Below are positions 1-64,000 of a DNA stretch of 64,000 nucleotides, in pieces. Under the pieces are notes generated by a model. It made no database searches. It was not told the DNA's origin and saw only the letters and a program-made list of their open reading frames with translations. The stretch's first letter is position 1. Each line of letters begins with the position of its first letter. Where the stretch lies: positions 1-64,000 of the forward strand of contig NZ_SOAY01000010.1 in the NCBI RefSeq assembly GCF_004364165.1. Reading direction: 5' to 3'. A program made the translations under genes and the position numbers. Source of the stretch: Maribacter spongiicola (GTDB lineage: Bacteria > Bacteroidota > Bacteroidia > Flavobacteriales > Flavobacteriaceae).

Positions 1-95
1 GCTTTTGGCTTTTGGCTTTTGGCTTTTGGCTTTTGGCTTTTGGCTTTTGGCTTTTGGCTTTTGGCTTTTGGCTTTTGGCTTTTGGCTTTTGGCTT
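1..95. repeat. Heptanucleotide tandem repeat (GCTTTTG)n
   Basis: The first 95 bases are a perfect tandem array of the heptamer GCTTTTG, about 13.5 copies. It runs off the left edge, so its full length is unknown. It lies just 3' of the short-chain dehydrogenase gene on the minus strand and ends in an A/T-rich stretch. Because 7 is not a multiple of 3, length changes would shift a reading frame if the array were inside a gene, but no reading frame is evident here. It is most likely a noncoding simple-sequence repeat prone to slippage. Confidence 0.95.
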
Positions 96-142
96 AAAAA
101 ATTTTATTCTAAAATTTTTTACTAATCTCTAATAATTTTGCA

Positions 143-898
143 CTACACATCTTTCTTCACTATAGTTGAAGATGCCTGCGCTGTTGGCATTACCACTAAA
201 TCTGCAATATTTACGTGATATGGCCTAGTAACTACAAAATGAATGATATCTGCAATGTCTTCTGGTTTTAAGGGTTGAAATCCTTTATACACATTCTCTG
301 CCCTATCATCATCTCCTTTAAAACGAACATTACTAAACTCGGTTTCTACTAACCCTGGGTTTACTGCGCCTACACGAACACCTGTGCCGTTTAGATCTAT
401 TCGCATTCCTTGATTGATAGCATCTACCGCATGCTTACTTGCACAATATACATTGCCTTTTGGGTATACTTCTTTACCGGCTGTAGAACCAATATTTATA
501 ATATGACCAGATTTTCGAGCTACCATTTGAGGGATTATCGCTTTTGAAACATATAACAATCCTTTTACATTAATATCTAACATGGCATCCCAATCATCTG
601 TATTTCCTTCTTGAATGGTATCCATACCATGGGCGTTACCTGCATTATTGATCAAAATGTCTATTTGAGAAAATTCTTTTGGTAACGAATGAACTGCCTC
701 TTTAACCGATTCTTTATTTCTGATATCAAAATTTAAAGTATGTACCTGAACTTCTTTACCTAATTCTTCTTTTAGCGCATCTAGCCGATCTTGACGTCGA
801 CCGCACAACACCAAGTTAATTCCGTTTAGGGCAAAATGTATTGCCGTTGATTTTCCAATCCCGCTTGTAGCTCCTGTAATAAATGCTGTTTTTGTCAT
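143..898 (-). CDS. SDR family NAD(P)-dependent oxidoreductase (YdfG-like)
   Basis: A 251-aa classical short-chain dehydrogenase. The N-terminal Rossmann nucleotide-binding motif is TGATSGIG (about residues 8-15), followed by NNAG near residue 84, a catalytic Ser in the IGST segment and the YCASK catalytic Tyr/Lys motif near residue 151. Length is typical of the classical SDR class. Overall pattern resembles YdfG-type 3-hydroxy acid/serine dehydrogenases, but the substrate cannot be read from sequence. It lies 12 bp downstream of the aldo/keto reductase gene on the same strand, so the two are probably co-transcribed as a small cytosolic redox operon. Confidence 0.9.
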   Translation of the reverse strand: MTKTAFITGATSGIGKSTAIHFALNGINLVLCGRRQDRLDALKEELGKEVQVHTLNFDIRNKESVKEAVHSLPKEFSQIDILINNAGNAHGMDTIQEGNTDDWDAMLDINVKGLLYVSKAIIPQMVARKSGHIINIGSTAGKEVYPKGNVYCASKHAVDAINQGMRIDLNGTGVRVGAVNPGLVETEFSNVRFKGDDDRAENVYKGFQPLKPEDIADIIHFVVTRPYHVNIADLVVMPTAQASSTIVKKDV

Positions 899-910
899 TT
901 TATATTTTAA

Positions 911-1774
911 TTATGCAACTTCATGTCCTTCATTTGCTTCTAATAATAGAAACCAATCCTGTAACTCCATCTCAATTGAAACGGCATCCATCGCCATTTT
1001 TAGACGCTTCGGTGTTGCCGTACCTACAACAGGGTAAACATAAGACGGGTGTTTTAAAATCCATGCCAATAAAAGCTGATCTTCTGTAGCATTATATTTT
1101 TTCGTCAATACCGCTAATACCTTTTTTATTCTAGCATTGGCTTTAGATTCTTCTCTAAAATAACTGCCAAGCGGACTCCAGCTCATTATCATTCTATCAT
1201 AAGCTAAAGAATCATCAAGGGTACCGTCATTCATTACGCCGTTTGAAGATAAGGAATACTCGACCTGATTAGCATCTACTTGTATTTCCTTTTCTATAAG
1301 TTGAATTTGAGACGGTGTAAAATTCGACACTCCGAACTGCCTTATTTTTCCATCATTCTTCAATTTATCTACAGCTTCGGCAATTTCTGAAGGATTCATT
1401 AATGGACTAGGTCTATGCAAGAGTAGCATATCTAAATGATCTGTCTGTAGCATTTTTAAAGACCGCTCTACTGATGCTATTATATAATCTTTATCATAAT
1501 CGTAATGCTTAACCCTATTCGACCTCTCTTTTACATCGAACTGAATACCGCACTTACTAATTAATTGAATATCTTCCCTTTTAATGGCACTTTTATTAAA
1601 GGCTTTACCAAAATCTTCTTCATTGGTATAATCACCATAAATATCTGCATGATCAAAAGTGGTGATATCATTTTCTATGCAATGATTCATTAATGAAATC
1701 ATTTCGGCGGTAGAATGTTGTTTTCCCCATTTACCCCAGGTCATAGTACCCGCAATTATTCTAGAATATTTCAA
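911..1774 (-). CDS. Aldo/keto reductase (YdhF-like)
   Basis: A 287-aa NADPH-dependent aldo/keto reductase with a TIM-barrel fold expected. The catalytic tetrad is visible: Asp41 and Tyr46 in the segment FDHADIYG, Lys74 in LISKCG and His120 in LLLLHRPSP. The late GVSNF segment and the C-terminal GTATPKRL phosphate-binding segment are also present. Length and motifs match the short YdhF-like subgroup. It is the first gene of a probable two-gene minus-strand operon with the dehydrogenase downstream, and is divergent from the moxR/bat operon across a 171-bp spacer. The physiological carbonyl substrate is unknown. Confidence 0.9.
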   Translation of the reverse strand: MKYSRIIAGTMTWGKWGKQHSTAEMISLMNHCIENDITTFDHADIYGDYTNEEDFGKAFNKSAIKREDIQLISKCGIQFDVKERSNRVKHYDYDKDYIIASVERSLKMLQTDHLDMLLLHRPSPLMNPSEIAEAVDKLKNDGKIRQFGVSNFTPSQIQLIEKEIQVDANQVEYSLSSNGVMNDGTLDDSLAYDRMIMSWSPLGSYFREESKANARIKKVLAVLTKKYNATEDQLLLAWILKHPSYVYPVVGTATPKRLKMAMDAVSIEMELQDWFLLLEANEGHEVA

Positions 1775-1945
1775 TGTATTGATATTTGTTTAATGAAATT
1801 AAAAAGAAATCCCTTAAAACCTTCATAAAAATCGGGGGTTTTCCAATTTTTTAACCTATCATTAACAGCGACTGACTGAATAAATTTTCAATTTGCATGA
1901 CTGTTAAAATTAGAAGTCTTAACAATCAATAATATAAAGTTTTAA

Positions 1946-2947
1946 ATGGAAGAAAATACTTCAATTGATATTAGTGCCGTTAATGAGAAAATAGCTCGAG
2001 AAAGTGCCTTTATCGATTTACTAATGCTTGAGATGAATAAGGTAATTGTTGGCCAAAAATATATGGTGGAACGATTATTAATCGGACTTTTAGGACAAGG
2101 TCATATTTTACTCGAAGGGGTACCTGGCCTAGCAAAAACCCTAGCCATTAACACGCTTTCAAAAGCTGTTAAAGGTAGTTTTAGCAGAATACAATTTACC
2201 CCAGATTTACTTCCTGCAGATGTTGTTGGTACGATGATCTACAATATGAAACTAAATGATTTTTCTATAAAGAAAGGTCCTATTTTCGCAAACTTCGTGC
2301 TTGCAGATGAGATTAACCGTGCACCTGCTAAAGTACAATCTGCTTTATTAGAAGCGATGCAAGAGAAGCAGGTAACCATTGGTGACGAAACTTTTATTCT
2401 TGATAAGCCTTTCTTAGTAATGGCAACCCAAAACCCAGTTGAGCAAGAAGGTACGTACCCGTTACCTGAAGCGCAAATTGACCGTTTTATGTTGAAAACT
2501 GTTATTGATTACCCGAAAATAAACGAAGAGCAGTTAATTATGCGTCAGAATTTATTGGGTAATTATGAGAATGTAAACGCTGTTGTATCCATAGAACAAA
2601 TACTTAGCGCACAAAAAGCAGTACGTGAAGTATATATGGACGAAAAGATCGAGAAATATATTCTTGATATTGTTTTCGCCACTAGATATCCTGAAAAATA
2701 TAATTTAGAAAGCTTAAAGCCTTTAATCAGTTTTGGTGCATCACCAAGGGGAAGTATCAACTTAGGTACCGCTGCTAAATGTTATGCTTTCATTAAAAGA
2801 AGAGGTTATGTTGTTCCTGAAGATGTACGAGCTATTGTACACGATGTTTTAAGACATAGAATAGGAATCACTTACGAAGCAGAAGCTGAAAATATTACCT
2901 CTGTTGATATCATCAACAAGATTGTAAACGAGATAGAAGTACCTTAA
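1946..2947 (+). CDS. MoxR family AAA+ ATPase
   Basis: A 333-aa AAA+ ATPase of the MoxR class. Walker A is GVPGLAKT (residues 58-65), Walker B is VLADEINRAP with Asp121/Glu122, and a sensor-1 segment beginning MATQNPVEQEGTYPL is near residue 160. MoxR ATPases act as chaperones for von Willebrand factor A proteins, and here the gene heads an operon with a DUF58 protein and the VWA proteins BatA and BatB, as is usual in Bacteroidota. It begins with ATG after a 171-bp spacer shared with the divergent aldo/keto reductase gene. I could not identify a clean TAnnTTTG promoter in that spacer; a near match lies around 1890. Confidence 0.95.
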   Translation: MEENTSIDISAVNEKIARESAFIDLLMLEMNKVIVGQKYMVERLLIGLLGQGHILLEGVPGLAKTLAINTLSKAVKGSFSRIQFTPDLLPADVVGTMIYNMKLNDFSIKKGPIFANFVLADEINRAPAKVQSALLEAMQEKQVTIGDETFILDKPFLVMATQNPVEQEGTYPLPEAQIDRFMLKTVIDYPKINEEQLIMRQNLLGNYENVNAVVSIEQILSAQKAVREVYMDEKIEKYILDIVFATRYPEKYNLESLKPLISFGASPRGSINLGTAAKCYAFIKRRGYVVPEDVRAIVHDVLRHRIGITYEAEAENITSVDIINKIVNEIEVP

Positions 2948-3032
2948 ACTAGTTATGGTATTCGGTAAATACAATAACATAATGCCGAATATGATATACT
3001 ACTAAAGGAAACTGTAAACTGTTTACTAAAAA

Positions 3033-3899
3033 ATGGATACCAAAGAGCTACTCAAAAAAGTACGGAAAATTGAAATAAAGACGAGACGTCTTTCTGACCA
3101 TATGTTTGGTGGGGAATACCACTCTACCTTTAAGGGTCGTGGTATGACCTTTAGTGAAGTACGACAATATCAATTTGGTGATGATGTAAGAAATATTGAT
3201 TGGAACGTTACCGCCCGTTATAACGAACCTTTCATAAAGGTTTTTGAAGAAGAGCGAGAATTGACCATGATGTTAATGGTAGATATTAGCGGATCTGAAT
3301 TATTCGGTACTACCAATCAATTTAAAAATGAAATTGTAACCGAAATATCGGCAACATTAGCTTTTAGTGCACTCCAAAATAATGATAAGGTTGGCGTTAT
3401 TTTGTTCTCTGATCAAATAGAACTTTTTATTCCGCCTAAAAAAGGAAAGACCCACGTTTTACGCATTATTAGAGAATTGATAGAGTTCAAGCCAAAAAGT
3501 AATAAGACAGATATTGCACAGGCATTAAAGTTCTTGAGCAGTATCATGAAAAAGAAAGCTATCGTTTTTGTTCTTTCTGATTTTATTGATGAAGGATACG
3601 AAAAGACTCTAAAGATTACAGGTAATAAACATGATGTAACAGGTATTCGTATTTACGATGAACGCGAAGAAACCATTCCGAATTTGGGCATGGTGCAAAT
3701 TGAAGATGCCGAGACCGGTAAATTACAATTGGTGAATACCAAATCTAAAAAAGTACGTAACGCTTATACTGCATATAACAGAGAACGTGTTGCCTATTTT
3801 AAAGAATCGTTTACCAAAGCTGGTTGCGGAGTTTTAGATTGCAGGGTCGATGAGAGTTATGTGAAAAAATTATTGGGCTATTTTAAACGAAGAGGTTGA
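3033..3899 (+). CDS. DUF58 domain-containing protein
   Basis: A 288-aa protein of the DUF58 family, the usual partner of MoxR ATPases. The diagnostic segment reading FSEVRQYQFGDDVRNIDW lies near residues 40-57, followed by a VWA-like region with the metal-binding pattern DISGS (about residues 87-91). No signal peptide or membrane span is visible, so it is probably cytosolic. It lies 85 bp after moxR and its stop overlaps the possible TTG start of the next gene. The role in the Bat system is inferred from conserved synteny; biochemical function is not established. Confidence 0.92.
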   Translation: MDTKELLKKVRKIEIKTRRLSDHMFGGEYHSTFKGRGMTFSEVRQYQFGDDVRNIDWNVTARYNEPFIKVFEEERELTMMLMVDISGSELFGTTNQFKNEIVTEISATLAFSALQNNDKVGVILFSDQIELFIPPKKGKTHVLRIIRELIEFKPKSNKTDIAQALKFLSSIMKKKAIVFVLSDFIDEGYEKTLKITGNKHDVTGIRIYDEREETIPNLGMVQIEDAETGKLQLVNTKSKKVRNAYTAYNRERVAYFKESFTKAGCGVLDCRVDESYVKKLLGYFKRRG

Positions 3900-3904
3900 T
3901 ACGA

Positions 3905-5566
3905 ATGATTTATACGAATAGAAAAATTAACAGCGGTGTTTCGTTCATAAAACGAATTTCACCTTTTTTGGTATTTCTACTATTTTTCTCTGAATTATCC
4001 GCTCAAGAACGCCCGAGTATAACCACAAAGGTAGACACCACATTTATTAAAATTGGAGAGCAGGTAAAATGGACGGTTACCGTTAATGTTGATTCTACCG
4101 ATGTTGTTATTTTTCCTGAGGGACAGACATTTTCTCCCTTAGAAACCGTTGAGGCTTTTGCTACAGATACGACAAGAAAAAAAGACCGCCTTACGCTTCA
4201 AAAAATATACGCGCTTACCCAATTCGATTCTGGCGCTTACAAACTACCATCGCAACGTATAGATATTAACGGTACTGGTTTTATGACCGATTCAACACTG
4301 ATTAATGTAGCTACAATACCTGTAGATACTTTAAATCAGAAAATGTATGATATTAAACCTCTTATAAACGTAGATAAAAGCAATTTTGACCTTTGGAAGT
4401 ACGTATTGATCGGTCTTTTGATTTTCTTAATAATAGGTGCCCTATTATATTGGTTCGTGCTCCGCAAAAAACCACTTAGCGAAGAAGAAAAAGTAGCACT
4501 TTTACCGCCTTATGATAGAGCTTTATTAGAACTTAAACGTTTAGAAAATTCTAAATATTTAATTCAAGACGAGTACAAACAATATTATTCTGAACTAACG
4601 ACCATTGTACGTTCTTATTTAGAAGAAGATGCGCATGTTTCTGCATTAGAAAGTACTACCGGTCAGTTAATTGAAAAATTAGAACTTTTAAAAGATGCCG
4701 GCGAATTACAATTAGATGATGACACCATTAAACAATTTTCGCAAATATTACAGACGGCAGATTTAGTAAAGTTCGCAAAAAATAAACCTTCTAGTTCTAT
4801 TGCCGAACAAGATAGAAAGTTGGTAGAACAAATCGTTGTAAAAACACACGATGCTTTACCAGAACCGACGGAAGAAGAGTTACTAGAACAAGCCGAATAC
4901 CAAGAAGAGCTTGAGCGTAATGCTAGAAAGAAGAAAATAAAAATTGCTATAATCTCTACTGTTGCCTTAATTTTAATAGGCATTACCATTGCCGGCGTAA
5001 AATTCGGATTTGGTTATTTAAAAGACACTGTTATAGGGCATCCAACAAAAGAACTTTTAGAGGGTGAATGGATACGTAGTAGTTATGGGTTTCCGCCTAT
5101 TCAATTAGAGACTCCGCAAGTTTTGGTGCGTCAAGAAATAAAATTGCCGCCAGAGGCCAAAGCTGCTATTGCAGACATTCAAGCTTTTCAATATTCTAGC
5201 CCAATTGGTCTTTTCAATGCAGCAACAACGTCTATTACATTGGCACAACAAGATGCCGAACCAGATTTTGATAAAACCATTGAGCAGATTCTATCAAATT
5301 TTGAAAGTCAGGGCGCGAAAAATATTATTACCAAACAAGAAGAATTCAGTACCATTAGCGGGGTTAAAGGGGTTAAAGTTTTTGGAAGCGGAGAATTTTT
5401 AGCACCTGGATCAAAAGAATTAATGGCAGGGGAATATACTGTACTCCTTTTTGGTGGTAAAGGTTTTCAACAATACGTAATTCTTACTTGGTTAAAAGAC
5501 GACACGTACGCACAAGAAATAGTAGACCGAATTTTAGCATCGGTAGAAGTAAAAACAGAAGCATAA
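3905..5566 (+). CDS. BatD-like membrane protein of the moxR/bat operon
   Basis: A 553-aa membrane protein. After an N-terminal signal peptide ending near LSAQ comes a periplasmic beta-rich region resembling BatD/oxygen-tolerance Ig-like domains, a membrane span (about residues 162-183), a cytosolic helical region rich in Glu/Lys, a second span (about 345-366) and a C-terminal extracytoplasmic domain ending at the stop. A TTG codon at 3896 overlaps the preceding stop, but the ATG at 3905 gives a better signal peptide and is used here. The gene abuts batA: its stop is followed directly by ATG. A protein in this position between DUF58 and BatA is common in Flavobacteriaceae. Exact function is unknown. 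Confidence 0.85.
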   Translation: MIYTNRKINSGVSFIKRISPFLVFLLFFSELSAQERPSITTKVDTTFIKIGEQVKWTVTVNVDSTDVVIFPEGQTFSPLETVEAFATDTTRKKDRLTLQKIYALTQFDSGAYKLPSQRIDINGTGFMTDSTLINVATIPVDTLNQKMYDIKPLINVDKSNFDLWKYVLIGLLIFLIIGALLYWFVLRKKPLSEEEKVALLPPYDRALLELKRLENSKYLIQDEYKQYYSELTTIVRSYLEEDAHVSALESTTGQLIEKLELLKDAGELQLDDDTIKQFSQILQTADLVKFAKNKPSSSIAEQDRKLVEQIVVKTHDALPEPTEEELLEQAEYQEELERNARKKKIKIAIISTVALILIGITIAGVKFGFGYLKDTVIGHPTKELLEGEWIRSSYGFPPIQLETPQVLVRQEIKLPPEAKAAIADIQAFQYSSPIGLFNAATTSITLAQQDAEPDFDKTIEQILSNFESQGAKNIITKQEEFSTISGVKGVKVFGSGEFLAPGSKELMAGEYTVLLFGGKGFQQYVILTWLKDDTYAQEIVDRILASVEVKTEA

Positions 5567-6565
5567 ATGTTCGATAATATATCATTTGCAAATCCTGATT
5601 TCTTTTGGCTGTTCTTACTACTGCCATTAGCAATCGTATGGTATATCTTTAAGCAAAAAGAGCAAACTGCATCGTTACGTATATCAAGTGTAAAGGGGTT
5701 TAGCCATAATAGTATTTTACCAAAATTAAAACCTGGTTTATTTGTTTTACGATTACTGGCCTTAGGCGCCATCATTGTAGCATTGGCAAGACCACAGACA
5801 GAAGATATATCTACGCGTACCAAAACTACAAAGGGTATTGATATTGTTATGGCCATCGATGTTTCTTCAAGTATGTTGGCAAGAGATTTGAAGCCAAATA
5901 GACTATCGGCGCTTAAAGATGTAGCAGCGGACTTTATTAAAAAAAGACCCAATGACCGTATAGGTTTAGTAGTCTATGCCGGTGAAGGTTACACTAAAAC
6001 ACCTGTTACTACCGACAAAGCTATTGTATTGAATGCGCTTTCTGAAATTACCTATGGTCAATTAGAAGATGGTACAGCAATAGGCATGGGACTGGCAACT
6101 TCTGTAAACCGCTTAAAAGAAAGTACTGCAAAAAGTAAGATTATTATATTATTGACCGATGGGGTCAACAACTCTGGTTTCATTGAACCACAAACTGCAG
6201 CAGACCTTGCCATTGAATTCGGAATAAAAACATACACCATAGGTTTGGGTACTAACGGCAATGCTCTATCCCCAATCGCCTATAACGCAGACGGTTCTTT
6301 TAGATACGGAATGCGACAGGTAGAAATTGATGAGAATCTATTAAAGGATATTGCCAGCGCTACTGGAGGAAAATATTTTAGAGCTACAGATAATGAGTCT
6401 TTAGAAGAAATTTACGACGAGATAAATAAACTTGAAAAAACGGAAATAGAGGAATTTAAATATTACCGCTACGAAGAAAAATTTAGATTTTGGGTTTTAT
6501 TGGCAGGAGCTTTGCTTTTGTTAGAATTGATTTTAAGAAACACGCTTTTTAGAAGCTTTGTATAA
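5567..6565 (+). CDS. batA: BatA, von Willebrand factor A membrane protein
   Basis: A 332-aa VWA protein anchored by N-terminal membrane spans (about residues 10-27 and 58-75) and a C-terminal span (about 308-328). The metal-ion-dependent adhesion site appears as AIDVSSSM near residue 95, with further Thr/Asp residues in LLTDGVNNSG. This arrangement is typical of BatA (aerotolerance operon). The gene begins immediately after the previous stop and is followed by its paralogue batB, so translation is probably coupled. BatA and BatB are thought to form a periplasm-facing complex with BatC, BatD and BatE, with MoxR acting on them. Aerotolerance has been questioned as the general role. Confidence 0.93.
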   Translation: MFDNISFANPDFFWLFLLLPLAIVWYIFKQKEQTASLRISSVKGFSHNSILPKLKPGLFVLRLLALGAIIVALARPQTEDISTRTKTTKGIDIVMAIDVSSSMLARDLKPNRLSALKDVAADFIKKRPNDRIGLVVYAGEGYTKTPVTTDKAIVLNALSEITYGQLEDGTAIGMGLATSVNRLKESTAKSKIIILLTDGVNNSGFIEPQTAADLAIEFGIKTYTIGLGTNGNALSPIAYNADGSFRYGMRQVEIDENLLKDIASATGGKYFRATDNESLEEIYDEINKLEKTEIEEFKYYRYEEKFRFWVLLAGALLLLELILRNTLFRSFV

Positions 6566-6566
6566 T

Positions 6567-7613
6567 ATGGTACAGTACGACGAAAAAATATATTTCTATT
6601 TACTCATTATCATCCCGGTGATAGTGGTGTTGTTCCTGTTATTATTGGTATGGAAAAAGAGAACACAAAAGAAATTTGCAGACACTGAACTTTTAAAAAG
6701 GCTAACACCAAATCGTTCTTATAATAAAGGAACCGTAAAATTAGTCGTGTTTATTCTTGCCCTTGCATTATTAATTATTGGATTAGTAAATCCTAAAATC
6801 GGAACAAAACTAGAAACCGTTAAACGCGAAGGTGTAGATATCGTATTTGCTGTTGATGTCAGCAAAAGTATGCTCGCAGAAGACATTGCACCCAATAGAA
6901 TAGAAAAAGCGAAAAGATTGGTTTCTGAAATCATTAACCAATTGGCAAGCGACCGAATTGGTATTATAGCCTATGCAGGTCAGGCTTACCCACAACTACC
7001 AATTACAACAGATTATGGCGCTGCAAAAATGTTCTTACAGGGTATGAATACAGATATGCTAACATCGCAAGGTACTGCCATAGACCAAGCCATCGAGTTA
7101 GCGACTACCTATTATGATGATGCCGAACAAACTAATCGTGTATTGTTCATTATATCTGACGGTGAAGATCATTCTGAAGGCTCGACATTAGATGTTGTAG
7201 AAGACGCTGTAGATGAAGGTATAATTATTTACACTATTGGTGTTGGTAAAGAGAAAGGTGCACCGATACCCATTAAAAGAAACGGGATTTTAGAAAGCCT
7301 GAAAAAAGATAGTCAAGGCGAAACCGTAATCACAAAATTAAACGAGAGCGTATTAGTAGATATTGCCAACGAAGGAAAAGGACAGTATATAGACGGCTCT
7401 AACACAGACGCAGCAGTAGAATTTATTAAAGAAGAATTGTTGAAAATGGATAAGAAAGAATTCGAGGCCAAGCAATTCGCAGAATTTAAAGATCAGTTTC
7501 AATGGTTTATTGGCGGGGCATTGTTGCTTCTTTTTTTAGATATATTTATCTTGGACCGCAAGACTAACTGGTTAAAGAAACTCAATCTGTTCAATGAGAA
7601 AAGAAATGAATAA
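6567..7613 (+). CDS. batB: BatB, von Willebrand factor A membrane protein
   Basis: A 348-aa paralogue of BatA with the same topology: N-terminal spans near residues 10-27 and 54-72, the VWA domain with MIDAS motif AVDVSKSM near residue 90, and a C-terminal span just before a basic tail. A TTG at 6558 is in frame, but the ATG at 6567, one base after the batA stop, is the likely start. The long loop following ISDGEDHSEG is typical of BatB. The 3' end overlaps the start of batC by about 20 bp, consistent with tight co-translation within the operon. Confidence 0.93.
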   Translation: MVQYDEKIYFYLLIIIPVIVVLFLLLLVWKKRTQKKFADTELLKRLTPNRSYNKGTVKLVVFILALALLIIGLVNPKIGTKLETVKREGVDIVFAVDVSKSMLAEDIAPNRIEKAKRLVSEIINQLASDRIGIIAYAGQAYPQLPITTDYGAAKMFLQGMNTDMLTSQGTAIDQAIELATTYYDDAEQTNRVLFIISDGEDHSEGSTLDVVEDAVDEGIIIYTIGVGKEKGAPIPIKRNGILESLKKDSQGETVITKLNESVLVDIANEGKGQYIDGSNTDAAVEFIKEELLKMDKKEFEAKQFAEFKDQFQWFIGGALLLLFLDIFILDRKTNWLKKLNLFNEKRNE

Positions 7614-8460
7614 AATAAGCACAGTTTTACTTTTGCTTTTCGTTTGCCTATCGTCTTTCGCTCAAGAAGTCGATGAAAAGGAAAAAGAAAAGGCTTTAAG
7701 ATCATCTACAAATTATACTTGGGATGCTAACAAAGCTTTGTCTGATGACAATTTTATCGCTGCAGAAGTTGACTATAGAAAAGCTATTTCAAAAAGCGCA
7801 GATAATAGCGCCGCTCCTTATAATTTAGGTAATGCCTATTATGAGAACGAGACCTATAATGAGGCTTTTGGTAGATTTAAAGAAGCAGGCGAAGCATCCA
7901 CATCTAAAGCAGATAAACATAAAGCTTACCATAACATGGGTAATGTATTTATGAAACGCAAAGATTATGCAAAAGCGGTAGAAGCTTATAAAGAGGCCTT
8001 ACGTAATGATTCTACTGATGAAGAAACCCGTTACAACTTAGCCTTGGCAAAAGAACTGTTGAAAAAAGATCAAGACGAGAACAAGCAAGATCAAGACGAC
8101 AAGGATAAGGACAAAGATCAAGACGAGAACAAAGACGAAGACAAAAAGGACGAAGGAGAAAACGAGGATAAGAAAGATCAAGGAGAAGATGGAGATAAGG
8201 GTGACGAAGGCGATAAAAACGAAGATAAGAAAGACGATAATAAAGATGGTGAAGGGGATAAATCTGATCAAAAAAAGAAACCCGAACAAGGCGAGGGCGA
8301 AAAAGAACAAGAGCAAAAACAACCTAGACCCAATCAACTTTCTAAGCAGCAGGTCGATAATTTATTGAGAGCCATGCAGAATGCAGAAAAAAAGGTTCAG
8401 GATAAAATCGATGCAAAAAAAGTGCAAGGTGTTAAGGTTAAAAATGAAAAAGATTGGTAG
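7594..8460 (+). CDS. batC: BatC, TPR protein with highly charged Asp/Lys/Glu tail
   Basis: A 288-aa exported protein. A signal peptide ends near SSFAQ (about residue 24). TPR repeats follow (about residues 45-150), with typical small/aromatic spacing such as AAPYNLGNAYYENETYNEA. A low-complexity stretch of Asp, Lys, Glu, Gln and Asn covers about residues 155-250, then a short helical end. ATG codons at 7594 and 7606 are both plausible; the second gives a shorter n-region. It overlaps batB and is overlapped by batD. TPRs are protein-binding modules, so BatC probably scaffolds the BatA/BatB complex. The charged tail is variable in this family and may be disordered or ion-binding. Confidence 0.9.
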   Translation: MRKEMNKISTVLLLLFVCLSSFAQEVDEKEKEKALRSSTNYTWDANKALSDDNFIAAEVDYRKAISKSADNSAAPYNLGNAYYENETYNEAFGRFKEAGEASTSKADKHKAYHNMGNVFMKRKDYAKAVEAYKEALRNDSTDEETRYNLALAKELLKKDQDENKQDQDDKDKDKDQDENKDEDKKDEGENEDKKDQGEDGDKGDEGDKNEDKKDDNKDGEGDKSDQKKKPEQGEGEKEQEQKQPRPNQLSKQQVDNLLRAMQNAEKKVQDKIDAKKVQGVKVKNEKDW

Positions 8461-10244
8461 ACTTTAAGTCCATAGCTAAACTTGGGTTACTGGTAACCGT
8501 TTTTCTATCATCAATTTTGATGATGGGCCAGGGTAATAACGATGTAACTTTTGAAATGAAACTGAGCAAACCAAAGCTTGGTCTTAATGAAAGGTTGCGC
8601 GTAGATTTTATTATGAACCGTGATGGGGATAATTTTAACCCACCAGACTTCAACGGATTCAAAGTTGTCATGGGACCTTCTCAATCTATTAGCTCTTCTT
8701 GGATTAACGGAGTTAGGAGCTACTCAAAATCTTATTCATATACTTTAGCGCCTTCAGCAAGAGGCAAATACACCATTAAACAAGCATCTATTGTAATTGG
8801 CGGTGAAACCTATAAATCATTAGCACAAGATGTTGAAGTAACCGCAGCTGTCGATAAGCCAAGCGACCAAATGACCGCTGATGATGTTGCAGATGAAAAC
8901 TTACATTTAGTTGCCGAGATTTCAAAAACGAATCCGTATTTGAATGAAGCCATTACAATCATTTATAAGCTATATGTGAGTCCGAATATTAGCGTATCGA
9001 ACTATCAACCCTTAGACAACCCTACCTATAATAATTTCTGGAGTCAAGATATTAAAGTAAATGCACTGAGTGCGCAAAATGGAACGTATAAAGGCAAACC
9101 TTATAGATATGTCATCTTAAAGCGTGTTGTTCTTTATCCGCAAAAATCTGGTGAACTAGACATTGAACCCTTATCTCTCGACGTTACTGTAGATGTACCT
9201 TCGGGTAGAAGAGATTTCTTTGGTCAAAGAATGTATGCCCAAACGAACAAAACAGTTTCTGCAGGTAGTAGAACTATAAATGTAAAACCATTACCTCTAG
9301 CAAACCAACCTGCCAATTTTAATGGTGCTGTTGGTGATTTTGATTTTGCGGTTTCTACAAGCAAAACAAGTTTAAATGCATCAGAATCTTTGCAAGCAAC
9401 AATAGAGGTAAGTGGTAAGGGAAATTTAAAACTATTTAAACTTCCAGAATTGGAGTTACCAAGTGCCTTAGAAGTATATGAACCTGAGTTTACTGAAGGT
9501 GTAAGAACAACGCTTGCAGGCATGCAAGGTAAAGTGAGCAATCAATATACTATAGTGCCATCGTTTAGAGGTAAATATCCTATTGCTCCCTTAAGTTTTA
9601 GTTATTTTAATCCTTCCACAGGAAAATATACTACGCTAACATCAAATGAAATTGTAATTAATGTTCTAGAGGGTCCGTTAAGTGCATCGTCTAATTCTGA
9701 GGCATCTTCAAATAACAACAAACAATCTGTAGTCAGTAGCGGAAATGAATTTAATTTCTTAAAACTAGACTCTAATCTATCAGATAAATGTGTTTCGTAC
9801 TTTTTCGGCTCTACATCATTCTACTTGTGGTTATTATGCCCTCTTCTACTTATCCCATTAGCTATTCTATTTAGAAAGAAAAGGGATGCTATTGCAGGTG
9901 ACGTTGTGGGTAATAAAATTAGAAAAGCAAACAAATTGGCGCGTAAGTATTTGTCTGCAGCGAGAAAGCAACTAGGTAATAAAGAAGCTTTCTATGTGGC
10001 CCTTGAGCGAGCACTGCATAACTATTTAAAAGCGAAATTAAAGATAGAGACCTCTGAGTTTAGTAAAGACAAAATTACGGAGCTACTTTCTCAAAAACAG
10101 ATAGATGGCGAAACGATAAATAGTTTTATATCTCTTCTCAAAAATTGCGAAGCAGCTCGCTATAGTCCGTTCTCTAACGTACAAATGCAAGCCGATTATG
10201 ACAAGGCAAGCGAGGTAATTTCTATAATGGATAAACAATTATAA
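8454..10244 (+). CDS. batD: BatD family protein
   Basis: A 596-aa protein matching BatD. The start appears to be TTG at 8454, overlapping the batC stop by 7 bp; it yields a signal peptide ending near LMMGQ. The long periplasmic region contains several Ig-like beta domains, including NKTVSAGSRTINVKPLP typical of the family, and a membrane span lies near residues 452-472 (FYLWLLCPLLLIPLAILF). A cytosolic helical tail of about 120 residues follows. It sits between batC and batE (2-bp gap), so it is an integral part of the operon. BatD is predicted to expose its domains to the periplasm and to interact with the BatA/B VWA domains. Confidence 0.92.
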   Translation: MVDFKSIAKLGLLVTVFLSSILMMGQGNNDVTFEMKLSKPKLGLNERLRVDFIMNRDGDNFNPPDFNGFKVVMGPSQSISSSWINGVRSYSKSYSYTLAPSARGKYTIKQASIVIGGETYKSLAQDVEVTAAVDKPSDQMTADDVADENLHLVAEISKTNPYLNEAITIIYKLYVSPNISVSNYQPLDNPTYNNFWSQDIKVNALSAQNGTYKGKPYRYVILKRVVLYPQKSGELDIEPLSLDVTVDVPSGRRDFFGQRMYAQTNKTVSAGSRTINVKPLPLANQPANFNGAVGDFDFAVSTSKTSLNASESLQATIEVSGKGNLKLFKLPELELPSALEVYEPEFTEGVRTTLAGMQGKVSNQYTIVPSFRGKYPIAPLSFSYFNPSTGKYTTLTSNEIVINVLEGPLSASSNSEASSNNNKQSVVSSGNEFNFLKLDSNLSDKCVSYFFGSTSFYLWLLCPLLLIPLAILFRKKRDAIAGDVVGNKIRKANKLARKYLSAARKQLGNKEAFYVALERALHNYLKAKLKIETSEFSKDKITELLSQKQIDGETINSFISLLKNCEAARYSPFSNVQMQADYDKASEVISIMDKQL

Positions 10245-10246
10245 GT

Positions 10247-11008
10247 ATGTTCAAAAAGCTAGCTACTCTTATTAGTCTTTTTACGGTTCTCTTAAGTGCC
10301 GCTCAGAACAACAAATTGTTTGAGCAGGCTACCGAAGCTTACAATACAGGTAATTATGATCAGGCGGTTGATTATTATAACGACATTCTAAGTAGTGGCG
10401 AGCACTCGGCCGCAGTTTACTTTAACCTTGGCAACTCTTATTACAAGCTCAATAAAATAGCGGAGAGTATTTATTTTTATGAGAAAGCACTAGTACTCTC
10501 GCCTAATGATAAAGAGACGAAGACCAACCTCAGCTATGCTCAAAATATGACCATAGACGCCATAGATACTATGCCAGAAACGAGCTTGTCTAAATTGTAT
10601 AAAAATATAACCGGTAAATTAACTTTTGATCAATGGGCATATGTGGCTATAAGTTTTATGCTGCTATTTGTTCTTTTATATATTCTCTTCTATTACGCTA
10701 TATATTCCACTAGAAAAAGGTGGATGTTCATTGGTAGTTTACTTTCACTTTTCTTATGTATAATTGCCATAGTTTTTGCATTTATACAACGAAGCGATTT
10801 TGATGAATACCAACCTGCAATATTATTTGCCGAAGAAAGCAATGTTAAATCTGAACCTAATGACACTAGTGCAGCGGTATTTACTATTCACGCAGGCACC
10901 AAAGTAAATGTGTTGGACCAATTAGACGATTGGAGAAAAATAAAACTTGCAGACGGTAAAATAGGATGGCTACCAACGACAGATTTAAAACTGATAAAAG
11001 ATTTTTAG
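10247..11008 (+). CDS. batE: BatE, TPR and SH3-domain protein
   Basis: A 253-aa protein with a signal sequence ending near LSAAQ, two or three TPR repeats (about residues 20-95), two membrane spans (about 128-150 and 160-180) and a C-terminal bacterial SH3-like domain (about 190-250) with the pattern LDQLDDWRKIKLADGKIGW. This TPR-TM-SH3 order is characteristic of BatE. It starts 2 bp after the batD stop and is the last gene of the operon. No strong terminator hairpin is visible in the 59 bp that follow. The SH3 module may bind peptidoglycan or partner proteins; this is inference from the fold. Confidence 0.9.
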   Translation: MFKKLATLISLFTVLLSAAQNNKLFEQATEAYNTGNYDQAVDYYNDILSSGEHSAAVYFNLGNSYYKLNKIAESIYFYEKALVLSPNDKETKTNLSYAQNMTIDAIDTMPETSLSKLYKNITGKLTFDQWAYVAISFMLLFVLLYILFYYAIYSTRKRWMFIGSLLSLFLCIIAIVFAFIQRSDFDEYQPAILFAEESNVKSEPNDTSAAVFTIHAGTKVNVLDQLDDWRKIKLADGKIGWLPTTDLKLIKDF

Positions 11009-11067
11009 AAAAAAGTTAACAGTTTTTAACAATTTCAACACTATCTTTAAAATCATATTTTTATTAT

Positions 11068-11361
11068 ATGACAATTTTTGCTCGCATTACTTTATTACTA
11101 TTATGGCTATTTGCGGTTACTGCGCCTAGCATAATAACCCTATGCGATATTGATAACCCAATTGTTATAACCAACCTCAACGAAGAAGAGCAAGAGTCAG
11201 GTAAAAAATCTATGGGTGAAGAAAAGTTTTTTAAAGAAAATTTTTTGGATTTTTCAACCATTGGCATTATTGAAAGTTCGACTATCAACAACTTTAATCA
11301 AATTGGTTACTTAGACCTTTCTCAAGAGGTTTTCTCTCCTCCACCCGATCAGGCTAGTTAA
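11068..11361 (+). CDS. Small exported protein of unknown function
   Basis: A 97-aa protein I do not recognise. It has a hydrophobic N-terminal segment (residues 5-22, signal peptide or anchor), a conserved-looking CDIDNP segment, an acidic stretch NLNEEEQESGKKS, and a Pro-rich end FSPPPDQAS. It lies 59 bp after batE and 70 bp before a SulP transporter on the same strand. The overlapping antisense frame lacks comparable features. Small exported proteins of this sort often precede transporter genes in Flavobacteriaceae; a functional link to the transporter is only inferred from position. Confidence 0.7.
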   Translation: MTIFARITLLLLWLFAVTAPSIITLCDIDNPIVITNLNEEEQESGKKSMGEEKFFKENFLDFSTIGIIESSTINNFNQIGYLDLSQEVFSPPPDQAS

Positions 11362-11431
11362 TTTTCATCACATTTTTTCAATTGACTAATCTGTTCTAAA
11401 AACAACTTTAGGGCATAATTTTATTTTATAC

Positions 11432-13024
11432 ATGTTCAAATTTATCAAAAGCGATATACCAGCTAGTATCGTAGTATTTTTCGTTGCGCTACCTTTATGT
11501 TTAGGTATTGCTTTAGCTAGTGGAGCTCCCTTATTTTCTGGAGTAATTGCCGGTATTATCGGTGGTGTCTTGGTTGGTGGCCTAAGTGGCTCTAAAATTG
11601 GAGTTAGTGGTCCTGCTGCAGGTTTAGCGGCAATTGTATTAACTGCAATCGGCGCTTTAGGGGGTTATGAGAATTTCTTGGTTGCCGTTGTTTTGGGTGG
11701 CATTATTCAAATAGTATTTGGAATTTTGAAAGCAGGAGTAATAGGTTATTATTTTCCGTCTTCTGTAATTAAAGGTATGCTTACCGGTATTGGTATCATC
11801 ATTATACTTAAACAGATTCCTCACTTTTTTGGATACGATTCTGATCCAGAAGGTGATTGGGCATTTTTTCAAGTAGATGGCGAAAACACGTTCTCTGAGA
11901 TTCTGAATACTATTAACAATATTAGCCCTGGGGCTACCTTAATTGCAATTATTGGTTTATCGATTCTTTTACTTTGGGATAAAGTTCTTTCTAAAAAGGG
12001 AAAAGTGTTTCAAATAATACAAGGTCCATTAGTAGCTGTTGCCATTGGTATTATATTTTATGTTCTTACACAAAATAGTGAGGTTTTGGCAATCTCAAAA
12101 GATCACTTAGTAAGTGTACCGGTACCAGACGATTTTTCATCTTTTGTTGGTCAGTTTAGCTTTCCTAATTTCAGTGCCATAACTAATCCTCAAGTTTGGA
12201 TTACAGCCTTTACCATTGCATTAGTGGCCAGTTTAGAAACCTTACTTTGTGTTGAAGCAACAGATAAATTAGACCCACATAAAAATGTAACTCCAACGAA
12301 CAGAGAGTTATTGGCCCAAGGGGCAGGTAATATTGTTTCTGGTCTTATTGGCGGCTTACCTATAACCCAAGTAATAGTTCGTAGTTCAGCAAACATTCAG
12401 TCTGGTGGTAGAACAAAATTATCGGCTATAATTCACGGATTTCTATTATTGATATCCGTAATCATGATCCCTACTTTGCTGAACAAGATTCCGTTATCGG
12501 TTTTGGCCGCTATTCTATTCATCGTAGGATTTAAATTAGCAAAACCAGCCTTATTCATAAAAATGTATAAATTAGGATGGAAACAATCTATTCCATTTTT
12601 TGTAACCGTTATTGGTATAGTCTTTACAGATTTACTAGTCGGTATTAGTTTAGGTCTTGCCGTAGGTATCGTAGTTATTTTATTAAAGAGCTACCAAAAT
12701 TCTCACTTTCTTCATATTGAAGACAATAGTGATGGTAAACATAAAATTAAAATGACTTTGGCAGAAGAAGTTACTTTTTTCAATAAAGGTGCTATTTTAA
12801 AAGAATTAGATAATCTACCTCAGAATACATACTTAGAGCTCGATGTATTAAAAACAAGATTCTTAGATTATGATATCATAGAAATATTAGAAGATTTCAG
12901 CCATAAGGCCAAAGAAAGAAATATTGACATAAAGCTTATTTCTAAGCGTGGTGTGGTAGAGAATCCGCCAAGTTATATCGAATTCTTTGAGCAACGACCA
13001 AAATCGAATGTAAGCTTAAGCTAG
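11432..13024 (+). CDS. SulP family inorganic anion transporter
   Basis: A 530-aa SulP/SLC26 permease. The N-terminal pattern PLCLGIALASGAPLFSGVIAG and the SGPAAGLAA signature are visible, followed by about 12-14 hydrophobic spans and a short C-terminal STAS-like domain (about residues 430-520) without a clear P-loop-like phosphorylation segment. SulP proteins carry sulfate, bicarbonate or other anions. A carbonic anhydrase gene begins 61 bp downstream, and a second SulP gene follows that, so bicarbonate is the favoured substrate. This is inferred from context: substrate specificity cannot be read from sequence. Confidence 0.92.
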   Translation: MFKFIKSDIPASIVVFFVALPLCLGIALASGAPLFSGVIAGIIGGVLVGGLSGSKIGVSGPAAGLAAIVLTAIGALGGYENFLVAVVLGGIIQIVFGILKAGVIGYYFPSSVIKGMLTGIGIIIILKQIPHFFGYDSDPEGDWAFFQVDGENTFSEILNTINNISPGATLIAIIGLSILLLWDKVLSKKGKVFQIIQGPLVAVAIGIIFYVLTQNSEVLAISKDHLVSVPVPDDFSSFVGQFSFPNFSAITNPQVWITAFTIALVASLETLLCVEATDKLDPHKNVTPTNRELLAQGAGNIVSGLIGGLPITQVIVRSSANIQSGGRTKLSAIIHGFLLLISVIMIPTLLNKIPLSVLAAILFIVGFKLAKPALFIKMYKLGWKQSIPFFVTVIGIVFTDLLVGISLGLAVGIVVILLKSYQNSHFLHIEDNSDGKHKIKMTLAEEVTFFNKGAILKELDNLPQNTYLELDVLKTRFLDYDIIEILEDFSHKAKERNIDIKLISKRGVVENPPSYIEFFEQRPKSNVSLS

Positions 13025-13085
13025 AAATAATAAAAAGTCTATACCGATCTTACAGCAGTAAGTAAAACATATCTTAATATAAAAA

Positions 13086-13715
13086 ATGAAAGCACATACT
13101 AGAGAAACCCAAGCAACGATGACCCCAAAGAAATCATTAGATTTCTTAAAAGAGGGAAATCAAAGATTTCAAAATAATTTAAAAGCAAATCGCAACCTAT
13201 TAGAACAAGTTAATGACACAAGTGAAGGTCAATTTCCATTTGCCACCATACTAAGTTGCATAGATTCGAGAGTTTCTGCAGAGCTAGTTTTCGATCAAGG
13301 ATTGGGAGATATATTCAGTGTAAGAATAGCAGGTAATTTCGTCAACGAAGATATTCTTGGCAGTATGGAGTTTGGTTGCAAACTAGCAGGCACCAAACTA
13401 ATTGTCGTTTTAGGTCATACCAGTTGTGGTGCCATAAAAGGTGCTTGTGATCATGCAAGATTAGGCAACTTAACTGCGCTTATCAACAAAATAGAACCCG
13501 CAGTAGATGCTGTAAAAGAGCCCACAGATGAAAGTTTAAGAAATTCTAAAAATTTAGACTTCGTAGATCGAGTGGCGGCTAAAAATGTTGAATTGACTAT
13601 TGAAAACATTAGAAAGCATAGCCCGGTTTTAGCTGAAATGGAAGAAAACGACGAAGTACTTATAGTAGGGGCAATGTATGATATTGCCACAGGTGAAGTA
13701 GATTTCTACAAATAG
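13086..13715 (+). CDS. Beta-class carbonic anhydrase
   Basis: A 209-aa beta-carbonic anhydrase catalysing reversible CO2 hydration. Zinc ligands are Cys58 (SCIDSR), His111 and Cys114 (LGHTSCGAIKGA); the Asp60/Arg62 dyad that gates the zinc site is present. Length is normal for the class. There is no obvious signal peptide, so it is probably cytosolic. Placement between two SulP transporter genes (61 bp after the first, 170 bp before the second) suggests coupling of bicarbonate transport to CO2/HCO3- interconversion, for pH homeostasis or carboxylation supply. Confidence 0.95.
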   Translation: MKAHTRETQATMTPKKSLDFLKEGNQRFQNNLKANRNLLEQVNDTSEGQFPFATILSCIDSRVSAELVFDQGLGDIFSVRIAGNFVNEDILGSMEFGCKLAGTKLIVVLGHTSCGAIKGACDHARLGNLTALINKIEPAVDAVKEPTDESLRNSKNLDFVDRVAAKNVELTIENIRKHSPVLAEMEENDEVLIVGAMYDIATGEVDFYK

Positions 13716-13885
13716 AAATTAACAATACAAAATAGTGACTATAAAGCCGATGTTATTCATCGGTTTATAATACCTGGAAATCAATCAATTATTCGCAGCC
13801 AACGAAGAATTTTTTATTTAAACTCGAGTAATATCACTTTAAAGTAACGTGATAATTTCTTATTAAAATTGATTATTTTAAGAGT

Positions 13886-15754
13886 ATGAAGAATCTATTT
13901 TCAAATTTCAAAGGAGATTTATTTGGCGGTATAACAGCGGGTATTGTGGCACTACCTTTAGCACTTGCATTTGGAGTTAGCTCAGGAATGGGACCAAGCG
14001 CCGGATTATATGGTGCAATTTTTATTAGTTTCTTCGCCGCACTTTTTGGCGGAACAAACACACAAATTTCTGGCCCTACCGCACCAATGACTGCCGTAAG
14101 TATGGTCGTTATAGCAGGTATCGTTGCAATGAATGACGGAAACCTAGAAAAAGCTTTACCTGCTATTTTAATTGTTTTTCTATTAGCTGGTTTAATGCAA
14201 ATTGGACTAGGTTTAATAGGTCTGGGTAAGTATATCAGGTACATTCCCTACCCCGTAGTATCTGGTTTTATGACGGCAATCGGTGTCATCATCTTGGTAA
14301 CCCAAATATTACCTGCCATAGGTTATTACCCAAAAGAAGATGCCCAATTTGTACATAAATACAAACCGATGGCAGAGCAAGTTATACTTGACAATATCTT
14401 AAAAGAAGAAGCAGGTGAAGATATTTTGGTATTAGAAGACTTTAAAGAAACCATCTCGCGCGCAGAAGCTATCACCGAAGACGATATATTGAAAGAGGCA
14501 CAGACTTTGGCAAACTCTGAAGCATCGGGAGTAATAGGTGCTATTAAGGTTTTACCTAGAGCTTTAAAAAATATAAATTGGCTAGAATTTATACTGGCCA
14601 TTTCGACCATTATTATTATTTATGGTTTTAAAAAAATAACGACTACCATACCTAGTGCGCTTGTAGCACTAATAGTAATCTCGGGTGTAGCCTATGGTTT
14701 TAATCTTGATTATAGGCCAATTGAGCAAATACCTAGTGGTTTTCCTATGCCCAACATTGGCATATTTACAGAATTCGATTTAGGTTCTGTGACTCCATAT
14801 TTTTTCACAGCTCTTACTTTGGCATTATTGGGCGCAATAGATTCATTACTGACCTCAGTAGTGGCCGACAACATGACAAAAACAAAACATCAGCCGAACA
14901 AAGAGCTCGTAGGGCAAGGTATCGGTAACAGTATTGCCGCAATGTTTGGTGGTATACCTGGGGCCGGTGCAACAATTCGTACAGTGGTTAACATAAATGC
15001 CGGTGGTAAAACTAAATTATCCGGCATGGTTGCAGGTGTGTTATTATTAATTGTTTTATTGGCCCTTGGTCCTGTAGCCTCTCAAATACCTGCCGCAGTT
15101 TTAGCCGGTATTTTAGTAACGGTAGGTATTGGTGTAATGGATTATAAAGGACTAAAAGCTATACCGACTTTACCAAAAGATATGAGTATAGGTAAAATAA
15201 AATTCAGTTCTGAAGTTGTCATCATGCTTGTGGTACATGTACTTTCTTCCATTTGGAATTTAGTTTATGCAGTGGGCGTAGGTCTAGTTATCGCTTCTTT
15301 AATGTTCATGAAAAAAATGGGCGATTTAACCGCAGAACGCTCTGATGTAAAGTCGTTGGAGAAAGAAGTTAACTGGCCAGATGAAGCTGCTTTTCCATTA
15401 AGTTTACAAGAAGAAGTTTTTATAAAGCACTTAAAGGGACCATTATTTTTTGGTTCTACGAGTGAGTTTCAACTTTTAGCGGATCAAATACCCGATTCGG
15501 CCTCTACGGTAATCATAAGAATGGGCAGAATGGAATACATGGACCAATCTGGTTTATATACCTTAGAAGATGTTTTATTTGAACTAAGAAAATCTGGAAT
15601 GGATATTCTATTTGTTGATGTAATTAAACAGCCTCGCTACATGATGGAACGTATTGGTGTTATTCCAAATCTAATTCCTGAAGAACATATTTTTAAAACG
15701 TTCGATGAGTGCCTAATCTGGGTAAAGTCTAATGTTAAATTAAAGATTCCGTGA
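13886..15754 (+). CDS. SulP family inorganic anion transporter with STAS domain and hydrophilic insertion
   Basis: A 622-aa SulP transporter. The family signature is visible as ALPLALAFGVSSGMGPSAG (residues 22-40) and SGPTAPMTA (62-70). A hydrophilic, acidic, helical insertion of about 80 residues (about 150-230) separates membrane spans and is absent from the neighbouring SulP protein. The C-terminal STAS domain (about residues 510-615) includes the segment YMDQSGLYTLEDV. It belongs to the same locus as the carbonic anhydrase and first SulP gene but has a 170-bp leader, so it may have its own promoter. Bicarbonate transport is the contextual inference; sulfate remains possible. Confidence 0.92.
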   Translation: MKNLFSNFKGDLFGGITAGIVALPLALAFGVSSGMGPSAGLYGAIFISFFAALFGGTNTQISGPTAPMTAVSMVVIAGIVAMNDGNLEKALPAILIVFLLAGLMQIGLGLIGLGKYIRYIPYPVVSGFMTAIGVIILVTQILPAIGYYPKEDAQFVHKYKPMAEQVILDNILKEEAGEDILVLEDFKETISRAEAITEDDILKEAQTLANSEASGVIGAIKVLPRALKNINWLEFILAISTIIIIYGFKKITTTIPSALVALIVISGVAYGFNLDYRPIEQIPSGFPMPNIGIFTEFDLGSVTPYFFTALTLALLGAIDSLLTSVVADNMTKTKHQPNKELVGQGIGNSIAAMFGGIPGAGATIRTVVNINAGGKTKLSGMVAGVLLLIVLLALGPVASQIPAAVLAGILVTVGIGVMDYKGLKAIPTLPKDMSIGKIKFSSEVVIMLVVHVLSSIWNLVYAVGVGLVIASLMFMKKMGDLTAERSDVKSLEKEVNWPDEAAFPLSLQEEVFIKHLKGPLFFGSTSEFQLLADQIPDSASTVIIRMGRMEYMDQSGLYTLEDVLFELRKSGMDILFVDVIKQPRYMMERIGVIPNLIPEEHIFKTFDECLIWVKSNVKLKIP

Positions 15755-15806
15755 TAGCTAAGGCATCAAATGCAACAAAAACATATCATACCTCTTTTAA
15801 AAGTTT

Positions 15807-15814
15807 TAAATTTG
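15807..15814 (+). promoter_or_regulatory. Candidate pheS promoter, -7 element
   Basis: TAAATTTG followed by C matches the Bacteroidota -7 consensus TAnnTTTG and lies 19 bp before the pheS start codon. No TTTG is seen at the -33 position, so the assignment rests on the -7 box alone. Confidence 0.5.
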
Positions 15815-15832
15815 CGGCTTTAATCAACATTC

Positions 15833-16852
15833 ATGATTGATAAGATAAAAGAACAAATTTCTGAAGTAGCATCGTTCACAGCTGACAATTTAGAAGCCGT
15901 TGAGGCGTTTCGTATTAAATTTTTAGGTAAAAAGGGCATTCTAAATGACTTCTTTGCGGAGTTCAAGAATGTACCTAATGACCAGAAAAAAGAGTTCGGA
16001 CAAACAATTAACGAACTTAAACAAGCTGCGACTCAAAAAGTAGAATCTTTAAAAGAAGTTTTAGAAAATAACACTACTGATGAAAAGGTCTATGGTGATT
16101 TGACCAGACCTGGCTACCCTTTAGAACTAGGATCTCGTCATCCTATTTCTATAGTGAAAAATAAAATCATCGATATTTTCTCTAGAATCGGATTCAATGT
16201 TTCCGAAGGTCCGGAGATTGAAGATGATTGGCATAATTTTACTGCGTTGAACTTGCCAGAATATCATCCTGCAAGAGATATGCAAGATACTTTCTTTGTA
16301 CAAACAGATCCAGATATCCTTTTGCGTACTCATACCTCATCTGTACAAGTGCGGTATATGGAAAACAACCAACCTCCTATTCGTACAATATCTCCGGGTA
16401 GAGTATATAGAAACGAAGCTATTTCGGCAAGATCGCACTGTTTCTTTCACCAAGTAGAAGGTTTATATATTGATAAGGATGTTTCTTTTGCTGATTTAAA
16501 ACAAACACTTCAATACTTTACCGCAGAGCTCTTTGGAAAGTCCAAAATTAGATTAAGACCTTCTTACTTTCCTTTTACAGAGCCAAGTGCGGAAGTTGAT
16601 GTGTACTGGGGACTAGAAACCGAATCTGACTACAAAATTACGAAAGGTACTGGTTGGTTAGAAATTGGAGGCTGTGGTATGGTCGATCCAAATGTGCTTA
16701 AAAATTGTGGACTAGATCCTGACGTATATTCTGGCTTTGCCTTCGGTGTAGGTATCGATCGTATTGCTATGCTTCTTCATCAAATTACAGATATACGTTT
16801 ATTGAGTGAAAATGATTTACGCTTTTTAGAACAATTTAAAAGCGCCCTTTAA
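15833..16852 (+). CDS. pheS: Phenylalanine-tRNA ligase alpha subunit
   Basis: A 339-aa class II aminoacyl-tRNA synthetase alpha chain that charges tRNA-Phe together with PheT. An N-terminal coiled coil (about residues 1-85) is followed by the catalytic core. The class II motif 2 region reads [10 protein letters not shown], and motif 3 is [12 protein letters not shown] near residue 310. Length is normal. pheT is not in this window, so the two subunits are encoded apart, as in many Bacteroidota. A small conserved gene follows 9 bp downstream and is probably co-transcribed. Confidence 0.97.
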
Positions 16853-16861
16853 TAGTACGCT

Positions 16862-17257
16862 GTGAAAAAAGATATAGAAATACCTGTCGTTAAAGATGTA
16901 CACATCGCCATTATTAGAGAATGGAACGAAGAATTCTTGAACAAAGATTGGAATGCATATATCATAAATGATCGAGATACTGCTATTGAAATGACCATGG
17001 TAGTATCTAAAGGTTATGACGATGACCGTAAAACTTCAATCATGAGACATGGTATTGGTGTCGTTGAGCCTAAATCATTTAAAAAAATCGAAGTGGTTCA
17101 AGAAGATGTGTTAGCATTAAATAATGAATTTTATGTCACTTACTATGCTGATAACAAATTGTATGAAAAACGATTTGTGTTCGAGAAAAACACAGTGAAT
17201 GAAAATAATCTAGTTACAATTCCTTTAATAGAAAAAGACGGCATCTTTGCCAAGTAG
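16862..17257 (+). CDS. Conserved hypothetical protein downstream of pheS
   Basis: A 131-aa protein starting with GTG, 9 bp after the pheS stop. It has no signal peptide or membrane span and is rich in charged residues and beta-type segments; a conserved-looking stretch is IIREWNEEFLNKDWNAYIIN. I do not recognise a named domain. The tight spacing suggests co-transcription with pheS, and a cytosolic location is likely. Confidence 0.75.
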   Translation: MKKDIEIPVVKDVHIAIIREWNEEFLNKDWNAYIINDRDTAIEMTMVVSKGYDDDRKTSIMRHGIGVVEPKSFKKIEVVQEDVLALNNEFYVTYYADNKLYEKRFVFEKNTVNENNLVTIPLIEKDGIFAK

Positions 17258-17452
17258 TTCATACATTTTAATCAGTTAGTTCAGTTATATTTCTTTTTTT
17301 TCTTCTCAATAGAGCTTACTTATTTATAAAAAAACCCTAAGCCACTACCCAAATCACAGTCAATAAATTTTTTTATTGAACTAATAATCAAGAGACTACT
17401 TTATAATTTTGTTCCCGTAACGAAGTATTAACTTTTATTAACAAAAAAGAAT

Positions 17453-17493
17453 GTTCGTTTAGTTTGTTTGTAACCGAACTAACTATACCTTTG
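17453..17493 (+). promoter_or_regulatory. Promoter with overlapping inverted-repeat operator for the GbsR-type regulator
   Basis: TTTG at 17463-17466, 19 bp spacer, TACCTTTG at 17486-17493: a textbook Bacteroidota TTTG-N19-TAnnTTTG promoter, 19 bp before the ATG at 17513. An inverted repeat GTTCG (17453-17457) / CGAAC (17475-17479) spans the -33 element; the arms extend to 9 bp with one mismatch. A related palindrome lies just after the regulator gene. The position suggests autorepression by the regulator. Confidence 0.75.
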
Positions 17494-17512
17494 TCGCTTC
17501 AAATTTCGAATC

Positions 17513-17992
17513 ATGGAAAAAGAAGAACATAAACAAAGATTAATAGAAGAGCTAGGTGTTCATTTTGAAGCTGAATATAATCTACCTCCATTGGCTGCAA
17601 GAATATTTGGAAATCTTGTAGTAACTGAAGAAGTAGGTCTTACATTTGACGATTGTCAAATGAAAAGAGGGGCAAGTAAAAGCTCTATTTCTACATCGCT
17701 CAATTTACTATTACAATTAGGTATGATAACCTATTTTACTAAATCTGGCGATAGAAGAAGGTATTTTAAAATATCTGACAAAAGCACTTTTTTCATTAAA
17801 AAATTAGAGCAGGCTATTAAGAAAGCTGCTAATGAATCTAAAATGATTCAAAAAGTTGCCAAGTATGATCAGCAGTACAACAATGAAAAATACATTTCTA
17901 ATAAAGCAAAAATGGACGCGTATTTAAATTGTCTTGACCAAAATGAAGCTACTAATAAAGAAACAATAGAAGCCCTAAGAAAGCTGATTTAA
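17513..17992 (+). CDS. GbsR/MarR family transcriptional regulator
   Basis: A 159-aa winged-helix DNA-binding protein of the GbsR/MarR type. The HTH is at about residues 40-90 with the recognition region GASKSSISTSLNLLLQLGMI and a wing near TKSGDRRRYFKIS. A helical C-terminal half likely mediates dimerisation. It lies 101 bp upstream of an RND efflux operon on the same strand, and GTTCG/CGAAC inverted repeats flank the gene on both sides. It is therefore very probably the local repressor of itself and of the efflux pump. The ligand is unknown. Confidence 0.88.
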   Translation: MEKEEHKQRLIEELGVHFEAEYNLPPLAARIFGNLVVTEEVGLTFDDCQMKRGASKSSISTSLNLLLQLGMITYFTKSGDRRRYFKISDKSTFFIKKLEQAIKKAANESKMIQKVAKYDQQYNNEKYISNKAKMDAYLNCLDQNEATNKETIEALRKLI

Positions 17993-18009
17993 AAAAATTT
18001 ATAAATTAA

Positions 18010-18027
18010 GTTCGTTTTATACCGAAC
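18010..18027. promoter_or_regulatory. Palindromic operator upstream of the RND efflux operon
   Basis: An 18-bp inverted repeat GTTCGTTTTATACCGAAC between the regulator gene and the membrane-fusion gene. 14 of 18 positions are self-complementary, with GTTCG/CGAAC arms identical to those upstream of the regulator (17453-17479). Likely a binding site for the GbsR-type regulator. Confidence 0.65.
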
Positions 18028-18093
18028 AATCTGAATTAACAAAACCTTAACAGGACAATTATATTTTCAAATACAAATAAACATCCAATTAAA

Positions 18094-19179
18094 ATGAAAA
18101 AGTTATCAATTATAGGAATATTAAGTGCAGTGCTTCTTTTAAGCTCGTGCTTTGGTTCATCAGAAAAACCAGCTCAAGGTCCTGCAGCTCCACCACCACC
18201 AAGTTTGCAAGTCGCTAAATTAGAAAAGCAAGACTTAACTATATATAATGAATTCTCAACTATTCTTGAAGGTAAGCAGAATGTAGAAATATGGCCAAAA
18301 GTATCTGGTTTTGTGCAAGAAGTATATGTTGAAGAGGGTCAAAAAATTAAAAAAGGTCAGTTACTTTTTAAATTAGAAACTCAAACTTTAAATCAAGATG
18401 CTAACGCTGCAAAAGCTTCTGTTAATGTAGCGCAAGTGGAAGTTGATAAATTAAAGCCTTTGGTAGAAAAGAATATCATTAGCCCAGTGCAATTAGAAAC
18501 TGCAAAAGCACAACTTGCACAAGCACAAGCAAATTACCAAAGTGTTACTTCTAACATTGGTTATTCACGTATCACTAGTCCTGTTGATGGGTATATTGGT
18601 GAAATTCCTTTTAAAATTGGTGCGCTTGTAAGTTCTGCAATGGCTAAACCATTAACTACAGTTTCTGATATTAGCGAGGTTCGTGCTTATTTTTCAATGA
18701 ACGAGAAAGAGCTTTTAAAACTAAAAGAGTCTTTGCCTAAAAATGATAATAACGTTTTAGACTTAGAGCAAGCCCCAGAGGTAACTTTAATTATGATCAA
18801 CGGTGAAGATTACGCTGAACCTGGCAAAATTGCTATGATCAATACTATTATTAATAGTACAACTGGTAGTGTAACAGCAAGAGCAGATTTTGACAACAAA
18901 AACAATTTATTAAGCAGTGGTAGTACAGGTAAAATTAAAATTCCGACTATTTATAGTGGTGCTTATGAAATACCACAAACTGCAACTATTGATCTTCAAG
19001 GTAAAAAACTGGTTTACGTTTTAAAAGATGATAATACGGTTACTACTATGCCATTAGATATCATTACCACAACACAAAAAGGGTTTGTAGTTGAAAACGG
19101 AATTGAAGAGGGAACTACTATTGTTATTGAAGGGGTTTCTAAATTAAAAGACGGAATGGCTATTAACCCAGCCAAATAA
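18094..19179 (+). CDS. RND efflux periplasmic adaptor (membrane fusion lipoprotein)
   Basis: A 361-aa adaptor of the HlyD/AcrA family. An N-terminal lipoprotein signal ends with LLSSC at the lipobox Cys (about residue 19), followed by a Pro-rich linker. The barrel-sandwich/lipoyl half-motifs include VSGFVQEVYVEEGQKIKKGQLLF near residue 70, then a helical hairpin and the second half ITSPVDGYIGEIPFKIGALV. It links the inner-membrane pump encoded 37 bp downstream to the outer-membrane factor. First gene of the adaptor-pump-outer-membrane-factor operon, probably controlled by the GbsR-type regulator upstream. Confidence 0.93.
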   Translation: MKKLSIIGILSAVLLLSSCFGSSEKPAQGPAAPPPPSLQVAKLEKQDLTIYNEFSTILEGKQNVEIWPKVSGFVQEVYVEEGQKIKKGQLLFKLETQTLNQDANAAKASVNVAQVEVDKLKPLVEKNIISPVQLETAKAQLAQAQANYQSVTSNIGYSRITSPVDGYIGEIPFKIGALVSSAMAKPLTTVSDISEVRAYFSMNEKELLKLKESLPKNDNNVLDLEQAPEVTLIMINGEDYAEPGKIAMINTIINSTTGSVTARADFDNKNNLLSSGSTGKIKIPTIYSGAYEIPQTATIDLQGKKLVYVLKDDNTVTTMPLDIITTTQKGFVVENGIEEGTTIVIEGVSKLKDGMAINPAK

Positions 19180-19216
19180 GAATCCGCTATTCATTAAAAC
19201 AAATAAATAAACAACA

Positions 19217-22200
19217 ATGTTTCAAAGATTTATAGATCGTCCCGTACTTTCTACGGTGATTTCGATCATTATAGTTATTCTAGGTGTTTTAGGTTTAACG
19301 ACCTTGCCTATAGAACAATACCCAGAAATAGCACCACCAACGGTGCAAGTTACAAGTACCTATACAGGTGCAAATGCAGAAACCGTTCTTAATAGTGTTG
19401 TAATTCCACTAGAAGAGCAAATTAATGGTGTTGAAGACATGTTGTACATGACTTCTAACGCAAGTAATGACGGTGCTTCAACCATAAACGTATTTTTTAA
19501 ATTAGGTACTGATCCAGATATTGCTACGGTAAACGTGCAGAACAGGGTTGCAAGAGCAAACAGTGTATTACCTCAAAGTGTTGTTCAAACAGGGGTTATC
19601 ACACAAAAATCTCAGACCAGTGCATTATTATTCTTCTCACTCTTTTCTGATAATGATGAGTATGATGCCACGTTTGTAGAAAACTATGCTAAAATTAACA
19701 TCGTACCAAAATTACAACGTATTGAAGGTGTAGGTAACGTAACTGTTTTTGGAGCTAAGGATTATTCTATGCGTATCTGGATAAATCCAGAAAAAATGGC
19801 TGCTTACAAGCTAATGCCATCTGATATTCAAGCTGCACTTACAGAACAAAATCTCGAAGCTGCAACGGGTAAAATTGGTGAAAATGCCGATGGTGTTTAC
19901 GAATATGTATTAAAATATAAAGGTCGTCTTTCAAATGAAGCTGAATATGAAAATATTATTATTAAGGCTCAAGAAAACGGACAATTTTTAAGACTTAGAG
20001 ATGTTGCCGAAATTGAATTGGGAGCTTTTAATTACGGAACTAAGAATGAAGGTATGGGCAAGCCTGGTGCTGCCGTGGGTGTTTTTCAAACATCAGGTTC
20101 AAATGCAAATGCTATTATCGATGAAATTCAAACAATTTTAGAAGAGAGCAAAGTAGATTTCCCTAAAGGACTGGACTATGTAATACCTTATAACACTAAA
20201 GATTTCTTAAGTGCATCTATAGATCACGTGATACAAACCTTGATCGAGGCTTTTTTATTAGTATTCTTAGTGGTATTCATATTTTTACAAGACTTTAGAT
20301 CGACATTAATACCGGCTATTGCAGTACCGGTTGCAATTATCGGTACATTCTTCTTTCTCTCACTATTTGGGTATTCTATTAACATGTTAACGCTATTTGC
20401 AATGATACTTGCAATTGGTATTGTAGTGGATGATGCCATTGTAGTGGTAGAAGCCGTGCATGCTAAAATGGAAGAAGGTGCTACAAATGCTAAAACGGCT
20501 ACGAAATCTGCTATGTCAGAAATATCAGGTGCAATTATTTCTATCACCTTGGTAATGTCGGCCGTATTTATTCCTGTATCATTTATTAGTGGATCATCAG
20601 GTGTGTTCTACCAACAATTTGGTATCACATTGGCAATAGCAATTCTTATTTCCGCTGTAAACGCTTTGACACTGAGTCCGGCTTTGGCTGCTCTTTTACT
20701 GAAACCTCATCATACATCCGAAGAAAAAAAGAAAGGCGTTGTAAAACGTTTCTTCTCAGCTTTCAATACTGGTTTTGATGCGGTGACTAATAAATATGTT
20801 GGATCAGTAAAATATATAGCCAAAAGAAAATGGTTGACATGGGTATCTCTTATAATATTCGCAGCAATTGCGGTGATGTTATTTAAATCTACACCAACAG
20901 GCTTTATACCTAATGAAGATCAAGGATTATTATTTGCTGATGTTACAATGCCTCCTGGTACTACTTTAGAGCAAACACAAAAAACTGTAAAGAAGCTCGA
21001 TTCTATTTATGAATCTATGGATATCATAGAAGCTAGAATGAACATTACCGGGTTCAGTATTCTAAACAGTGTTAACGGTGGATCATATGGTTTCTCTGTT
21101 CTTCGTCTTAAAGATTGGGGTGAAAGAGAAGGTGAAGGAGAATCTGTTCAAGAAGTGGTAGGAAGCCTGTTCGCAAAAACAGCGGGATTAAAAGATGCTA
21201 AAATATTCTTCTTTACGCCGCCAAGTGTTCGTGGTTTTGGTAACTCTACCGGTTTTGAGATGAACTTACAGAGTAAAGATGCCGATGATTGGCAAACCGT
21301 AAGTAAAGTTACCAATGAGTTCTTAGGTGCCATTAATGCAAGACCAGAGGTTCAATACGCGATTACTAACTTCAACGCCAATTTCCCTCAATATGAGTTA
21401 GACGTTGATGTTGAGAAAACTAAAATGGCAGGCTTAGCTGTTACTGATGTTTTTAGTGCTATGCAAGGTTATTATGGTGGTCTTTATACTACCGATTTCA
21501 ATAAATTCGGTAAGCAATACCGTGTAATGATCCAAGCTAAACCAGAAGATAGAGCCGATGAAAATTCATTGAACCATATTTTTGTAACCAATGCTAATGG
21601 AGAATCGGTTGCCGTTTCTCAATTTGTATCGCTAAAGAAAATTTACGGTCCTGAGGTGGTAAGTAGATTTAACTTATTGAGTTCTGTAAAAATCAACGGA
21701 GCTATGAACCCTGGGTATTCCACTGGTGATGCGATTAAAGCAATTGAAGAAGTAGCTGCAGAGGTATTACCTAATAATTACACTTATGAATATTCTGGAC
21801 TTACCAAAGAGGAAAATAGCGCAGGTAGCCAAACCATCATCATATTTATATTGAGTTTGGTATTTGTATACTTCTTATTAAGTGCACAGTATGAATCTTA
21901 TATTCTACCATTATCAATTTTACTTTCATTACCAGTTGGTATTGCGGGCGCTATTGGTTTTGTAAGTATGGCGGGACTTGAAAATAACATCTATTTTCAA
22001 ATTGCACTAATCATGCTTATTGGTCTACTTTCTAAAAATGCTATTCTTATTGTAGAGTTCGCATTGCAACGTAGAAAACATGGTATGTCGATTATCGACT
22101 CTGCTATCGACGGTGCAAAAGCGAGACTTAGACCAATTTTAATGACATCATTCGCATTCATTCTTGGTTTAATGCCATTGGCATTATCATCGGGTATTGG

Positions 22201-22354
22201 TGCTGTTGGTAACAGATCTATTGGTATGAGTGCTGTTGGTGGTATGTTAATCGGTACTATATTCGGTGTATTCGTTATACCGGCATTGTACGTTATTTTC
22301 CAGACTATTCAAGAGCGTTTTACAGGTGCTCCACAACCAACTATTGAAGAATAA
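19217..22354 (+). CDS. RND efflux pump, HAE1 (AcrB-like) family
   Basis: A 1045-aa inner-membrane proton-driven multidrug pump of the hydrophobe/amphiphile efflux-1 family. The start FQRFIDRPVLSTVISIIIV is typical; the TM4 proton-relay motif with adjacent Asp residues occurs in GIVVDDAIVVVEAV (about residue 405). Two large periplasmic loops and 12 membrane spans are in the expected places, and the length is canonical. It belongs to the adaptor-pump-outer-membrane-factor operon. Substrates are unknown. Confidence 0.96.
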   Translation: MFQRFIDRPVLSTVISIIIVILGVLGLTTLPIEQYPEIAPPTVQVTSTYTGANAETVLNSVVIPLEEQINGVEDMLYMTSNASNDGASTINVFFKLGTDPDIATVNVQNRVARANSVLPQSVVQTGVITQKSQTSALLFFSLFSDNDEYDATFVENYAKINIVPKLQRIEGVGNVTVFGAKDYSMRIWINPEKMAAYKLMPSDIQAALTEQNLEAATGKIGENADGVYEYVLKYKGRLSNEAEYENIIIKAQENGQFLRLRDVAEIELGAFNYGTKNEGMGKPGAAVGVFQTSGSNANAIIDEIQTILEESKVDFPKGLDYVIPYNTKDFLSASIDHVIQTLIEAFLLVFLVVFIFLQDFRSTLIPAIAVPVAIIGTFFFLSLFGYSINMLTLFAMILAIGIVVDDAIVVVEAVHAKMEEGATNAKTATKSAMSEISGAIISITLVMSAVFIPVSFISGSSGVFYQQFGITLAIAILISAVNALTLSPALAALLLKPHHTSEEKKKGVVKRFFSAFNTGFDAVTNKYVGSVKYIAKRKWLTWVSLIIFAAIAVMLFKSTPTGFIPNEDQGLLFADVTMPPGTTLEQTQKTVKKLDSIYESMDIIEARMNITGFSILNSVNGGSYGFSVLRLKDWGEREGEGESVQEVVGSLFAKTAGLKDAKIFFFTPPSVRGFGNSTGFEMNLQSKDADDWQTVSKVTNEFLGAINARPEVQYAITNFNANFPQYELDVDVEKTKMAGLAVTDVFSAMQGYYGGLYTTDFNKFGKQYRVMIQAKPEDRADENSLNHIFVTNANGESVAVSQFVSLKKIYGPEVVSRFNLLSSVKINGAMNPGYSTGDAIKAIEEVAAEVLPNNYTYEYSGLTKEENSAGSQTIIIFILSLVFVYFLLSAQYESYILPLSILLSLPVGIAGAIGFVSMAGLENNIYFQIALIMLIGLLSKNAILIVEFALQRRKHGMSIIDSAIDGAKARLRPILMTSFAFILGLMPLALSSGIGAVGNRSIGMSAVGGMLIGTIFGVFVIPALYVIFQTIQERFTGAPQPTIEE

Positions 22355-22370
22355 TAGAACTAAAGAAATC

Positions 22371-23774
22371 ATGAATAAAATAATATCAAATAAACTTATA
22401 CTGGTTGCCATACTGCCATTATTGTTGCAGTCTTGCTTTACGGCAAAAACATACGAGCGACCAGATATCGAAACAGAAAACTTGTATCGAACCGATAATT
22501 TACCGCAAGACAGTGTATCATTTGCGTCGGTTTCTTACCAAGACCTTTTTACAGATGCTCATTTGAAGACTTATATTCAAAGAGGATTACAAAATAACCT
22601 TGATATTCGTATTGCACTACAGAGTATTGCAGCTGCCGAGGCATATGTAAAACAAGGAAAAGCTGGTTACTTACCAACAGTTAACACTGCTGCAAGTGCG
22701 ACTAGAACTGCAAGGAATAGTGAAAATGGACAATTTGGTAGCCTTTTCGCGCAACCTTTTAACCAATTTGAAACTTCGGGTACCGTTTCTTGGGAAGCAG
22801 ATATCTGGGGAAAAATCAGAAGCTCTAAACGTGCAAGCGATGCTAGTTACTTACAAACTGTAGCTGCACATAAAGCAGTAAAAACGAGTCTAGTTGCCCA
22901 AATTGCTACTACCTATTATAGAATTCTATCATTAGACAAGCAGATTTTGGTTACTGAAGAGACGATTGAAAACCGCTCTAAAAGTTTAGAGACTATTACT
23001 GCCTTAAAAGAGGCCGGGCAAACAAACCAGGTGGGTGTTGACCAAACTGCAGCGCAATTATATAGCGCTCAGAGCCAATTATTGGATATTAAAAATTTAC
23101 TGTACCAAGCAGAAAATACACTGAGTATTTTATTAAGCGAACAACCGCAGACCTATTCTCGTAGTACGTTAGACGAACAATCTCTAGCTAATGAAATGCA
23201 ACTTGGGGTACCAGCGCTTTTATTGCGCAATAGACCAGATATTATGCAGGCAGAGTATAGCTTAGTAAACAGTTTTGAACTTACTAACGTTGCCAGAAGT
23301 AATTTCTACCCTTCAATAACTTTATCGGCACAAGGCGGATTTCAAAGTTTAGAGATTGATAATTGGATAGATTCTGGTTCCATTTTCGCGAACTTGGTAG
23401 GCGGACTTACACAACCGATTTTTAACGGTAGAAAAATTAGAACGGCTTATGAAGTTGCCCAAGTACAACAAGAGCAGTCTTTACTAAGTTTTAAAAAGGC
23501 TCTTTTAACTGCTGGCAAAGAAGTATCTGAAGCTTTATATGACTACAATATTGCAGTTGAAAAAGAAGAATTTATCTCTAAGCAAGTATTAGCATTAAAA
23601 CGTGCCGAAAATAATTCAGAAGAATTATTGAATAGTGGTTATTTAACTTATTTAGATCTTTTAACAGCTAGAGAGAATTCTTTAAATGCTGAGCTAAGCC
23701 TAGTTGACAACAAGTTTTCGCAACTATCGGCAACGGTAGAATTATATCGTTCTCTTGGTGGTGGATGGCAGTAA
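22371..23774 (+). CDS. RND efflux outer membrane factor (TolC/NodT family lipoprotein)
   Basis: A 467-aa outer-membrane channel of the NodT/OprM type. An in-frame extension reaches back to 22266 inside the pump gene, but the ATG at 22371 immediately precedes a lipoprotein signal with lipobox LLQSC and is the true start. Conserved features include the internally duplicated helical repeats, the phrase LLLRNRPDIMQAEY and the end LYRSLGGGWQ. Starts 16 bp after the pump stop; third gene of the efflux operon. A terminator-like hairpin follows at 23829. Confidence 0.95.
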   Translation: MNKIISNKLILVAILPLLLQSCFTAKTYERPDIETENLYRTDNLPQDSVSFASVSYQDLFTDAHLKTYIQRGLQNNLDIRIALQSIAAAEAYVKQGKAGYLPTVNTAASATRTARNSENGQFGSLFAQPFNQFETSGTVSWEADIWGKIRSSKRASDASYLQTVAAHKAVKTSLVAQIATTYYRILSLDKQILVTEETIENRSKSLETITALKEAGQTNQVGVDQTAAQLYSAQSQLLDIKNLLYQAENTLSILLSEQPQTYSRSTLDEQSLANEMQLGVPALLLRNRPDIMQAEYSLVNSFELTNVARSNFYPSITLSAQGGFQSLEIDNWIDSGSIFANLVGGLTQPIFNGRKIRTAYEVAQVQQEQSLLSFKKALLTAGKEVSEALYDYNIAVEKEEFISKQVLALKRAENNSEELLNSGYLTYLDLLTARENSLNAELSLVDNKFSQLSATVELYRSLGGGWQ

Positions 23775-23828
23775 GCTATTTATTAAAAAAAATGTGTAAC
23801 ACTAGAATTAAAGTTACACTTAAAATTG

Positions 23829-23880
23829 GATGTAAAGGGTCAGAAATGATGATGTCGCGGAGACCCTTTGCATCTTTTCT
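23829..23880 (+). terminator. Terminator-like hairpin after the first RND operon
   Basis: Arms at 23829-23841 and 23862-23874 pair over 13 bp with one G-T pair (GATGTAAAGGGTC with GACCCTTTGCATC), loop of 20 nt, followed by TTTTCTTATTTC. Placed 55 bp after the outer-membrane-factor stop. Confidence 0.6.
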
Positions 23881-23925
23881 TATTTCTAATGGATAGCTAC
23901 CTCTTATTATCAATTAATCGAAAAA

Positions 23926-24393
23926 CTACCAGCGATTGAAAGGGTATTTACTTAATTGTGAATTATAATATTTTACAATACCAGTAACTTCTTCGCCTAA
24001 CCAAGCAGGTTTTTCGAAATTTTCATTTTCAGAACTCAATTCTATTTCGGCTACTGTCAATCCTAAATTATCGCCGTAAAACTCATCTACTTCATACGTA
24101 TGTTGCCCTACTGAAATTTCGTACCTACTTTTATCTAAAATACCTTTTTCACATAATTTCAATAGACTATCTGCCTCATCGACTGAAATTTCTTTTTCCC
24201 ATTCAAAACGAGAAGTTCCTGATTCATTTGATTTACCTTTTACGGTTATGAAACCTAAATCGCCCTTAATTCTAACTCTAACCGTTCTATTAGGATCAGT
24301 ATTTAAAAAACCTTGAACAATTCGTGTTTTAGTACTTGCAACTGATTTATAATCATCAGATTTTACCAAAAACTTGCGCTCTATTTCTATCAT
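23926..24393 (-). CDS. CYTH domain-containing protein (triphosphate tunnel metalloenzyme)
   Basis: A 155-aa protein of the CYTH superfamily. The defining EIERKFLV motif is at residues 3-10, and alternating charged strands (VRVRIKGDLGFITVKGK, and EWEKEIS) that line the metal/triphosphate tunnel are visible. Members hydrolyse inorganic triphosphate, thiamine triphosphate or related substrates; which applies here is unknown. It is a single gene on the minus strand, divergent from the DNA polymerase IV gene with about 50 bp between them. Confidence 0.9.
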   Translation of the reverse strand: MIEIERKFLVKSDDYKSVASTKTRIVQGFLNTDPNRTVRVRIKGDLGFITVKGKSNESGTSRFEWEKEISVDEADSLLKLCEKGILDKSRYEISVGQHTYEVDEFYGDNLGLTVAEIELSSENENFEKPAWLGEEVTGIVKYYNSQLSKYPFNRW

Positions 24394-24434
24394 ATGAATG
24401 GTTAAAACTACTATTCAAAAACTAAGATAAGTCT

Positions 24435-24442
24435 TAAATTTG
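24435..24442 (+). promoter_or_regulatory. Candidate dinB promoter, -7 element
   Basis: TAAATTTG followed by C fits TAnnTTTG. It ends only 3 bp before the first ATG (24446), so the transcript would probably begin at or after that codon. This favours the second ATG at 24458 as the functional start. No clear -33 TTTG. Confidence 0.4.
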
Positions 24443-24445
24443 CTT

Positions 24446-25549
24446 ATGCCCAATGAAATGCCTCTTCGAAAAATTATTCATGTTGATATGGATGCGTTTT
24501 ATGCATCTGTAGAAGAACTGGATAATCCCGATTTAAAGGGGAAACCTTTGGCTGTGGGTGGTAGTGAAAAAAGAGGTGTCGTTTCTGCCGCCAATTACGA
24601 AGCTCGTAAATATGGTGTACGTAGTGCCATGAGCGGATTTATGGCTAAGAAAAACTGTCCGCAGCTAACTTTTGTAAAACCAAGGTTCGAGCGGTATAAA
24701 GAGATTTCGAAAATTATACGTTCTATATTTTTTGAGTATACCGACCTTGTAGAACCATTATCCCTTGATGAAGCTTATCTAGATGTAACGATCAACAAAA
24801 AGGGCAATCCATCGGCTACAATGCTTGCCACTGAAATTCGGCAGCGTATTCTTGAAAAAACAGGCTTAAATGCATCCGCAGGTATATCTATCAATAAGTT
24901 TATTGCCAAAATCGCTAGTGATATTAACAAGCCAAACGGACAAAAAACGGTGAACCCAGAAGAGGTTATTCCGTTTTTAGAAGCATTAGATATTAGAAAA
25001 TTCTACGGTGTGGGTAAAGTAACTGCTGAAAAAATGTACAAGCTGGGCATTTTCACCGGAAATGATTTAAAGAACAAATCAATAGAGTTTCTCGCAGAGA
25101 ACTTTGGTAAGAGTGGTCCTTATTATTATCATGTGGTACGCGGCATTCATAATAGCGAAGTTAAACCGCACCGCATACCTAAATCTGTAGGTGCAGAAAG
25201 AACCTTCAACGAAAACCTAAGTAGCGAGGTTTTTATGCTCGAACGTCTAGAACATATTGCTCAAGAACTAGAAAGAAGATTGACGAAATCTAAGGTGGCA
25301 GGTAAAACAATTACGTTAAAAATAAAATACAGCGATTTTACTTTAAATACAAGAAGTAAAACAATGCCTTATTTTATCGCAGACAAAGATCTTATTTTAG
25401 AAACCGCTAAAGATCTTTTGTATCAAGAAGAGCTTCAAAACTCTGTTCGACTGCTCGGTATTTCGCTTTCTAACTTAAATACAGACGATAAAACGGCTAA
25501 AAAAGTTGATGATAAATCAATTTTAGTACAATTAAAATTCGATTTCTAA
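24446..25549 (+). CDS. dinB: DNA polymerase IV (Y-family translesion polymerase)
   Basis: A 367-aa Y-family polymerase that bypasses DNA lesions. Catalytic motifs are HVDMDAFYASVEE near the N-terminus and SLDEAYLDVT (about residue 104); the SAGISINKFIAKIAS segment, the helix-hairpin-helix FYGVGKVTAEKMYKLGI and the C-terminal little-finger region are all present. Length is standard. The ATG at 24446 is used here, but a promoter-like box ending at 24442 suggests that the ATG at 24458 (MPLRKIIHVD) may be the true start. No LexA box was recognised. Confidence 0.95.
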   Translation: MPNEMPLRKIIHVDMDAFYASVEELDNPDLKGKPLAVGGSEKRGVVSAANYEARKYGVRSAMSGFMAKKNCPQLTFVKPRFERYKEISKIIRSIFFEYTDLVEPLSLDEAYLDVTINKKGNPSATMLATEIRQRILEKTGLNASAGISINKFIAKIASDINKPNGQKTVNPEEVIPFLEALDIRKFYGVGKVTAEKMYKLGIFTGNDLKNKSIEFLAENFGKSGPYYYHVVRGIHNSEVKPHRIPKSVGAERTFNENLSSEVFMLERLEHIAQELERRLTKSKVAGKTITLKIKYSDFTLNTRSKTMPYFIADKDLILETAKDLLYQEELQNSVRLLGISLSNLNTDDKTAKKVDDKSILVQLKFDF

Positions 25550-25618
25550 ATATTCAAGGTTCATTTTCTCTCTTTAAACTAATTATTTAAAATGTTAACA
25601 AAAATTAACGGCAATTTC

Positions 25619-25649
25619 TTGTACAGCATAATTAGCTAGAATAGTTTTG
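25619..25649 (+). promoter_or_regulatory. Promoter of the small exported protein gene
   Basis: TTG at 25619-25621, a 20-bp spacer and TAGTTTTG at 25642-25649 match the Bacteroidota consensus. The ATG of the next gene follows 8 bp later, giving a very short leader. Confidence 0.6.
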
Positions 25650-25657
25650 TTCACTTA

Positions 25658-26077
25658 ATGAAAAAAGGTTTTTTAAAATTTCTTCTTTCTATCTGTATAT
25701 TACTTTCTGGTATATACAGTCCTCTATTTGCTAATAACAATTTAGAGGATACTTCTTTTCAATCCATTCAGCAATTAACCCATTCATTGAACAACAATCT
25801 AAAAACTGTTGTTGGGCATGATGCAAATTTAAAGGGTAATTTCAATAGTTTAGAAAAGGTTCTAGAAATTGAAGCTGTTGAGATCGAGGAAGAAGAGAGT
25901 GAACATACATTCTTTAAAAAAGCTTCTGAACAACAGCAAGCTGCAATATCTTTTTACCTTTTATCAGTACTTTTCTTATTCAGTTATTTTACAAATAGCA
26001 ATTCACTACAAAGGCTATTTACTTTTCTACCCACAGCAGATAGGCGCTTTGTCCTATATCAGGTATTTCGTATTTAA
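25658..26077 (+). CDS. Small exported/membrane protein of unknown function
   Basis: A 139-aa protein with a signal peptide (cleavage near SPLFA, about residue 25), a soluble stretch ending in an acidic run EIEEEESEHTFFKK, a hydrophobic span at about residues 100-118 and a basic C-terminus. I do not recognise a family. It precedes a second RND efflux operon by 146 bp. In layout it resembles the small exported protein that precedes the first SulP gene, although the sequences do not obviously match. A shorter overlapping frame (25869-26111) lacks these features. Confidence 0.7.
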   Translation: MKKGFLKFLLSICILLSGIYSPLFANNNLEDTSFQSIQQLTHSLNNNLKTVVGHDANLKGNFNSLEKVLEIEAVEIEEEESEHTFFKKASEQQQAAISFYLLSVLFLFSYFTNSNSLQRLFTFLPTADRRFVLYQVFRI

Positions 26078-26223
26078 AATTTCTTTTGGTCAATATTGTA
26101 TTTTGACCTGACATCACTTTCTAGGCAACAGCCCCTTTAGATTAATTAATCTACTCGTCCTACAATTTGAATGTCTCCGCATTTTTAAATTTCATTTTAC
26201 CAATCAATTAAATATTCATTTCT

Positions 26224-27309
26224 ATGACCAAGAGCGTACTCCTGATCGCTACCGCATGCACATTATTTATTGCGGCAAGTTGCAATTCAAAAAAAGAAAA
26301 AAAAGAAGAGCACACAAAATTTCTCATTACCAGTCCTATTAAAAAAGACACATCGATCACTAAAGATTATGTGTGTAATATTAATTCATTTAAACATATT
26401 GAACTTAGAGCCCTAGAGAAAGGGTATTTGAAGGAAATTCACGTTGACGAAGGTCAACTAGTGAAAAAAGGGCAAAAAATGTTCAATATTATGCCCAACA
26501 TCTACGAAGCAGACTTGCAGAAAGCGAAAGCAGAAGCAAAGGTTGCTGAAATAGAATTACAAAATACCCAACTTTTAACCGATGGTAATGTCGTTTCTAA
26601 AAATGAACTTGCCATGGCGAAAGCTAATTTTGATAAAGCAAATGCCGAAGTATCATTAGCACAAACACATTTAGGCTTTACAAATATTCGTGCTCCTTTT
26701 GATGGTATTATGGATCACTTACATGCACGAGAAGGTAGCCTTTTAGATGAAGGTGAATTATTGACAACTTTGTCAGACAACTCAAAAATGTGGGTGTATT
26801 TTAATGTTCCTGAAGCTGAGTATTTAGATTATATCATTAGCACAGACAAAGACACCAAAAAAGAAGTGCAGCTATTAATGGCGAACAATAAGCCTTTTAA
26901 TCAAAAGGGTATTGTTGAAACTATTGAAGGAGAATTTAATAATGAAACCGGTAACATAGCCTTCAGAGCAACCTTCCAAAATCCTGATCAAATTCTTAGA
27001 CATGGTGAAACTGGCAGTGTTCTCATGACCATCCCTTTTAAAGATGCTCTTATTATTCCTCAAAAAGCAACTTTTGAAATATTGGACAAACGATTTGTTT
27101 TTGTTTTGGATCAAGACAATGTGGTTCACCAAACTGAGGTTACTGTTGCTGCAGAACTCCCTCACCTTTTTGTAATTGGTAAAGGTTTAAAACTAAGCGA
27201 CAAAATACTAGTTGACGGTATTCGTATGGTAAAAAACAATGAAAAGATTGAAACCAAATTTGCTGAGCCAAATGAAGTGATTTCAAAATTAGCCGTGTAC
27301 GCGGAATAA
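26224..27309 (+). CDS. RND efflux periplasmic adaptor lipoprotein
   Basis: A 361-aa membrane fusion protein of the HlyD family. The lipoprotein signal ends at FIAASC (Cys about residue 20), followed by a Lys/Glu-rich linker. The barrel-sandwich half KGYLKEIHVDEGQLVKKGQ and the matching half IRAPFDGIMDHLHAREGSLL flank a helical hairpin. It lies 19 bp upstream of its pump gene. It is clearly a paralogue of the adaptor at 18.1 kb but is substantially diverged, so the two systems probably differ in substrates. No regulator gene adjoins this operon. Confidence 0.93.
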   Translation: MTKSVLLIATACTLFIAASCNSKKEKKEEHTKFLITSPIKKDTSITKDYVCNINSFKHIELRALEKGYLKEIHVDEGQLVKKGQKMFNIMPNIYEADLQKAKAEAKVAEIELQNTQLLTDGNVVSKNELAMAKANFDKANAEVSLAQTHLGFTNIRAPFDGIMDHLHAREGSLLDEGELLTTLSDNSKMWVYFNVPEAEYLDYIISTDKDTKKEVQLLMANNKPFNQKGIVETIEGEFNNETGNIAFRATFQNPDQILRHGETGSVLMTIPFKDALIIPQKATFEILDKRFVFVLDQDNVVHQTEVTVAAELPHLFVIGKGLKLSDKILVDGIRMVKNNEKIETKFAEPNEVISKLAVYAE

Positions 27310-27328
27310 TCAAACAAATACAAAAGAC

Positions 27329-30300
27329 ATGTTCAGTAAGTTTATAAAAAGACCGGTATTGGCTATTGTCATATCGGTAATAATCGTTTTTGTGGGATTG
27401 CTCTCCATAAAGCAATTGCCCATTTCACAGTTCCCAGATATTTCACCAACAACGGTAAATATCTTTATCGCCTACCCTGGTTCTAGTGCAGACGTTTTGG
27501 TAAAATCTACCCTAATTCCTTTAGAGACTGCCATTAATGGTGTTCAAGATATGCGTTACATCGCATCTGATGCTACTAGTGCAGGTGAAGGTACCATACG
27601 TATCATTTTTGAACCTGGCACAGATCCAGATCAAGCTGTAGTAAGGGTGAAAACTAGAGTAGATCAAGTGATGCCTTTGTTACCTGAATTGGTACAACGA
27701 GAAGGTGTAATTATCACTCCTGTTCAACCGAGTATGCTAATGTATGTAAACCTGTACAGTGACAATTCTGATGATCATGAATTATTTTTATACAACTACG
27801 CATACACCAAAATGATTCCAGAAATTCAGCGAATAGATGGTATTGCAAGCGCTCAGATTTTAGGTAGCCGTAAATATGCGATGCGTGTTTGGTTAAAACC
27901 AGATCGTATGCGTGCTTATAATGTTTCTGCAGAAGAAATTCTAGAAGCTATGGAAGAGCAAAGTATTTTAGCTCGCCCTGGTAGAATTGGTCAAAGTTCT
28001 GGTAAAACATCGCAGTCTTTAGAATACGTGCTCATGTATCAAGATCGATTTGATGAGCCACAACAGTATAAAGATATTATTCTCAAAGCCACTGCAGAAG
28101 GTGAAATTTTAAAATTAGGCGATGTAGCAGATGTAGAATTAGGTAGTGAGTTTTTTGATATCTATTCTAACCTAGATGGCAAACCATCTGCCTCCATCGT
28201 ATTAAAACAAACTTTTGGCAGTAACGCTAGTGATGTCATTGAAGAGGTTAAAACAAAATTAGCTGAACTCAAAAAAGACCTACCTACTGGTTTAGATTAT
28301 AAAATTAGTTATGATGTTTCTAACTTCTTGAACGCATCTATACAGCAGGTAATACATACTTTGAGAGATGCTTTTATTTTAGTTGCCATTGTTGTATTCC
28401 TCTTTTTAGGCGATTGGCGTTCTACTCTTATACCCATTATTGCAGTACCAGTATCTTTAATTGGTGCATTTTTTATCATGCAAATGTTTGGGTTATCTAT
28501 TAACCTTATTACGTTGTTTGCTCTAGTACTCGCCATTGGTATTGTGGTCGATGATGCCATAGTTGTAGTTGAAGCGGTACATGCTAAAATGGAAGAAACA
28601 CATTTAGGTCCGTATGAGGCTGTAAAACTTGTGGTAAACGAAATCGGTGGTGCTATTATCGCAATTACCCTTGTAATGGTTTCGGTATTTATACCAATTG
28701 CCTTCATGTCAGGACCCGTTGGTGTATTCTATCGCCAATTTTCAATTACTATGGCTGGGTCTATCGTTTTATCTGCGATTGTAGCACTTACATTAACTCC
28801 GGTTTTATGTGCCATGATTCTTAAAAACAATCACGGTAAAGCGCGTAAAAAATCTCCTATAGATAAGTTCATAGATTGGTTCAACCGAGGTTTTGAAAAA
28901 CTAACTGGCAGCTACACTAAGGTTTTGAACAAAATTGTTGCCAGAAGAGTACTAACTTTTGGTATTTTGGGTGTTTTCTGTGTTGGTATTTTCTTTACTA
29001 ACAAAACATTGCCAGCTGGCTTTATACCTAACGAAGATCAAGGTATGATCTACGCTATTATACAGACTCCGCCAGGATCAACTTTAGAACGCACAAATGA
29101 CGTTGCTAGAAAACTACAGAAAATTTGTGAAGAAACTGAAGGTGTTGAATCTGTTTCGTCTTTAGCTGGTTACGAAATTATGACCGAAGGTCGTGGGTCT
29201 AACGCAGGTACGGTTTTGATCAACCTTAAATCTTGGGGTGATCGTCATCACTCGGTTCATGAAATAATGGAAGAGTTAGAGGAAGAAACAAAAGACCTCG
29301 GTGCCGTTATTGAATACTTTGAACCTCCTGCAGTACCTGGTTTTGGTTCTTCTGGCGGATTCTCAATGCGTCTTTTAGATAAAACCGATGGTACCGATTA
29401 TCACGAGTTTGAAAAAATCAACAATGATTTTATGAATGCGTTATCTAAACGAGATGAACTTACTGGTTTATTTACTTTCTACTCTGCCAACTATCCGCAG
29501 TATGAATTGAAAATAAATAATAAAATTGCGATGCAAAAAGGTGTTTCCATCAGTAAAGCAATGGAAAACCTGAACATTTTAATCGGTAGTACATATGAGC
29601 AAGGTTTCATTCGTTTTGGTAGATTCTTTAAAGTTTATACCCAAGCTGCTCCAGAATACAGAGCATTACCTTCAGATTTGGAAAAGTTGTTCGTGAAAAA
29701 CGAAGAGGGCGAAATGGTACCCTATTCTGCTTTCATGTCTATGGAGAAGAAATTGGGACCTAATGAAATTACCAGATACAATCTTTACAATTCTGCTTCT
29801 ATTAGAGGACTTCCTGCTGAAGGATATACAAGTGGAGATGCAATTGCTGCAATTTATGAAGTAGCAGAGCAAACACTACCTAGGGGTTTTGACGTTGCTT
29901 GGGAAGGTTTATCATATGATGAAGCGCAAAGGGGTAATGAATCTATTTACATTTTTCTTGTCGTATTAATATTTGTGTATTTCGTTCTTGCTGCGCAGTA
30001 CGAAAGCTTTTTACTGCCCTTTGCTATACTTCTATCCTTACCAATAGGTATTCTTGGTTCTTTCTTTATGCTAAAAGCAATGGGATTAGCCAATGATGTG
30101 TATGCTCAAATCGGACTAATAATGCTGGTGGGACTTCTTGGTAAAAACGGGGTACTTATTGTCGAATTCGCCGTTCAAAAACGACGACAGGGCAGTACTA
30201 TTTTAGAAGCCGCTATCGAAGGTGCAAAAGTGAGGTTTAGACCTATTTTAATGACCTCTTTTGCATTTATCGCAGGACTTATTCCGTTAGTTGTTGCACA

Positions 30301-30577
30301 TGGTGCTGGGGCAATTGCGAATAAAACAATTGGTGGTTCTGCCATGGGCGGTATGCTTATGGGAACACTTATCGGTGTTCTTATTATACCAGGGCTATAC
30401 TACATTTTTGCAACAATTGCAGACGGTCGCGGACTCATAAAAGGCGAATCTGATGAACCTATTTCAGAAGAATTTGTAAGAATTAGCGAGGGTGAAAGTA
30501 AAACACGTCAAAAGCTTCGCGAATTAAAGCAAATGATTAAAAAACTAACCAAAAAAGAAGAAAATGATCAAAAATAA
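27329..30577 (+). CDS. RND efflux pump, HAE1 (AcrB-like) family
   Basis: A 1082-aa AcrB-like proton/drug antiporter. The start FSKFIKRPVLAIVISVIIVF and the TM4 motif GIVVDDAIVVVEAV with the paired Asp residues are present. It is about 37 residues longer than the paralogue at 19.2 kb, mainly because of a charged cytosolic C-terminal tail (about residues 1035-1082) rich in Lys and Glu. Its stop overlaps the next gene's start by 14 bp. Part of a complete tripartite efflux operon. Confidence 0.96.
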   Translation: MFSKFIKRPVLAIVISVIIVFVGLLSIKQLPISQFPDISPTTVNIFIAYPGSSADVLVKSTLIPLETAINGVQDMRYIASDATSAGEGTIRIIFEPGTDPDQAVVRVKTRVDQVMPLLPELVQREGVIITPVQPSMLMYVNLYSDNSDDHELFLYNYAYTKMIPEIQRIDGIASAQILGSRKYAMRVWLKPDRMRAYNVSAEEILEAMEEQSILARPGRIGQSSGKTSQSLEYVLMYQDRFDEPQQYKDIILKATAEGEILKLGDVADVELGSEFFDIYSNLDGKPSASIVLKQTFGSNASDVIEEVKTKLAELKKDLPTGLDYKISYDVSNFLNASIQQVIHTLRDAFILVAIVVFLFLGDWRSTLIPIIAVPVSLIGAFFIMQMFGLSINLITLFALVLAIGIVVDDAIVVVEAVHAKMEETHLGPYEAVKLVVNEIGGAIIAITLVMVSVFIPIAFMSGPVGVFYRQFSITMAGSIVLSAIVALTLTPVLCAMILKNNHGKARKKSPIDKFIDWFNRGFEKLTGSYTKVLNKIVARRVLTFGILGVFCVGIFFTNKTLPAGFIPNEDQGMIYAIIQTPPGSTLERTNDVARKLQKICEETEGVESVSSLAGYEIMTEGRGSNAGTVLINLKSWGDRHHSVHEIMEELEEETKDLGAVIEYFEPPAVPGFGSSGGFSMRLLDKTDGTDYHEFEKINNDFMNALSKRDELTGLFTFYSANYPQYELKINNKIAMQKGVSISKAMENLNILIGSTYEQGFIRFGRFFKVYTQAAPEYRALPSDLEKLFVKNEEGEMVPYSAFMSMEKKLGPNEITRYNLYNSASIRGLPAEGYTSGDAIAAIYEVAEQTLPRGFDVAWEGLSYDEAQRGNESIYIFLVVLIFVYFVLAAQYESFLLPFAILLSLPIGILGSFFMLKAMGLANDVYAQIGLIMLVGLLGKNGVLIVEFAVQKRRQGSTILEAAIEGAKVRFRPILMTSFAFIAGLIPLVVAHGAGAIANKTIGGSAMGGMLMGTLIGVLIIPGLYYIFATIADGRGLIKGESDEPISEEFVRISEGESKTRQKLRELKQMIKKLTKKEENDQK

Positions 30578-32012
30578 AAAAACCATAAAGCATGGAAAAC
30601 TACTTTTGGTGGTTCTTATGAACGTAGGTTTATTCTATTCATGCGTGCCTACAAAAGACTTGAAAGAGGCGAATACAAATATGCCATCGAAATATGTTGA
30701 TCAAACAACAGATTCTACAAATAGTGCTCAATTAAAATGGTCAGATTTCTTTAAAGATGAAAACCTGACAAAATTGATTGATACGGCATTGACTAATAAC
30801 CAAGAACTACGCATTATGATGCAGCAGATTGATGTTGCCCAAAATGAGGTTAAAGCTAGAAAGGGAGAATACCTCCCTTTCATAAGCTATGGTGCTGGTG
30901 CTGAAGTTGAAAAAGTAGGTGAATATACCCGTAACGGTGCAGTAGAAAAAAATCTGGACATTAAGGATGGCGAAGAGTTTCCTGAGCCACTAACAGATTA
31001 CTCTGCCGGACTTTTTGCTACTTGGGAGTTAGATGTTTGGAAAAAACTGCGCAACTCTAAAAAAGCAGCTGCTTTAGAATACCTATCTACAATTGAAGGC
31101 AAAAACTTTATGGTGACTAGATTAATTGCCGAAATTGCAGATTCTTATTATGAGCTTGTTGCTTTAGATAATCAATTAGCATTTATAGAGCAAAATCTTG
31201 AACTGCAGAGTAACGCACTAAAAATGGTTCGCTTACAAAAAGAGGCTGCAAGAGCTACAGAACTTGCGGTAAAGAGATTTGAGGCAGAGGTTTTAAAAAA
31301 TCAAAGTCACAAATTTGAAGTACAACAAGAAATTGTTGAAATGGAAAACAAACTAAATTTCTTAATCGGGCGTCAACCTCAATCAATTACTCGTAATTCT
31401 GAAGGATTTATCGAAACCGAGATGGATACTATCTATGCGGGATTACCGTCTCAACTTCTTTTAAACAGACCAGATATTAGACAGGCGGAATTTGAATTGG
31501 AAGCTGCGAAACTTAATATTAAAGTAGCAAGAGCTAACTTTTACCCCTCTATCGGATTGAAGGCAGGATTAGGACTACAGGCATTTAAACCTAAGTACTT
31601 AACCGAGACTCCAGCATCTTTAATATATAGTGCGGTTGGTGATATTGCTGGTCCCCTAATTAATAGAAATGCAATTAAAGCCGATTATAACACCGCAAAT
31701 TCTAAACAAATACAAGCAGTGTTTGAATATGAAAAAGCCATTTTAAGTGGATACATCGAAGTGGTAAATCAATTGTCTAAAATGGAGAACCTGAAACAGA
31801 GTTATGCGTTGAAAGAAAACCAAGTAAAGGCATTGACAGAATCTATCGATTTATCTACTCGTTTATTTCAATCTGCAAGAATTGAATATATCGAAGTATT
31901 GCTAACACAACGTGAAGCGCTCGAATCTAAAATGGAATTGGTTGAAACCAAAAAAGACCAACTAATGGCAAGAGTAAATGTATATCAAGCCTTAGGTGGT
32001 GGTTGGAATTAA
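30564..32012 (+). CDS. RND efflux outer membrane factor (TolC/NodT family lipoprotein)
   Basis: A 482-aa outer-membrane channel protein. The signal peptide carries the lipobox LFYSC (about residue 27). Two duplicated helical/beta repeats, the phrase LLLNRPDIRQAEFELEAAKL and the C-terminal VYQALGGGWN place it in the NodT family. Translation probably couples to the pump gene through the 14-bp overlap. It closes the operon and is followed by a strong terminator. Confidence 0.95.
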   Translation: MIKNKKTIKHGKLLLVVLMNVGLFYSCVPTKDLKEANTNMPSKYVDQTTDSTNSAQLKWSDFFKDENLTKLIDTALTNNQELRIMMQQIDVAQNEVKARKGEYLPFISYGAGAEVEKVGEYTRNGAVEKNLDIKDGEEFPEPLTDYSAGLFATWELDVWKKLRNSKKAAALEYLSTIEGKNFMVTRLIAEIADSYYELVALDNQLAFIEQNLELQSNALKMVRLQKEAARATELAVKRFEAEVLKNQSHKFEVQQEIVEMENKLNFLIGRQPQSITRNSEGFIETEMDTIYAGLPSQLLLNRPDIRQAEFELEAAKLNIKVARANFYPSIGLKAGLGLQAFKPKYLTETPASLIYSAVGDIAGPLINRNAIKADYNTANSKQIQAVFEYEKAILSGYIEVVNQLSKMENLKQSYALKENQVKALTESIDLSTRLFQSARIEYIEVLLTQREALESKMELVETKKDQLMARVNVYQALGGGWN

Positions 32013-32038
32013 TTTTTAGCATATAACTCACTTGTTTT

Positions 32039-32074
32039 AAACCCTAATAGAATTAATTTCTATTAGGGTTTTTC
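32039..32074 (+). terminator. Rho-independent terminator after the second RND operon
   Basis: A 14-bp perfect stem: AAACCCTAATAGAA (32039-32052) with TTCTATTAGGGTTT (32058-32071), 5-nt loop, running into TTTTTC. It lies 27 bp after the outer-membrane-factor stop. Confidence 0.85.
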
Positions 32075-32271
32075 TTTATATTCAGGTATTTACGAGAAAA
32101 TTATCATTATTTGTGTTCAACTTTTTAATGCCTTTTTTAAAGTTTAATGAAAGAAGACTTAAACATTTATAGGAATCATCTCTTAAAATTATAAGTGTCA
32201 TCGGTAATTTTTATAGTTTTATAGCAAATTGCTATGAAAAAGAAATTTTAATTATCTCTAAACTACACAGA

Positions 32272-32796
32272 ATGATAGATTTAAAAAATTACGATAATGC
32301 CGTAATTAAGTTTAGAAAAAGCTTAAACTTTACCATGTTGCCCGTTCTTTCTTGGGACTTTTACGCTTCTAATTATGAAGATATAAAACGTACTGAAGAA
32401 GATTCAGCGATACTATTAAACTTAGTTTCTACAAATTCATGGAATATTGATACCAATATTCTAGATGAAAGATTAAAGGCTAACAAGAATGTTGTTGTGG
32501 TAACTGACGCAAAACTAAACATTGTTTTTGCTACTAAGAACATGTGGAATATGAGTCAATACCATCCTGAAGAAGTTATAGGTAAAAGTCCAAAAATGTT
32601 TCAGGGAAATTTGACATCCAAATCGACTTTAAAAATAGTCTCTGATGCGGTTAATCAGAAAAAACCATTTGAGGTTACTGTAATAAACTACCGAAAAGAT
32701 GGTTCAACTTATAATTGTTGGATTCAAGGGGAACCTATATTCGATAAAAATGGAGCTTTTGTTAACTTTATCGCATATGAAAAAGAAGTCGCTTAA
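32272..32796 (+). CDS. PAS domain protein, LOV-like but lacking the flavin-binding Cys
   Basis: A 174-aa single-domain PAS protein. Residues about 73-172 match a PAS/LOV fold: VVVTDAKLNIVFATKNMWNMSQY, then GKSPKMFQG (104-112) at the position of the LOV signature GRNCRFLQ, and NYRKDGSTYNCWIQGEPIFD at the position of the LOV strands with conserved Asn. The photoactive Cys is replaced by Pro107. No kinase or output domain is attached; residues 1-70 are an unassigned helical N-terminus. It is monocistronic between two terminators. It might sense redox state or a ligand, or act as a light-independent signalling partner; this is open. Confidence 0.8.
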   Translation: MIDLKNYDNAVIKFRKSLNFTMLPVLSWDFYASNYEDIKRTEEDSAILLNLVSTNSWNIDTNILDERLKANKNVVVVTDAKLNIVFATKNMWNMSQYHPEEVIGKSPKMFQGNLTSKSTLKIVSDAVNQKKPFEVTVINYRKDGSTYNCWIQGEPIFDKNGAFVNFIAYEKEVA

Positions 32797-32815
32797 GTAT
32801 TTCACTTTAAAGCAT

Positions 32816-32847
32816 AAAAAAGGGTCGCTAATTAGCGACCCTTTTTT
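32816..32847. terminator. Bidirectional terminator between the PAS gene and pyk
   Basis: A perfect 32-bp palindrome. Arms AAAAAAGGGTCGCTAA and TTAGCGACCCTTTTTT abut at 32831/32832. The T and A runs on either side make it functional for the PAS gene (+) and for pyk (-), whose stop codons face it. Confidence 0.9.
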
Positions 32848-32867
32848 ATTTATAATAGGTAAGCTGA

Positions 32868-34310
32868 CTAAATATCACCAGACTCAATTTCACTAACTCT
32901 TAATGTATTTACCATTCCCTTATCTTTAATAGGCATAGCTGCAAGACTAATAATCATATCACCAACTTGTAAATATCCTTTATTGAAAGCGATACGGTTA
33001 ACATCATCGACAGTATCATCGGTAGATACAAACTTATCATAATAAAAAGCTTTTACGCCCCAAAGTAAATTTAATTGCGTAAGTATTCTTTTGTTCGATG
33101 TAAACACAAGAATGTGCGCACTTGGTCTCCATGCAGAGATTTGAAATGCAGTATACCCACTATTAGTTAAAGTAGAAATTGCCTTCGCTTTAATATCGGT
33201 CGCCATTGAAGCGGCATGGTAACAAATAGATTTTGTAATAAACCTCTTGGTACGAATATGTGGTGGATCATGTGGTACATGTATTAGATCCGAACCTTCT
33301 ACACTTTGTAAAATACTTGTCATTTTTTCAATAACCTGTACTGGGTAATTACCAACAGAAGTTTCTCCAGATAACATTACGGCATCAGCACCATCCATAA
33401 CAGAGTTTGCCACATCATTTACTTCTGCTCTTGTTGGTGTAAGGCTAGTAATCATGGTCTCCATCATTTGGGTAGCAATAATTACCGGTATTCTGGCTTT
33501 CTTAGCTTTTAAAACTAATTGCTTTTGAATTAATGGTACTTCATGAGCAGGAACTTCAACACCTAAATCTCCACGAGCAACCATTAAACCATCACAGTAA
33601 GCAACAATTTTATCGATATTCTCTACAGCCTCTGGCTTTTCGATTTTGGCAATGATCGGAATTTTGTGATCAGAGTGTTTACTGATGATGTTCTGTAGAT
33701 CAATTAGGTCTTGGCTAAAACGTACAAAAGAAAGTGCAATCCAATCTACCTCTAACGAGATAGCGAATTCAGCATCCTTTATATCCTTTTTAGTAAGTGC
33801 AGGTAAAGAAATATTTGTGTTCGGTAGGTTTACACCTTTTTTAGATTTTAAAGGTCCGCCTTGTATAACCTTGGCTAAAACCTCATCAACACCATTAGTC
33901 GTTACTACTTCGAACATTAATTTACCATCATCTAAAAGAATACGCTCCCCAGGTTTTACATCTCTAGGAAATTCTTTATAATTCATGTAAACACGTTTTG
34001 CAGTACCTTCAAATGGTTCGCCAGTTACGAATGTAATTTCGTCACCCGGACTTACTACGACATCACCTGCCATTACGCCTACACGTAATTTTGGTCCTTG
34101 TAAATCTGCTAGTATGGATGTGTTTGTCTCCATTTCAGCATTTAATTCACGTATCATGTCTACACGCTCTTTAACATCGGCATAATCAGCGTGAGAGAAG
34201 TTAATTCTGAATACATCTACTCCTGCATCAATCATGCTCCTGAGTACCTCTTTCTTGCTAGTTGCAGGCCCTAAGGTGGCTACAATTTTCGTCTTTTTTA
34301 CAGTTGGCAT
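32868..34310 (-). CDS. pyk: Pyruvate kinase
   Basis: A 480-aa pyruvate kinase, which converts phosphoenolpyruvate and ADP to pyruvate and ATP. Conserved features: KIVATLGPATS at the N-terminus, the SALSF-type segment IALSFVR, the active-site signature IPIIAKIEKPEAVENID (about residues 214-230) with catalytic Lys, and MMETMI. Length is standard. It is separated from the upstream IPExxxVDY gene by 2 bp, so the two are co-transcribed, probably with rnc upstream. The bidirectional terminator lies just downstream. Confidence 0.97.
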   Translation of the reverse strand: MPTVKKTKIVATLGPATSKKEVLRSMIDAGVDVFRINFSHADYADVKERVDMIRELNAEMETNTSILADLQGPKLRVGVMAGDVVVSPGDEITFVTGEPFEGTAKRVYMNYKEFPRDVKPGERILLDDGKLMFEVVTTNGVDEVLAKVIQGGPLKSKKGVNLPNTNISLPALTKKDIKDAEFAISLEVDWIALSFVRFSQDLIDLQNIISKHSDHKIPIIAKIEKPEAVENIDKIVAYCDGLMVARGDLGVEVPAHEVPLIQKQLVLKAKKARIPVIIATQMMETMITSLTPTRAEVNDVANSVMDGADAVMLSGETSVGNYPVQVIEKMTSILQSVEGSDLIHVPHDPPHIRTKRFITKSICYHAASMATDIKAKAISTLTNSGYTAFQISAWRPSAHILVFTSNKRILTQLNLLWGVKAFYYDKFVSTDDTVDDVNRIAFNKGYLQVGDMIISLAAMPIKDKGMVNTLRVSEIESGDI

Positions 34311-34312
34311 AT

Positions 34313-34777
34313 TTAAAAAATTAGATTGTTCTTTGATTTTAGTTTGTCAGTACTTATTTCATAAGCCGCCATCATTCTTGGCAACATTAATATGTTCTTT
34401 ATTAAGGAATTTGTATCAAAATCCTTTTCAGTTTCTATTTTTAATAGATAGTCAACATCTTTATACTCTGGCAATAACCTGTGTCGTTTATATGTTGTTT
34501 CGTTCTTAAATAAATCATCGTGCATCACGAGTTCTTTTTCACTGCTATGATTGGCTATTAATACCCAATACATATCATTAAACTCATCATCCCATTCAAA
34601 TATTGGAAACGATTTATTTTCAGCAAGATTAAAATTCTTTTTCGCTCTTACAAATTTTGCCTTTATGCTTTGGTTTAACCCGTAGGCCAAAGAAAAATCT
34701 TCTAAGGTAGTGTGTAAAGCTATAAGGCTAAAAGATTCATCGTAAAAATCATCATTTATTTTGTAAGTAGTAGCCAT
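34313..34777 (-). CDS. IPExxxVDY family protein
   Basis: A 154-aa protein of the Bacteroidota-specific IPExxxVDY family. The diagnostic motif appears as LPEYKDVDYLLKIE near residue 110. It has no signal peptide. The family is typically encoded next to pyruvate kinase and RNase III, as here: rnc ends 115 bp upstream and pyk begins 2 bp downstream on the same strand. Function is unknown; the strict neighbourhood suggests a role tied to one of these genes. Confidence 0.88.
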   Translation of the reverse strand: MATTYKINDDFYDESFSLIALHTTLEDFSLAYGLNQSIKAKFVRAKKNFNLAENKSFPIFEWDDEFNDMYWVLIANHSSEKELVMHDDLFKNETTYKRHRLLPEYKDVDYLLKIETEKDFDTNSLIKNILMLPRMMAAYEISTDKLKSKNNLIF

Positions 34778-34892
34778 ACTTCAATAAAAGGGTAAATATA
34801 AAACTTCTAAGCCTTAATGCCTAGTTACATAAATTGATAAAAACACCTTAAAAGTTATTAAAATGTTAGCATTTTATCATTTTTACAAATGA

Positions 34893-35627
34893 TTAATTGC
34901 CCATTTTGTCCTGCAGGGCGAAAAATGCTCTTTTAGAAGCCCTTTCTTCTGCTTTTTTCTTTGATGTTGCCCTAGCTTTTGCAACCACATTACCGCCAAT
35001 GGAAAGTTTTACGGCAAAATGTTTTAATGGATCGTTGCCAGTATCTTCGTATACATCAAAATCAAAAGACTTCTTTTTCTTTTGACACCATTCAATCACC
35101 AAACTTTTATAACTTATAACCCTACCTTCTAATTGTTCAATGTCAACATAGGGCTCAACTACTCTTTTGTGAATGAATTTCTCGCAATAATTATAACCAC
35201 GATCCAGATAAATAGCCCCAACCAATGCTTCGAAAACGTTACCATGTATGTTTTGGCCAAAGTGAGATTTAGGTATTCTACTTTCTACATAATTTATTAA
35301 ACCTAAATCTTTACCCAGCTCGTTTAAATGTTCTCTACTAACAATTTTAGATCGCATTTTCGTCAAATACCCTTCGTCACCTTCTGGCACTTCGCTGTAT
35401 AAATGTTTAGAAATTATGGTGCCCAACATAGAATCGCCTAAGAATTCTAGCCGTTCGTAATTCATGGCATTACCTTTATCATCCTTTTTATTCATTGACC
35501 TATGAAGAAAGGCTTTTTTATAATACGATAATGTTTTAGGCTTGAAACCTAAAATTTTGGTTATTCCCAAAAAAAAATCCCCATCCTCTTTTGGATGGGA
35601 ATTAAATAAGTTTGAGGGAAATGACAT
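34893..35627 (-). CDS. rnc: Ribonuclease III
   Basis: A 244-aa double-strand-specific RNase. The catalytic signature is ERLEFLGDSMLG (about residues 59-70), with the second acidic cluster in NVFEALVGAIYLDRG; a C-terminal dsRNA-binding domain (about 170-240) ends in KKKAEERASKRAFFAL. Length is typical. It starts 9 bp after the fabF stop, so acpP-fabF-rnc form the usual Bacteroidota operon. RNase III processes rRNA precursors and structured RNAs, and could act on the small-RNA array found in this window. Confidence 0.96.
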   Translation of the reverse strand: MSFPSNLFNSHPKEDGDFFLGITKILGFKPKTLSYYKKAFLHRSMNKKDDKGNAMNYERLEFLGDSMLGTIISKHLYSEVPEGDEGYLTKMRSKIVSREHLNELGKDLGLINYVESRIPKSHFGQNIHGNVFEALVGAIYLDRGYNYCEKFIHKRVVEPYVDIEQLEGRVISYKSLVIEWCQKKKKSFDFDVYEDTGNDPLKHFAVKLSIGGNVVAKARATSKKKAEERASKRAFFALQDKMGN

Positions 35628-35636
35628 AAAAACTAA

Positions 35637-36887
35637 TTAATCGATTTTTTTAAAAACCACACATGCATTGTGCCCACCAAAACCAAATGTATTGCTCATC
35701 GCAACTTTTACATCTCGTTTTTGAGCTTTATTCAATGTAAGGTTTAAACTAGGATCTATATTTTCATCTACCGTGGTATGGTTTATAGTTGGTGGTACCA
35801 TACCATGTTCCATTGCCAAAATCGATGCAATCGCTTCAATAGCGCCCGCTGCACCTAACAAGTGACCGGTCATTGATTTTGTAGAATTAATATTTATATT
35901 TTTGGCGTGCTCACCAAATACTTTGGTAATGGCCTTAAGTTCTGCAACATCACCTAATGGTGTAGATGTTCCATGTGTGTTAATGGCATCAACATCTTCT
36001 ATAGATAGACCTGCATCTCTTAAACAGTTTTCCATAACGCGAACAACGCCGATCCCATCTGGGTGTGGTGCCGTCATATGATAAGCATCACTTGACATAC
36101 CACCACCTGCTACTTCTGCATATATTTTTGCTCCTCTTGCTATTGCATGTTCATATTCTTCAAGAACTAATGCTCCTGCTCCTTCACCTAATACGAAACC
36201 ATCTCTGGTTGCATCAAAAGGTCTTGAAGCTGTTTCTGGACTCTCATTTCTTGTAGACAATGCATGCATTGCCCCGAAACCACCCATACCTGCAATCGTT
36301 ACGGCCGCTTCGCTACCACCTGTAACAATGACATCGCAATGACCCAAACGTATATAGTTTAAGGCATCTATCATCGCATTTGCCGAGGAGGCACATGCTG
36401 AAACAGTTGTGTAGTTAGGCCCCATAAAACCATGTTTTATAGATATATTTCCTGGTGCTATATCAGCAATCATCTTTGGTATAAAGAATGGATTGAATCT
36501 TGGTGTACCATCACCATTGGCAAAATTCATGACCTCGTTCTGGAAAGTTTCCAATCCTCCGATGCCTGCACCCCAAATAACTCCAACACGAAATTTATCG
36601 ACTTTGTCTAAATCTAATTTAGAATCAAGAATAGCTTCATCTGAAGATACAAGTGCGTATTGTGCAAATCTATCTAGCTTACGGCCTTCTTTTCTATCAA
36701 AATGATCTTCGATGTTGTAATTCTTCAGCTCGCATGCGAACTTTACTTTGAATTTTTCTGTATCGTAATAAGTAATTGGCGCTGCTCCACTTTTACCGTT
36801 GACCAAGGCATTCCAATACTCTTCAATATTATTACCTATTGGGGTAAGTGCCCCCAAACCTGTAACTACAACTCGCTTTAACTGCAT
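35637..36887 (-). CDS. fabF: Beta-ketoacyl-ACP synthase II
   Basis: A 416-aa condensing enzyme of type II fatty acid synthesis (KAS II), elongating acyl-ACP with malonyl-ACP. The catalytic triad is visible: Cys in VSACASSANA (about residue 165), His in NTHGTSTPLGD (about 305) and His in MTGHLLGAAG (about 341). Standard length. It lies between acpP and rnc on the minus strand, the normal arrangement in this phylum. Confidence 0.97.
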   Translation of the reverse strand: MQLKRVVVTGLGALTPIGNNIEEYWNALVNGKSGAAPITYYDTEKFKVKFACELKNYNIEDHFDRKEGRKLDRFAQYALVSSDEAILDSKLDLDKVDKFRVGVIWGAGIGGLETFQNEVMNFANGDGTPRFNPFFIPKMIADIAPGNISIKHGFMGPNYTTVSACASSANAMIDALNYIRLGHCDVIVTGGSEAAVTIAGMGGFGAMHALSTRNESPETASRPFDATRDGFVLGEGAGALVLEEYEHAIARGAKIYAEVAGGGMSSDAYHMTAPHPDGIGVVRVMENCLRDAGLSIEDVDAINTHGTSTPLGDVAELKAITKVFGEHAKNININSTKSMTGHLLGAAGAIEAIASILAMEHGMVPPTINHTTVDENIDPSLNLTLNKAQKRDVKVAMSNTFGFGGHNACVVFKKID

Positions 36888-36994
36888 TTAACTTCTTATT
36901 TGTTTAAATCTAAACCAAGCGTAAATTAAAAAAAATTATCCATGCGGAGCATTTACCACATGGATAATTTGAATTCTATTCAAGAAAACATGTT

Positions 36995-37228
36995 TTACTT
37001 CGCTTCTTCTATATAGCTGATGGCTTGACCAACAGTCGCGATATTCTCAGCTTGATCGTCTGGAATTTGGATATCAAATTCTTTTTCGAATTCCATTATC
37101 AACTCTACCGTGTCTAATGAATCTGCGCCTAAATCGTTAGTAAAGCTAGCTTCGGTTACCACTTCGTTTTCATCAACTCCTAATTTATCAACGATGATAG
37201 CTTTAACTCTTGATGCAATGTCTGACAT
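36995..37228 (-). CDS. acpP: Acyl carrier protein
   Basis: A 77-aa acidic acyl carrier protein. The phosphopantetheine attachment site is Ser37 in [13 protein letters not shown]. Size and charge are canonical. It is the first gene of acpP-fabF-rnc; the 107-bp gap to fabF holds no terminator with a T run on the coding side that I can see. A TAnnTTTG-like box lies 33 bp upstream. Confidence 0.97.
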
Positions 37229-37261
37229 AATAATATTTGTTTTAAAAATTTAAATTGAAGG

Positions 37262-37269
37262 CAAAAATA
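37262..37269 (-). promoter_or_regulatory. Candidate acpP promoter, -7 element
   Basis: On the minus strand the sequence reads TATTTTTG, matching TAnnTTTG, 33 bp before the acpP start. No exact -33 TTTG, so confidence is limited. Confidence 0.4.
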
Positions 37270-37518
37270 AAAAACTTTGGTTTAATTACACTAATTGTCG
37301 TTAAAATGTATGGTAATTTAATCAAATTAAAGACATGTGCTGTAATTTTACCAAAATTAATATTTTGTTTCGGTAACGTTGAAAAAAGATATTTAAAAGA
37401 AGTGAGGTATTAGAACTATAAATGATAATCGTTTTTTTCTAAATTCTGACAAGCTTTTTAGTCGCTTTTTATACCGAATTTAATTTCATTGTTCGCTCTC
37501 TTAAAAAGACCACTTCTA

Positions 37519-38094
37519 TTGAAAACCAAAAAAATTATTCTTTTTGCCTCCGGTTCTGGATCTAATGTTGAAAACATTGCCAATTATTTTAAACTCCGCA
37601 ATGATGTTACTATATGCTGTGTATTAACTAACAAAAGCGATGCCAAAGTCATCGAACGATGTAACAGACTTGAAATTAATGCGCTATTTTTTAATCGTCA
37701 AGCTTTCTCTAAAAGCGACTTTATTCTCAATATGTTACAGTCCCTAGAGCCAGACCTTATAGTCTTAGCCGGGTTTTTATGGAAAATACCAGAAGCAATC
37801 ACCAATGCTTTCCCCAATAAAATAATCAACATTCACCCCGCCCTTCTACCTAAATATGGCGGCAAAGGTATGTATGGCATGAACGTTCATAATGCAGTTA
37901 AGGAACAACAAGAAACCGAAACTGGCATTACCATACATTATGTAAACGCCCAATACGATGAAGGCGCAATCATTAAACAAGCAAAAGCACCTATCGCCAT
38001 CAACGATACAGCAGAAGATATTGCGTCCAAAGTTCATCAATTAGAATATGAATATTTTCCTATAGTTATTGACGAAATTTTATCTAAACAGTAA
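37519..38094 (+). CDS. purN: Phosphoribosylglycinamide formyltransferase
   Basis: A 191-aa GAR formyltransferase of de novo purine synthesis, using 10-formyltetrahydrofolate. The start of the fold reads KKIILFASGSGSNVENI, and the catalytic region NIHPALLPKYGGKGMYG with Asn/His plus a later Asp in YDEGAII are present. No ATG is available: TTG at 37519 gives the standard N-terminus, while a longer TTG start at 37489 is also in frame. Its stop overlaps the next ATG (TAATG), so it is co-translated with the RNase H gene. Confidence 0.9.
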   Translation: MKTKKIILFASGSGSNVENIANYFKLRNDVTICCVLTNKSDAKVIERCNRLEINALFFNRQAFSKSDFILNMLQSLEPDLIVLAGFLWKIPEAITNAFPNKIINIHPALLPKYGGKGMYGMNVHNAVKEQQETETGITIHYVNAQYDEGAIIKQAKAPIAINDTAEDIASKVHQLEYEYFPIVIDEILSKQ

Positions 38095-38729
38095 TGGCTA
38101 AAAAAGGAAAATTCTATGTTGTATGGAAAGGGAAAAAGCCAGGTATCTTTGATTCATGGGCAGCATGCAAAAAATCTATTGCAAACTATGCGGGTGCAGA
38201 ATACAAATCTTTTGAATCTTTTGACGTCGCCAAAAAAGCTTATAATGGTAATTATGCCGATTTTAAAGGAAAGAAAAAAACAGCACCTTCATTATCTAAA
38301 GAAGAGTTGGGACGAATAGGGCTACCTAATTATCATTCCATTTCTGTTGATGCTGCTTCTAGCGGAAATCCAGGAGTGATGGAATACCAAGGTGTCGATA
38401 CTAAAACGGGTAAAAAATTATTTCGCCAAGGCCCTTTTCCGCAAGGCACAAATAATATTGGGGAGTTTTTAGCGCTGGTTCATGGACTAGCATTTTTGAA
38501 GGATCGAAATAGCGACCGTATTATCTACACAGATTCTAGAACCGCCATGAGTTGGGTACGCAAAAAGAAATGCAACACCAAACTAACAGCATCTACAAAA
38601 AACAAAAATCTTTTTGAGCTTATCGATAGAGCCGAAGACTGGTTAAAGAAGAACAAATACAGTACTGTTATCGTAAAATGGGAAACAAAGGTTTGGGGAG
38701 AGATACCCGCTGATTTTGGAAGGAAATAA
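38094..38729 (+). CDS. Ribonuclease H with N-terminal viroplasmin/hybrid-binding domain
   Basis: A 211-aa RNase HI of the eukaryotic-like type. The N-terminal hybrid-binding (viroplasmin) domain, residues about 5-50, reads KFYVVWKGKKPGIFDSW. The RNase H domain carries catalytic Asp in SVDAASSGNPG, Glu in NIGEFLAL, Asp in IYTDSRTA and a final Asp in IPADFGRK. It cleaves RNA in RNA-DNA hybrids. It overlaps the purN stop by one base, indicating an operon. Confidence 0.92.
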   Translation: MAKKGKFYVVWKGKKPGIFDSWAACKKSIANYAGAEYKSFESFDVAKKAYNGNYADFKGKKKTAPSLSKEELGRIGLPNYHSISVDAASSGNPGVMEYQGVDTKTGKKLFRQGPFPQGTNNIGEFLALVHGLAFLKDRNSDRIIYTDSRTAMSWVRKKKCNTKLTASTKNKNLFELIDRAEDWLKKNKYSTVIVKWETKVWGEIPADFGRK

Positions 38730-38813
38730 TTAGCATTATATATGAACAATTCGCCTTTGATAACTATTAAAATTTGTATTTGATAAACCATTTTAATTAG
38801 CCCTTCAAAATCG

Positions 38814-38821
38814 TATATTTG
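38814..38821 (+). promoter_or_regulatory. PfkB-kinase gene promoter, -7 element
   Basis: TATATTTG followed by C matches TAnnTTTG exactly; a TTTT at 38791-38794 sits 19 bp upstream at the -33 position. The ATG of the kinase gene follows 22 bp later. Confidence 0.6.
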
Positions 38822-38843
38822 CAGCTTAAATTTTTACAATTTT

Positions 38844-39770
38844 ATGGGCAAGCTTTTAATAGTCGGTACTGTCGCTTTTGACGCCATTGAAACTCCTTTC
38901 GGTAAAACAGATAAAATTTTAGGCGGCGCAGCTACCTATATTGGCTTAGCAGCATCTCAATTCGATGTAGATTCAGCAATTATATCTATAGTTGGTGATG
39001 ATTTACCACAAGAATACCTAGACCTTTTAACTGACAGAGGTATTGACATTTCTGCCTTAGAAATTGTAAAAGGTGGTAAAACTTTCTTCTGGAGCGGTAA
39101 ATACCATAACGATTTAAATTCCAGGGATACCTTGGCTACTGAATTAAACACTTTAGAAGACTTCAACCCTGTAGTTCCTGAAGATTACAGTGATGCAGAT
39201 GTTGTAATGCTAGGCAATCTTCACCCAATGGTACAACTGAGTGTAATTAATCAGATGAAAAAACGACCAAAGTTAATCATATTGGACACCATGAATTTTT
39301 GGATGGACAATGCTCTGAAAGATTTAATGGAAGTAATTAACCATATAGATGTTTTAACTATCAACGACGAAGAAGCTAGACAATTAACTGGCGAATACTC
39401 TTTGGTTAAAGCAGCGCAAAAGATTTTTACCATGGGGCCTAAATACGTAGTCATAAAAAAAGGAGAACATGGTGCTTTGTTATTTAACGAAGACCAAATA
39501 TTCTTTGCTCCGGCGTTACCTTTAGAAGAGGTATTTGATCCAACTGGTGCTGGCGATACTTTTGCTGGTGGTTTTTCAGGCTACCTAGCAGCTAGCGATG
39601 ATAGTTCTTTTGAAAATATGAAAAAGGCTATTATTCACGGATCTAATTTGGCATCTTTTAGTGTTGAGAAATTCGGAGCTGAAAGAATGATTCATTTAGA
39701 ACGCAAAGAAATTAGAGAGAGACTGCATCAGTTTAAAAAGCTGACTCAGTTTGACATAGAATTACAATAA
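38844..39770 (+). CDS. PfkB family carbohydrate/nucleoside kinase
   Basis: A 308-aa ribokinase-like kinase. The N-terminal GGAATYIGLAAS region and the C-terminal signature FDPTGAGDTFAGGF (about residue 229, with catalytic Asp) are present. The length is typical. The family phosphorylates sugars, nucleosides or related alcohols; the substrate is not clear. It lies between a purine gene pair and a PurF-like gene, so a nucleoside or ribose-type substrate is plausible but only inferred. Confidence 0.9.
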   Translation: MGKLLIVGTVAFDAIETPFGKTDKILGGAATYIGLAASQFDVDSAIISIVGDDLPQEYLDLLTDRGIDISALEIVKGGKTFFWSGKYHNDLNSRDTLATELNTLEDFNPVVPEDYSDADVVMLGNLHPMVQLSVINQMKKRPKLIILDTMNFWMDNALKDLMEVINHIDVLTINDEEARQLTGEYSLVKAAQKIFTMGPKYVVIKKGEHGALLFNEDQIFFAPALPLEEVFDPTGAGDTFAGGFSGYLAASDDSSFENMKKAIIHGSNLASFSVEKFGAERMIHLERKEIRERLHQFKKLTQFDIELQ

Positions 39771-39778
39771 TCCCCTAG

Positions 39779-39801
39779 CCCCAAATATTTGGGGTTTTTT
39801 T
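39779..39801 (+). terminator. Rho-independent terminator after the PfkB-kinase gene
   Basis: CCCCAAATATTTGGGG (39779-39794) is a perfect 16-bp palindrome followed by seven T residues. It separates the kinase gene from the PurF-like gene, which begins 13 bp later. Confidence 0.85.
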
Positions 39802-39814
39802 AATACCAAAAACA

Positions 39815-41713
39815 ATGAGTGACGCAATTAAGCATGAGTGTGGTATTTCTGTAATACGGTTGTTAAAACCTTTAGAGTATTACAAGGAAAAGTATGGAAC
39901 AGCATTTTATGGTGTAAATAAAATGTACCTAATGATGGAAAAACAGCACAACCGTGGTCAAGATGGTGCAGGTTTTGCCAGTATTAAATTAGATGTAAAA
40001 GCAGGGGAACGCTACATGAGTCGTGTGCGCTCATGCCAACAACAACCTATACAAGACATATTTGCCCAAATAAACGATCGCATAAATTCTGAGCTTAAAG
40101 AGCATCCGGAATATGAAGATGATGTGGCCTTGCAAAAAAAGCACATACCTTATATAGGTGAATTACTTTTGGGGCATGTACGTTACGGTACTTTTGGAAA
40201 AAATAGCATTGAAAGTGTACACCCATTTTTAAGACAGAACAACTGGATGCACCGTAACCTTATTGTTGCCGGTAACTTCAACATGACCAACGTTCATGAA
40301 TTGTTCGATAATTTAATTCAGATAGGGCAACATCCAAAGGAAATGGCAGATACCGTAACCGTGATGGAGAAAATTGGTCACTTTCTTGATGATGCGGTCG
40401 CCAAACTATACAAGCAAATTAAAAAAGAAGGGTATACCAAACAAGAAGCATCACCACTTATTGCCGAACGTTTAAAAGTGTATAAAATTCTTAGAAGGGC
40501 CGCCAAAAATTTTGATGGTGGTTATGCTATGGCCGGCTTATTAGGTCATGGTGATGCATTTGTATTAAGGGATCCAAGCGGTATTAGACCTGCATACTAT
40601 TACAGAGATGATGAAGTTGTTGTGGTAGCATCAGAAAGACCTGCTATACAGACTGTATTCAACGTACCTTATGAAGAGGTAAAAGAATTGGATCCAGGTG
40701 CAGCGATCATTATTAAAAAGAACGGCACTAGTGACATTAAACAAATACTAGAACCTAAAGAGCGTAAAGCATGTTCTTTTGAACGTATCTATTTCTCTAG
40801 AGGTAGCGATAAAGAGATCTACCAAGAGCGTAAAGCTTTAGGTAAATTGGTTTTCCCACAAATATTAGAAGCTATTGATGAAGATATCAAGAATACGGTA
40901 TTCTCTTACATACCTAATACAGCAGAAACTTCTTTCTACGGTATGGTTAAGGAAGCTCAAAATTACTTGAACAAGAAAAAGGAAGAGCAAATACTGGCTT
41001 TAGGCACCGGTATTACAGGTGAACAATTACATGAGATACTAGATGTACGTCCAAGAATAGAGAAAGTTGCCATCAAAGATGCTAAGTTAAGAACCTTTAT
41101 TACTCAAGATAGTAGTAGAGATGATTTGGTAGCACATGTTTATGACATTTCTTATGGTTCTGTAAAAGAAGGTGATAACCTTGTTATAATAGATGATAGT
41201 ATTGTTCGCGGTACCACACTTAAAAAGAGCATTCTTAGAATACTTGACAGATTATCACCTAAGAAGATAATAGTAGTATCATCGGCTCCGCAAATTAGAT
41301 ATCCTGATTGTTATGGTATCGATATGGCGAAATTGGAAGATTTTATTGCTTTTAAAGCAGCTTTGGCATTACATGTAGACAATAACTCTATGCATATCGT
41401 AGATGAAATCTATAAAAAATGTTTAACTCAGGTAAAATCACGCGATAAAGATGTGATTAATTATGTCAAAGAATTTTATGCTCCTTTTACCGCAAAAGAG
41501 ATTTCAAAGAAAACCGGAGAGCTTTTAAGTCCTGATGGAATTAAAGCCGAAGTTTCTATTATTTACCAGACTATTGAGAGCTTACACGAAGCTTGTCCTA
41601 AAAACCTAGGCGATTGGTACTTTACAGGTAACTACCCAACCCCGGGCGGAAACAGAGTAGTAAATAGAGCATTTATAAACTTTTACGAAGGGAATAACGA
41701 ACGCGCTTATTAA
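39815..41713 (+). CDS. PurF-like class II glutamine amidotransferase/phosphoribosyltransferase (long form)
   Basis: A 632-aa protein with the architecture of amidophosphoribosyltransferase, about 130-150 residues longer than classical PurF. Residues 1-8 look like a short propeptide; Cys9 in HECGIS would be the N-terminal nucleophile. Glutaminase-domain markers HVRYGT, GNFN and RDPSGIRPAYYY are present. The PRPP-binding loop is IIDDSIVRGTT (about residue 462). Insertions occur in the glutaminase domain and a C-terminal extension of about 90 residues follows. It probably makes phosphoribosylamine for purine synthesis or a related reaction; whether a canonical PurF exists elsewhere cannot be told here. 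The start codon lies just after a terminator. Confidence 0.88.
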   Translation: MSDAIKHECGISVIRLLKPLEYYKEKYGTAFYGVNKMYLMMEKQHNRGQDGAGFASIKLDVKAGERYMSRVRSCQQQPIQDIFAQINDRINSELKEHPEYEDDVALQKKHIPYIGELLLGHVRYGTFGKNSIESVHPFLRQNNWMHRNLIVAGNFNMTNVHELFDNLIQIGQHPKEMADTVTVMEKIGHFLDDAVAKLYKQIKKEGYTKQEASPLIAERLKVYKILRRAAKNFDGGYAMAGLLGHGDAFVLRDPSGIRPAYYYRDDEVVVVASERPAIQTVFNVPYEEVKELDPGAAIIIKKNGTSDIKQILEPKERKACSFERIYFSRGSDKEIYQERKALGKLVFPQILEAIDEDIKNTVFSYIPNTAETSFYGMVKEAQNYLNKKKEEQILALGTGITGEQLHEILDVRPRIEKVAIKDAKLRTFITQDSSRDDLVAHVYDISYGSVKEGDNLVIIDDSIVRGTTLKKSILRILDRLSPKKIIVVSSAPQIRYPDCYGIDMAKLEDFIAFKAALALHVDNNSMHIVDEIYKKCLTQVKSRDKDVINYVKEFYAPFTAKEISKKTGELLSPDGIKAEVSIIYQTIESLHEACPKNLGDWYFTGNYPTPGGNRVVNRAFINFYEGNNERAY

Positions 41714-41721
41714 ATAATATT

Positions 41722-41776
41722 TCGATGAAATACATACTATTTGTGTATTTCATCGACGATAATGGTCTTTTATCGA
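41722..41776 (+). terminator. Paired hairpins after the PurF-like gene
   Basis: A perfect 13-bp stem, TCGATGAAATACA (41722-41734) with TGTATTTCATCGA (41744-41756), is directly followed by a second small stem CGATAA/TTATCG (41757-41775). There is no strong T run, so the first hairpin may be an RNA 3' end or stability element more than a classical terminator. It precedes the small-RNA array. Confidence 0.55.
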
Positions 41777-41805
41777 TTGAATAGTCGAATTGAATTAAGC
41801 AGCTT

Positions 41806-41813
41806 TACTTTTA
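41806..41813 (+). promoter_or_regulatory. -7 box of small-RNA copy 1
   Basis: TACTTTTA resembles TAnnTTTG and ends 5 bp before the conserved core of copy 1 at 41819. No -33 element is clear. Confidence 0.5.
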
Positions 41814-41818
41814 AAGCT

Positions 41819-41890
41819 ACCATAGCATAAGTAGGTTAAGTTCATGGTAAGATTTGGGGCAAAAAAGGTGGAGACTTCTCCACCTTTTTT
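41819..41890 (+). ncRNA. Tandem small RNA, copy 1
   Basis: About 72 nt. The 41-nt core (41819-41859) begins ACCATAGC and ends ATTTGGGG; ACCAT at the start can pair with ATGGT further on, closing a 20-nt loop. It is followed by a terminator: GGTGGAG (41867-41873), loop ACTT, CTCCACC (41878-41884), then six T. The core is identical to copies 2-4. No good reading frame: a frame opening at 41844 starts inside the core and crosses the terminator. First of five copies between the PurF-like gene and sod. Confidence 0.85.
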
Positions 41891-41978
41891 ATTTGCCATT
41901 TTTTTCTATCCACAAAGTTGTAATCCATTTCTTCACAAAGCTCTCTTTAACGTTATTACAAGACGTTTAGCCAATACC

Positions 41979-42010
41979 TTTTATATATATAAACAAGCCT
42001 ATTACATTTA
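41979..42010 (+). promoter_or_regulatory. Promoter of small-RNA copy 2
   Basis: TTTT at 41979-41982, 20-bp spacer, TACATTTA at 42003-42010. The box ends 4 nt before the core, as in copies 3-5. Confidence 0.6.
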
Positions 42011-42014
42011 CAGA

Positions 42015-42084
42015 ACCATAGCATAAGTAGGTTAAGTTCATGGTAAGATTTGGGGAAAAGGACGGAGCAATGCTCCGTCTTTTT
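42015..42084 (+). ncRNA. Tandem small RNA, copy 2
   Basis: About 70 nt. Core at 42015-42055, identical to copy 1 over 41 nt. Terminator stem GACGGAGC (42061-42068), loop AAT, GCTCCGTC (42072-42079), then T5. The stem sequence differs wholly from copy 1 while pairing is kept, showing selection for structure. The core starts 196 bp after that of copy 1. Confidence 0.88.
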
Positions 42085-42147
42085 AATTTACGGCCATTTC
42101 TAACTTCATCACCAGGCAAAATCTTCTTAAAATTTCAATTCTAGCAT

Positions 42148-42185
42148 TACAACTTAAGTTTGTGACGTACAACGAATAGCTTTTT
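42148..42185 (+). repeat. Upstream block of copy 3 (38 bp, shared with copy 4)
   Basis: 38 bp that match 42351-42388 at 37 of 38 positions and lie at the same distance (69 bp) from the core. It contains TACAAC twice, 20 bp apart, and ends in the T run at the -33 position. This could be an activator or repressor site shared by two copies. Confidence 0.75.
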
Positions 42186-42212
42186 ATACCACCCTTTATG
42201 CATATACATTTG
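42182..42212 (+). promoter_or_regulatory. Promoter of small-RNA copy 3
   Basis: TTTT at 42182-42185, 19-bp spacer, TACATTTG at 42205-42212: an exact TAnnTTTG box, the same octamer as in the ompA promoter at 47874. The box ends 4 nt before the core. Confidence 0.75.
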
Positions 42213-42216
42213 CAGA

Positions 42217-42285
42217 ACCATAGCATAAGTAGGTTAAGTTCATGGTAAGATTTGGGGAAAAGACGGAGCAATGCTTCGTCTTTTT
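42217..42285 (+). ncRNA. Tandem small RNA, copy 3
   Basis: About 69 nt. Core 42217-42257, identical to copies 1, 2 and 4. Terminator GACGGAGC (42262-42269), loop AAT, GCTTCGTC (42273-42280), T5; one C-to-T change relative to copy 2 converts a G-C pair to G-U, so pairing is retained. It has the best promoter match of the five. Confidence 0.9.
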
Positions 42286-42350
42286 ATTTTTGATCCATTT
42301 TATAACTTCACAAAAAACGAATATTTCTCCTCAATTTTTCATTTCGGTAG

Positions 42351-42388
42351 TACAACCTAAGTTTGTGACGTACAACGAATAGCTTTTT
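42351..42388 (+). repeat. Upstream block of copy 4 (38 bp, shared with copy 3)
   Basis: 37 of 38 positions identical to 42148-42185, with the same two TACAAC motifs spaced 20 bp and the same 69-bp distance to the core. DNA on its left is not alignable with the copy 3 upstream region, so the block itself seems conserved and not just recently duplicated. Confidence 0.75.
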
Positions 42389-42415
42389 GCAATACCCTCT
42401 AAGCCTATATATTTA
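42385..42415 (+). promoter_or_regulatory. Promoter of small-RNA copy 4
   Basis: TTTT/TTTG at 42385-42389 and TATATTTA at 42408-42415 with an 18-19 bp spacer. The box ends 4 nt before the core. Confidence 0.65.
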
Positions 42416-42419
42416 CAGA

Positions 42420-42488
42420 ACCATAGCATAAGTAGGTTAAGTTCATGGTAAGATTTGGGGAAAAGACGGAGCAATGCTCCGTCTTTTT
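42420..42488 (+). ncRNA. Tandem small RNA, copy 4
   Basis: About 69 nt. Core 42420-42460, identical to copies 1-3. Terminator GACGGAGC (42465-42472), loop AAT, GCTCCGTC (42476-42483), T5. The RNA is nearly identical to copies 2 and 3; the upstream 38-bp block is shared only with copy 3. Confidence 0.9.
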
Positions 42489-42591
42489 AATTTATACCAA
42501 TTGGGTTATAAAATAATCCGCCGCCCACAATGACCAATTCCTGTAAAACATCTTTAGTTAAATAAAAGATTAATTTTTTCTTAAAAATCCT

Positions 42592-42621
42592 TTTTTTATT
42601 TACTCAATACCAGTAATTTAG
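42592..42621 (+). promoter_or_regulatory. Promoter of small-RNA copy 5
   Basis: A T-rich -33 region at 42592-42597 and TAATTTAG at 42614-42621, a weaker match to TAnnTTTG, ending 4 nt before the core. Confidence 0.45.
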
Positions 42622-42625
42622 TCTC

Positions 42626-42696
42626 GCCATAGCATAAGTAGGTTAAGTTTATGGTAAGATTTGGGACGAAAAGGGTGGAGACTTCTCCGCCCTTTT
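42626..42696 (+). ncRNA. Tandem small RNA, copy 5 (divergent)
   Basis: About 71 nt. Core 42626-42666 differs from the others at three positions: first base G for A (GCCAT still pairs with ATGGT through G-U), one C-to-T before ATGGT, and a final A for G. Terminator GGGTGGAG (42673-42680), loop ACTT, CTCCGCCC (42685-42692), T4; it resembles copy 1 with an extra pair and a G-U pair. The core starts 206 bp after that of copy 4. Confidence 0.85.
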
Positions 42697-42706
42697 CTAT
42701 TTTAAA

Positions 42707-42744
42707 ACCAAAAAAACCACCCATGAATAATTCATAAGTGGTTT
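42707..42744 (-). terminator. Terminator of the superoxide dismutase gene
   Basis: On the minus strand AAACCAC/GTGGTTT and ATGAAT/ATTCAT form a two-segment stem (42714-42744) with a small internal loop, followed by a T run (the A run at 42710-42716 on the plus strand). It lies 35 bp after the sod stop. Confidence 0.75.
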
Positions 42745-42778
42745 CCTACAAGATAGTTAAGAATATTTCTACTCTTTC

Positions 42779-43387
42779 TTATTTGTTACTTGCATATCTT
42801 TTAGAAACTTCATCCCAGTTAATGATATTGAAAAACGCTTCAATATAATCTGGTCTCTTGTTTTGGTAATTCAGGTAATAGGCATGTTCCCAAACGTCTA
42901 AACCTAAAATTGGCTGACCTCCACATTCAACACCTGGCATTAATGGATTGTCTTGATTTGGTGTAGAACATACTTCTACTTTACCACCTTTATGAACACA
43001 TAACCATGCCCAACCAGATCCAAATCTTGTACCAGCTGCAGTTGTAAATTTATCTTTGAATGCATCAAAAGAACCAAAAGCGCTATCAATTGCAGCAGCT
43101 AATTCGCCACTTGGCTTTCCGCCTCCATTTGGTGATAAGATTGTCCAGAATAATGAGTGATTGTAAAATCCACCACCGTTATTCCTAACAGCACCATTAC
43201 TCATATCCAATCCTGTTAAAATATCTTCTATAGACTTCTCAGCAAGATCAGTACCTTCTATAGCAGCGTTCAACTTAGATGTATATCCTTGGTGATGTTT
43301 TGTATGATGTATTTCCATAGTCCTTGCATCGATATGAGGCTCAAGAGCATCATAGGCGTAAGGCAATTTTGGTAGTTCAAAAGCCAT
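42779..43387 (-). CDS. Superoxide dismutase, Fe/Mn type
   Basis: A 202-aa Fe/Mn superoxide dismutase. Metal ligands are His27 (MEIHHTKHH), His76 (FYNHSLFW), Asp163 and His167 ([18 protein letters not shown]). No signal peptide, so it is cytosolic. The [13 protein letters not shown] pattern is nearer the Mn type, but metal choice cannot be fixed by eye. It is monocistronic, facing the small-RNA array with its own terminator. A TAACTTTG box lies 36 bp upstream. Confidence 0.95.
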
Positions 43388-43423
43388 AATTTATGTGTTT
43401 TTAGATTAATATTAATTGTCTAC

Positions 43424-43431
43424 CAAAGTTA
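43424..43431 (-). promoter_or_regulatory. Candidate sod promoter, -7 element
   Basis: On the minus strand TAACTTTG matches TAnnTTTG exactly, 36 bp before the sod start codon. The -33 position shows no TTTG. Confidence 0.5.
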
Positions 43432-43461
43432 CGGGTTTTAACATTTATATTCATGTAATAA

Positions 43462-43494
43462 TTTGTTAAGAACTGTACAGGATTCCTTAATTTG
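43462..43494 (+). promoter_or_regulatory. Candidate promoter of the AddA-like gene
   Basis: TTTG at 43462-43465, 21-bp spacer, TTAATTTG at 43487-43494 followed by C: one mismatch from TAnnTTTG. It lies 12 bp before the GTG start, implying a very short leader. Confidence 0.45.
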
Positions 43495-43506
43495 CAGTAA
43501 AAATTA

Positions 43507-46500
43507 GTGTCCAGTAATTCTTTTACCATATATAATGCATCCGCCGGATCAGGAAAAACCTATGCGCTTGCCAAGGTATACCTGAAAATTATACTTGATT
43601 CTCCGCAAAATTTTAGAAAAATTTTAGCCATCACATTTACCAATAAAGCGGTAAATGAAATGAAACACAGAATATTAAACAGTCTGTTCGAGTTTTCTAA
43701 AACTACCTCTATTGAAGACGCCGCTCCTTTATTTAAAGACATTATAAGCGAAACTAACTACACTTTTGAACAGTTGCCTGCTCTTAGCAAACTTAGATTA
43801 AAGCAAATTCTGCACAATTACGCTTTCTTCGATATTTCTACCATTGATAAATTTACACACCGACTCATAAGAACTTTTGCGAAAGATTTGAAGATTCCGC
43901 AAAATTTTGAGGTTGTTCTTGATGTGGACCTACTTTTACAAGAAGCCGTTGAGCGTGTTATAAGCAAAGCAGGTGAAGATCCTGAGTTTACAAAAGTGCT
44001 CTTAGATTTTGCCATTGAAAAAATTGAAGATGACCGTAGTTGGGATATTGGTTTTGATCTATTGAAAATTGGTAAGCTCATATTCGATGAGAACAATGCC
44101 GAACATTTAAAACATTTACAAGAAATAGAACTAGGCGATTTTCTAAAGTTACAAACGCATCTTAAAAAAGAAACCAAAAATCTAGAGAAAAAGATTGTAG
44201 CACTTGCTACTGCCGCTCTTGAAGTTATCACTTCATCTGGTTTGGATTTAAAAGATTTCCCTAGAGAAACTTTACCTAACCATTTCAAGAAAATAGTTGC
44301 TGAAAACTTTACACCTACACAACTCTACAATAACAAACTTGAGGATAATTTAATTGAGGGGAAAATAGTAAAAGCCTCCATAAAAGATGCTCCCGCAGAT
44401 TTAGCCCCACAATTACTTCAGTATTATCAAGGAATAAAAAAGCTTATTTATAAAAGAGGATTGTTCGCCAATATCAATAGAAACATTATCCCCTTTGCGC
44501 TATTGAATGCGATCCAAAAAGAGCTGAAGATTATTCAAGAAGAGAAAGACCAATTGTCTATTTCTGAATTTAATACATTAATTGCAAAAGAAATAAAGGA
44601 TCAACCTGCTCCTTTTATCTATGAGCGCTTGGGCGAAAAGTATCGTCATTATTTTATTGATGAATTTCAAGATACTTCGCAAATGCAATGGGAAAACCTT
44701 ATACCGCTCATTGGTAGTGCCATGGAGGGTGAAGATGAGCTTGGCAACAAGGGTTCCCTATTTTTGGTAGGCGACCCAAAACAAGCTATCTATAGATGGC
44801 GCGGTGGCAAGGCAGAACAATTTCTTGAACTGGCTACACACCAAACGCACCCGTTTACCATACCGTCTGAACTGGTTACCCTACCTAGAAACTATAGAAG
44901 TTACGCCGAGGTCATCAACTTCAACAACAACTTCTTTCAGAGTATTAGTCCGTTTTTAGAGAACGATATTTATCAAGAATTTTTTAAACTGGGCAACACT
45001 CAAGAAACTAACCACAAAATTGGTGGCTATGTCAATATATCTTTATTAGAAGAAGATACCGACGATGAATATGCGGCCAACACATTGGCAACCATTGAAA
45101 ATTGCTTGACGCAAGGGTATTCATATAGTGATATCTGTATTATTATTAGAAAAAAGAAACACGGATTACTACTTGCCGATTTTTTAATGCGGCATAAAAT
45201 TCCCGTAGTTTCTTCAGATTCACTTTTACTTAGCGAGAGCGACAAAACCATTTTCTTGGTTCAGCTTATTCGATATATGGTTCAGCCTGCAGAATTAGAG
45301 ATTCAATATGAAATTTTGAATTTTCTGTCAGATGGTAAAGCTGATAAACACGCCTATATCCATGAAAACTTGGGTAAACTTGATATACACCTTTTAGAAA
45401 CCTATGGTTTTAATGCTTCTAAACTTAGGCAAACCTCTGTATTTGATGGCTTGGCCTATGCTATTAAAACCTTCGACCTTATACCAACTTCAGATGCTCA
45501 TGTATCTGCTTTTATGGATTTGGTTTTTGATGTAGAGCAAAAATATGGCTCAGACATGCAATCATTTCTAGACTATTGGGACAAAAAAGGAAATTCGGCG
45601 AGTATAAGTACTCCAGAGAATATTGAGTCGGTGCAGATTATGACCATTCACAAATCTAAAGGTCTGGAGTTTCCTGTGGTTATTTTCCCCTATGCGAATT
45701 CAAACGTGTTCGAAGAGATTGATCCAAAATTGTGGCTTCCGGTAAATAAAAATGAATTCCTTGGCTTTTCCGAAGTACTTATCAATAAAAAACAAGAGGT
45801 TCAAGAATATGGCGAAATAGAATCGCTGCTCTATGACATTGACCACCAAAAGCTACAGTTAGATGCATTTAACCTGTTATATGTCGTTCTTACAAGAGCG
45901 GTAAATGCACTATTTATAATAAGTGCCAATAATCTAGATAAAAAAGGCGACCATAACCCTAACTACTATTCGGGCCTCTTTATTCACTTTTTAAAAAGTA
46001 TCGGTGTATATCAACAAGACAAACTATCGTACGACTTTGGTAATTTTGCAATAAATGAAACAAAAAACAATAAGAGTACTAATCAATTGACGATACCTTA
46101 TATATATACCAACAAAAACAGGCCCGATTTTAAAATACTTGCATTAGCCGGCACCCTTTGGGACGAAGGTTTAGATGTGGCCATAAATCAAGGTAACGTT
46201 ATACATTATATATTAGGCGCTATCTATACAACTAAAGATTTAGACAGAGCTGTACAGATGGCTTTGCAGAAAGGATTAATTAAAGAACAGGAAGTAACCA
46301 CTATTAAGAATATTGTAAAAAAAGTCATCTTTCATGAAGATTTGACCCAATTCTATCAAAACGATGTTGAAGTGCTGAACGAACGCGACCTATTAATTGC
46401 AGATGGTAGCGTGCAAAGACCAGATAGGGTGGTGCTTAAAAACCAACATGCTACGATTATAGATTATAAAACCGGTGAGCGAAACTCTAAATACCACCAT

Positions 46501-46602
46501 CAAGTAAATACTTATGCCCAAAGTTTTTCAAATATGGGCTACACGATAGACCACAAAATCATTGTGTATATTAACACTGAAATAGAACTAGATTATATAT
46601 AA
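43507..46602 (+). CDS. UvrD/REP-type helicase with C-terminal PD-(D/E)XK nuclease (AddA-like)
   Basis: A 1031-aa superfamily I helicase-nuclease starting at GTG. Motifs in order: Walker A ASAGSGKTYALAK (about residue 10), Ia TFTNKAVNEMKHR, motif II FIDEFQDTSQMQW (about 378), motif III VGDPKQAIYRWRGG, motif IV LPRNYRS, motif V TIHKSKGLEFPVV (about 716), motif VI YVVLTRAVNALFI, and a C-terminal nuclease IIDYKTGERNSKYHHQVNTYA (about 990). This is the AddA/RecB-like subunit of a double-strand break resection complex that loads RecA. A probable AddB partner is encoded at 49.3 kb, separated by kbl and ompA. Confidence 0.9.
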   Translation: MSSNSFTIYNASAGSGKTYALAKVYLKIILDSPQNFRKILAITFTNKAVNEMKHRILNSLFEFSKTTSIEDAAPLFKDIISETNYTFEQLPALSKLRLKQILHNYAFFDISTIDKFTHRLIRTFAKDLKIPQNFEVVLDVDLLLQEAVERVISKAGEDPEFTKVLLDFAIEKIEDDRSWDIGFDLLKIGKLIFDENNAEHLKHLQEIELGDFLKLQTHLKKETKNLEKKIVALATAALEVITSSGLDLKDFPRETLPNHFKKIVAENFTPTQLYNNKLEDNLIEGKIVKASIKDAPADLAPQLLQYYQGIKKLIYKRGLFANINRNIIPFALLNAIQKELKIIQEEKDQLSISEFNTLIAKEIKDQPAPFIYERLGEKYRHYFIDEFQDTSQMQWENLIPLIGSAMEGEDELGNKGSLFLVGDPKQAIYRWRGGKAEQFLELATHQTHPFTIPSELVTLPRNYRSYAEVINFNNNFFQSISPFLENDIYQEFFKLGNTQETNHKIGGYVNISLLEEDTDDEYAANTLATIENCLTQGYSYSDICIIIRKKKHGLLLADFLMRHKIPVVSSDSLLLSESDKTIFLVQLIRYMVQPAELEIQYEILNFLSDGKADKHAYIHENLGKLDIHLLETYGFNASKLRQTSVFDGLAYAIKTFDLIPTSDAHVSAFMDLVFDVEQKYGSDMQSFLDYWDKKGNSASISTPENIESVQIMTIHKSKGLEFPVVIFPYANSNVFEEIDPKLWLPVNKNEFLGFSEVLINKKQEVQEYGEIESLLYDIDHQKLQLDAFNLLYVVLTRAVNALFIISANNLDKKGDHNPNYYSGLFIHFLKSIGVYQQDKLSYDFGNFAINETKNNKSTNQLTIPYIYTNKNRPDFKILALAGTLWDEGLDVAINQGNVIHYILGAIYTTKDLDRAVQMALQKGLIKEQEVTTIKNIVKKVIFHEDLTQFYQNDVEVLNERDLLIADGSVQRPDRVVLKNQHATIIDYKTGERNSKYHHQVNTYAQSFSNMGYTIDHKIIVYINTEIELDYI

Positions 46603-46608
46603 AGGAAT

Positions 46609-47802
46609 ATGTACGGAAAAATTAAAGAACATTTACAGCAAGAAATTGAGAGTATTAAAAATGACGGACTCTTTAAAGAAGAACGGATTATTGTTTCTCC
46701 GCAAGATGCTGTTATTAAAATCAACACCGGGAAAGAGGTTATCAATTTTTGCGCTAATAACTACTTAGGGCTATCATCTCACCCCGATGTTATACAGGCG
46801 GCTAAAGATGCTATGGATACGCATGGCTTCGGTATGTCTTCTGTTCGCTTCATTTGTGGTACTCAAGATATACACAAGACATTAGAAGAAAAGATTGCCC
46901 ACTTTTATGGTACGGAAGACACCATATTATATGCCGCTGCCTTTGATGCCAATGGCGGGGTGTTCGAACCTTTGCTGAATGCAGAAGATGCCATAATTTC
47001 AGATTCATTAAATCATGCCTCTATTATTGATGGTGTGCGTTTGTGTAAAGCTAAGCGCTACCGTTATGCTAATAGCGACATGCAAGATTTAGAAGCACAA
47101 CTTATAAAAGCGAACGAAGATGGTGCACGTTTTAAAATTATTGTAACTGATGGTGTTTTCTCTATGGATGGTATAGTAGCACCATTAGATAAAATATGTG
47201 ACTTAGCAGATAAATACGATGCTTTGGTCATGATCGATGAATGCCATGCCACCGGATTTATAGGTGCTAAAGGAATAGGAACCTTAGAGGAAAAAGGGGT
47301 AATGGGCAGAATCGACATTATTACAGGTACCTTAGGTAAGGCATTAGGTGGTGCTATGGGTGGTTATACTACCGGTAAAAAAGAAATTATCACCCTACTA
47401 AGACAACGCTCTAGACCTTATTTGTTTTCTAACTCATTGGCACCTGCCATAGTTGGTGCATCTATTAAGGTATTCGACATGTTAGAGAACGATACTTCTC
47501 TACGAGATAAATTGCAAGAAAATACTGAATATTTCAAAAAAGGGATCAAAGCAGCGGGGTTTGACATCGTTGAAGGGGACTCAGCAATAGTACCCGTAAT
47601 GCTATATGATGCAAAATTATCACAGGATATGGCAAATAAGTTACTGGAAAGAGGAATTTATGTCATCGGATTCTTCTATCCTGTAGTCCCGAAAGGTAAG
47701 GCACGCATACGCGTTCAACTATCCGCAGCGCACACGATTGAGCATTTAGACAGTGCCATTAAAGCCTTTACCGAAGTGGGCAAAGAACTTAAAATCGTTT
47801 AA
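46609..47802 (+). CDS. kbl: Glycine C-acetyltransferase (2-amino-3-ketobutyrate CoA ligase)
   Basis: A 397-aa PLP enzyme of the alpha-oxoamine synthase family that cleaves 2-amino-3-ketobutyrate with CoA to glycine and acetyl-CoA. The PLP lysine is Lys244 in the segment [17 protein letters not shown], and the upstream DECHATGF motif is present. Length matches Kbl. It starts 6 bp after the AddA-like gene, so the two are probably in one transcript. Threonine dehydrogenase, its usual partner, is not adjacent. Confidence 0.95.
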
Positions 47803-47850
47803 ATGCAGTATTTAATCTTTTAAATGCGCTAAAAAAAATAGGAAATTGAT

Positions 47851-47881
47851 TTTGTTAATAATATTTAACAAGTTACATTTG
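47851..47881 (+). promoter_or_regulatory. ompA-family gene promoter
   Basis: TTTG at 47851-47854, exactly 19 bp, TACATTTG at 47874-47881: a perfect Bacteroidota promoter. It lies 34 bp before the ATG. The -7 octamer is identical to that of small-RNA copy 3. Confidence 0.85.
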
Positions 47882-47915
47882 CAGCTAATAAACACTTAAA
47901 CTTAAAATTTAATAC

Positions 47916-49259
47916 ATGAAACATCTTAGCAAATTATTGGCAGTTGCCCTACTTGTAGTAGGTATCAACAGCATACAAGCGCAAGACGAGAATAACCCTT
48001 GGCAAGTGCAATTTGGGGTTAATGCCATTGACGTATATCCTACTTCGGATGTAAGTTCTTTCGGTAATGAATTCTTTAATGTGAACGATCACTGGAACAT
48101 TTTACCTTCTATTTCTTATGTAGGAGTATCTAAATCAATCGGAGATGGTTTCTCTGTTGGTGCTAGAGGTTCTTTAAATAAGATTAGCAAAATAGGAGAT
48201 ACTAGCGTTGACGATCTTTCTCATTATGCTATTGATGGTACAATTAAATATGATTTAATTAAAAAACAAACCGTTCTTGATCCTTTCGTAGAGATTGGTG
48301 GTGGTTATACTTGGGTTGATGAAATTGGTGCAGGTACAGTTAATGGAGGTCTTGGTTTAAACATTTGGTTTACTGAAAACTTAGGTCTTACATTACAATC
48401 TACTTACAAGCATGCCTTCGAAGATTACGGTGTTACTCATTTCCAACACTTAGCTGGTATTTCAGTTAAATTTGGTGGTACTGATACTGATGGTGATGGT
48501 ATCTACGATAAAGATGATGCTTGTCCAGAAGTTGCTGGTCTTGAAGCATTCAACGGTTGTCCTGATTCTGACGGCGATGGCATCGAAGACAGCAAAGATG
48601 CTTGTCCTAACGAAGCTGGTTCTAAAGAAATGAACGGATGTCCTGATGCTGACGGTGACGGTGTTGCTGATAAAGATGATGCTTGTCCAAACGAAGCTGG
48701 TCTTCCTGCTTTAGCTGGTTGTCCTGATGCTGATGGCGATGGTGTTGCTGATAAAGATGACGCTTGTCCTTCTGAAGCTGGTCCTGCTGAAAACAAAGGT
48801 TGTCCTTGGGCTGATAAAGACGGTGACGGTGTACTTGACAAAGATGATCAATGTCCAGATGTTGCTGGTACAGTAGCTAACGCTGGTTGTCCTGAAGTAA
48901 CTGAAGAAGTTCAAAAGCAATTGAATGATTACGCTAGAACTATCTTATTTGATACTGGTAAATCTTCTATCAAAGCTGAGTCTACTTCTGTAATGGTTGA
49001 CATTATCACAATCCTTAAAGAATACCCTAACGCTAAGTTTACTGTTGAAGGTCATACTGACAGCGTAGGTAGCGAAAAATTAAACCAAAGCCTTTCTGAG
49101 TCAAGAGCTCTTTCTGTAAAAGAATTCTTAGTAGACAAAGGAATCGAAGAGTTTAGATTATCTGCTGTAGGTTACGGTGAGTCTAAGCCAATGGCTACAA
49201 ACAATACAAGAGCTGGTAGAGCTCAAAACAGAAGGGTAGAAATCAACTTAGTAAAATAA
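47916..49259 (+). CDS. OmpA family outer membrane protein with thrombospondin type 3 repeats
   Basis: A 447-aa outer-membrane protein. A signal peptide (cleavage after NSIQAQ, about residue 23) is followed by an eight-strand beta-barrel-like region (about 24-185), about five Ca-binding thrombospondin type 3 repeats of the form [15 protein letters not shown] (about 190-325) and a C-terminal OmpA peptidoglycan-binding domain (about 335-447) with the segment [20 protein letters not shown]. It links the outer membrane to the cell wall and is probably abundant, judging by its consensus promoter and strong terminator. Confidence 0.95.
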
Positions 49260-49289
49260 GTTTATAAAAACCTAAGTGTTTTAATAACT

Positions 49290-49317
49290 AAAAGCCCCAC
49301 AATATTGTGGGGCTTTT
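49290..49317 (+). terminator. Rho-independent terminator after the ompA-family gene
   Basis: GCCCCACAAT/ATTGTGGGGC (49294-49313) is a perfect 20-bp palindrome flanked by AAAA and a T6 run. It lies 34 bp after the stop and 18 bp before the next gene's ATG. Confidence 0.92.
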
Positions 49318-49330
49318 TTATTTTTACACT

Positions 49331-52075
49331 ATGCAGAGTTTTATACAAGATGTAGTACTAGACGTTTTAAAAAATAACCCAGATACTGGTAAAGTAGTTT
49401 TTATTCTACCCAGTAAACGTGCGGGTGTATTTCTTAAAAAAATATTGTCCAAGTCACTTACCCAAACAGTACTTGCCCCAGAAATCTATAGTATTGAAGA
49501 TTTTATTGAAAAGGTTTCTAACCTAGTCACCGCAAATACTACCACGCAATTATTTGAACTCTATAATGCCTATTTAAAAGTGGGTGATTATGAAAAGGAA
49601 TCTTTTGATTCTTTTTTAAAATGGGGTCAAATACTATTACAAGATTTTAATGAAGTAGACCGTTACTTGGTTGACGCTTCTTCACTATACCAAAATGTTG
49701 CTGCTATACAAGAAGTCAACCACTGGTCATTGAATCCTGATAATTCTGAAATGATTGAAAACTACCTTCACTTCTGGAGGTATTTAGAAGACATCTACAA
49801 ACAATTTAATGGCAGATTATTAGAACAGGGACTTGGTCACCAGGGACTCATCTATAAAACCTCGGTTTCTGAATTACCTAACTACCTTGAAAACACGAAT
49901 AAAAAACACATCTTTCTTGGCTTTAATGCCTTGAACACTGCAGAGAGTATTTTAATACAGACCATTCTTGAAAAAACAGATGCTGATATTTATTGGGATA
50001 TTGACCCCTACTTTTTACAAGACAATATTCATGATGCAGGTTTTTTTATAAGAAATTATCAAAGTACATGGAATGTTCTAAAAGGAAAACCCCTGGCGGG
50101 ACTCACCAATTACTACAATACCAAAAAGAATATTGAAATTATTGGGGTGCCTAAAAATATCTCTCAAGTAAATTATGTAGGTGATTTATTGTACAAAATT
50201 CAAAATGAATCTCCTGATGCACTACGTAATGCTGCAATCGTATTGGGCAATGAAGAACTATTAAATCCGTTATTGAATTCAATTCCAGAAAATATACCGG
50301 CTACCAATATTACCATGGGTCAAAAGTTAGCGGCTACTACCTTGGCAAGCTTTTTTACCAACTTAATTGAATTTCATGAACAAAAGACAGAAAAAGGATG
50401 GTTCTACAAGCACTTACTTAATCTTTTGACACATTCATATGCCGTGCTATTATTTGACGCAAATGAAGTCTCTACAGATAGTTTAATATCAAAAATCAAA
50501 ACAAATAACTGGTCTTACATCACCAATACTCAAATACGCGAACTTTTACCAGAAAATGCAGCGATCAACTTACTATTCGAAGATGTAAAGAATAACCCGA
50601 ATCGACTTATAGATAATTTTTTGGCTCTTATTGAAGCTTTACGAGTTATCGACTTAGTAAAAGAAAATTCGCTTTTACTAGAGCAGCTTTATAAATTCTT
50701 TACACTATTCAATCAGCTAAAAGATCTTTGTAAGAGCTTTACCTATATCAATAATCTTAAAAGTCTAAAACATCTGTTTTCACAGCTGTTAAGCTCAGAA
50801 ACTTTAGATTTTCAAGGTAACCCTATTGAAGGTATTCAAATTATGGGAATGTTAGAGAGTCGTTTGTTAGATTTTGAGACTATTATCATCACGTCTGTCA
50901 ACGAAGGTGTATTGCCATCGGGTAAATCTAACAACTCATTTATACCGTACGACCTAAAAATCAAAAACGGATTACCAACTTATAAAGAGAAAGATGCGGT
51001 TTACACCTATCACTTCTATCGCTTATTACAACGGGCTAAAAATGTATATATATTGTACAACACCGAGCCAGATGCCTTGGAAGGCGGAGAGCGAAGTCGA
51101 TTGATTACCCAATTATTGACCGACGACAATAGAAGCGATATTAAATCATTTATTGCCACACCAACTATACAACCTATTACCAATGAAATTCAGCAGGTTG
51201 AAAAAACCCCTTCGTTAGTAGCGCTTATTCAAGACAAAGCCAGAAAAGGTTTTTCACCTAGTTCGCTCAGTAATTACATTAGAAACCCTATCGATTTCTA
51301 CAAGCAGAATTTATTAAATATCAATGAGGTATTACAAGTAGAAGAAACTTTAGCGCCAAATACTTTCGGTACCATTGTTCATGATAGCTTAGAGGCATTA
51401 TATACCCCTTTAATTGGTAAGCCTCTTACGGTATATTTACTTAATGGCATTAGAAAAGGAATACCTACCATTGTGGCTCAGAATTTTGAAAAAACTTTTA
51501 AAGACGGAAACATCAGTTCTGGTAAAAACTACATTTCTTTTCATGTAATTCTCAAATACATACAAACATTTATCGATGTCGAGATTAAAGAACTTGCCGA
51601 CCACAGTATTACCATTATTGCTTTAGAGCAATCACTCTCGGTGCCTTTAGAGGTTGCCGGATTAGATTTCCCTATCCTCTTAAAAGGTAAATTAGACCGT
51701 GTTGATGAATATGACGGAATTACCCGAATCATCGATTATAAAACGGGGAAAGTAGAACGCCGTAATGTAGAAATTGTAGAATGGGATATACTAACCGAAG
51801 AATATCAATACAGTAAAGCGTTTCAATTACTTTGTTACGGATTAATGTTTTCTAAAACACATCCCGCAGAAAATCTATCTATTCAAGCAGGTATCATTTC
51901 TTTAAAGAATTTTGCAGAAGGCACGTTGCTATTCGCGCAAAAAGAATCTGCCCGAGCAACCACAAAAAACCACATTATAACGAATGAGGTCATTTCCGAT
52001 TTCGAGCAGATACTTGGTCAACTAATTACAGAAATATGCAATGCTGACATTGCGTTTACCGAAAAAGAAGTGTAA
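49331..52075 (+). CDS. PD-(D/E)XK nuclease family protein (AddB-like)
   Basis: A 914-aa protein matching the AddB/RexB half of helicase-nuclease complexes. An in-frame extension to 49307 lies in the terminator, so the ATG at 49331 is used. The N-terminus has a degenerate P-loop region VVFILPSKRAGVFLKK; an inactive helicase-like core follows; the C-terminal nuclease has RIIDYKTGKVERR (about residue 805) with Asp and Lys of the PD-(D/E)XK core. The four-Cys iron-sulfur cluster found in some AddB proteins is not seen, and the protein ends shortly after EICNADIAFTEKEV. It is expected to pair with the AddA-like protein encoded at 43.5 kb. Confidence 0.85.
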   Translation: MQSFIQDVVLDVLKNNPDTGKVVFILPSKRAGVFLKKILSKSLTQTVLAPEIYSIEDFIEKVSNLVTANTTTQLFELYNAYLKVGDYEKESFDSFLKWGQILLQDFNEVDRYLVDASSLYQNVAAIQEVNHWSLNPDNSEMIENYLHFWRYLEDIYKQFNGRLLEQGLGHQGLIYKTSVSELPNYLENTNKKHIFLGFNALNTAESILIQTILEKTDADIYWDIDPYFLQDNIHDAGFFIRNYQSTWNVLKGKPLAGLTNYYNTKKNIEIIGVPKNISQVNYVGDLLYKIQNESPDALRNAAIVLGNEELLNPLLNSIPENIPATNITMGQKLAATTLASFFTNLIEFHEQKTEKGWFYKHLLNLLTHSYAVLLFDANEVSTDSLISKIKTNNWSYITNTQIRELLPENAAINLLFEDVKNNPNRLIDNFLALIEALRVIDLVKENSLLLEQLYKFFTLFNQLKDLCKSFTYINNLKSLKHLFSQLLSSETLDFQGNPIEGIQIMGMLESRLLDFETIIITSVNEGVLPSGKSNNSFIPYDLKIKNGLPTYKEKDAVYTYHFYRLLQRAKNVYILYNTEPDALEGGERSRLITQLLTDDNRSDIKSFIATPTIQPITNEIQQVEKTPSLVALIQDKARKGFSPSSLSNYIRNPIDFYKQNLLNINEVLQVEETLAPNTFGTIVHDSLEALYTPLIGKPLTVYLLNGIRKGIPTIVAQNFEKTFKDGNISSGKNYISFHVILKYIQTFIDVEIKELADHSITIIALEQSLSVPLEVAGLDFPILLKGKLDRVDEYDGITRIIDYKTGKVERRNVEIVEWDILTEEYQYSKAFQLLCYGLMFSKTHPAENLSIQAGIISLKNFAEGTLLFAQKESARATTKNHIITNEVISDFEQILGQLITEICNADIAFTEKEV

Positions 52076-52077
52076 TA

Positions 52078-52788
52078 CTACTTCTTATCTGGTCTTGTAG
52101 GTCTTACCTCAATTTTACTAGGTAAGGTTCTTTCGTTCATTTGTAGTAAGTCTAATACCAATTCACCAATATCTTCTGGTTGAATTTTCCATGCATCTTT
52201 TTCATCTGGCTCGTTATTATTAAAATGTGTTGAAACAGAACCTGGCATTATCGTAGATACCTTAATACCGTACTGTCTTAAATCTAACATTGCAGCCTGA
52301 GTAAAACCAACCACTCCGAATTTAGAAGCATTATACCCTGCGCCTTTTGCGAAGAAGTTTGTACCCGCTAAACTCGCTAGTGTTATATAATACCCTTCTG
52401 ATTTCTTTAAAGCCTCTACAGATGCTTTTAAGGTATGAAAAGCCCCATTTAGGTTAGTATCGATCATTTGATGCCAATCTTCATCCGTCATTTCATCGAT
52501 AGGTGCAAAATTACCTACTCCGGCATTTGCCAAAACTACATCTACTTGACCCCATTTATCCAGTATTTTAGCAACCGCATCTTTTTCATCTGCCATTTTG
52601 CCAACATTAGAAACAATACCCAAAACAGCATCGTTATTAAACTCTTTTAGCGCCTGGTCAACACTACTCTGCGATCTACCGCTAATAGCCACTCTCATAC
52701 CCTGCCCTAGCAATGTTTGCGCTACCGCAAAACCTATACCTTTTGTGCCTCCTGTTATATAGGCTACTTTATTTTTTACATCTTTCAT
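52078..52788 (-). CDS. SDR family oxidoreductase
   Basis: A 236-aa short-chain dehydrogenase. TGGTKGIG (about residues 12-19) binds NAD(P); NAG occurs near residue 85, and YNASK provides the catalytic Tyr/Lys. An in-frame ATG at 52821 exists but the ATG at 52788 gives the usual N-terminus (MKDVKNKVAYITGG). The gene converges with the AddB-like gene, the stops being 2 bp apart. Substrate unknown; it is a different subgroup from the dehydrogenase at 143-898. Confidence 0.9.
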   Translation of the reverse strand: MKDVKNKVAYITGGTKGIGFAVAQTLLGQGMRVAISGRSQSSVDQALKEFNNDAVLGIVSNVGKMADEKDAVAKILDKWGQVDVVLANAGVGNFAPIDEMTDEDWHQMIDTNLNGAFHTLKASVEALKKSEGYYITLASLAGTNFFAKGAGYNASKFGVVGFTQAAMLDLRQYGIKVSTIMPGSVSTHFNNNEPDEKDAWKIQPEDIGELVLDLLQMNERTLPSKIEVRPTRPDKK

Positions 52789-52904
52789 GGTTCTATTTTT
52801 AATAATACGACAAGTTAGCAATTCTCTAATTTTTTTGTTGTCCTATTAGATTAAGAATTAACGGTTATCATTGATTATATTTAACATCAACTTAATACTC
52901 AACC

Positions 52905-54245
52905 ATGAACAAAATAATCGTTTGGTCTATCACCGTAGCGCTTGCAGGTTTTTTATTCGGATTTGATACCGTAGTAATATCAGGCGCAAACGAACCTATT
53001 AAACAACTTTGGAACACTTCGCCGCTTTTTCATGGCACTTTTATTATGAGTATGGCACTTTGGGGCACTGTATTCGGTTCTCTGTTTGGTGGTATACCTA
53101 CCAAAAATCTTGGGCGTAAAAAGACCTTACTTTGGGTAGGTATTTTATTTTTGGTTTCTGCTGTAGGTTCTGCATTGGCGCAAGATCCCTATTCATTCTC
53201 GGTATTTCGTTTTATTGGTGGTGTCGGCGTAGGTATTTCAACCGTTGCCGCCCCTATTTATATTTCTGAGATTACCTCAAAAGAAAATCGTGGTAAACTG
53301 GTAGGGCTTTATCAATTTTGGTTAGTGTTCGGTATTTTAATCGCCTTTGTCTCTAACTGGCTGTTAAAAGGTTTTGACGGAATAAATGACTGGCGTTGGA
53401 TGTTGGGTGTTGAAGCTATACCAGCATTTATATATACTGCCATGGTATTGACCGTACCAGAAAGTCCAAGATGGTTGGCTCTTCATAAAAAGGATGATGC
53501 CGCTGCCTTGAAAATACTAGAAATCATACATACAAAAGAAAAGGCTGCACAGCAATTGGCAGAAATAAAAACGGACCTCAAGCATTCTACCAAAAGTGAA
53601 CGTCTTTTTCAAAAGAAATATTCGAAAGTACTTTATCTCGCCTTTTTTATTGCCTTTTTCAATCAACTATCGGGTATTAACTTTGTGCTGTATTATGCTC
53701 CTGAAATATTAGAACAAGCAGGTTTGGGCGGTAAAGAATCGCTATTTAATTCTATTGCCATCGGTGCTGTAAATCTTGTTTTTACTTTTATCGGTATACG
53801 ATTGTTAGATAAATTAGGAAGACGACAATTAATCATCATTGGATCTATTGGCTATATTATTAGTTTAATAATGGTGGGGCTTTGTTTTCAGATGGATTTA
53901 GGGTCTACCCTAACCCTTACCTTCATTTGTACATTTGTTGCCTCTCATGCTATTGGGCAAGGTGCCGTAATCTGGGTATTTATCTCAGAAATATTTCCGA
54001 ACAGCGTGCGTGCATACGGGCAATCTTGGGGAGTAAGTGTACATTGGGTATTTGCAGCGATTATAACATTGATCACTCCGTTTTTCTTAGATGCTACGGA
54101 AGGTATTTTAAAAGATCAAGTATGGTATATCTACTATTTCTTCTGTGCCATGATGGTATTACAGCTTATTTGGGCAATTACCAAAATGCCGGAAACTAAA
54201 GGGGTTTCTTTAGAGGAACTGAGTAAGGAGTTGGTGAAAGAGTAG
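52905..54245 (+). CDS. Sugar porter family MFS transporter
   Basis: A 446-aa major facilitator of the sugar porter family with 12 expected membrane spans. Signatures: GFDTVVISGA (TM1), GRKKTLLW (loop 2-3), PESPRWLALHKK (end of the first half), QLSGINFVLYYAPEIL (TM7), DKLGRRQL (loop 8-9) and PETKGVSLEEL at the C-terminus. Sugar:proton symport is likely; the sugar is unknown. The last 71 bases of this gene, plus 2 bp, are repeated at 55510-55582 downstream of a Fic gene. Confidence 0.95.
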   Translation: MNKIIVWSITVALAGFLFGFDTVVISGANEPIKQLWNTSPLFHGTFIMSMALWGTVFGSLFGGIPTKNLGRKKTLLWVGILFLVSAVGSALAQDPYSFSVFRFIGGVGVGISTVAAPIYISEITSKENRGKLVGLYQFWLVFGILIAFVSNWLLKGFDGINDWRWMLGVEAIPAFIYTAMVLTVPESPRWLALHKKDDAAALKILEIIHTKEKAAQQLAEIKTDLKHSTKSERLFQKKYSKVLYLAFFIAFFNQLSGINFVLYYAPEILEQAGLGGKESLFNSIAIGAVNLVFTFIGIRLLDKLGRRQLIIIGSIGYIISLIMVGLCFQMDLGSTLTLTFICTFVASHAIGQGAVIWVFISEIFPNSVRAYGQSWGVSVHWVFAAIITLITPFFLDATEGILKDQVWYIYYFFCAMMVLQLIWAITKMPETKGVSLEELSKELVKE

Positions 54246-54247
54246 AT
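54175..54247. repeat. 73-bp direct repeat, left copy (3' end of the MFS gene)
   Basis: The last 71 bp of the sugar porter gene and 2 bp beyond, matching 55510-55582 at 70 of 73 positions (3 substitutions). The two copies bracket the Fic gene and its control region. The intact transporter uses this left copy. Confidence 0.93.
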
Positions 54248-55330
54248 TCATTTCACTAAAATGTTCATTAACTTCTTATTTAAATATAATTTTTCTTTTC
54301 CAACTTTTATGGAGGTTAGAAACCCTTTTTTTTCAAGGGCATTTAAATAATTACCAACTGTTTTTGGTGTTCCTAAACCAATATCAATCAAGTTTTGTCT
54401 TTTTGTATAAGGAAGCCTAAAAATTACCTCAACTAAATCTTTAGAATAAACTTTTGGTAGCGTGTCTTTAATATTTTCACCTGTTAAATCCATAAGCTTT
54501 GTAATTGACTCCAGTCTATTTAGACCATCAATTGAAGTTTTTTCCACCATGTCAAGCATATAAATAATGAATTTTGACCAATCATTTTTCTCTGTTATAT
54601 TTCTTAAACCTTTATAATATTCATTTTTATACTTTATAATATACTCGCTAAGATACAAGGCTGGAACATCTAAAAGTTTTTCAAGTTTAAGTTGTAGTAA
54701 AAGAATAATTCTGCCCGTTCTTCCATTACCATCCAAAAAAGGATGGATAGCTTCAAATTGGTAATGGGATATTGCCATTTTAATTAAAGGGTCAATCGTA
54801 CTATTTTCATTAATAAATGATTCTAAATTTGCCATTTTAGCTCTTATAACCTCTTCACCTGATGGCGGTGTATAAATGGTTTCACCTTTTTTATTTGATA
54901 ATGTTGTTCCTGGAGTCGTTCTAACTCCTGCTGTATTTTGTTTTATACACTGAACTATTTCAACACATAAATTAGTAGTAATAAAAGGTTTTTTTTCAAG
55001 CTGACTTAAGCCAAGCCAAATAGCTTCTTTATAATTAATTACTTCTTTAGTTGCCGGGTTGTCAAACTTTTTATCCGCAACAATTGCCTGGTATATATCG
55101 TCATTTGTGGTAATAATATTTTCAATTTCTGAACTGGCTTTGGCTTCTTGTAAATGTAAAGCATCAATAAATAAGTTCGGATTTGGCAGATTTCTAATAG
55201 CTCCATTTAACTGAGCCAATGCTCTACTAGCAGCAATTGTTTTTATTAATACCTCCTTTGTTTCTAATTCTGTTTTAGGCGGAAGTAGCGGAAGATTATT
55301 ATACGGTTTAGTCTTAATAAAGCTTTCCAT
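54248..55330 (-). CDS. Fic family protein with C-terminal winged helix
   Basis: A 360-aa Fic-domain protein. The catalytic motif is HPFLDGNGRTGR (residues 196-207, His196), typical of AMP transferases. N-terminal to it, SSEIEN (66-71) fits the (S/T)xxxE(G/N) inhibitory motif, placing it in class II, where the inhibitory helix is in the same chain. The C-terminus (about residues 300-358) looks like a winged-helix DNA-binding domain. Four copies of ACGAAGGTAAA-like motifs precede the start, so it may autoregulate. It lies alone between two copies of the transporter 3' end and converges with the transporter, suggesting horizontal insertion. The modified target is unknown. Confidence 0.9.
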   Translation of the reverse strand: MESFIKTKPYNNLPLLPPKTELETKEVLIKTIAASRALAQLNGAIRNLPNPNLFIDALHLQEAKASSEIENIITTNDDIYQAIVADKKFDNPATKEVINYKEAIWLGLSQLEKKPFITTNLCVEIVQCIKQNTAGVRTTPGTTLSNKKGETIYTPPSGEEVIRAKMANLESFINENSTIDPLIKMAISHYQFEAIHPFLDGNGRTGRIILLLQLKLEKLLDVPALYLSEYIIKYKNEYYKGLRNITEKNDWSKFIIYMLDMVEKTSIDGLNRLESITKLMDLTGENIKDTLPKVYSKDLVEVIFRLPYTKRQNLIDIGLGTPKTVGNYLNALEKKGFLTSIKVGKEKLYLNKKLMNILVK

Positions 55331-55331
55331 T

Positions 55332-55425
55332 AACGAAGGTAAATTTTACATCTATACAATATACGAAGGTAAATATAATAATTTTTTACCTTCGTTTGAA
55401 TTAAAACGGTAATCTTTACCCTCGT
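55332..55425. promoter_or_regulatory. Four-copy operator-like repeat upstream of fic
   Basis: ACGAAGGTAAA occurs at 55333-55343 and 55363-55373, its inverse TTTACCTTCGT at 55385-55395, and a one-mismatch inverse at 55415-55425. Two direct and two inverted copies in about 93 bp immediately upstream of fic form a symmetric cluster, as expected for an autoregulator binding region. A candidate ligand is the winged helix of the Fic protein itself. Confidence 0.7.
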
Positions 55426-55509
55426 ATCTACTCACTTTTCTATTTTATTCCATATTAAAATAGAAATTATATCACATACGTAATTAGCTCTTATCTAGAC
55501 TATTATCTC

Positions 55510-55582
55510 CAATTACCAAAATGCCCGAAACTAAAGGGGTTTCTTTAGAGGAATTGAGTAAGGAGTTGGTGAAGGAGTAGAT
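55510..55582. pseudogene. 73-bp direct repeat, right copy (orphan 3' end of the MFS gene)
   Basis: A detached copy of the 3' end of the sugar porter gene, including its stop codon, 70 of 73 bp identical to 54175-54247. It has no start and is not expressed as a gene. It is followed by a terminator (55600-55635) that is probably the ancestral one of the transporter. Confidence 0.88.
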
Positions 55583-55599
55583 AGTAAGTATTTATAGAA

Positions 55600-55635
55600 A
55601 AAGAGCCCTCGTTATAATTATTACGAGGGCTCTTT
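55600..55635. terminator. Terminator hairpin downstream of the orphan MFS 3' end
   Basis: GAGCCCTCGT (55603-55612) pairs with ACGAGGGCTC (55623-55632), extended by AAA/TTT. The 3' side runs into TTTC on the plus strand, and the minus side has an A/T-rich end, so it may also stop the AraC operon, whose stop faces it. Confidence 0.8.
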
Positions 55636-55666
55636 CTTAATTCTAAGGTTAAAGATTGCCAACCAT

Positions 55667-56578
55667 TTAATTCATACTATACTTTTCTCGATACGCCGTG
55701 GGGCTAATGCCCTCTTTCTTCTTAAACAACCTTGAAAAATAATGCGGATACTCAAATCCCAACTCGTACGCTACCTCAGCGATACTTTTACTGGGCTGCA
55801 ACAACATATTTTTTGCCTCATCAATTAACAGCAATTGCAAATGCTCGGTAGTAGTTTTACCGGTTTCTTTCTTTAAGGTATCACTTAGGTAACGCTGAGA
55901 TACCAACATTTTATGCGCGATCTGTTCTATACTCGGTATACCATTTTCCTGTAATTGCCCCGATTCAAAATACGCTATTAATTGTGCATTAAATTGCTCC
56001 AATAAACTTGTAGAAAGTTCTTTTCTGTTTAAAAACTGCCTTTCATAAAAACGGTTCGCATATTTCAAAAGGGTGCTCAGTTGTGATATAATGATGTCTT
56101 TACTAAACTCATCTTGATTATTCTGATACTCTATTTCAATATTTTCTACTATGGATTCTAATTGCTTTTCTTCTTTTGGTGATAGATGTAACGCTTCATT
56201 GACCGAATACGAAAAGTAGCCGTATTTCTTAATCTGTTGCGCCAATTCCGTCCCTTTTAAAAAGTCTTCATGAAAGTTGATTGAAAAACCATTTTGCTCA
56301 AAAACTGCGCTACTATCCCACTGTAATACTTGCCTAGGGGCTATAAAAAACAAAGCTCCATTGGTAAAATCATATGTTGTTCTACCATAGTTTAAATCGC
56401 CCTTTACAATCTTTTTAAAACTGATGGAATAACAGTCGTTGGTAATTGGTGGGGAACTTTCTTTCGGGCAGGGTAAAAAACCATCTTCCGATGCTGAAAA
56501 CACACTTAACATAGGGTGTTCTGGACCGGGTAGCTCCAAATATTTTAAAAATGCCGATAAGGTTTTAAAGTGCTGCAT
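55667..56578 (-). CDS. AraC family transcriptional regulator
   Basis: A 303-aa AraC/XylS regulator. The C-terminal double HTH (about residues 200-300) includes the segment AEVAYELGFEYPHYFSRLFKKKEGISPTAYR, which is the family signature; the N-terminal domain is a cupin-like sensor. It is the last gene of a three-gene minus-strand cluster (dehydrogenase, membrane protein, regulator), with 4 bp to the membrane gene, so it probably controls that cluster. Effector unknown. Confidence 0.93.
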   Translation of the reverse strand: MQHFKTLSAFLKYLELPGPEHPMLSVFSASEDGFLPCPKESSPPITNDCYSISFKKIVKGDLNYGRTTYDFTNGALFFIAPRQVLQWDSSAVFEQNGFSINFHEDFLKGTELAQQIKKYGYFSYSVNEALHLSPKEEKQLESIVENIEIEYQNNQDEFSKDIIISQLSTLLKYANRFYERQFLNRKELSTSLLEQFNAQLIAYFESGQLQENGIPSIEQIAHKMLVSQRYLSDTLKKETGKTTTEHLQLLLIDEAKNMLLQPSKSIAEVAYELGFEYPHYFSRLFKKKEGISPTAYREKYSMN

Positions 56579-56582
56579 ATTA

Positions 56583-57092
56583 CTAGTTCATTTCTTTAGC
56601 TGCCAACTGTAATTGTTTATTGTAACCGTCTATTCTGGCATGTGCGGTACCGTCAACCAACAAAATGGCGACCAACATCCCAATTGTTGTAATCATACTC
56701 GCTCTCCAAATAGGTGTGCTTACAAATAACAATACCAACGCACAAACTATTATAATTATCGGGATTGCGGTAAAAACAACCGTATTATATTCTTTTAGAG
56801 TAGCTTTGGCACGCTCAAGTTCTGATGCTACGAATGCCGGTGCATCTGTTTCATATGCTTTTTCAAATTGAGGTATTCTTGATTTATTGGTAAAGAACAA
56901 TCCCAACCCAATGATCATAAGTAATGAACCCGCTACCAAAGTAGGTATAATGTAAGCTCTTGCCATATCGGTCTTGCCCAATTGCCAAAACCCAAAGCTA
57001 GCCATTAAAAATGCCAGACCGAAGAGCATGAAAAACGGAGTTGAAACTAGTTCTGCCTTTGCCCAATCTGTTGCTGCTTTTAAAATATCCAT
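56583..57092 (-). CDS. Four-span membrane protein of unknown function
   Basis: A 169-aa integral membrane protein with spans near residues 18-37, 47-66, 108-127 and 132-150, and a hydrophilic loop between spans 2 and 3. I do not recognise a named family. It lies 26 bp after the dehydrogenase gene and 4 bp before the AraC regulator gene, so it is co-transcribed with them. Confidence 0.75.
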   Translation of the reverse strand: MDILKAATDWAKAELVSTPFFMLFGLAFLMASFGFWQLGKTDMARAYIIPTLVAGSLLMIIGLGLFFTNKSRIPQFEKAYETDAPAFVASELERAKATLKEYNTVVFTAIPIIIIVCALVLLFVSTPIWRASMITTIGMLVAILLVDGTAHARIDGYNKQLQLAAKEMN

Positions 57093-57118
57093 GGTTATAA
57101 TTTTGGTCGATTACTAAT

Positions 57119-58069
57119 TTACAAATTCCAAGTTACACCGGTTTCGTTTTCCGATAGCTCCCAAAGTCTTTTCATTACCGGCTTATCTTTTGCGTGTGGC
57201 TCTAGTTTACACTCCCCAACGGGACCTGTCCAATAATTTTTACCTGTAGGACCGTAAAATGCTGTTTGGTCCAAATCGGGTTCTGTAGCGCACATCAATT
57301 CTGGGTATGCCCCTTTCTCTGCAGATTGTACCATGGGCGTTAATTTCATGATCTGCCAAATGAATCTGGTCATTAAACTTCCGCTGGTTTTTATAAGTGA
57401 TGTCGATGATGCCCCTGGGTGACAAGCATATGATTTCACACCTGTTTTTCCAGCTGCCTTAAGTCGGTCTTGCAGTTCATACACACACATGATCTGTGCT
57501 AATTTACTTTGGCTGTACACCCCGTTCGGACTATAATTTTTGTCCCAGTTCATATCATCGAACTGTATGGTCTTAATTCCCAAATTGTAGCCCATACTAC
57601 CTACAGTCACTATTCGCCCATTCGATTCTTCAATGCGTGGGTATAGCAATGCCTGCAGTAAGAAGTTACCATAGTGGTTTACCCCTAAATGACTTTCAAA
57701 TCCATCTTCTGTAAATGTCTGTTTTGGTACTTGGGCAATAGCAGCGTTACACATCAACGCATCTATTTGTGGTAAGGTTTTCAGCACTTCTTCGGCAGCT
57801 TTTCTTACCGAAGCCAATGATGCCAGGTCCATCTGTATATTCGTCACCGGTATGGCATTACCTAGCTCTTGTTTTAAGGTTGCCAAGGTATCTGCAGCTT
57901 TTGTTGGGTTACGGTTCAACATCACCACTTTTGCTTCTTTTTTCAAAAGAATTTTTGCCGCTTCAAAACCTGTACCGCTCGTAGTACCCGTTATAACGAA
58001 TGTTTTGCCCTTTAGGGTTGTAATCCTATCGGGCGTCCACCCTTTTTTACCAAATTGTGTTGTACTCAT
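57119..58069 (-). CDS. SDR family oxidoreductase (protochlorophyllide-reductase-like)
   Basis: A 316-aa dehydrogenase. TGTTSGTGFEAAK (about residues 28-40) is the nucleotide-binding turn, CNAA lies near residue 108, and YSQSKLAQ provides the catalytic Tyr/Lys. Length and N-terminal extension resemble light-dependent protochlorophyllide reductase and retinol dehydrogenase-like SDRs. No chlorophyll genes are near, so a different substrate is expected. It is the first gene of a cluster with a membrane protein and an AraC regulator. Confidence 0.88.
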   Translation of the reverse strand: MSTTQFGKKGWTPDRITTLKGKTFVITGTTSGTGFEAAKILLKKEAKVVMLNRNPTKAADTLATLKQELGNAIPVTNIQMDLASLASVRKAAEEVLKTLPQIDALMCNAAIAQVPKQTFTEDGFESHLGVNHYGNFLLQALLYPRIEESNGRIVTVGSMGYNLGIKTIQFDDMNWDKNYSPNGVYSQSKLAQIMCVYELQDRLKAAGKTGVKSYACHPGASSTSLIKTSGSLMTRFIWQIMKLTPMVQSAEKGAYPELMCATEPDLDQTAFYGPTGKNYWTGPVGECKLEPHAKDKPVMKRLWELSENETGVTWNL

Positions 58070-58188
58070 TATATCCTATTTTTTATATGTCTAAAGAATA
58101 GGACAAAGGTAAAATGGGGGATAGGCTTTTGCCTTACACACATTTTCGAATGTTGTGTACTTTTTGGTGGATATTAGGGTTTTATTGG

Positions 58189-58236
58189 GATGGTGAATTA
58201 GTGAGATGGTGAGTTAACGAAAAGGTGAATTTATGC
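58189..58236. repeat. Three imperfect 16-bp tandem repeats
   Basis: GATGGTGAATTAGTGA, GATGGTGAGTTAACGA and AAAGGTGAATTTATGC follow each other directly in the spacer between two minus-strand genes. The first two match at 13 of 16 positions and the third is weaker. No function is apparent. Confidence 0.7.
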
Positions 58237-58242
58237 CTTGTA

Positions 58243-59247
58243 TCATTTATCGAGCCAATCTGTTTTTAGATAGTGTAAAGCATCTTCTAAAGCCTGTTTA
58301 GATGATTTAGGATTAAAACCTAACTCTTCTACCGATTTACGTATATCGTAATCTTGTTTTAAGCCATAAAACATATCCAGATAATGTCTTTGCAATAAGG
58401 GCTCTTTTCCACTTATACGACTACCAAATTCCATTACTGTTGCAACGGCATACAACAACCATTTAGGGACCTTTCTAGGTATTCTTAATTTTAATTCCGG
58501 ATATAGATCCGCAGCTATCTGTACACTTTCTTGTAGTGTTGTGTGTTTCTTGTTCGCTAAAATATAACGTTCTAGATTTCTACCTTTTTCCATCGCGCTA
58601 TACAAACCCGTGGCAACATCATTTACATCTATCCAATTAAGTGTAATGTTGGTATCTACCGGTATTTCACCTTTTAAAATTTGTAATACTAGTGCATTGG
58701 TATAACTTAATTTAAACGCTTTTGAGCCAATCATTGCAGAAGGTAGTACCACTATGGTTCTAATATTATATTTTTCTCCCAATGTCAATGCAAGCTTATC
58801 AGAATCGTTTTTAGAATTGTAATACCAGTTTCTACGGTCTTTATTATAACCATTATTTACACTGGCCGGTAATTTTGTAAAATCTAAACTAGCGACAGAA
58901 CTTACATAAACAATGTTCTTAACACCGCATACTTTTGCAATATCAAATACATTTTGGGTACCTTTTAAATTGTTGTCATATATCTCGGCTTTGGGATCTT
59001 TAGCCCACATACTAAAATTTGCGGCTACTGCGTATACATTTGTCACACCGGAAAATGCTTTTCTAAGTGATACTTTATCTGTAATATCCGCTTCAACCAC
59101 TTCGCAATCTAAGCCCTTAAATGGTTCTTGATTAGTACTATTTCTTACCGTGGTCCTAACTTGTAGATTTTTGGCAAGTAAAAGGCGTACTAAATTGTTA
59201 CCTAAATGACCGTTGCCTCCCGTTACCAATGAAATTTCGTTGCTCAT
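58243..59247 (-). CDS. NAD-dependent epimerase/dehydratase family protein (dihydroflavonol-reductase-like)
   Basis: A 334-aa extended SDR. GGNGHLGNNLVRLLL (about residues 8-22) is the Rossmann GxxGxxG motif; the catalytic site is the YYNSK region (about residue 147) with Ser in YVSSVASLDF. The sequence style matches dihydroflavonol 4-reductase/cinnamoyl-CoA-reductase-like bacterial members, which reduce varied carbonyls. It is followed by the 16-bp repeat region. Confidence 0.88.
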   Translation of the reverse strand: MSNEISLVTGGNGHLGNNLVRLLLAKNLQVRTTVRNSTNQEPFKGLDCEVVEADITDKVSLRKAFSGVTNVYAVAANFSMWAKDPKAEIYDNNLKGTQNVFDIAKVCGVKNIVYVSSVASLDFTKLPASVNNGYNKDRRNWYYNSKNDSDKLALTLGEKYNIRTIVVLPSAMIGSKAFKLSYTNALVLQILKGEIPVDTNITLNWIDVNDVATGLYSAMEKGRNLERYILANKKHTTLQESVQIAADLYPELKLRIPRKVPKWLLYAVATVMEFGSRISGKEPLLQRHYLDMFYGLKQDYDIRKSVEELGFNPKSSKQALEDALHYLKTDWLDK

Positions 59248-59305
59248 ATTCTTATTTTATAAGAGCAAATTTCAAGCGCTTGGCGGACTAAAAAAATAAC
59301 ATTTG

Positions 59306-59881
59306 TTAGAAAACGATTTGCTTTCTAATACGGCTTAATGATTGCGGCTCCATCCCCAAGAATGATGCAATATTGTCTATAGAAACACCAGCCACTAGTT
59401 TTGGATGTTGATTTACGAATTTTAAGTAGCGCTCTTTTGCCGTTAATAATTGAAAATCTTTAACTCGTTCCATTTTGCAATTAAGATGCTCATTGGTCAC
59501 TTCTTTTACAAATTGTGTCCAGAACGTTGTTTTGGTCTGTAAACGGGTGAAGTCTTTTTTTGAAATTTTTACTACTTGACATTCCGTAATGGTTTCGTAA
59601 TAATCATTTGCAGATGTTTCGGTCATGAAACTATCTAAAGATGTAAATATATCATTTTCTTCTACAAGATGTTGAACAACTATTTTGCCATCTATATTTT
59701 GATATCCCTTTACAATCCCCTTCTCCAAGAAATAGATAAATCGCTCTACATTTCCCTCTTTTAGAAGTAGGGTTTGTGCTGGTACTTTTTCTGACACAAA
59801 ACAATCGCTAATTAACTCCTTATCCGATGAAGTTAACCTAACTTTTGCTTGTATGTAGTTGATAAGGTTTTCCATTTTCAA
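59306..59881 (-). CDS. Crp/Fnr family transcriptional regulator
   Basis: A 191-aa cyclic nucleotide-binding-domain regulator. The beta-roll sensor domain covers about residues 25-115 (including FLEKGIVKGYQNIDGKIVVQH); a C-terminal HTH follows (about 150-190) with LLTAKERYLKFVNQHP and SIDNIASFLGMEPQSLSRIRK. Cysteines for an Fnr iron-sulfur cluster are absent. Many Bacteroidota genomes have short Crp-like regulators of this form. It precedes the epimerase gene by 58 bp on the same strand and may regulate it. The ATG at 59875 is an alternative start. Confidence 0.88.
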   Translation of the reverse strand: MKMENLINYIQAKVRLTSSDKELISDCFVSEKVPAQTLLLKEGNVERFIYFLEKGIVKGYQNIDGKIVVQHLVEENDIFTSLDSFMTETSANDYYETITECQVVKISKKDFTRLQTKTTFWTQFVKEVTNEHLNCKMERVKDFQLLTAKERYLKFVNQHPKLVAGVSIDNIASFLGMEPQSLSRIRKQIVF

Positions 59882-59988
59882 TGTGCTAATACCATAGTTA
59901 TTTTAATATATAATTATCTCGTTAATGAGTCCTTTCTATCTACTGTTGTTAATAGAGTTAAGTTTATCAATATACATTTAATAATCTA

Positions 59989-60390
59989 TTATAAACCTTC
60001 AATTTTAAATAGCTCATCTCCAGGAATTAAATCTTTTTTATGTTCACAAGTCCAGATTACTTTACCATTAAAGGAACTCTCACAATCCACGGTAACGCCT
60101 TCGTTTCCAATTTCACATAATACATCACCAGATTTTACCCTATTGCCAACTTTTACATACCATTTTTCTAAAACTAAAGGCATCTGATTTCCCAAATCTG
60201 GTGTTGTACATACACTTACTTCTCCTGTTTTCAGTTCTGGAATGACAACCTTATTAGACGTTGTATCTTCTCTCTCCATTTCTTCCCTAGTCTTAAAATG
60301 AGGATTTGCTTTAAAATCCTCCATATACTGGGCGCTTTTCTTATTATACATAAAAAGCTTAGCTAAATATGCTTCTATTATTTTTCTCAA
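59989..60390 (-). CDS. Lipoyl/biotinyl-like domain protein lacking the modification lysine
   Basis: A 133-aa protein. Residues 1-45 form a charged helical N-terminus; residues about 48-132 form a lipoyl/biotinyl-type beta-barrel (KWYVKVGNRVKSGDVLCEIG, then SSFNGKVIWTCEHKKDLIPGDEL). At the hairpin that normally carries the DKA/MKM lysine the sequence is GNEGVTVD (95-102), with no Lys. It therefore probably cannot be lipoylated or biotinylated. Adjacent genes do not encode an acyltransferase complex. The function is unknown. Confidence 0.75.
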   Translation of the reverse strand: MRKIIEAYLAKLFMYNKKSAQYMEDFKANPHFKTREEMEREDTTSNKVVIPELKTGEVSVCTTPDLGNQMPLVLEKWYVKVGNRVKSGDVLCEIGNEGVTVDCESSFNGKVIWTCEHKKDLIPGDELFKIEGL

Positions 60391-60471
60391 ATTAGAACCT
60401 TAAAAGTGTAAACTATGAGACTTTAACTTTGTAAAGGATGTCCCTTTAACGTACCGTATTGAAGATAACGT

Positions 60472-60528
60472 CTCCGTATATGAAACGTAGCGTGTAAAAA
60501 GACACTGTCGTTTCGGATTATATACGAG
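60472..60528. other. Long imperfect hairpin in the accessory region
   Basis: Nested complementary segments: CTCCGTATAT (60472-60481) with ATATACGAG (60520-60528), GAAACG (60482-60487) with CGTTTC (60509-60514), and GTGT (60492-60495) with ACAC (60502-60505), separated by small bulges. A second perfect stem GCCAAATTT/AAATTTGGC is at 60571-60590. This 260-bp spacer carries no credible gene. The bulged-hairpin form recalls recombination sites such as attC, but no integrase was found. Confidence 0.55.
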
Positions 60529-60648
60529 CCGAATTTTTAAATTTTTCTTTTTATCTTTATTTTACTAAAAGCCAAATTTAAAAATTTGGCGGTCTTGGCA
60601 AATACACACAAACCTTTCGGAAAGCCTATACTAGCTATGTTTTATATA

Positions 60649-60662
60649 CATTGTTGGCAGTA
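60649..60662. repeat. 14-bp inverted repeat, copy flanking the 3' end of the RT gene
   Basis: CATTGTTGGCAGTA lies 5 bp from the RT stop codon and is the exact reverse complement of 62699-62712, which sits 14 bp from the RT start. The similarity continues weakly outward (TTTATA-like sequence), so the RT gene is neatly boxed by the inverted repeat. Confidence 0.85.
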
Positions 60663-60666
60663 GTTT

Positions 60667-62685
60667 TTATTCATACGTTGGGTCGAATAATAAACCTTTA
60701 TTTTGTTTTGCTTCTGCTTCAATTTCCTTACTTGTTAATTCAGAAAGTTCTTCAAGTCTTTTACCAACTACAAAATATGGTTTTTTCTTATCGAATTTTT
60801 TCAATTCAAGCTTTACTGCTTCTATTTTATCTATCAGTTCTTTTATTTTCGAATCAGAGTCTGATAGCTTTTTTTGAATTTCTTTTCGGTCTGTAGTTTG
60901 AGTTAAGTCAGTTAAATTCAAATTTTCACTTAATTCTATAAGCTCACTTTTTAATTCTGTGTTAGAAAATTTGTTTTTAGATATGTAGGTTGTTATTTGC
61001 TTGAGTTTCGTTTCAATTTTTTTGAGGTATGACCTTTCTACTTTTAAAGGTTCTAATTTTCTCGAATTGTTGTAAAAATATATATTTCGAGATTCCAAAA
61101 TATTAAAAAAGAAATGGTCTTGAATAATTGATTTACTTAAAGTCGGTATCCAATCTTTATAAACTGTTTCATAAGCTAAAAGCCATTCTTTGTTATTTAA
61201 ATTGTCCGTATTAATCATTTCAGTTACTGAAGTGAAATCAAAGTTCTTAATTCTGTTATTTTGCTGAAATAAGTCAAGTCCAACAATAATTCCTGTAACG
61301 CTTTTACTTTTAAAAACCATTTCATAAATATCTTTGGTTGGTTGAATTTTAAATTCGTTTAAAATCCAAAGCGACCAAGTCAGTTCAAAATCGTGTTGAT
61401 TTTCGTAGTTCCTTTTGATGATTTCGAAGCAAAATTCTTTTAAGCGTTTTTTTGAAACTAATTTTTCGTAAGTAATTAATAGTTTGGCAATTTTATTTAA
61501 AGAACTTGTCTCAATTAAACCAAGTCTAAAAAGCAAAGATTCAAAATAATCCCAATTTTCCTCTTCAATACGGACAAAATTAAATTTATTTAGAGCTAAT
61601 TTTAGTACGCTATCTTTTGGGTTTTCTTGTGCGTGTCTAAAAGCAATAGAGAAGAAATTCCATATGTCATCTTTTTGGTCATTTTCGGATGGTCTAAAAT
61701 AAAATGATTTTATATCAAGTGCCCAAGGTTTTTCCAATTCACTTTGTGTTCTTGAAATCTCTGTTTTTTCATCATTAATTTTTAATTCAAAATCATTTAG
61801 AATTTTTTTCAATTCCGATAGTCCTATTTGAGCATCTAACTCCGAATTAAAATATAAAGCATAGTCGTCATAATATCTATAACCAAGAAAATCTATCTTT
61901 TTTGATTTTAGTTTTTTTTCAAGATGTTTATCAATATGACAAGCAATTACTTCTGCTATTATGAATGAAGTATCTGGACCAATAGGTATTCCCATTGTTT
62001 GTTGATTTTGACACCACATAAGTCTATCGTCAATATCATTTCCATAAATATTATTAACCTTTAAAGGGTCTGTATTACTTAACGCTCGATTCCTTTTGTA
62101 TTTATCTTTTCCTCCAAATGTTACCCAAGGAACTGAATGAGTATAAATTGATGGATAAAATTTTGCAATATCAGTTTTTAATTGAACAGCATATTTAAAA
62201 GAGTTTATTATGCCCGATTCTTTAAAGAAACTAAAATCATTGTGTTTTACTGAACGCTTGTTTTGTTCAATTTCAGTCTCAATTTGTGGTTTCGTAGTTG
62301 ATAAATTAGAATCATTAAATAGTTTTGCAATCTCTGTATAATTGTCAACAATTGCTTGGGATAATTTACCTTGGTGAATTGGGTTTGGTATTTTAATTAT
62401 TTTTCTTGCTATTCCACTTTTTGGAATATTAAATTGGCTACAATCAGAATAATTTAGTCGATTTTTAAAGATTTGTTTTAATCTAACTTTTTTTTCCGTT
62501 TTTTCAGGTCTGGATAGACCTGTCATAGTATTAACAGAATTCTGCAATGCTGTTAAACTTGCATTTTTGGTCGAATCAGCTAATGCCGATATATTCGAAA
62601 AATCGTTACCAAATAATTCAGTAAAGAATGATGGCGGAAGCTCTTTAGGAAAGTATCCTTTATTCAATAAATGTTTAATGTTCAT
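60667..62685 (-). CDS. Reverse transcriptase, abortive-infection/unknown-group (DRT) type
   Basis: A 672-aa protein with an RT core and a large C-terminal region. The N-terminus has GYFPKELPPSF (10-20). RT motifs: TDIAKFYPSIYTH (171-183, catalytic Asp172), MGIPIGPDTSFIIAEV (231-246), the catalytic YYDD at 271-274 within YRYYDDYALYF, and LKINDEKTEI (301-310). GxPIGPDTS with a Y-x-DD core is characteristic of Abi/unknown-group RTs, many of which defend against phage (DRT systems). The C-terminal half (about 330-672) is helical, ending in a Lys/Glu coiled coil (about 580-650). No HNH, maturase or retron VTG motif. Bounded by a 14-bp inverted repeat. Class within the group is not assigned. Confidence 0.85.
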   Translation of the reverse strand: MNIKHLLNKGYFPKELPPSFFTELFGNDFSNISALADSTKNASLTALQNSVNTMTGLSRPEKTEKKVRLKQIFKNRLNYSDCSQFNIPKSGIARKIIKIPNPIHQGKLSQAIVDNYTEIAKLFNDSNLSTTKPQIETEIEQNKRSVKHNDFSFFKESGIINSFKYAVQLKTDIAKFYPSIYTHSVPWVTFGGKDKYKRNRALSNTDPLKVNNIYGNDIDDRLMWCQNQQTMGIPIGPDTSFIIAEVIACHIDKHLEKKLKSKKIDFLGYRYYDDYALYFNSELDAQIGLSELKKILNDFELKINDEKTEISRTQSELEKPWALDIKSFYFRPSENDQKDDIWNFFSIAFRHAQENPKDSVLKLALNKFNFVRIEEENWDYFESLLFRLGLIETSSLNKIAKLLITYEKLVSKKRLKEFCFEIIKRNYENQHDFELTWSLWILNEFKIQPTKDIYEMVFKSKSVTGIIVGLDLFQQNNRIKNFDFTSVTEMINTDNLNNKEWLLAYETVYKDWIPTLSKSIIQDHFFFNILESRNIYFYNNSRKLEPLKVERSYLKKIETKLKQITTYISKNKFSNTELKSELIELSENLNLTDLTQTTDRKEIQKKLSDSDSKIKELIDKIEAVKLELKKFDKKKPYFVVGKRLEELSELTSKEIEAEAKQNKGLLFDPTYE

Positions 62686-62697
62686 TCTTTTCTCAAA

Positions 62698-62864
62698 TTA
62701 CTGCCAACAATGGTATAAAGCAACAAGTTACTTTACACCCAAATATTAATTTATAAAATAACATTCTAAAACGGCAGGGGGAAGTAGTTTTTAGAACCGA
62801 CCAACAAGGTAGTATTTTTCTTCAATGCAGCATTACGGTAACCCGTAATCTATTTAAAATAGCC
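62698..62864. repeat. Cassette-type intergenic repeat, copy A (upstream of the RT gene)
   Basis: This stretch aligns with 63666-63794: both begin with a TGCCAA..TGG/TAAAG segment and both contain a strongly matching block (62768-62864 against 63697-63794) that includes an identical 24-bp run beginning CCAACAAGGTAGT. Copy A has about 36 extra bases. Both copies lie immediately upstream of a minus-strand gene start. The left end includes the 14-bp inverted repeat (62699-62712). Confidence 0.8.
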
Positions 62865-62958
62865 GTAACACCTAATCTCTAAATGTTATAGAAGCTATGT
62901 AGGCAAGTTGCGCTAGGTTTTGTTTGTTTTGAGCTCAGTTCTCTATTCTGAGCCGTAT

Positions 62959-63645
62959 TTATTTGTAGAGTTTTGGTTCTGCAATACCTCTTTTGAGCAT
63001 ATTTGACTTATTCATTTCAAAATGATCAATAGTCATCTCGTTATAGTATTCACGAAAGGTAGGCAGGTCAAATTCCTTTCTTAATTTATCAATATTGACG
63101 GAATCAATTAGTCCGTTTTTTGGTATTGATTGTCCAAATGAATTATAGGTTACTTGAGTGCCAAATCTTTGTTTTTTACCTGTATTGATATGTACTCGAT
63201 CTTCAAGCATAGCGTATTCAGATTTACTGCCATTATTTATTGCTATTTCTTTTTTTAATTCTTCTAACATCGCCTGCTGAAATTCAATGTCATTGTCGGC
63301 GTGTTGTATTGATATCCAAAAATCGTGCGATGCCTGTTTTCCTATTTCCTTGTAACCTAAATAGCCATATTTTTTATAAAGCTCTTTTATTTTATTTTGA
63401 TTTAATAGCCCAATACTATCTCTCTGTATTTCAAAGATCTCCCAACCCTTTTCGTACCCATATTTATCGGTTAATGTTACAGGCGGTAGACCTGCGTATT
63501 TTTGGTCAAGAGTTTTTATTGCGTTTAATTCTGTAATAATTTCTGCTTTTTCAGACTCTGGTATTGCATCTGTTTTACAACTAAAAAAACAAATAATAGT
63601 AAAACATAAAATAAATAGGGAAAAGAATTGTTTAAATATTTTCAT
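62959..63645 (-). CDS. Lipoprotein with DUF6624-like domain
   Basis: A 228-aa lipoprotein. The signal peptide carries lipobox FFSC (Cys about residue 23). The mature part contains KYGYLGYKEIGKQASHDFWISIQHADNDIEFQQAML, which fits the DUF6624 pattern (HDFW, QHADxD). No catalytic function is known. It is encoded between two copies of the cassette repeat. AT content and isolation suggest accessory status. Confidence 0.75.
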   Translation of the reverse strand: MKIFKQFFSLFILCFTIICFFSCKTDAIPESEKAEIITELNAIKTLDQKYAGLPPVTLTDKYGYEKGWEIFEIQRDSIGLLNQNKIKELYKKYGYLGYKEIGKQASHDFWISIQHADNDIEFQQAMLEELKKEIAINNGSKSEYAMLEDRVHINTGKKQRFGTQVTYNSFGQSIPKNGLIDSVNIDKLRKEFDLPTFREYYNEMTIDHFEMNKSNMLKRGIAEPKLYK

Positions 63646-63665
63646 TCATTTAAGTTTTTCTCTGT

Positions 63666-63794
63666 TTAATGCCAATATTGGTTTAAAGTAAAAATCAAAA
63701 CTGCACCGGGAAGTAATATTTTAAAACCTACCAACAAGGTAGTATTTTTCTTCAATTTAGCATTACCGGTAACCGTAAACAATATTAAACAGCC
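63666..63794. repeat. Cassette-type intergenic repeat, copy B (upstream of the DUF6624-like gene)
   Basis: Homologous to 62698-62864, with a shorter left part. The shared core contains the identical 24-bp run beginning CCAACAAGGTAGT and a GGTAACC/GTAA-type sequence. It separates the DUF6624-like gene from the next gene on the same strand. Confidence 0.8.
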
Positions 63795-63835
63795 ATATTT
63801 TAATAATGTTTTTCTCAATGAATCAAGAACAGTAT

Positions 63836-64000
63836 TTATTGTTTGGCAAACATAATCTTGCCTCCTCCTTGAAAAAGGATCATGGTGTTTTCAACTGTAT
63901 TGAATTCAAATTTTGCTCCTGCTTGATCAAACTTAAATTTATCTTTTTCAGTTGCTTCAAGTGGAAATGACGGTTGACCTGTACCTTGTGCTATTAACGT
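63836..64000 (-). CDS. C-terminal fragment of a protein, possibly a serine hydrolase with DUF3471-like tail (partial)
   Basis: Reading the minus strand in the frame ending at the TAA at 63836, the last 54 residues are open to the window edge: they begin TLIAQGTGQPSFPLEATEKD and end GGGKIMFAKQ. The pattern Q-TGQPSFPL-x-F is typical of the C-terminal DUF3471 domain found after beta-lactamase-like serine hydrolases. The N-terminal part lies outside the window, so the assignment is tentative. Confidence 0.6.
   Translation of the reverse strand, partial: TLIAQGTGQPSFPLEATEKDKFKFDQAGAKFEFNTVENTMILFQGGGKIMFAKQ

Follow-up and report, generated by a model that had tools for sequence, protein, structure and literature searches.

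Conserved Tandem Small RNA Array of the Flavobacteriaceae, with Candidate mRNA Targets and a Predicted Antisense Decoy

Why bacteria keep several identical small RNA (sRNA) genes is the question raised by a locus of Maribacter spongiicola, for which a three-promoter array and a putative decoy offer a case. The window (the whole stretch of DNA analyzed, 64,000 nucleotides) carries five near-identical sRNA units of ~73 nt each, all on the + strand, in the purF-sodA interval. Here, we report their anatomy, conservation and upstream elements, the complementarity of other RNAs to them and, for part of the data, a matching indel, all as read from sequence. The array probably specifies a trans-acting sRNA that acts by base pairing; its tandem genes would be under different controls, and it would regulate mRNAs with a shared leader and be titrated by decoy RNAs. 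sRNA regulation in the Flavobacteriaceae is little studied; the open-licence literature searched yielded one functional paper, on Rfp18 (PMC9723704, available in part), and no published description of the array sRNA.

The five copies (Table 1) start where the original prediction had placed them, on the + strand at a spacing of 196, 202, 203 and 206 bp, and share a 41-nt core that is identical in copies 1 to 4 and differs at three places in copy 5 (first base A>G, one C>T, last G>A). Each copy was likewise found to have its own promoter-like box (TAnnTTT(A/G)-like, shortly upstream of all five) and its own terminator (predicted in the fold of all five units), and the sRNA would start at ACCATAGC and give a transcript of ~73 nt. 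Each unit was predicted to fold into a hairpin with a GUAGG loop at the 5' end, followed by AAGAUUUGGGG as an unpaired linker and by the terminator, with a stability of z -4.07 to -5.44 (0 of 200 shuffles equally stable for each of the five). The complement of the copy 1 linker (AAGATTTGGGG) was found again in the partner RNAs described below. A 38-letter core pattern (up to 3 mismatches) matched only the array's five places in the 4.46-Mb genome (reversed control, 0), and copies 3 and 4 lie inside a 175-nt repeat (85% identical). Between the end of the purF-like gene, encoded on the same strand, and copy 1 there are 105 nt, and the sodA-like gene is convergent from the opposite side; control of sodA in cis was rejected because the array converges on the sodA 3' end.

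Table 1. Coordinates of the array, its neighbors and the partner features of the same genome (window positions unless a contig or locus is given).
Feature	Position	Strand	Remark
purF-like ORF	39815..41713	+	conserved upstream neighbor; name by sequence recognition
Direct repeat TTCATCG-N13-TTTATCG upstream of copy 1	41749..41775	+	about 20-21 bp period
Copy 1 promoter-like box TACTTTTA	41806..41813	+	sequence; class A consensus ta.tTtag
sRNA copy 1, class A	41819..41892	+	GGGGCA after core, first in array
GUAGG apical loop of copy 1	41831..41835	+	seed candidate 1
AAGATTTGGGG single-stranded linker of copy 1	41849..41859	+	seed candidate 2
Class B-type direct repeat upstream of copy 2	41946..41974	+	
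sRNA copy 2, class B	42015..42087	+	
sRNA copy 3, class B	42217..42288	+	
sRNA copy 4, class B	42420..42491	+	
Class C upstream element TTATTTACTCAATACCAGTAATTTAG before copy 5	42596..42621	+	consensus of 83 class C copies
sRNA copy 5, class C	42626..42700	+	GGGACGAAAAGGG
sodA-like ORF	42779..43387	-	conserved convergent neighbor; name by sequence recognition
Putative antisense RNA	G000:C8:76057-76178	-	
Small ORF	L344 position 805		downstream of scoB

The core was conserved in related genomes, as the original prediction demanded of a functional array. With one 72-nt unit as query (E<=0.01), the sRNA was matched in 162 of 199 Flavobacteriaceae genomes, and covariance model R1 detected it in 96 of 121 genomes of genus g127 (probably Flavobacterium). 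R1 also matched 6 of 295 genomes of the class, all 6 from the same family; its absence outside the family is weak evidence, because searches over 40 genomes used strict filters. The consensus structure of R1 models the terminator improperly, and the model served detection only. A degenerate core pattern retrieved at least 119 loci. Genus names among the 80 loci listed included Maribacter, Zobellia, Arenibacter, Eudoraea, Robiginitalea, Cellulophaga and Kordia (which we take to be Flavobacteriaceae genera) and others, next to unresolved Bacteroidota metagenome-assembled genomes (MAGs) and one MAG labeled Algicola. Synteny was kept as well: both purF and sodA adjoined the array at 27 of 30 loci (the one in the window included), at 28 of 30 loci of g127 (L170-L199) and at 81 of the 119 loci listed, where 35 had one of the two, 3 had neither and some loci were cut.

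Across relatives, a core of ~40 nt was nearly invariant; among 323 units at the 119 loci listed, 219 had the exact 38-nt core and 95 had one change. Compensating double changes affected 6 of 11 stem pairs (7 cells versus 1.5 after shuffling) in an alignment of 111 units (46 loci; 74 distinct units) that had been fitted to the model, and one stem pair was open in 42 of the 74 rows. GTAGGT and GATTTGGGG stayed almost unchanged across these units while the stems varied. A GC-rich divergent copy (L080 4153-4220) had its stem largely replaced but kept the loop and, almost unchanged, the linker.

No Rfam family reached its gathering threshold in the window (Rfam 15), in line with the original prediction of a candidate undescribed system, and the membership in a family such as Flavo-1 for which that prediction had allowed was not borne out, Flavo-1 being absent from the 50 lax Rfam matches listed for 41700-42780. 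Lax matches to STnc40 and sraA were set aside because they depend mostly on the hairpin and U-run of the terminator. FopS (RF04319) was ruled out on score (20.2 bits against a cutoff of 56; E 0.15 with the terminator); the 47-nt core alone had no Rfam match at E<=10, and the FopS model matched none of 61 genomes of the phylum, the M. spongiicola genome included, while a Bacteroides control was matched.

Spacers between the copies had been described as mostly unrelated, with selection acting on the promoter-RNA-terminator unit. The first statement was partly right: the spacers are not simply unrelated because copies 3 and 4 repeat and each copy class has a conserved upstream element. Selection on the unit alone does not fit, the first, middle and last copies having distinct conserved upstream elements. 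The four letters that follow the core defined the class of a unit, upstream elements playing no part (of 323 units, 12 were unclassified and one 12-mismatch unit was later dropped). The order was exactly A-B(1-4)-C in 63 of the 119 arrays listed, the others being single, partial or cut, and the upstream elements tracked classes A (first), B (middle) and C (last) although they had not been used in classing. At the loci listed, the class A repeat (TTCATCG-N13..15-TT...CG), mostly 70 to 72 nt before the core, preceded 42 of 104 A, 3 of 119 B and 0 of 82 C copies (mean in shuffled class A, 0.07). The class B repeat differs from it and was found at 70 to 71 nt before 67 of 119 B, 0 of 104 A and 0 of 82 C copies; copies 3 and 4 of the window did not match its pattern. 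Class C copies shared the upstream sequence CTTTNTTATTTCNCACAATACCAGTANTTTAG across loci, and a regulon for this element was ruled out by its single occurrence in the M. spongiicola genome (up to 3 mismatches). An ACAAC box was not enriched in class B promoters. The spacing of the TTCATCG direct repeat presumably recalls LytTR-type regulators. At least three modes of control thus seem to act on one RNA, so that, with distinct elements upstream of the first, middle and last copies, the same RNA could answer different signals. PrrF1 and PrrF2 are near-identical, separately promoted tandem sRNA genes about 200 bp apart; unlike that pair, the array has three promoter classes in a fixed order.

A pattern complementary to the linker and the 3' stem arm (CCCAAATCTTACCAV), written to exclude the array, gave 24 matches (18 genomes) among 199 genomes, against 4 for the reversed pattern. 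Sixteen of the 24 were promoter-antisense-terminator units at 13 loci, in the order ACAACT box, T-tract, CATCTTT/CATATTT-like box, AGT or AT, CCCAAATCTTACCAAACTAAACCTAACTAATGCT-like sequence and terminator; of the other eight, four lay in or close to genes of mobile elements, one was a leader at scoB and three were unassigned. With model R2, a sequence model built from 15 antisense units, 28 of 199 genomes scored above 40 bits, and every one of them has the sRNA (28 of 162 sRNA-positive genomes); only these are counted because the 99 of 199 genomes matched by R2 include weak matches, many of them on the opposite strand of the arrays. A fasciclin-type gene lay upstream at 23 of 27 loci and a convergent yidC at 22 of 27 (names by sequence recognition), and a promoter box was present at 26 of 27, a count that for the R2-found loci is partly by construction because R2 contains the box. 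The second half of the antisense RNA, outside the pattern, was still complementary to the sRNA on average (mean z -2.29 over 27 loci; single loci, -6.8 to +0.6), with no complementarity at L308, L291 and L294. The antisense RNA would be ~70 nt long and start near AGTCCCAAATC. For the copy in the M. spongiicola genome (duplex energy, -31.3 kcal/mol), the claim rests on an unbroken 14-base match to the sRNA, promoter box, terminator and conserved locus, not on duplex energy.

These predicted units are separate, gene-like and complementary to the sRNA seed. They resemble sponge RNAs, such as the phage-borne AgvB and AsxR, which are anti-sRNAs, in being dedicated sRNA-complementary RNAs with a predicted promoter and terminator of their own. 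Unlike AgvB and AsxR, they sit mostly at one chromosomal locus (fasciclin-yidC), are complementary to most of the functional part of the sRNA, have a 5' end like that of the mRNA partners and in one genome form a tandem array of four. This last array (L282 positions 908-1501; G129:C9:58825-59432) has a spacing of ~197 bp, mirroring that of the sRNA array. A nearly invariant, multicopy core would also suit an RNA that titrates a protein (CsrB/RsmZ-like), tandem dosage and core serving to bind the protein and complementary leaders being a by-product; we hold this to be very unlikely, as the complement exceeds its reversed-pattern control and recurs both in antisense units that carry a promoter box and a terminator and at start regions. 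Roles could also be swapped, with the antisense RNA as effector and the array as sponge, since the two RNAs are mutually complementary. The array is present in 162 of 199 genomes versus 28 of 199 for the antisense gene, and it is the antisense RNA, rather than the array, that the mRNA leaders look like, which makes such an exchange very improbable.

Places listed for an ATG-anchored pattern were largely the arrays themselves; the pattern also exposed a scoB leader. In several genera, complementary leaders precede a small ORF beside scoB (scoB and an ABC gene were named by recognition), and at the start codon they read like TCC(C)AAATCTTAC. A scoB search gave 96 matches in 91 of 100 genomes, and 70 downstream regions (30 loci from the search, 40 picked by hand) were tested for pairing. 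All 25 dinucleotide-preserving shuffled sRNAs were beaten in 44 of the 70 (mean z -4.5), where the real score is the better of two sRNA forms and the shuffles come from one form only; z reached -10 and the best energy was -52.9 kcal/mol. Mean duplex energy was -33.9 kcal/mol downstream of scoB versus -27.1 kcal/mol in scoB coding sequence as a control. The other 26 regions failed to beat all shuffles, and no significant scoB site was found in the M. spongiicola genome (z -0.8), in G075 of the same genus (-0.8) or in G001 (-0.4). Pairing at scoB was weak in several other genomes with a stand-alone antisense RNA, and the complementary module perhaps passed from the scoB mRNA to the antisense gene.

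The small ORF (26 to 68 amino acids), ending like LTKKxFML (e.g., LTKKIFML) or AKKVFLLM, was recognized in 47 of the 70 regions (L314-L383) and absent in this form from 23; its conserved end is partly by construction because the search demanded KK[VILM][FCY][LMVI] near the end. Changes at its three codon positions numbered 328/132/671, a third-position excess (98 close pairs). None of five peptides tested belonged to a Pfam or NCBIfam family. Such peptides, short, lysine-containing and amphipathic-looking (by eye), together with extended predicted pairing in the small-ORF region, down to the best energy given above, could be read as a type I toxin-antitoxin system, with the scoB-adjacent peptides as toxins and the array as a multicopy antitoxin RNA. 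We consider that quite improbable: the array and the small ORF lie at unlinked places, S8 peptidase leaders fit this sRNA as well, and genomes whose scoB pairing is weak or absent, M. spongiicola included, still keep the array.

The S8 peptidase came from a search for the sixteen-base complement (up to 3 mismatches) in three genomes. In the M. spongiicola genome, this gave 65 places versus 51 for the reversed control and therefore little excess. Thirteen loci (5 from this genome) and 12 further places of this genome were inspected, that is, 17 of its 60 places outside the array; the 12 were picked by eye because their CCAAAT-like part was intact, and for 8 of them the other strand carried a long open frame. 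Both the S8 leader and an RNA-like unit with two sites were drawn from these 12. The latter (L424 position 159; G000:C1:78758) combines two sites complementary to the sRNA with a downstream hairpin like that of an intrinsic terminator and is a possible second decoy in this genome. The S8 peptidase carries a Por secretion tail (T9SS-secreted), and its leader in M. spongiicola reads TATATATTTGTAGTCCAAATCTTAC..ATG. Eight orthologs were found in 120 genomes (47 to 65% identity to that of M. spongiicola), and 6 of 8 leaders had AGTCCAAATC exactly, G056 and G030 having a looser form. All 60 shuffles were beaten by 7 of 8 leaders including that of M. spongiicola and by 6 of 7 without it; two shuffles beat G108, and the G030 leader was short and poor.

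Duplex energy alone is not decisive, because the best chance duplexes (~6,400 60-nt windows of the 64-kb window) reached -32.4 kcal/mol, about the value of the M. spongiicola antisense RNA and better than that of its S8 leader (-27.3 kcal/mol). The leader motif did not occur in the 64-kb window, and the strongest duplexes there, at about -32 kcal/mol, were taken as chance background.

In part of the data, the sRNA linker and the partner sites appear to share a matching indel. All 11 scorable genomes in which every linker had one A (GGTAGATTTGGG) had a matching one-T site, CAAATCTA(C/T)C, near scoB (three further one-A-linker genomes had no scorable scoB site), a set that has no contrast of its own because no genome with only two-A linkers had a scorable scoB site. 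The longer form was kept in 6 of 6 scorable S8 leaders besides that of M. spongiicola (found by protein homology in two-A genomes) and in 13 of 13 antisense genes with an intact first half that came from the model and not from the pattern, a weaker part of the comparison because the model was built from the longer form.

We propose that the GUAGG loop and the AAGAUUUGGGG linker would pair with RNA 5' ends that read (AG)TCC(C)AAATCTTAC(C), followed by an AACCTAC-like sequence. Targets would be the start regions of at least two types of mRNA, encoding the scoB-adjacent small protein and the T9SS-secreted S8 peptidase, and pairing there would most likely block translation; the stand-alone antisense RNA, with the same 5' sequence as the targets, would act as a decoy that titrates the sRNA. 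Occlusion of the start region is the most likely mode by analogy with FopS, which occludes the susC start region and represses (PMC11697453, as far as its available part goes). The main rival, which we regard as unlikely, is the same pairing with the opposite sign: pairing at the 5' end would protect the targets or open the start site, activating both. Sites begin a few nucleotides from the presumed 5' end of the target, and Rfp18 of Flavobacterium psychrophilum supports the mRNA level of two metalloproteases (PMC9723704, available part), both in keeping with activation; against it, pairing in many leaders also covers ATG-adjacent sequence, as in FopS, a repressor (PMC11697453, available part). 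We infer repression rather than activation.

The A-type repeat was found upstream of 7 of 8 S8 peptidase genes (the G075 promoter lacks it), 11 of 47 small-ORF genes and 1 of 27 antisense genes, against 5 of 2,000 random stretches of the window. An element of copy 1 that also stands before S8 and some small-protein genes, common to array and targets, suggests an incoherent feed-forward loop around the proposed repressor. It is possible, if on balance somewhat doubtful, that these parts make up an undescribed Flavobacteriaceae regulon of a conserved sRNA, an ordered three-promoter array, a leader code (A)GTCC(C)AAATCTTAC and decoys that are truncated, terminator-ended leaders; as truncated leader copies ended by a terminator, the decoys would descend from one module with the targets. 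AGTCC(C)AAATCTTA at promoter-adjacent starts is a candidate form of the regulon motif.

The kind of system is known, a multicopy base-pairing sRNA with a sponge; new are the ordered three-promoter array, the target-leader module common to the partners and the conservation across the family. The closest likeness is to FopS/GibS of Bacteroides, which according to the available part of PMC11697453 are also Bacteroidota RNAs of 65 to 75 nt in multiple near-identical copies and pair at start regions (reported for FopS, predicted here). The aligned consensus has UUCAUGGUA..AGAUUU in common with FopS, and the seed is possibly common to both across the phylum. FopS members are listed as 9 intergenic, 4 antisense and 1 3'UTR-derived (PMC11697453, same part), whereas here there is one purF-sodA tandem array and, unlike FopS, an antisense partner gene; FopS is bound by the RRM protein RbpB. 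Rfp18, compared by description only, is likewise a conserved flavobacterial sRNA linked to secreted proteases and, unlike the array sRNA, pairs by its third stem-loop (PMC9723704, available part). The same F. psychrophilum transcriptome gives 85 newly described RNAs in the part consulted, among which there may be a homologue of the array sRNA (PMC9723704). The finding offers a conserved sRNA, candidate targets, an antisense gene and pairing positions that change in step between lineages; the targets and lineage-matched positions make the sRNA directly testable, and the finding also brings to light a conserved gene for a small protein that has no entry in Pfam or NCBIfam.

sRNA-complementary 14-mers also lie near relaxase/MobC-like genes at L427 (G000:C1:686500-691000; site, G000:C1:688630) and L262 and near a recombinase-like gene at L271, and L264 is among the mobile-element sites as well. 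Two of these sites adjoin a long hairpin, possibly an origin of transfer, and mobile elements might carry an anti-sRNA of their own.
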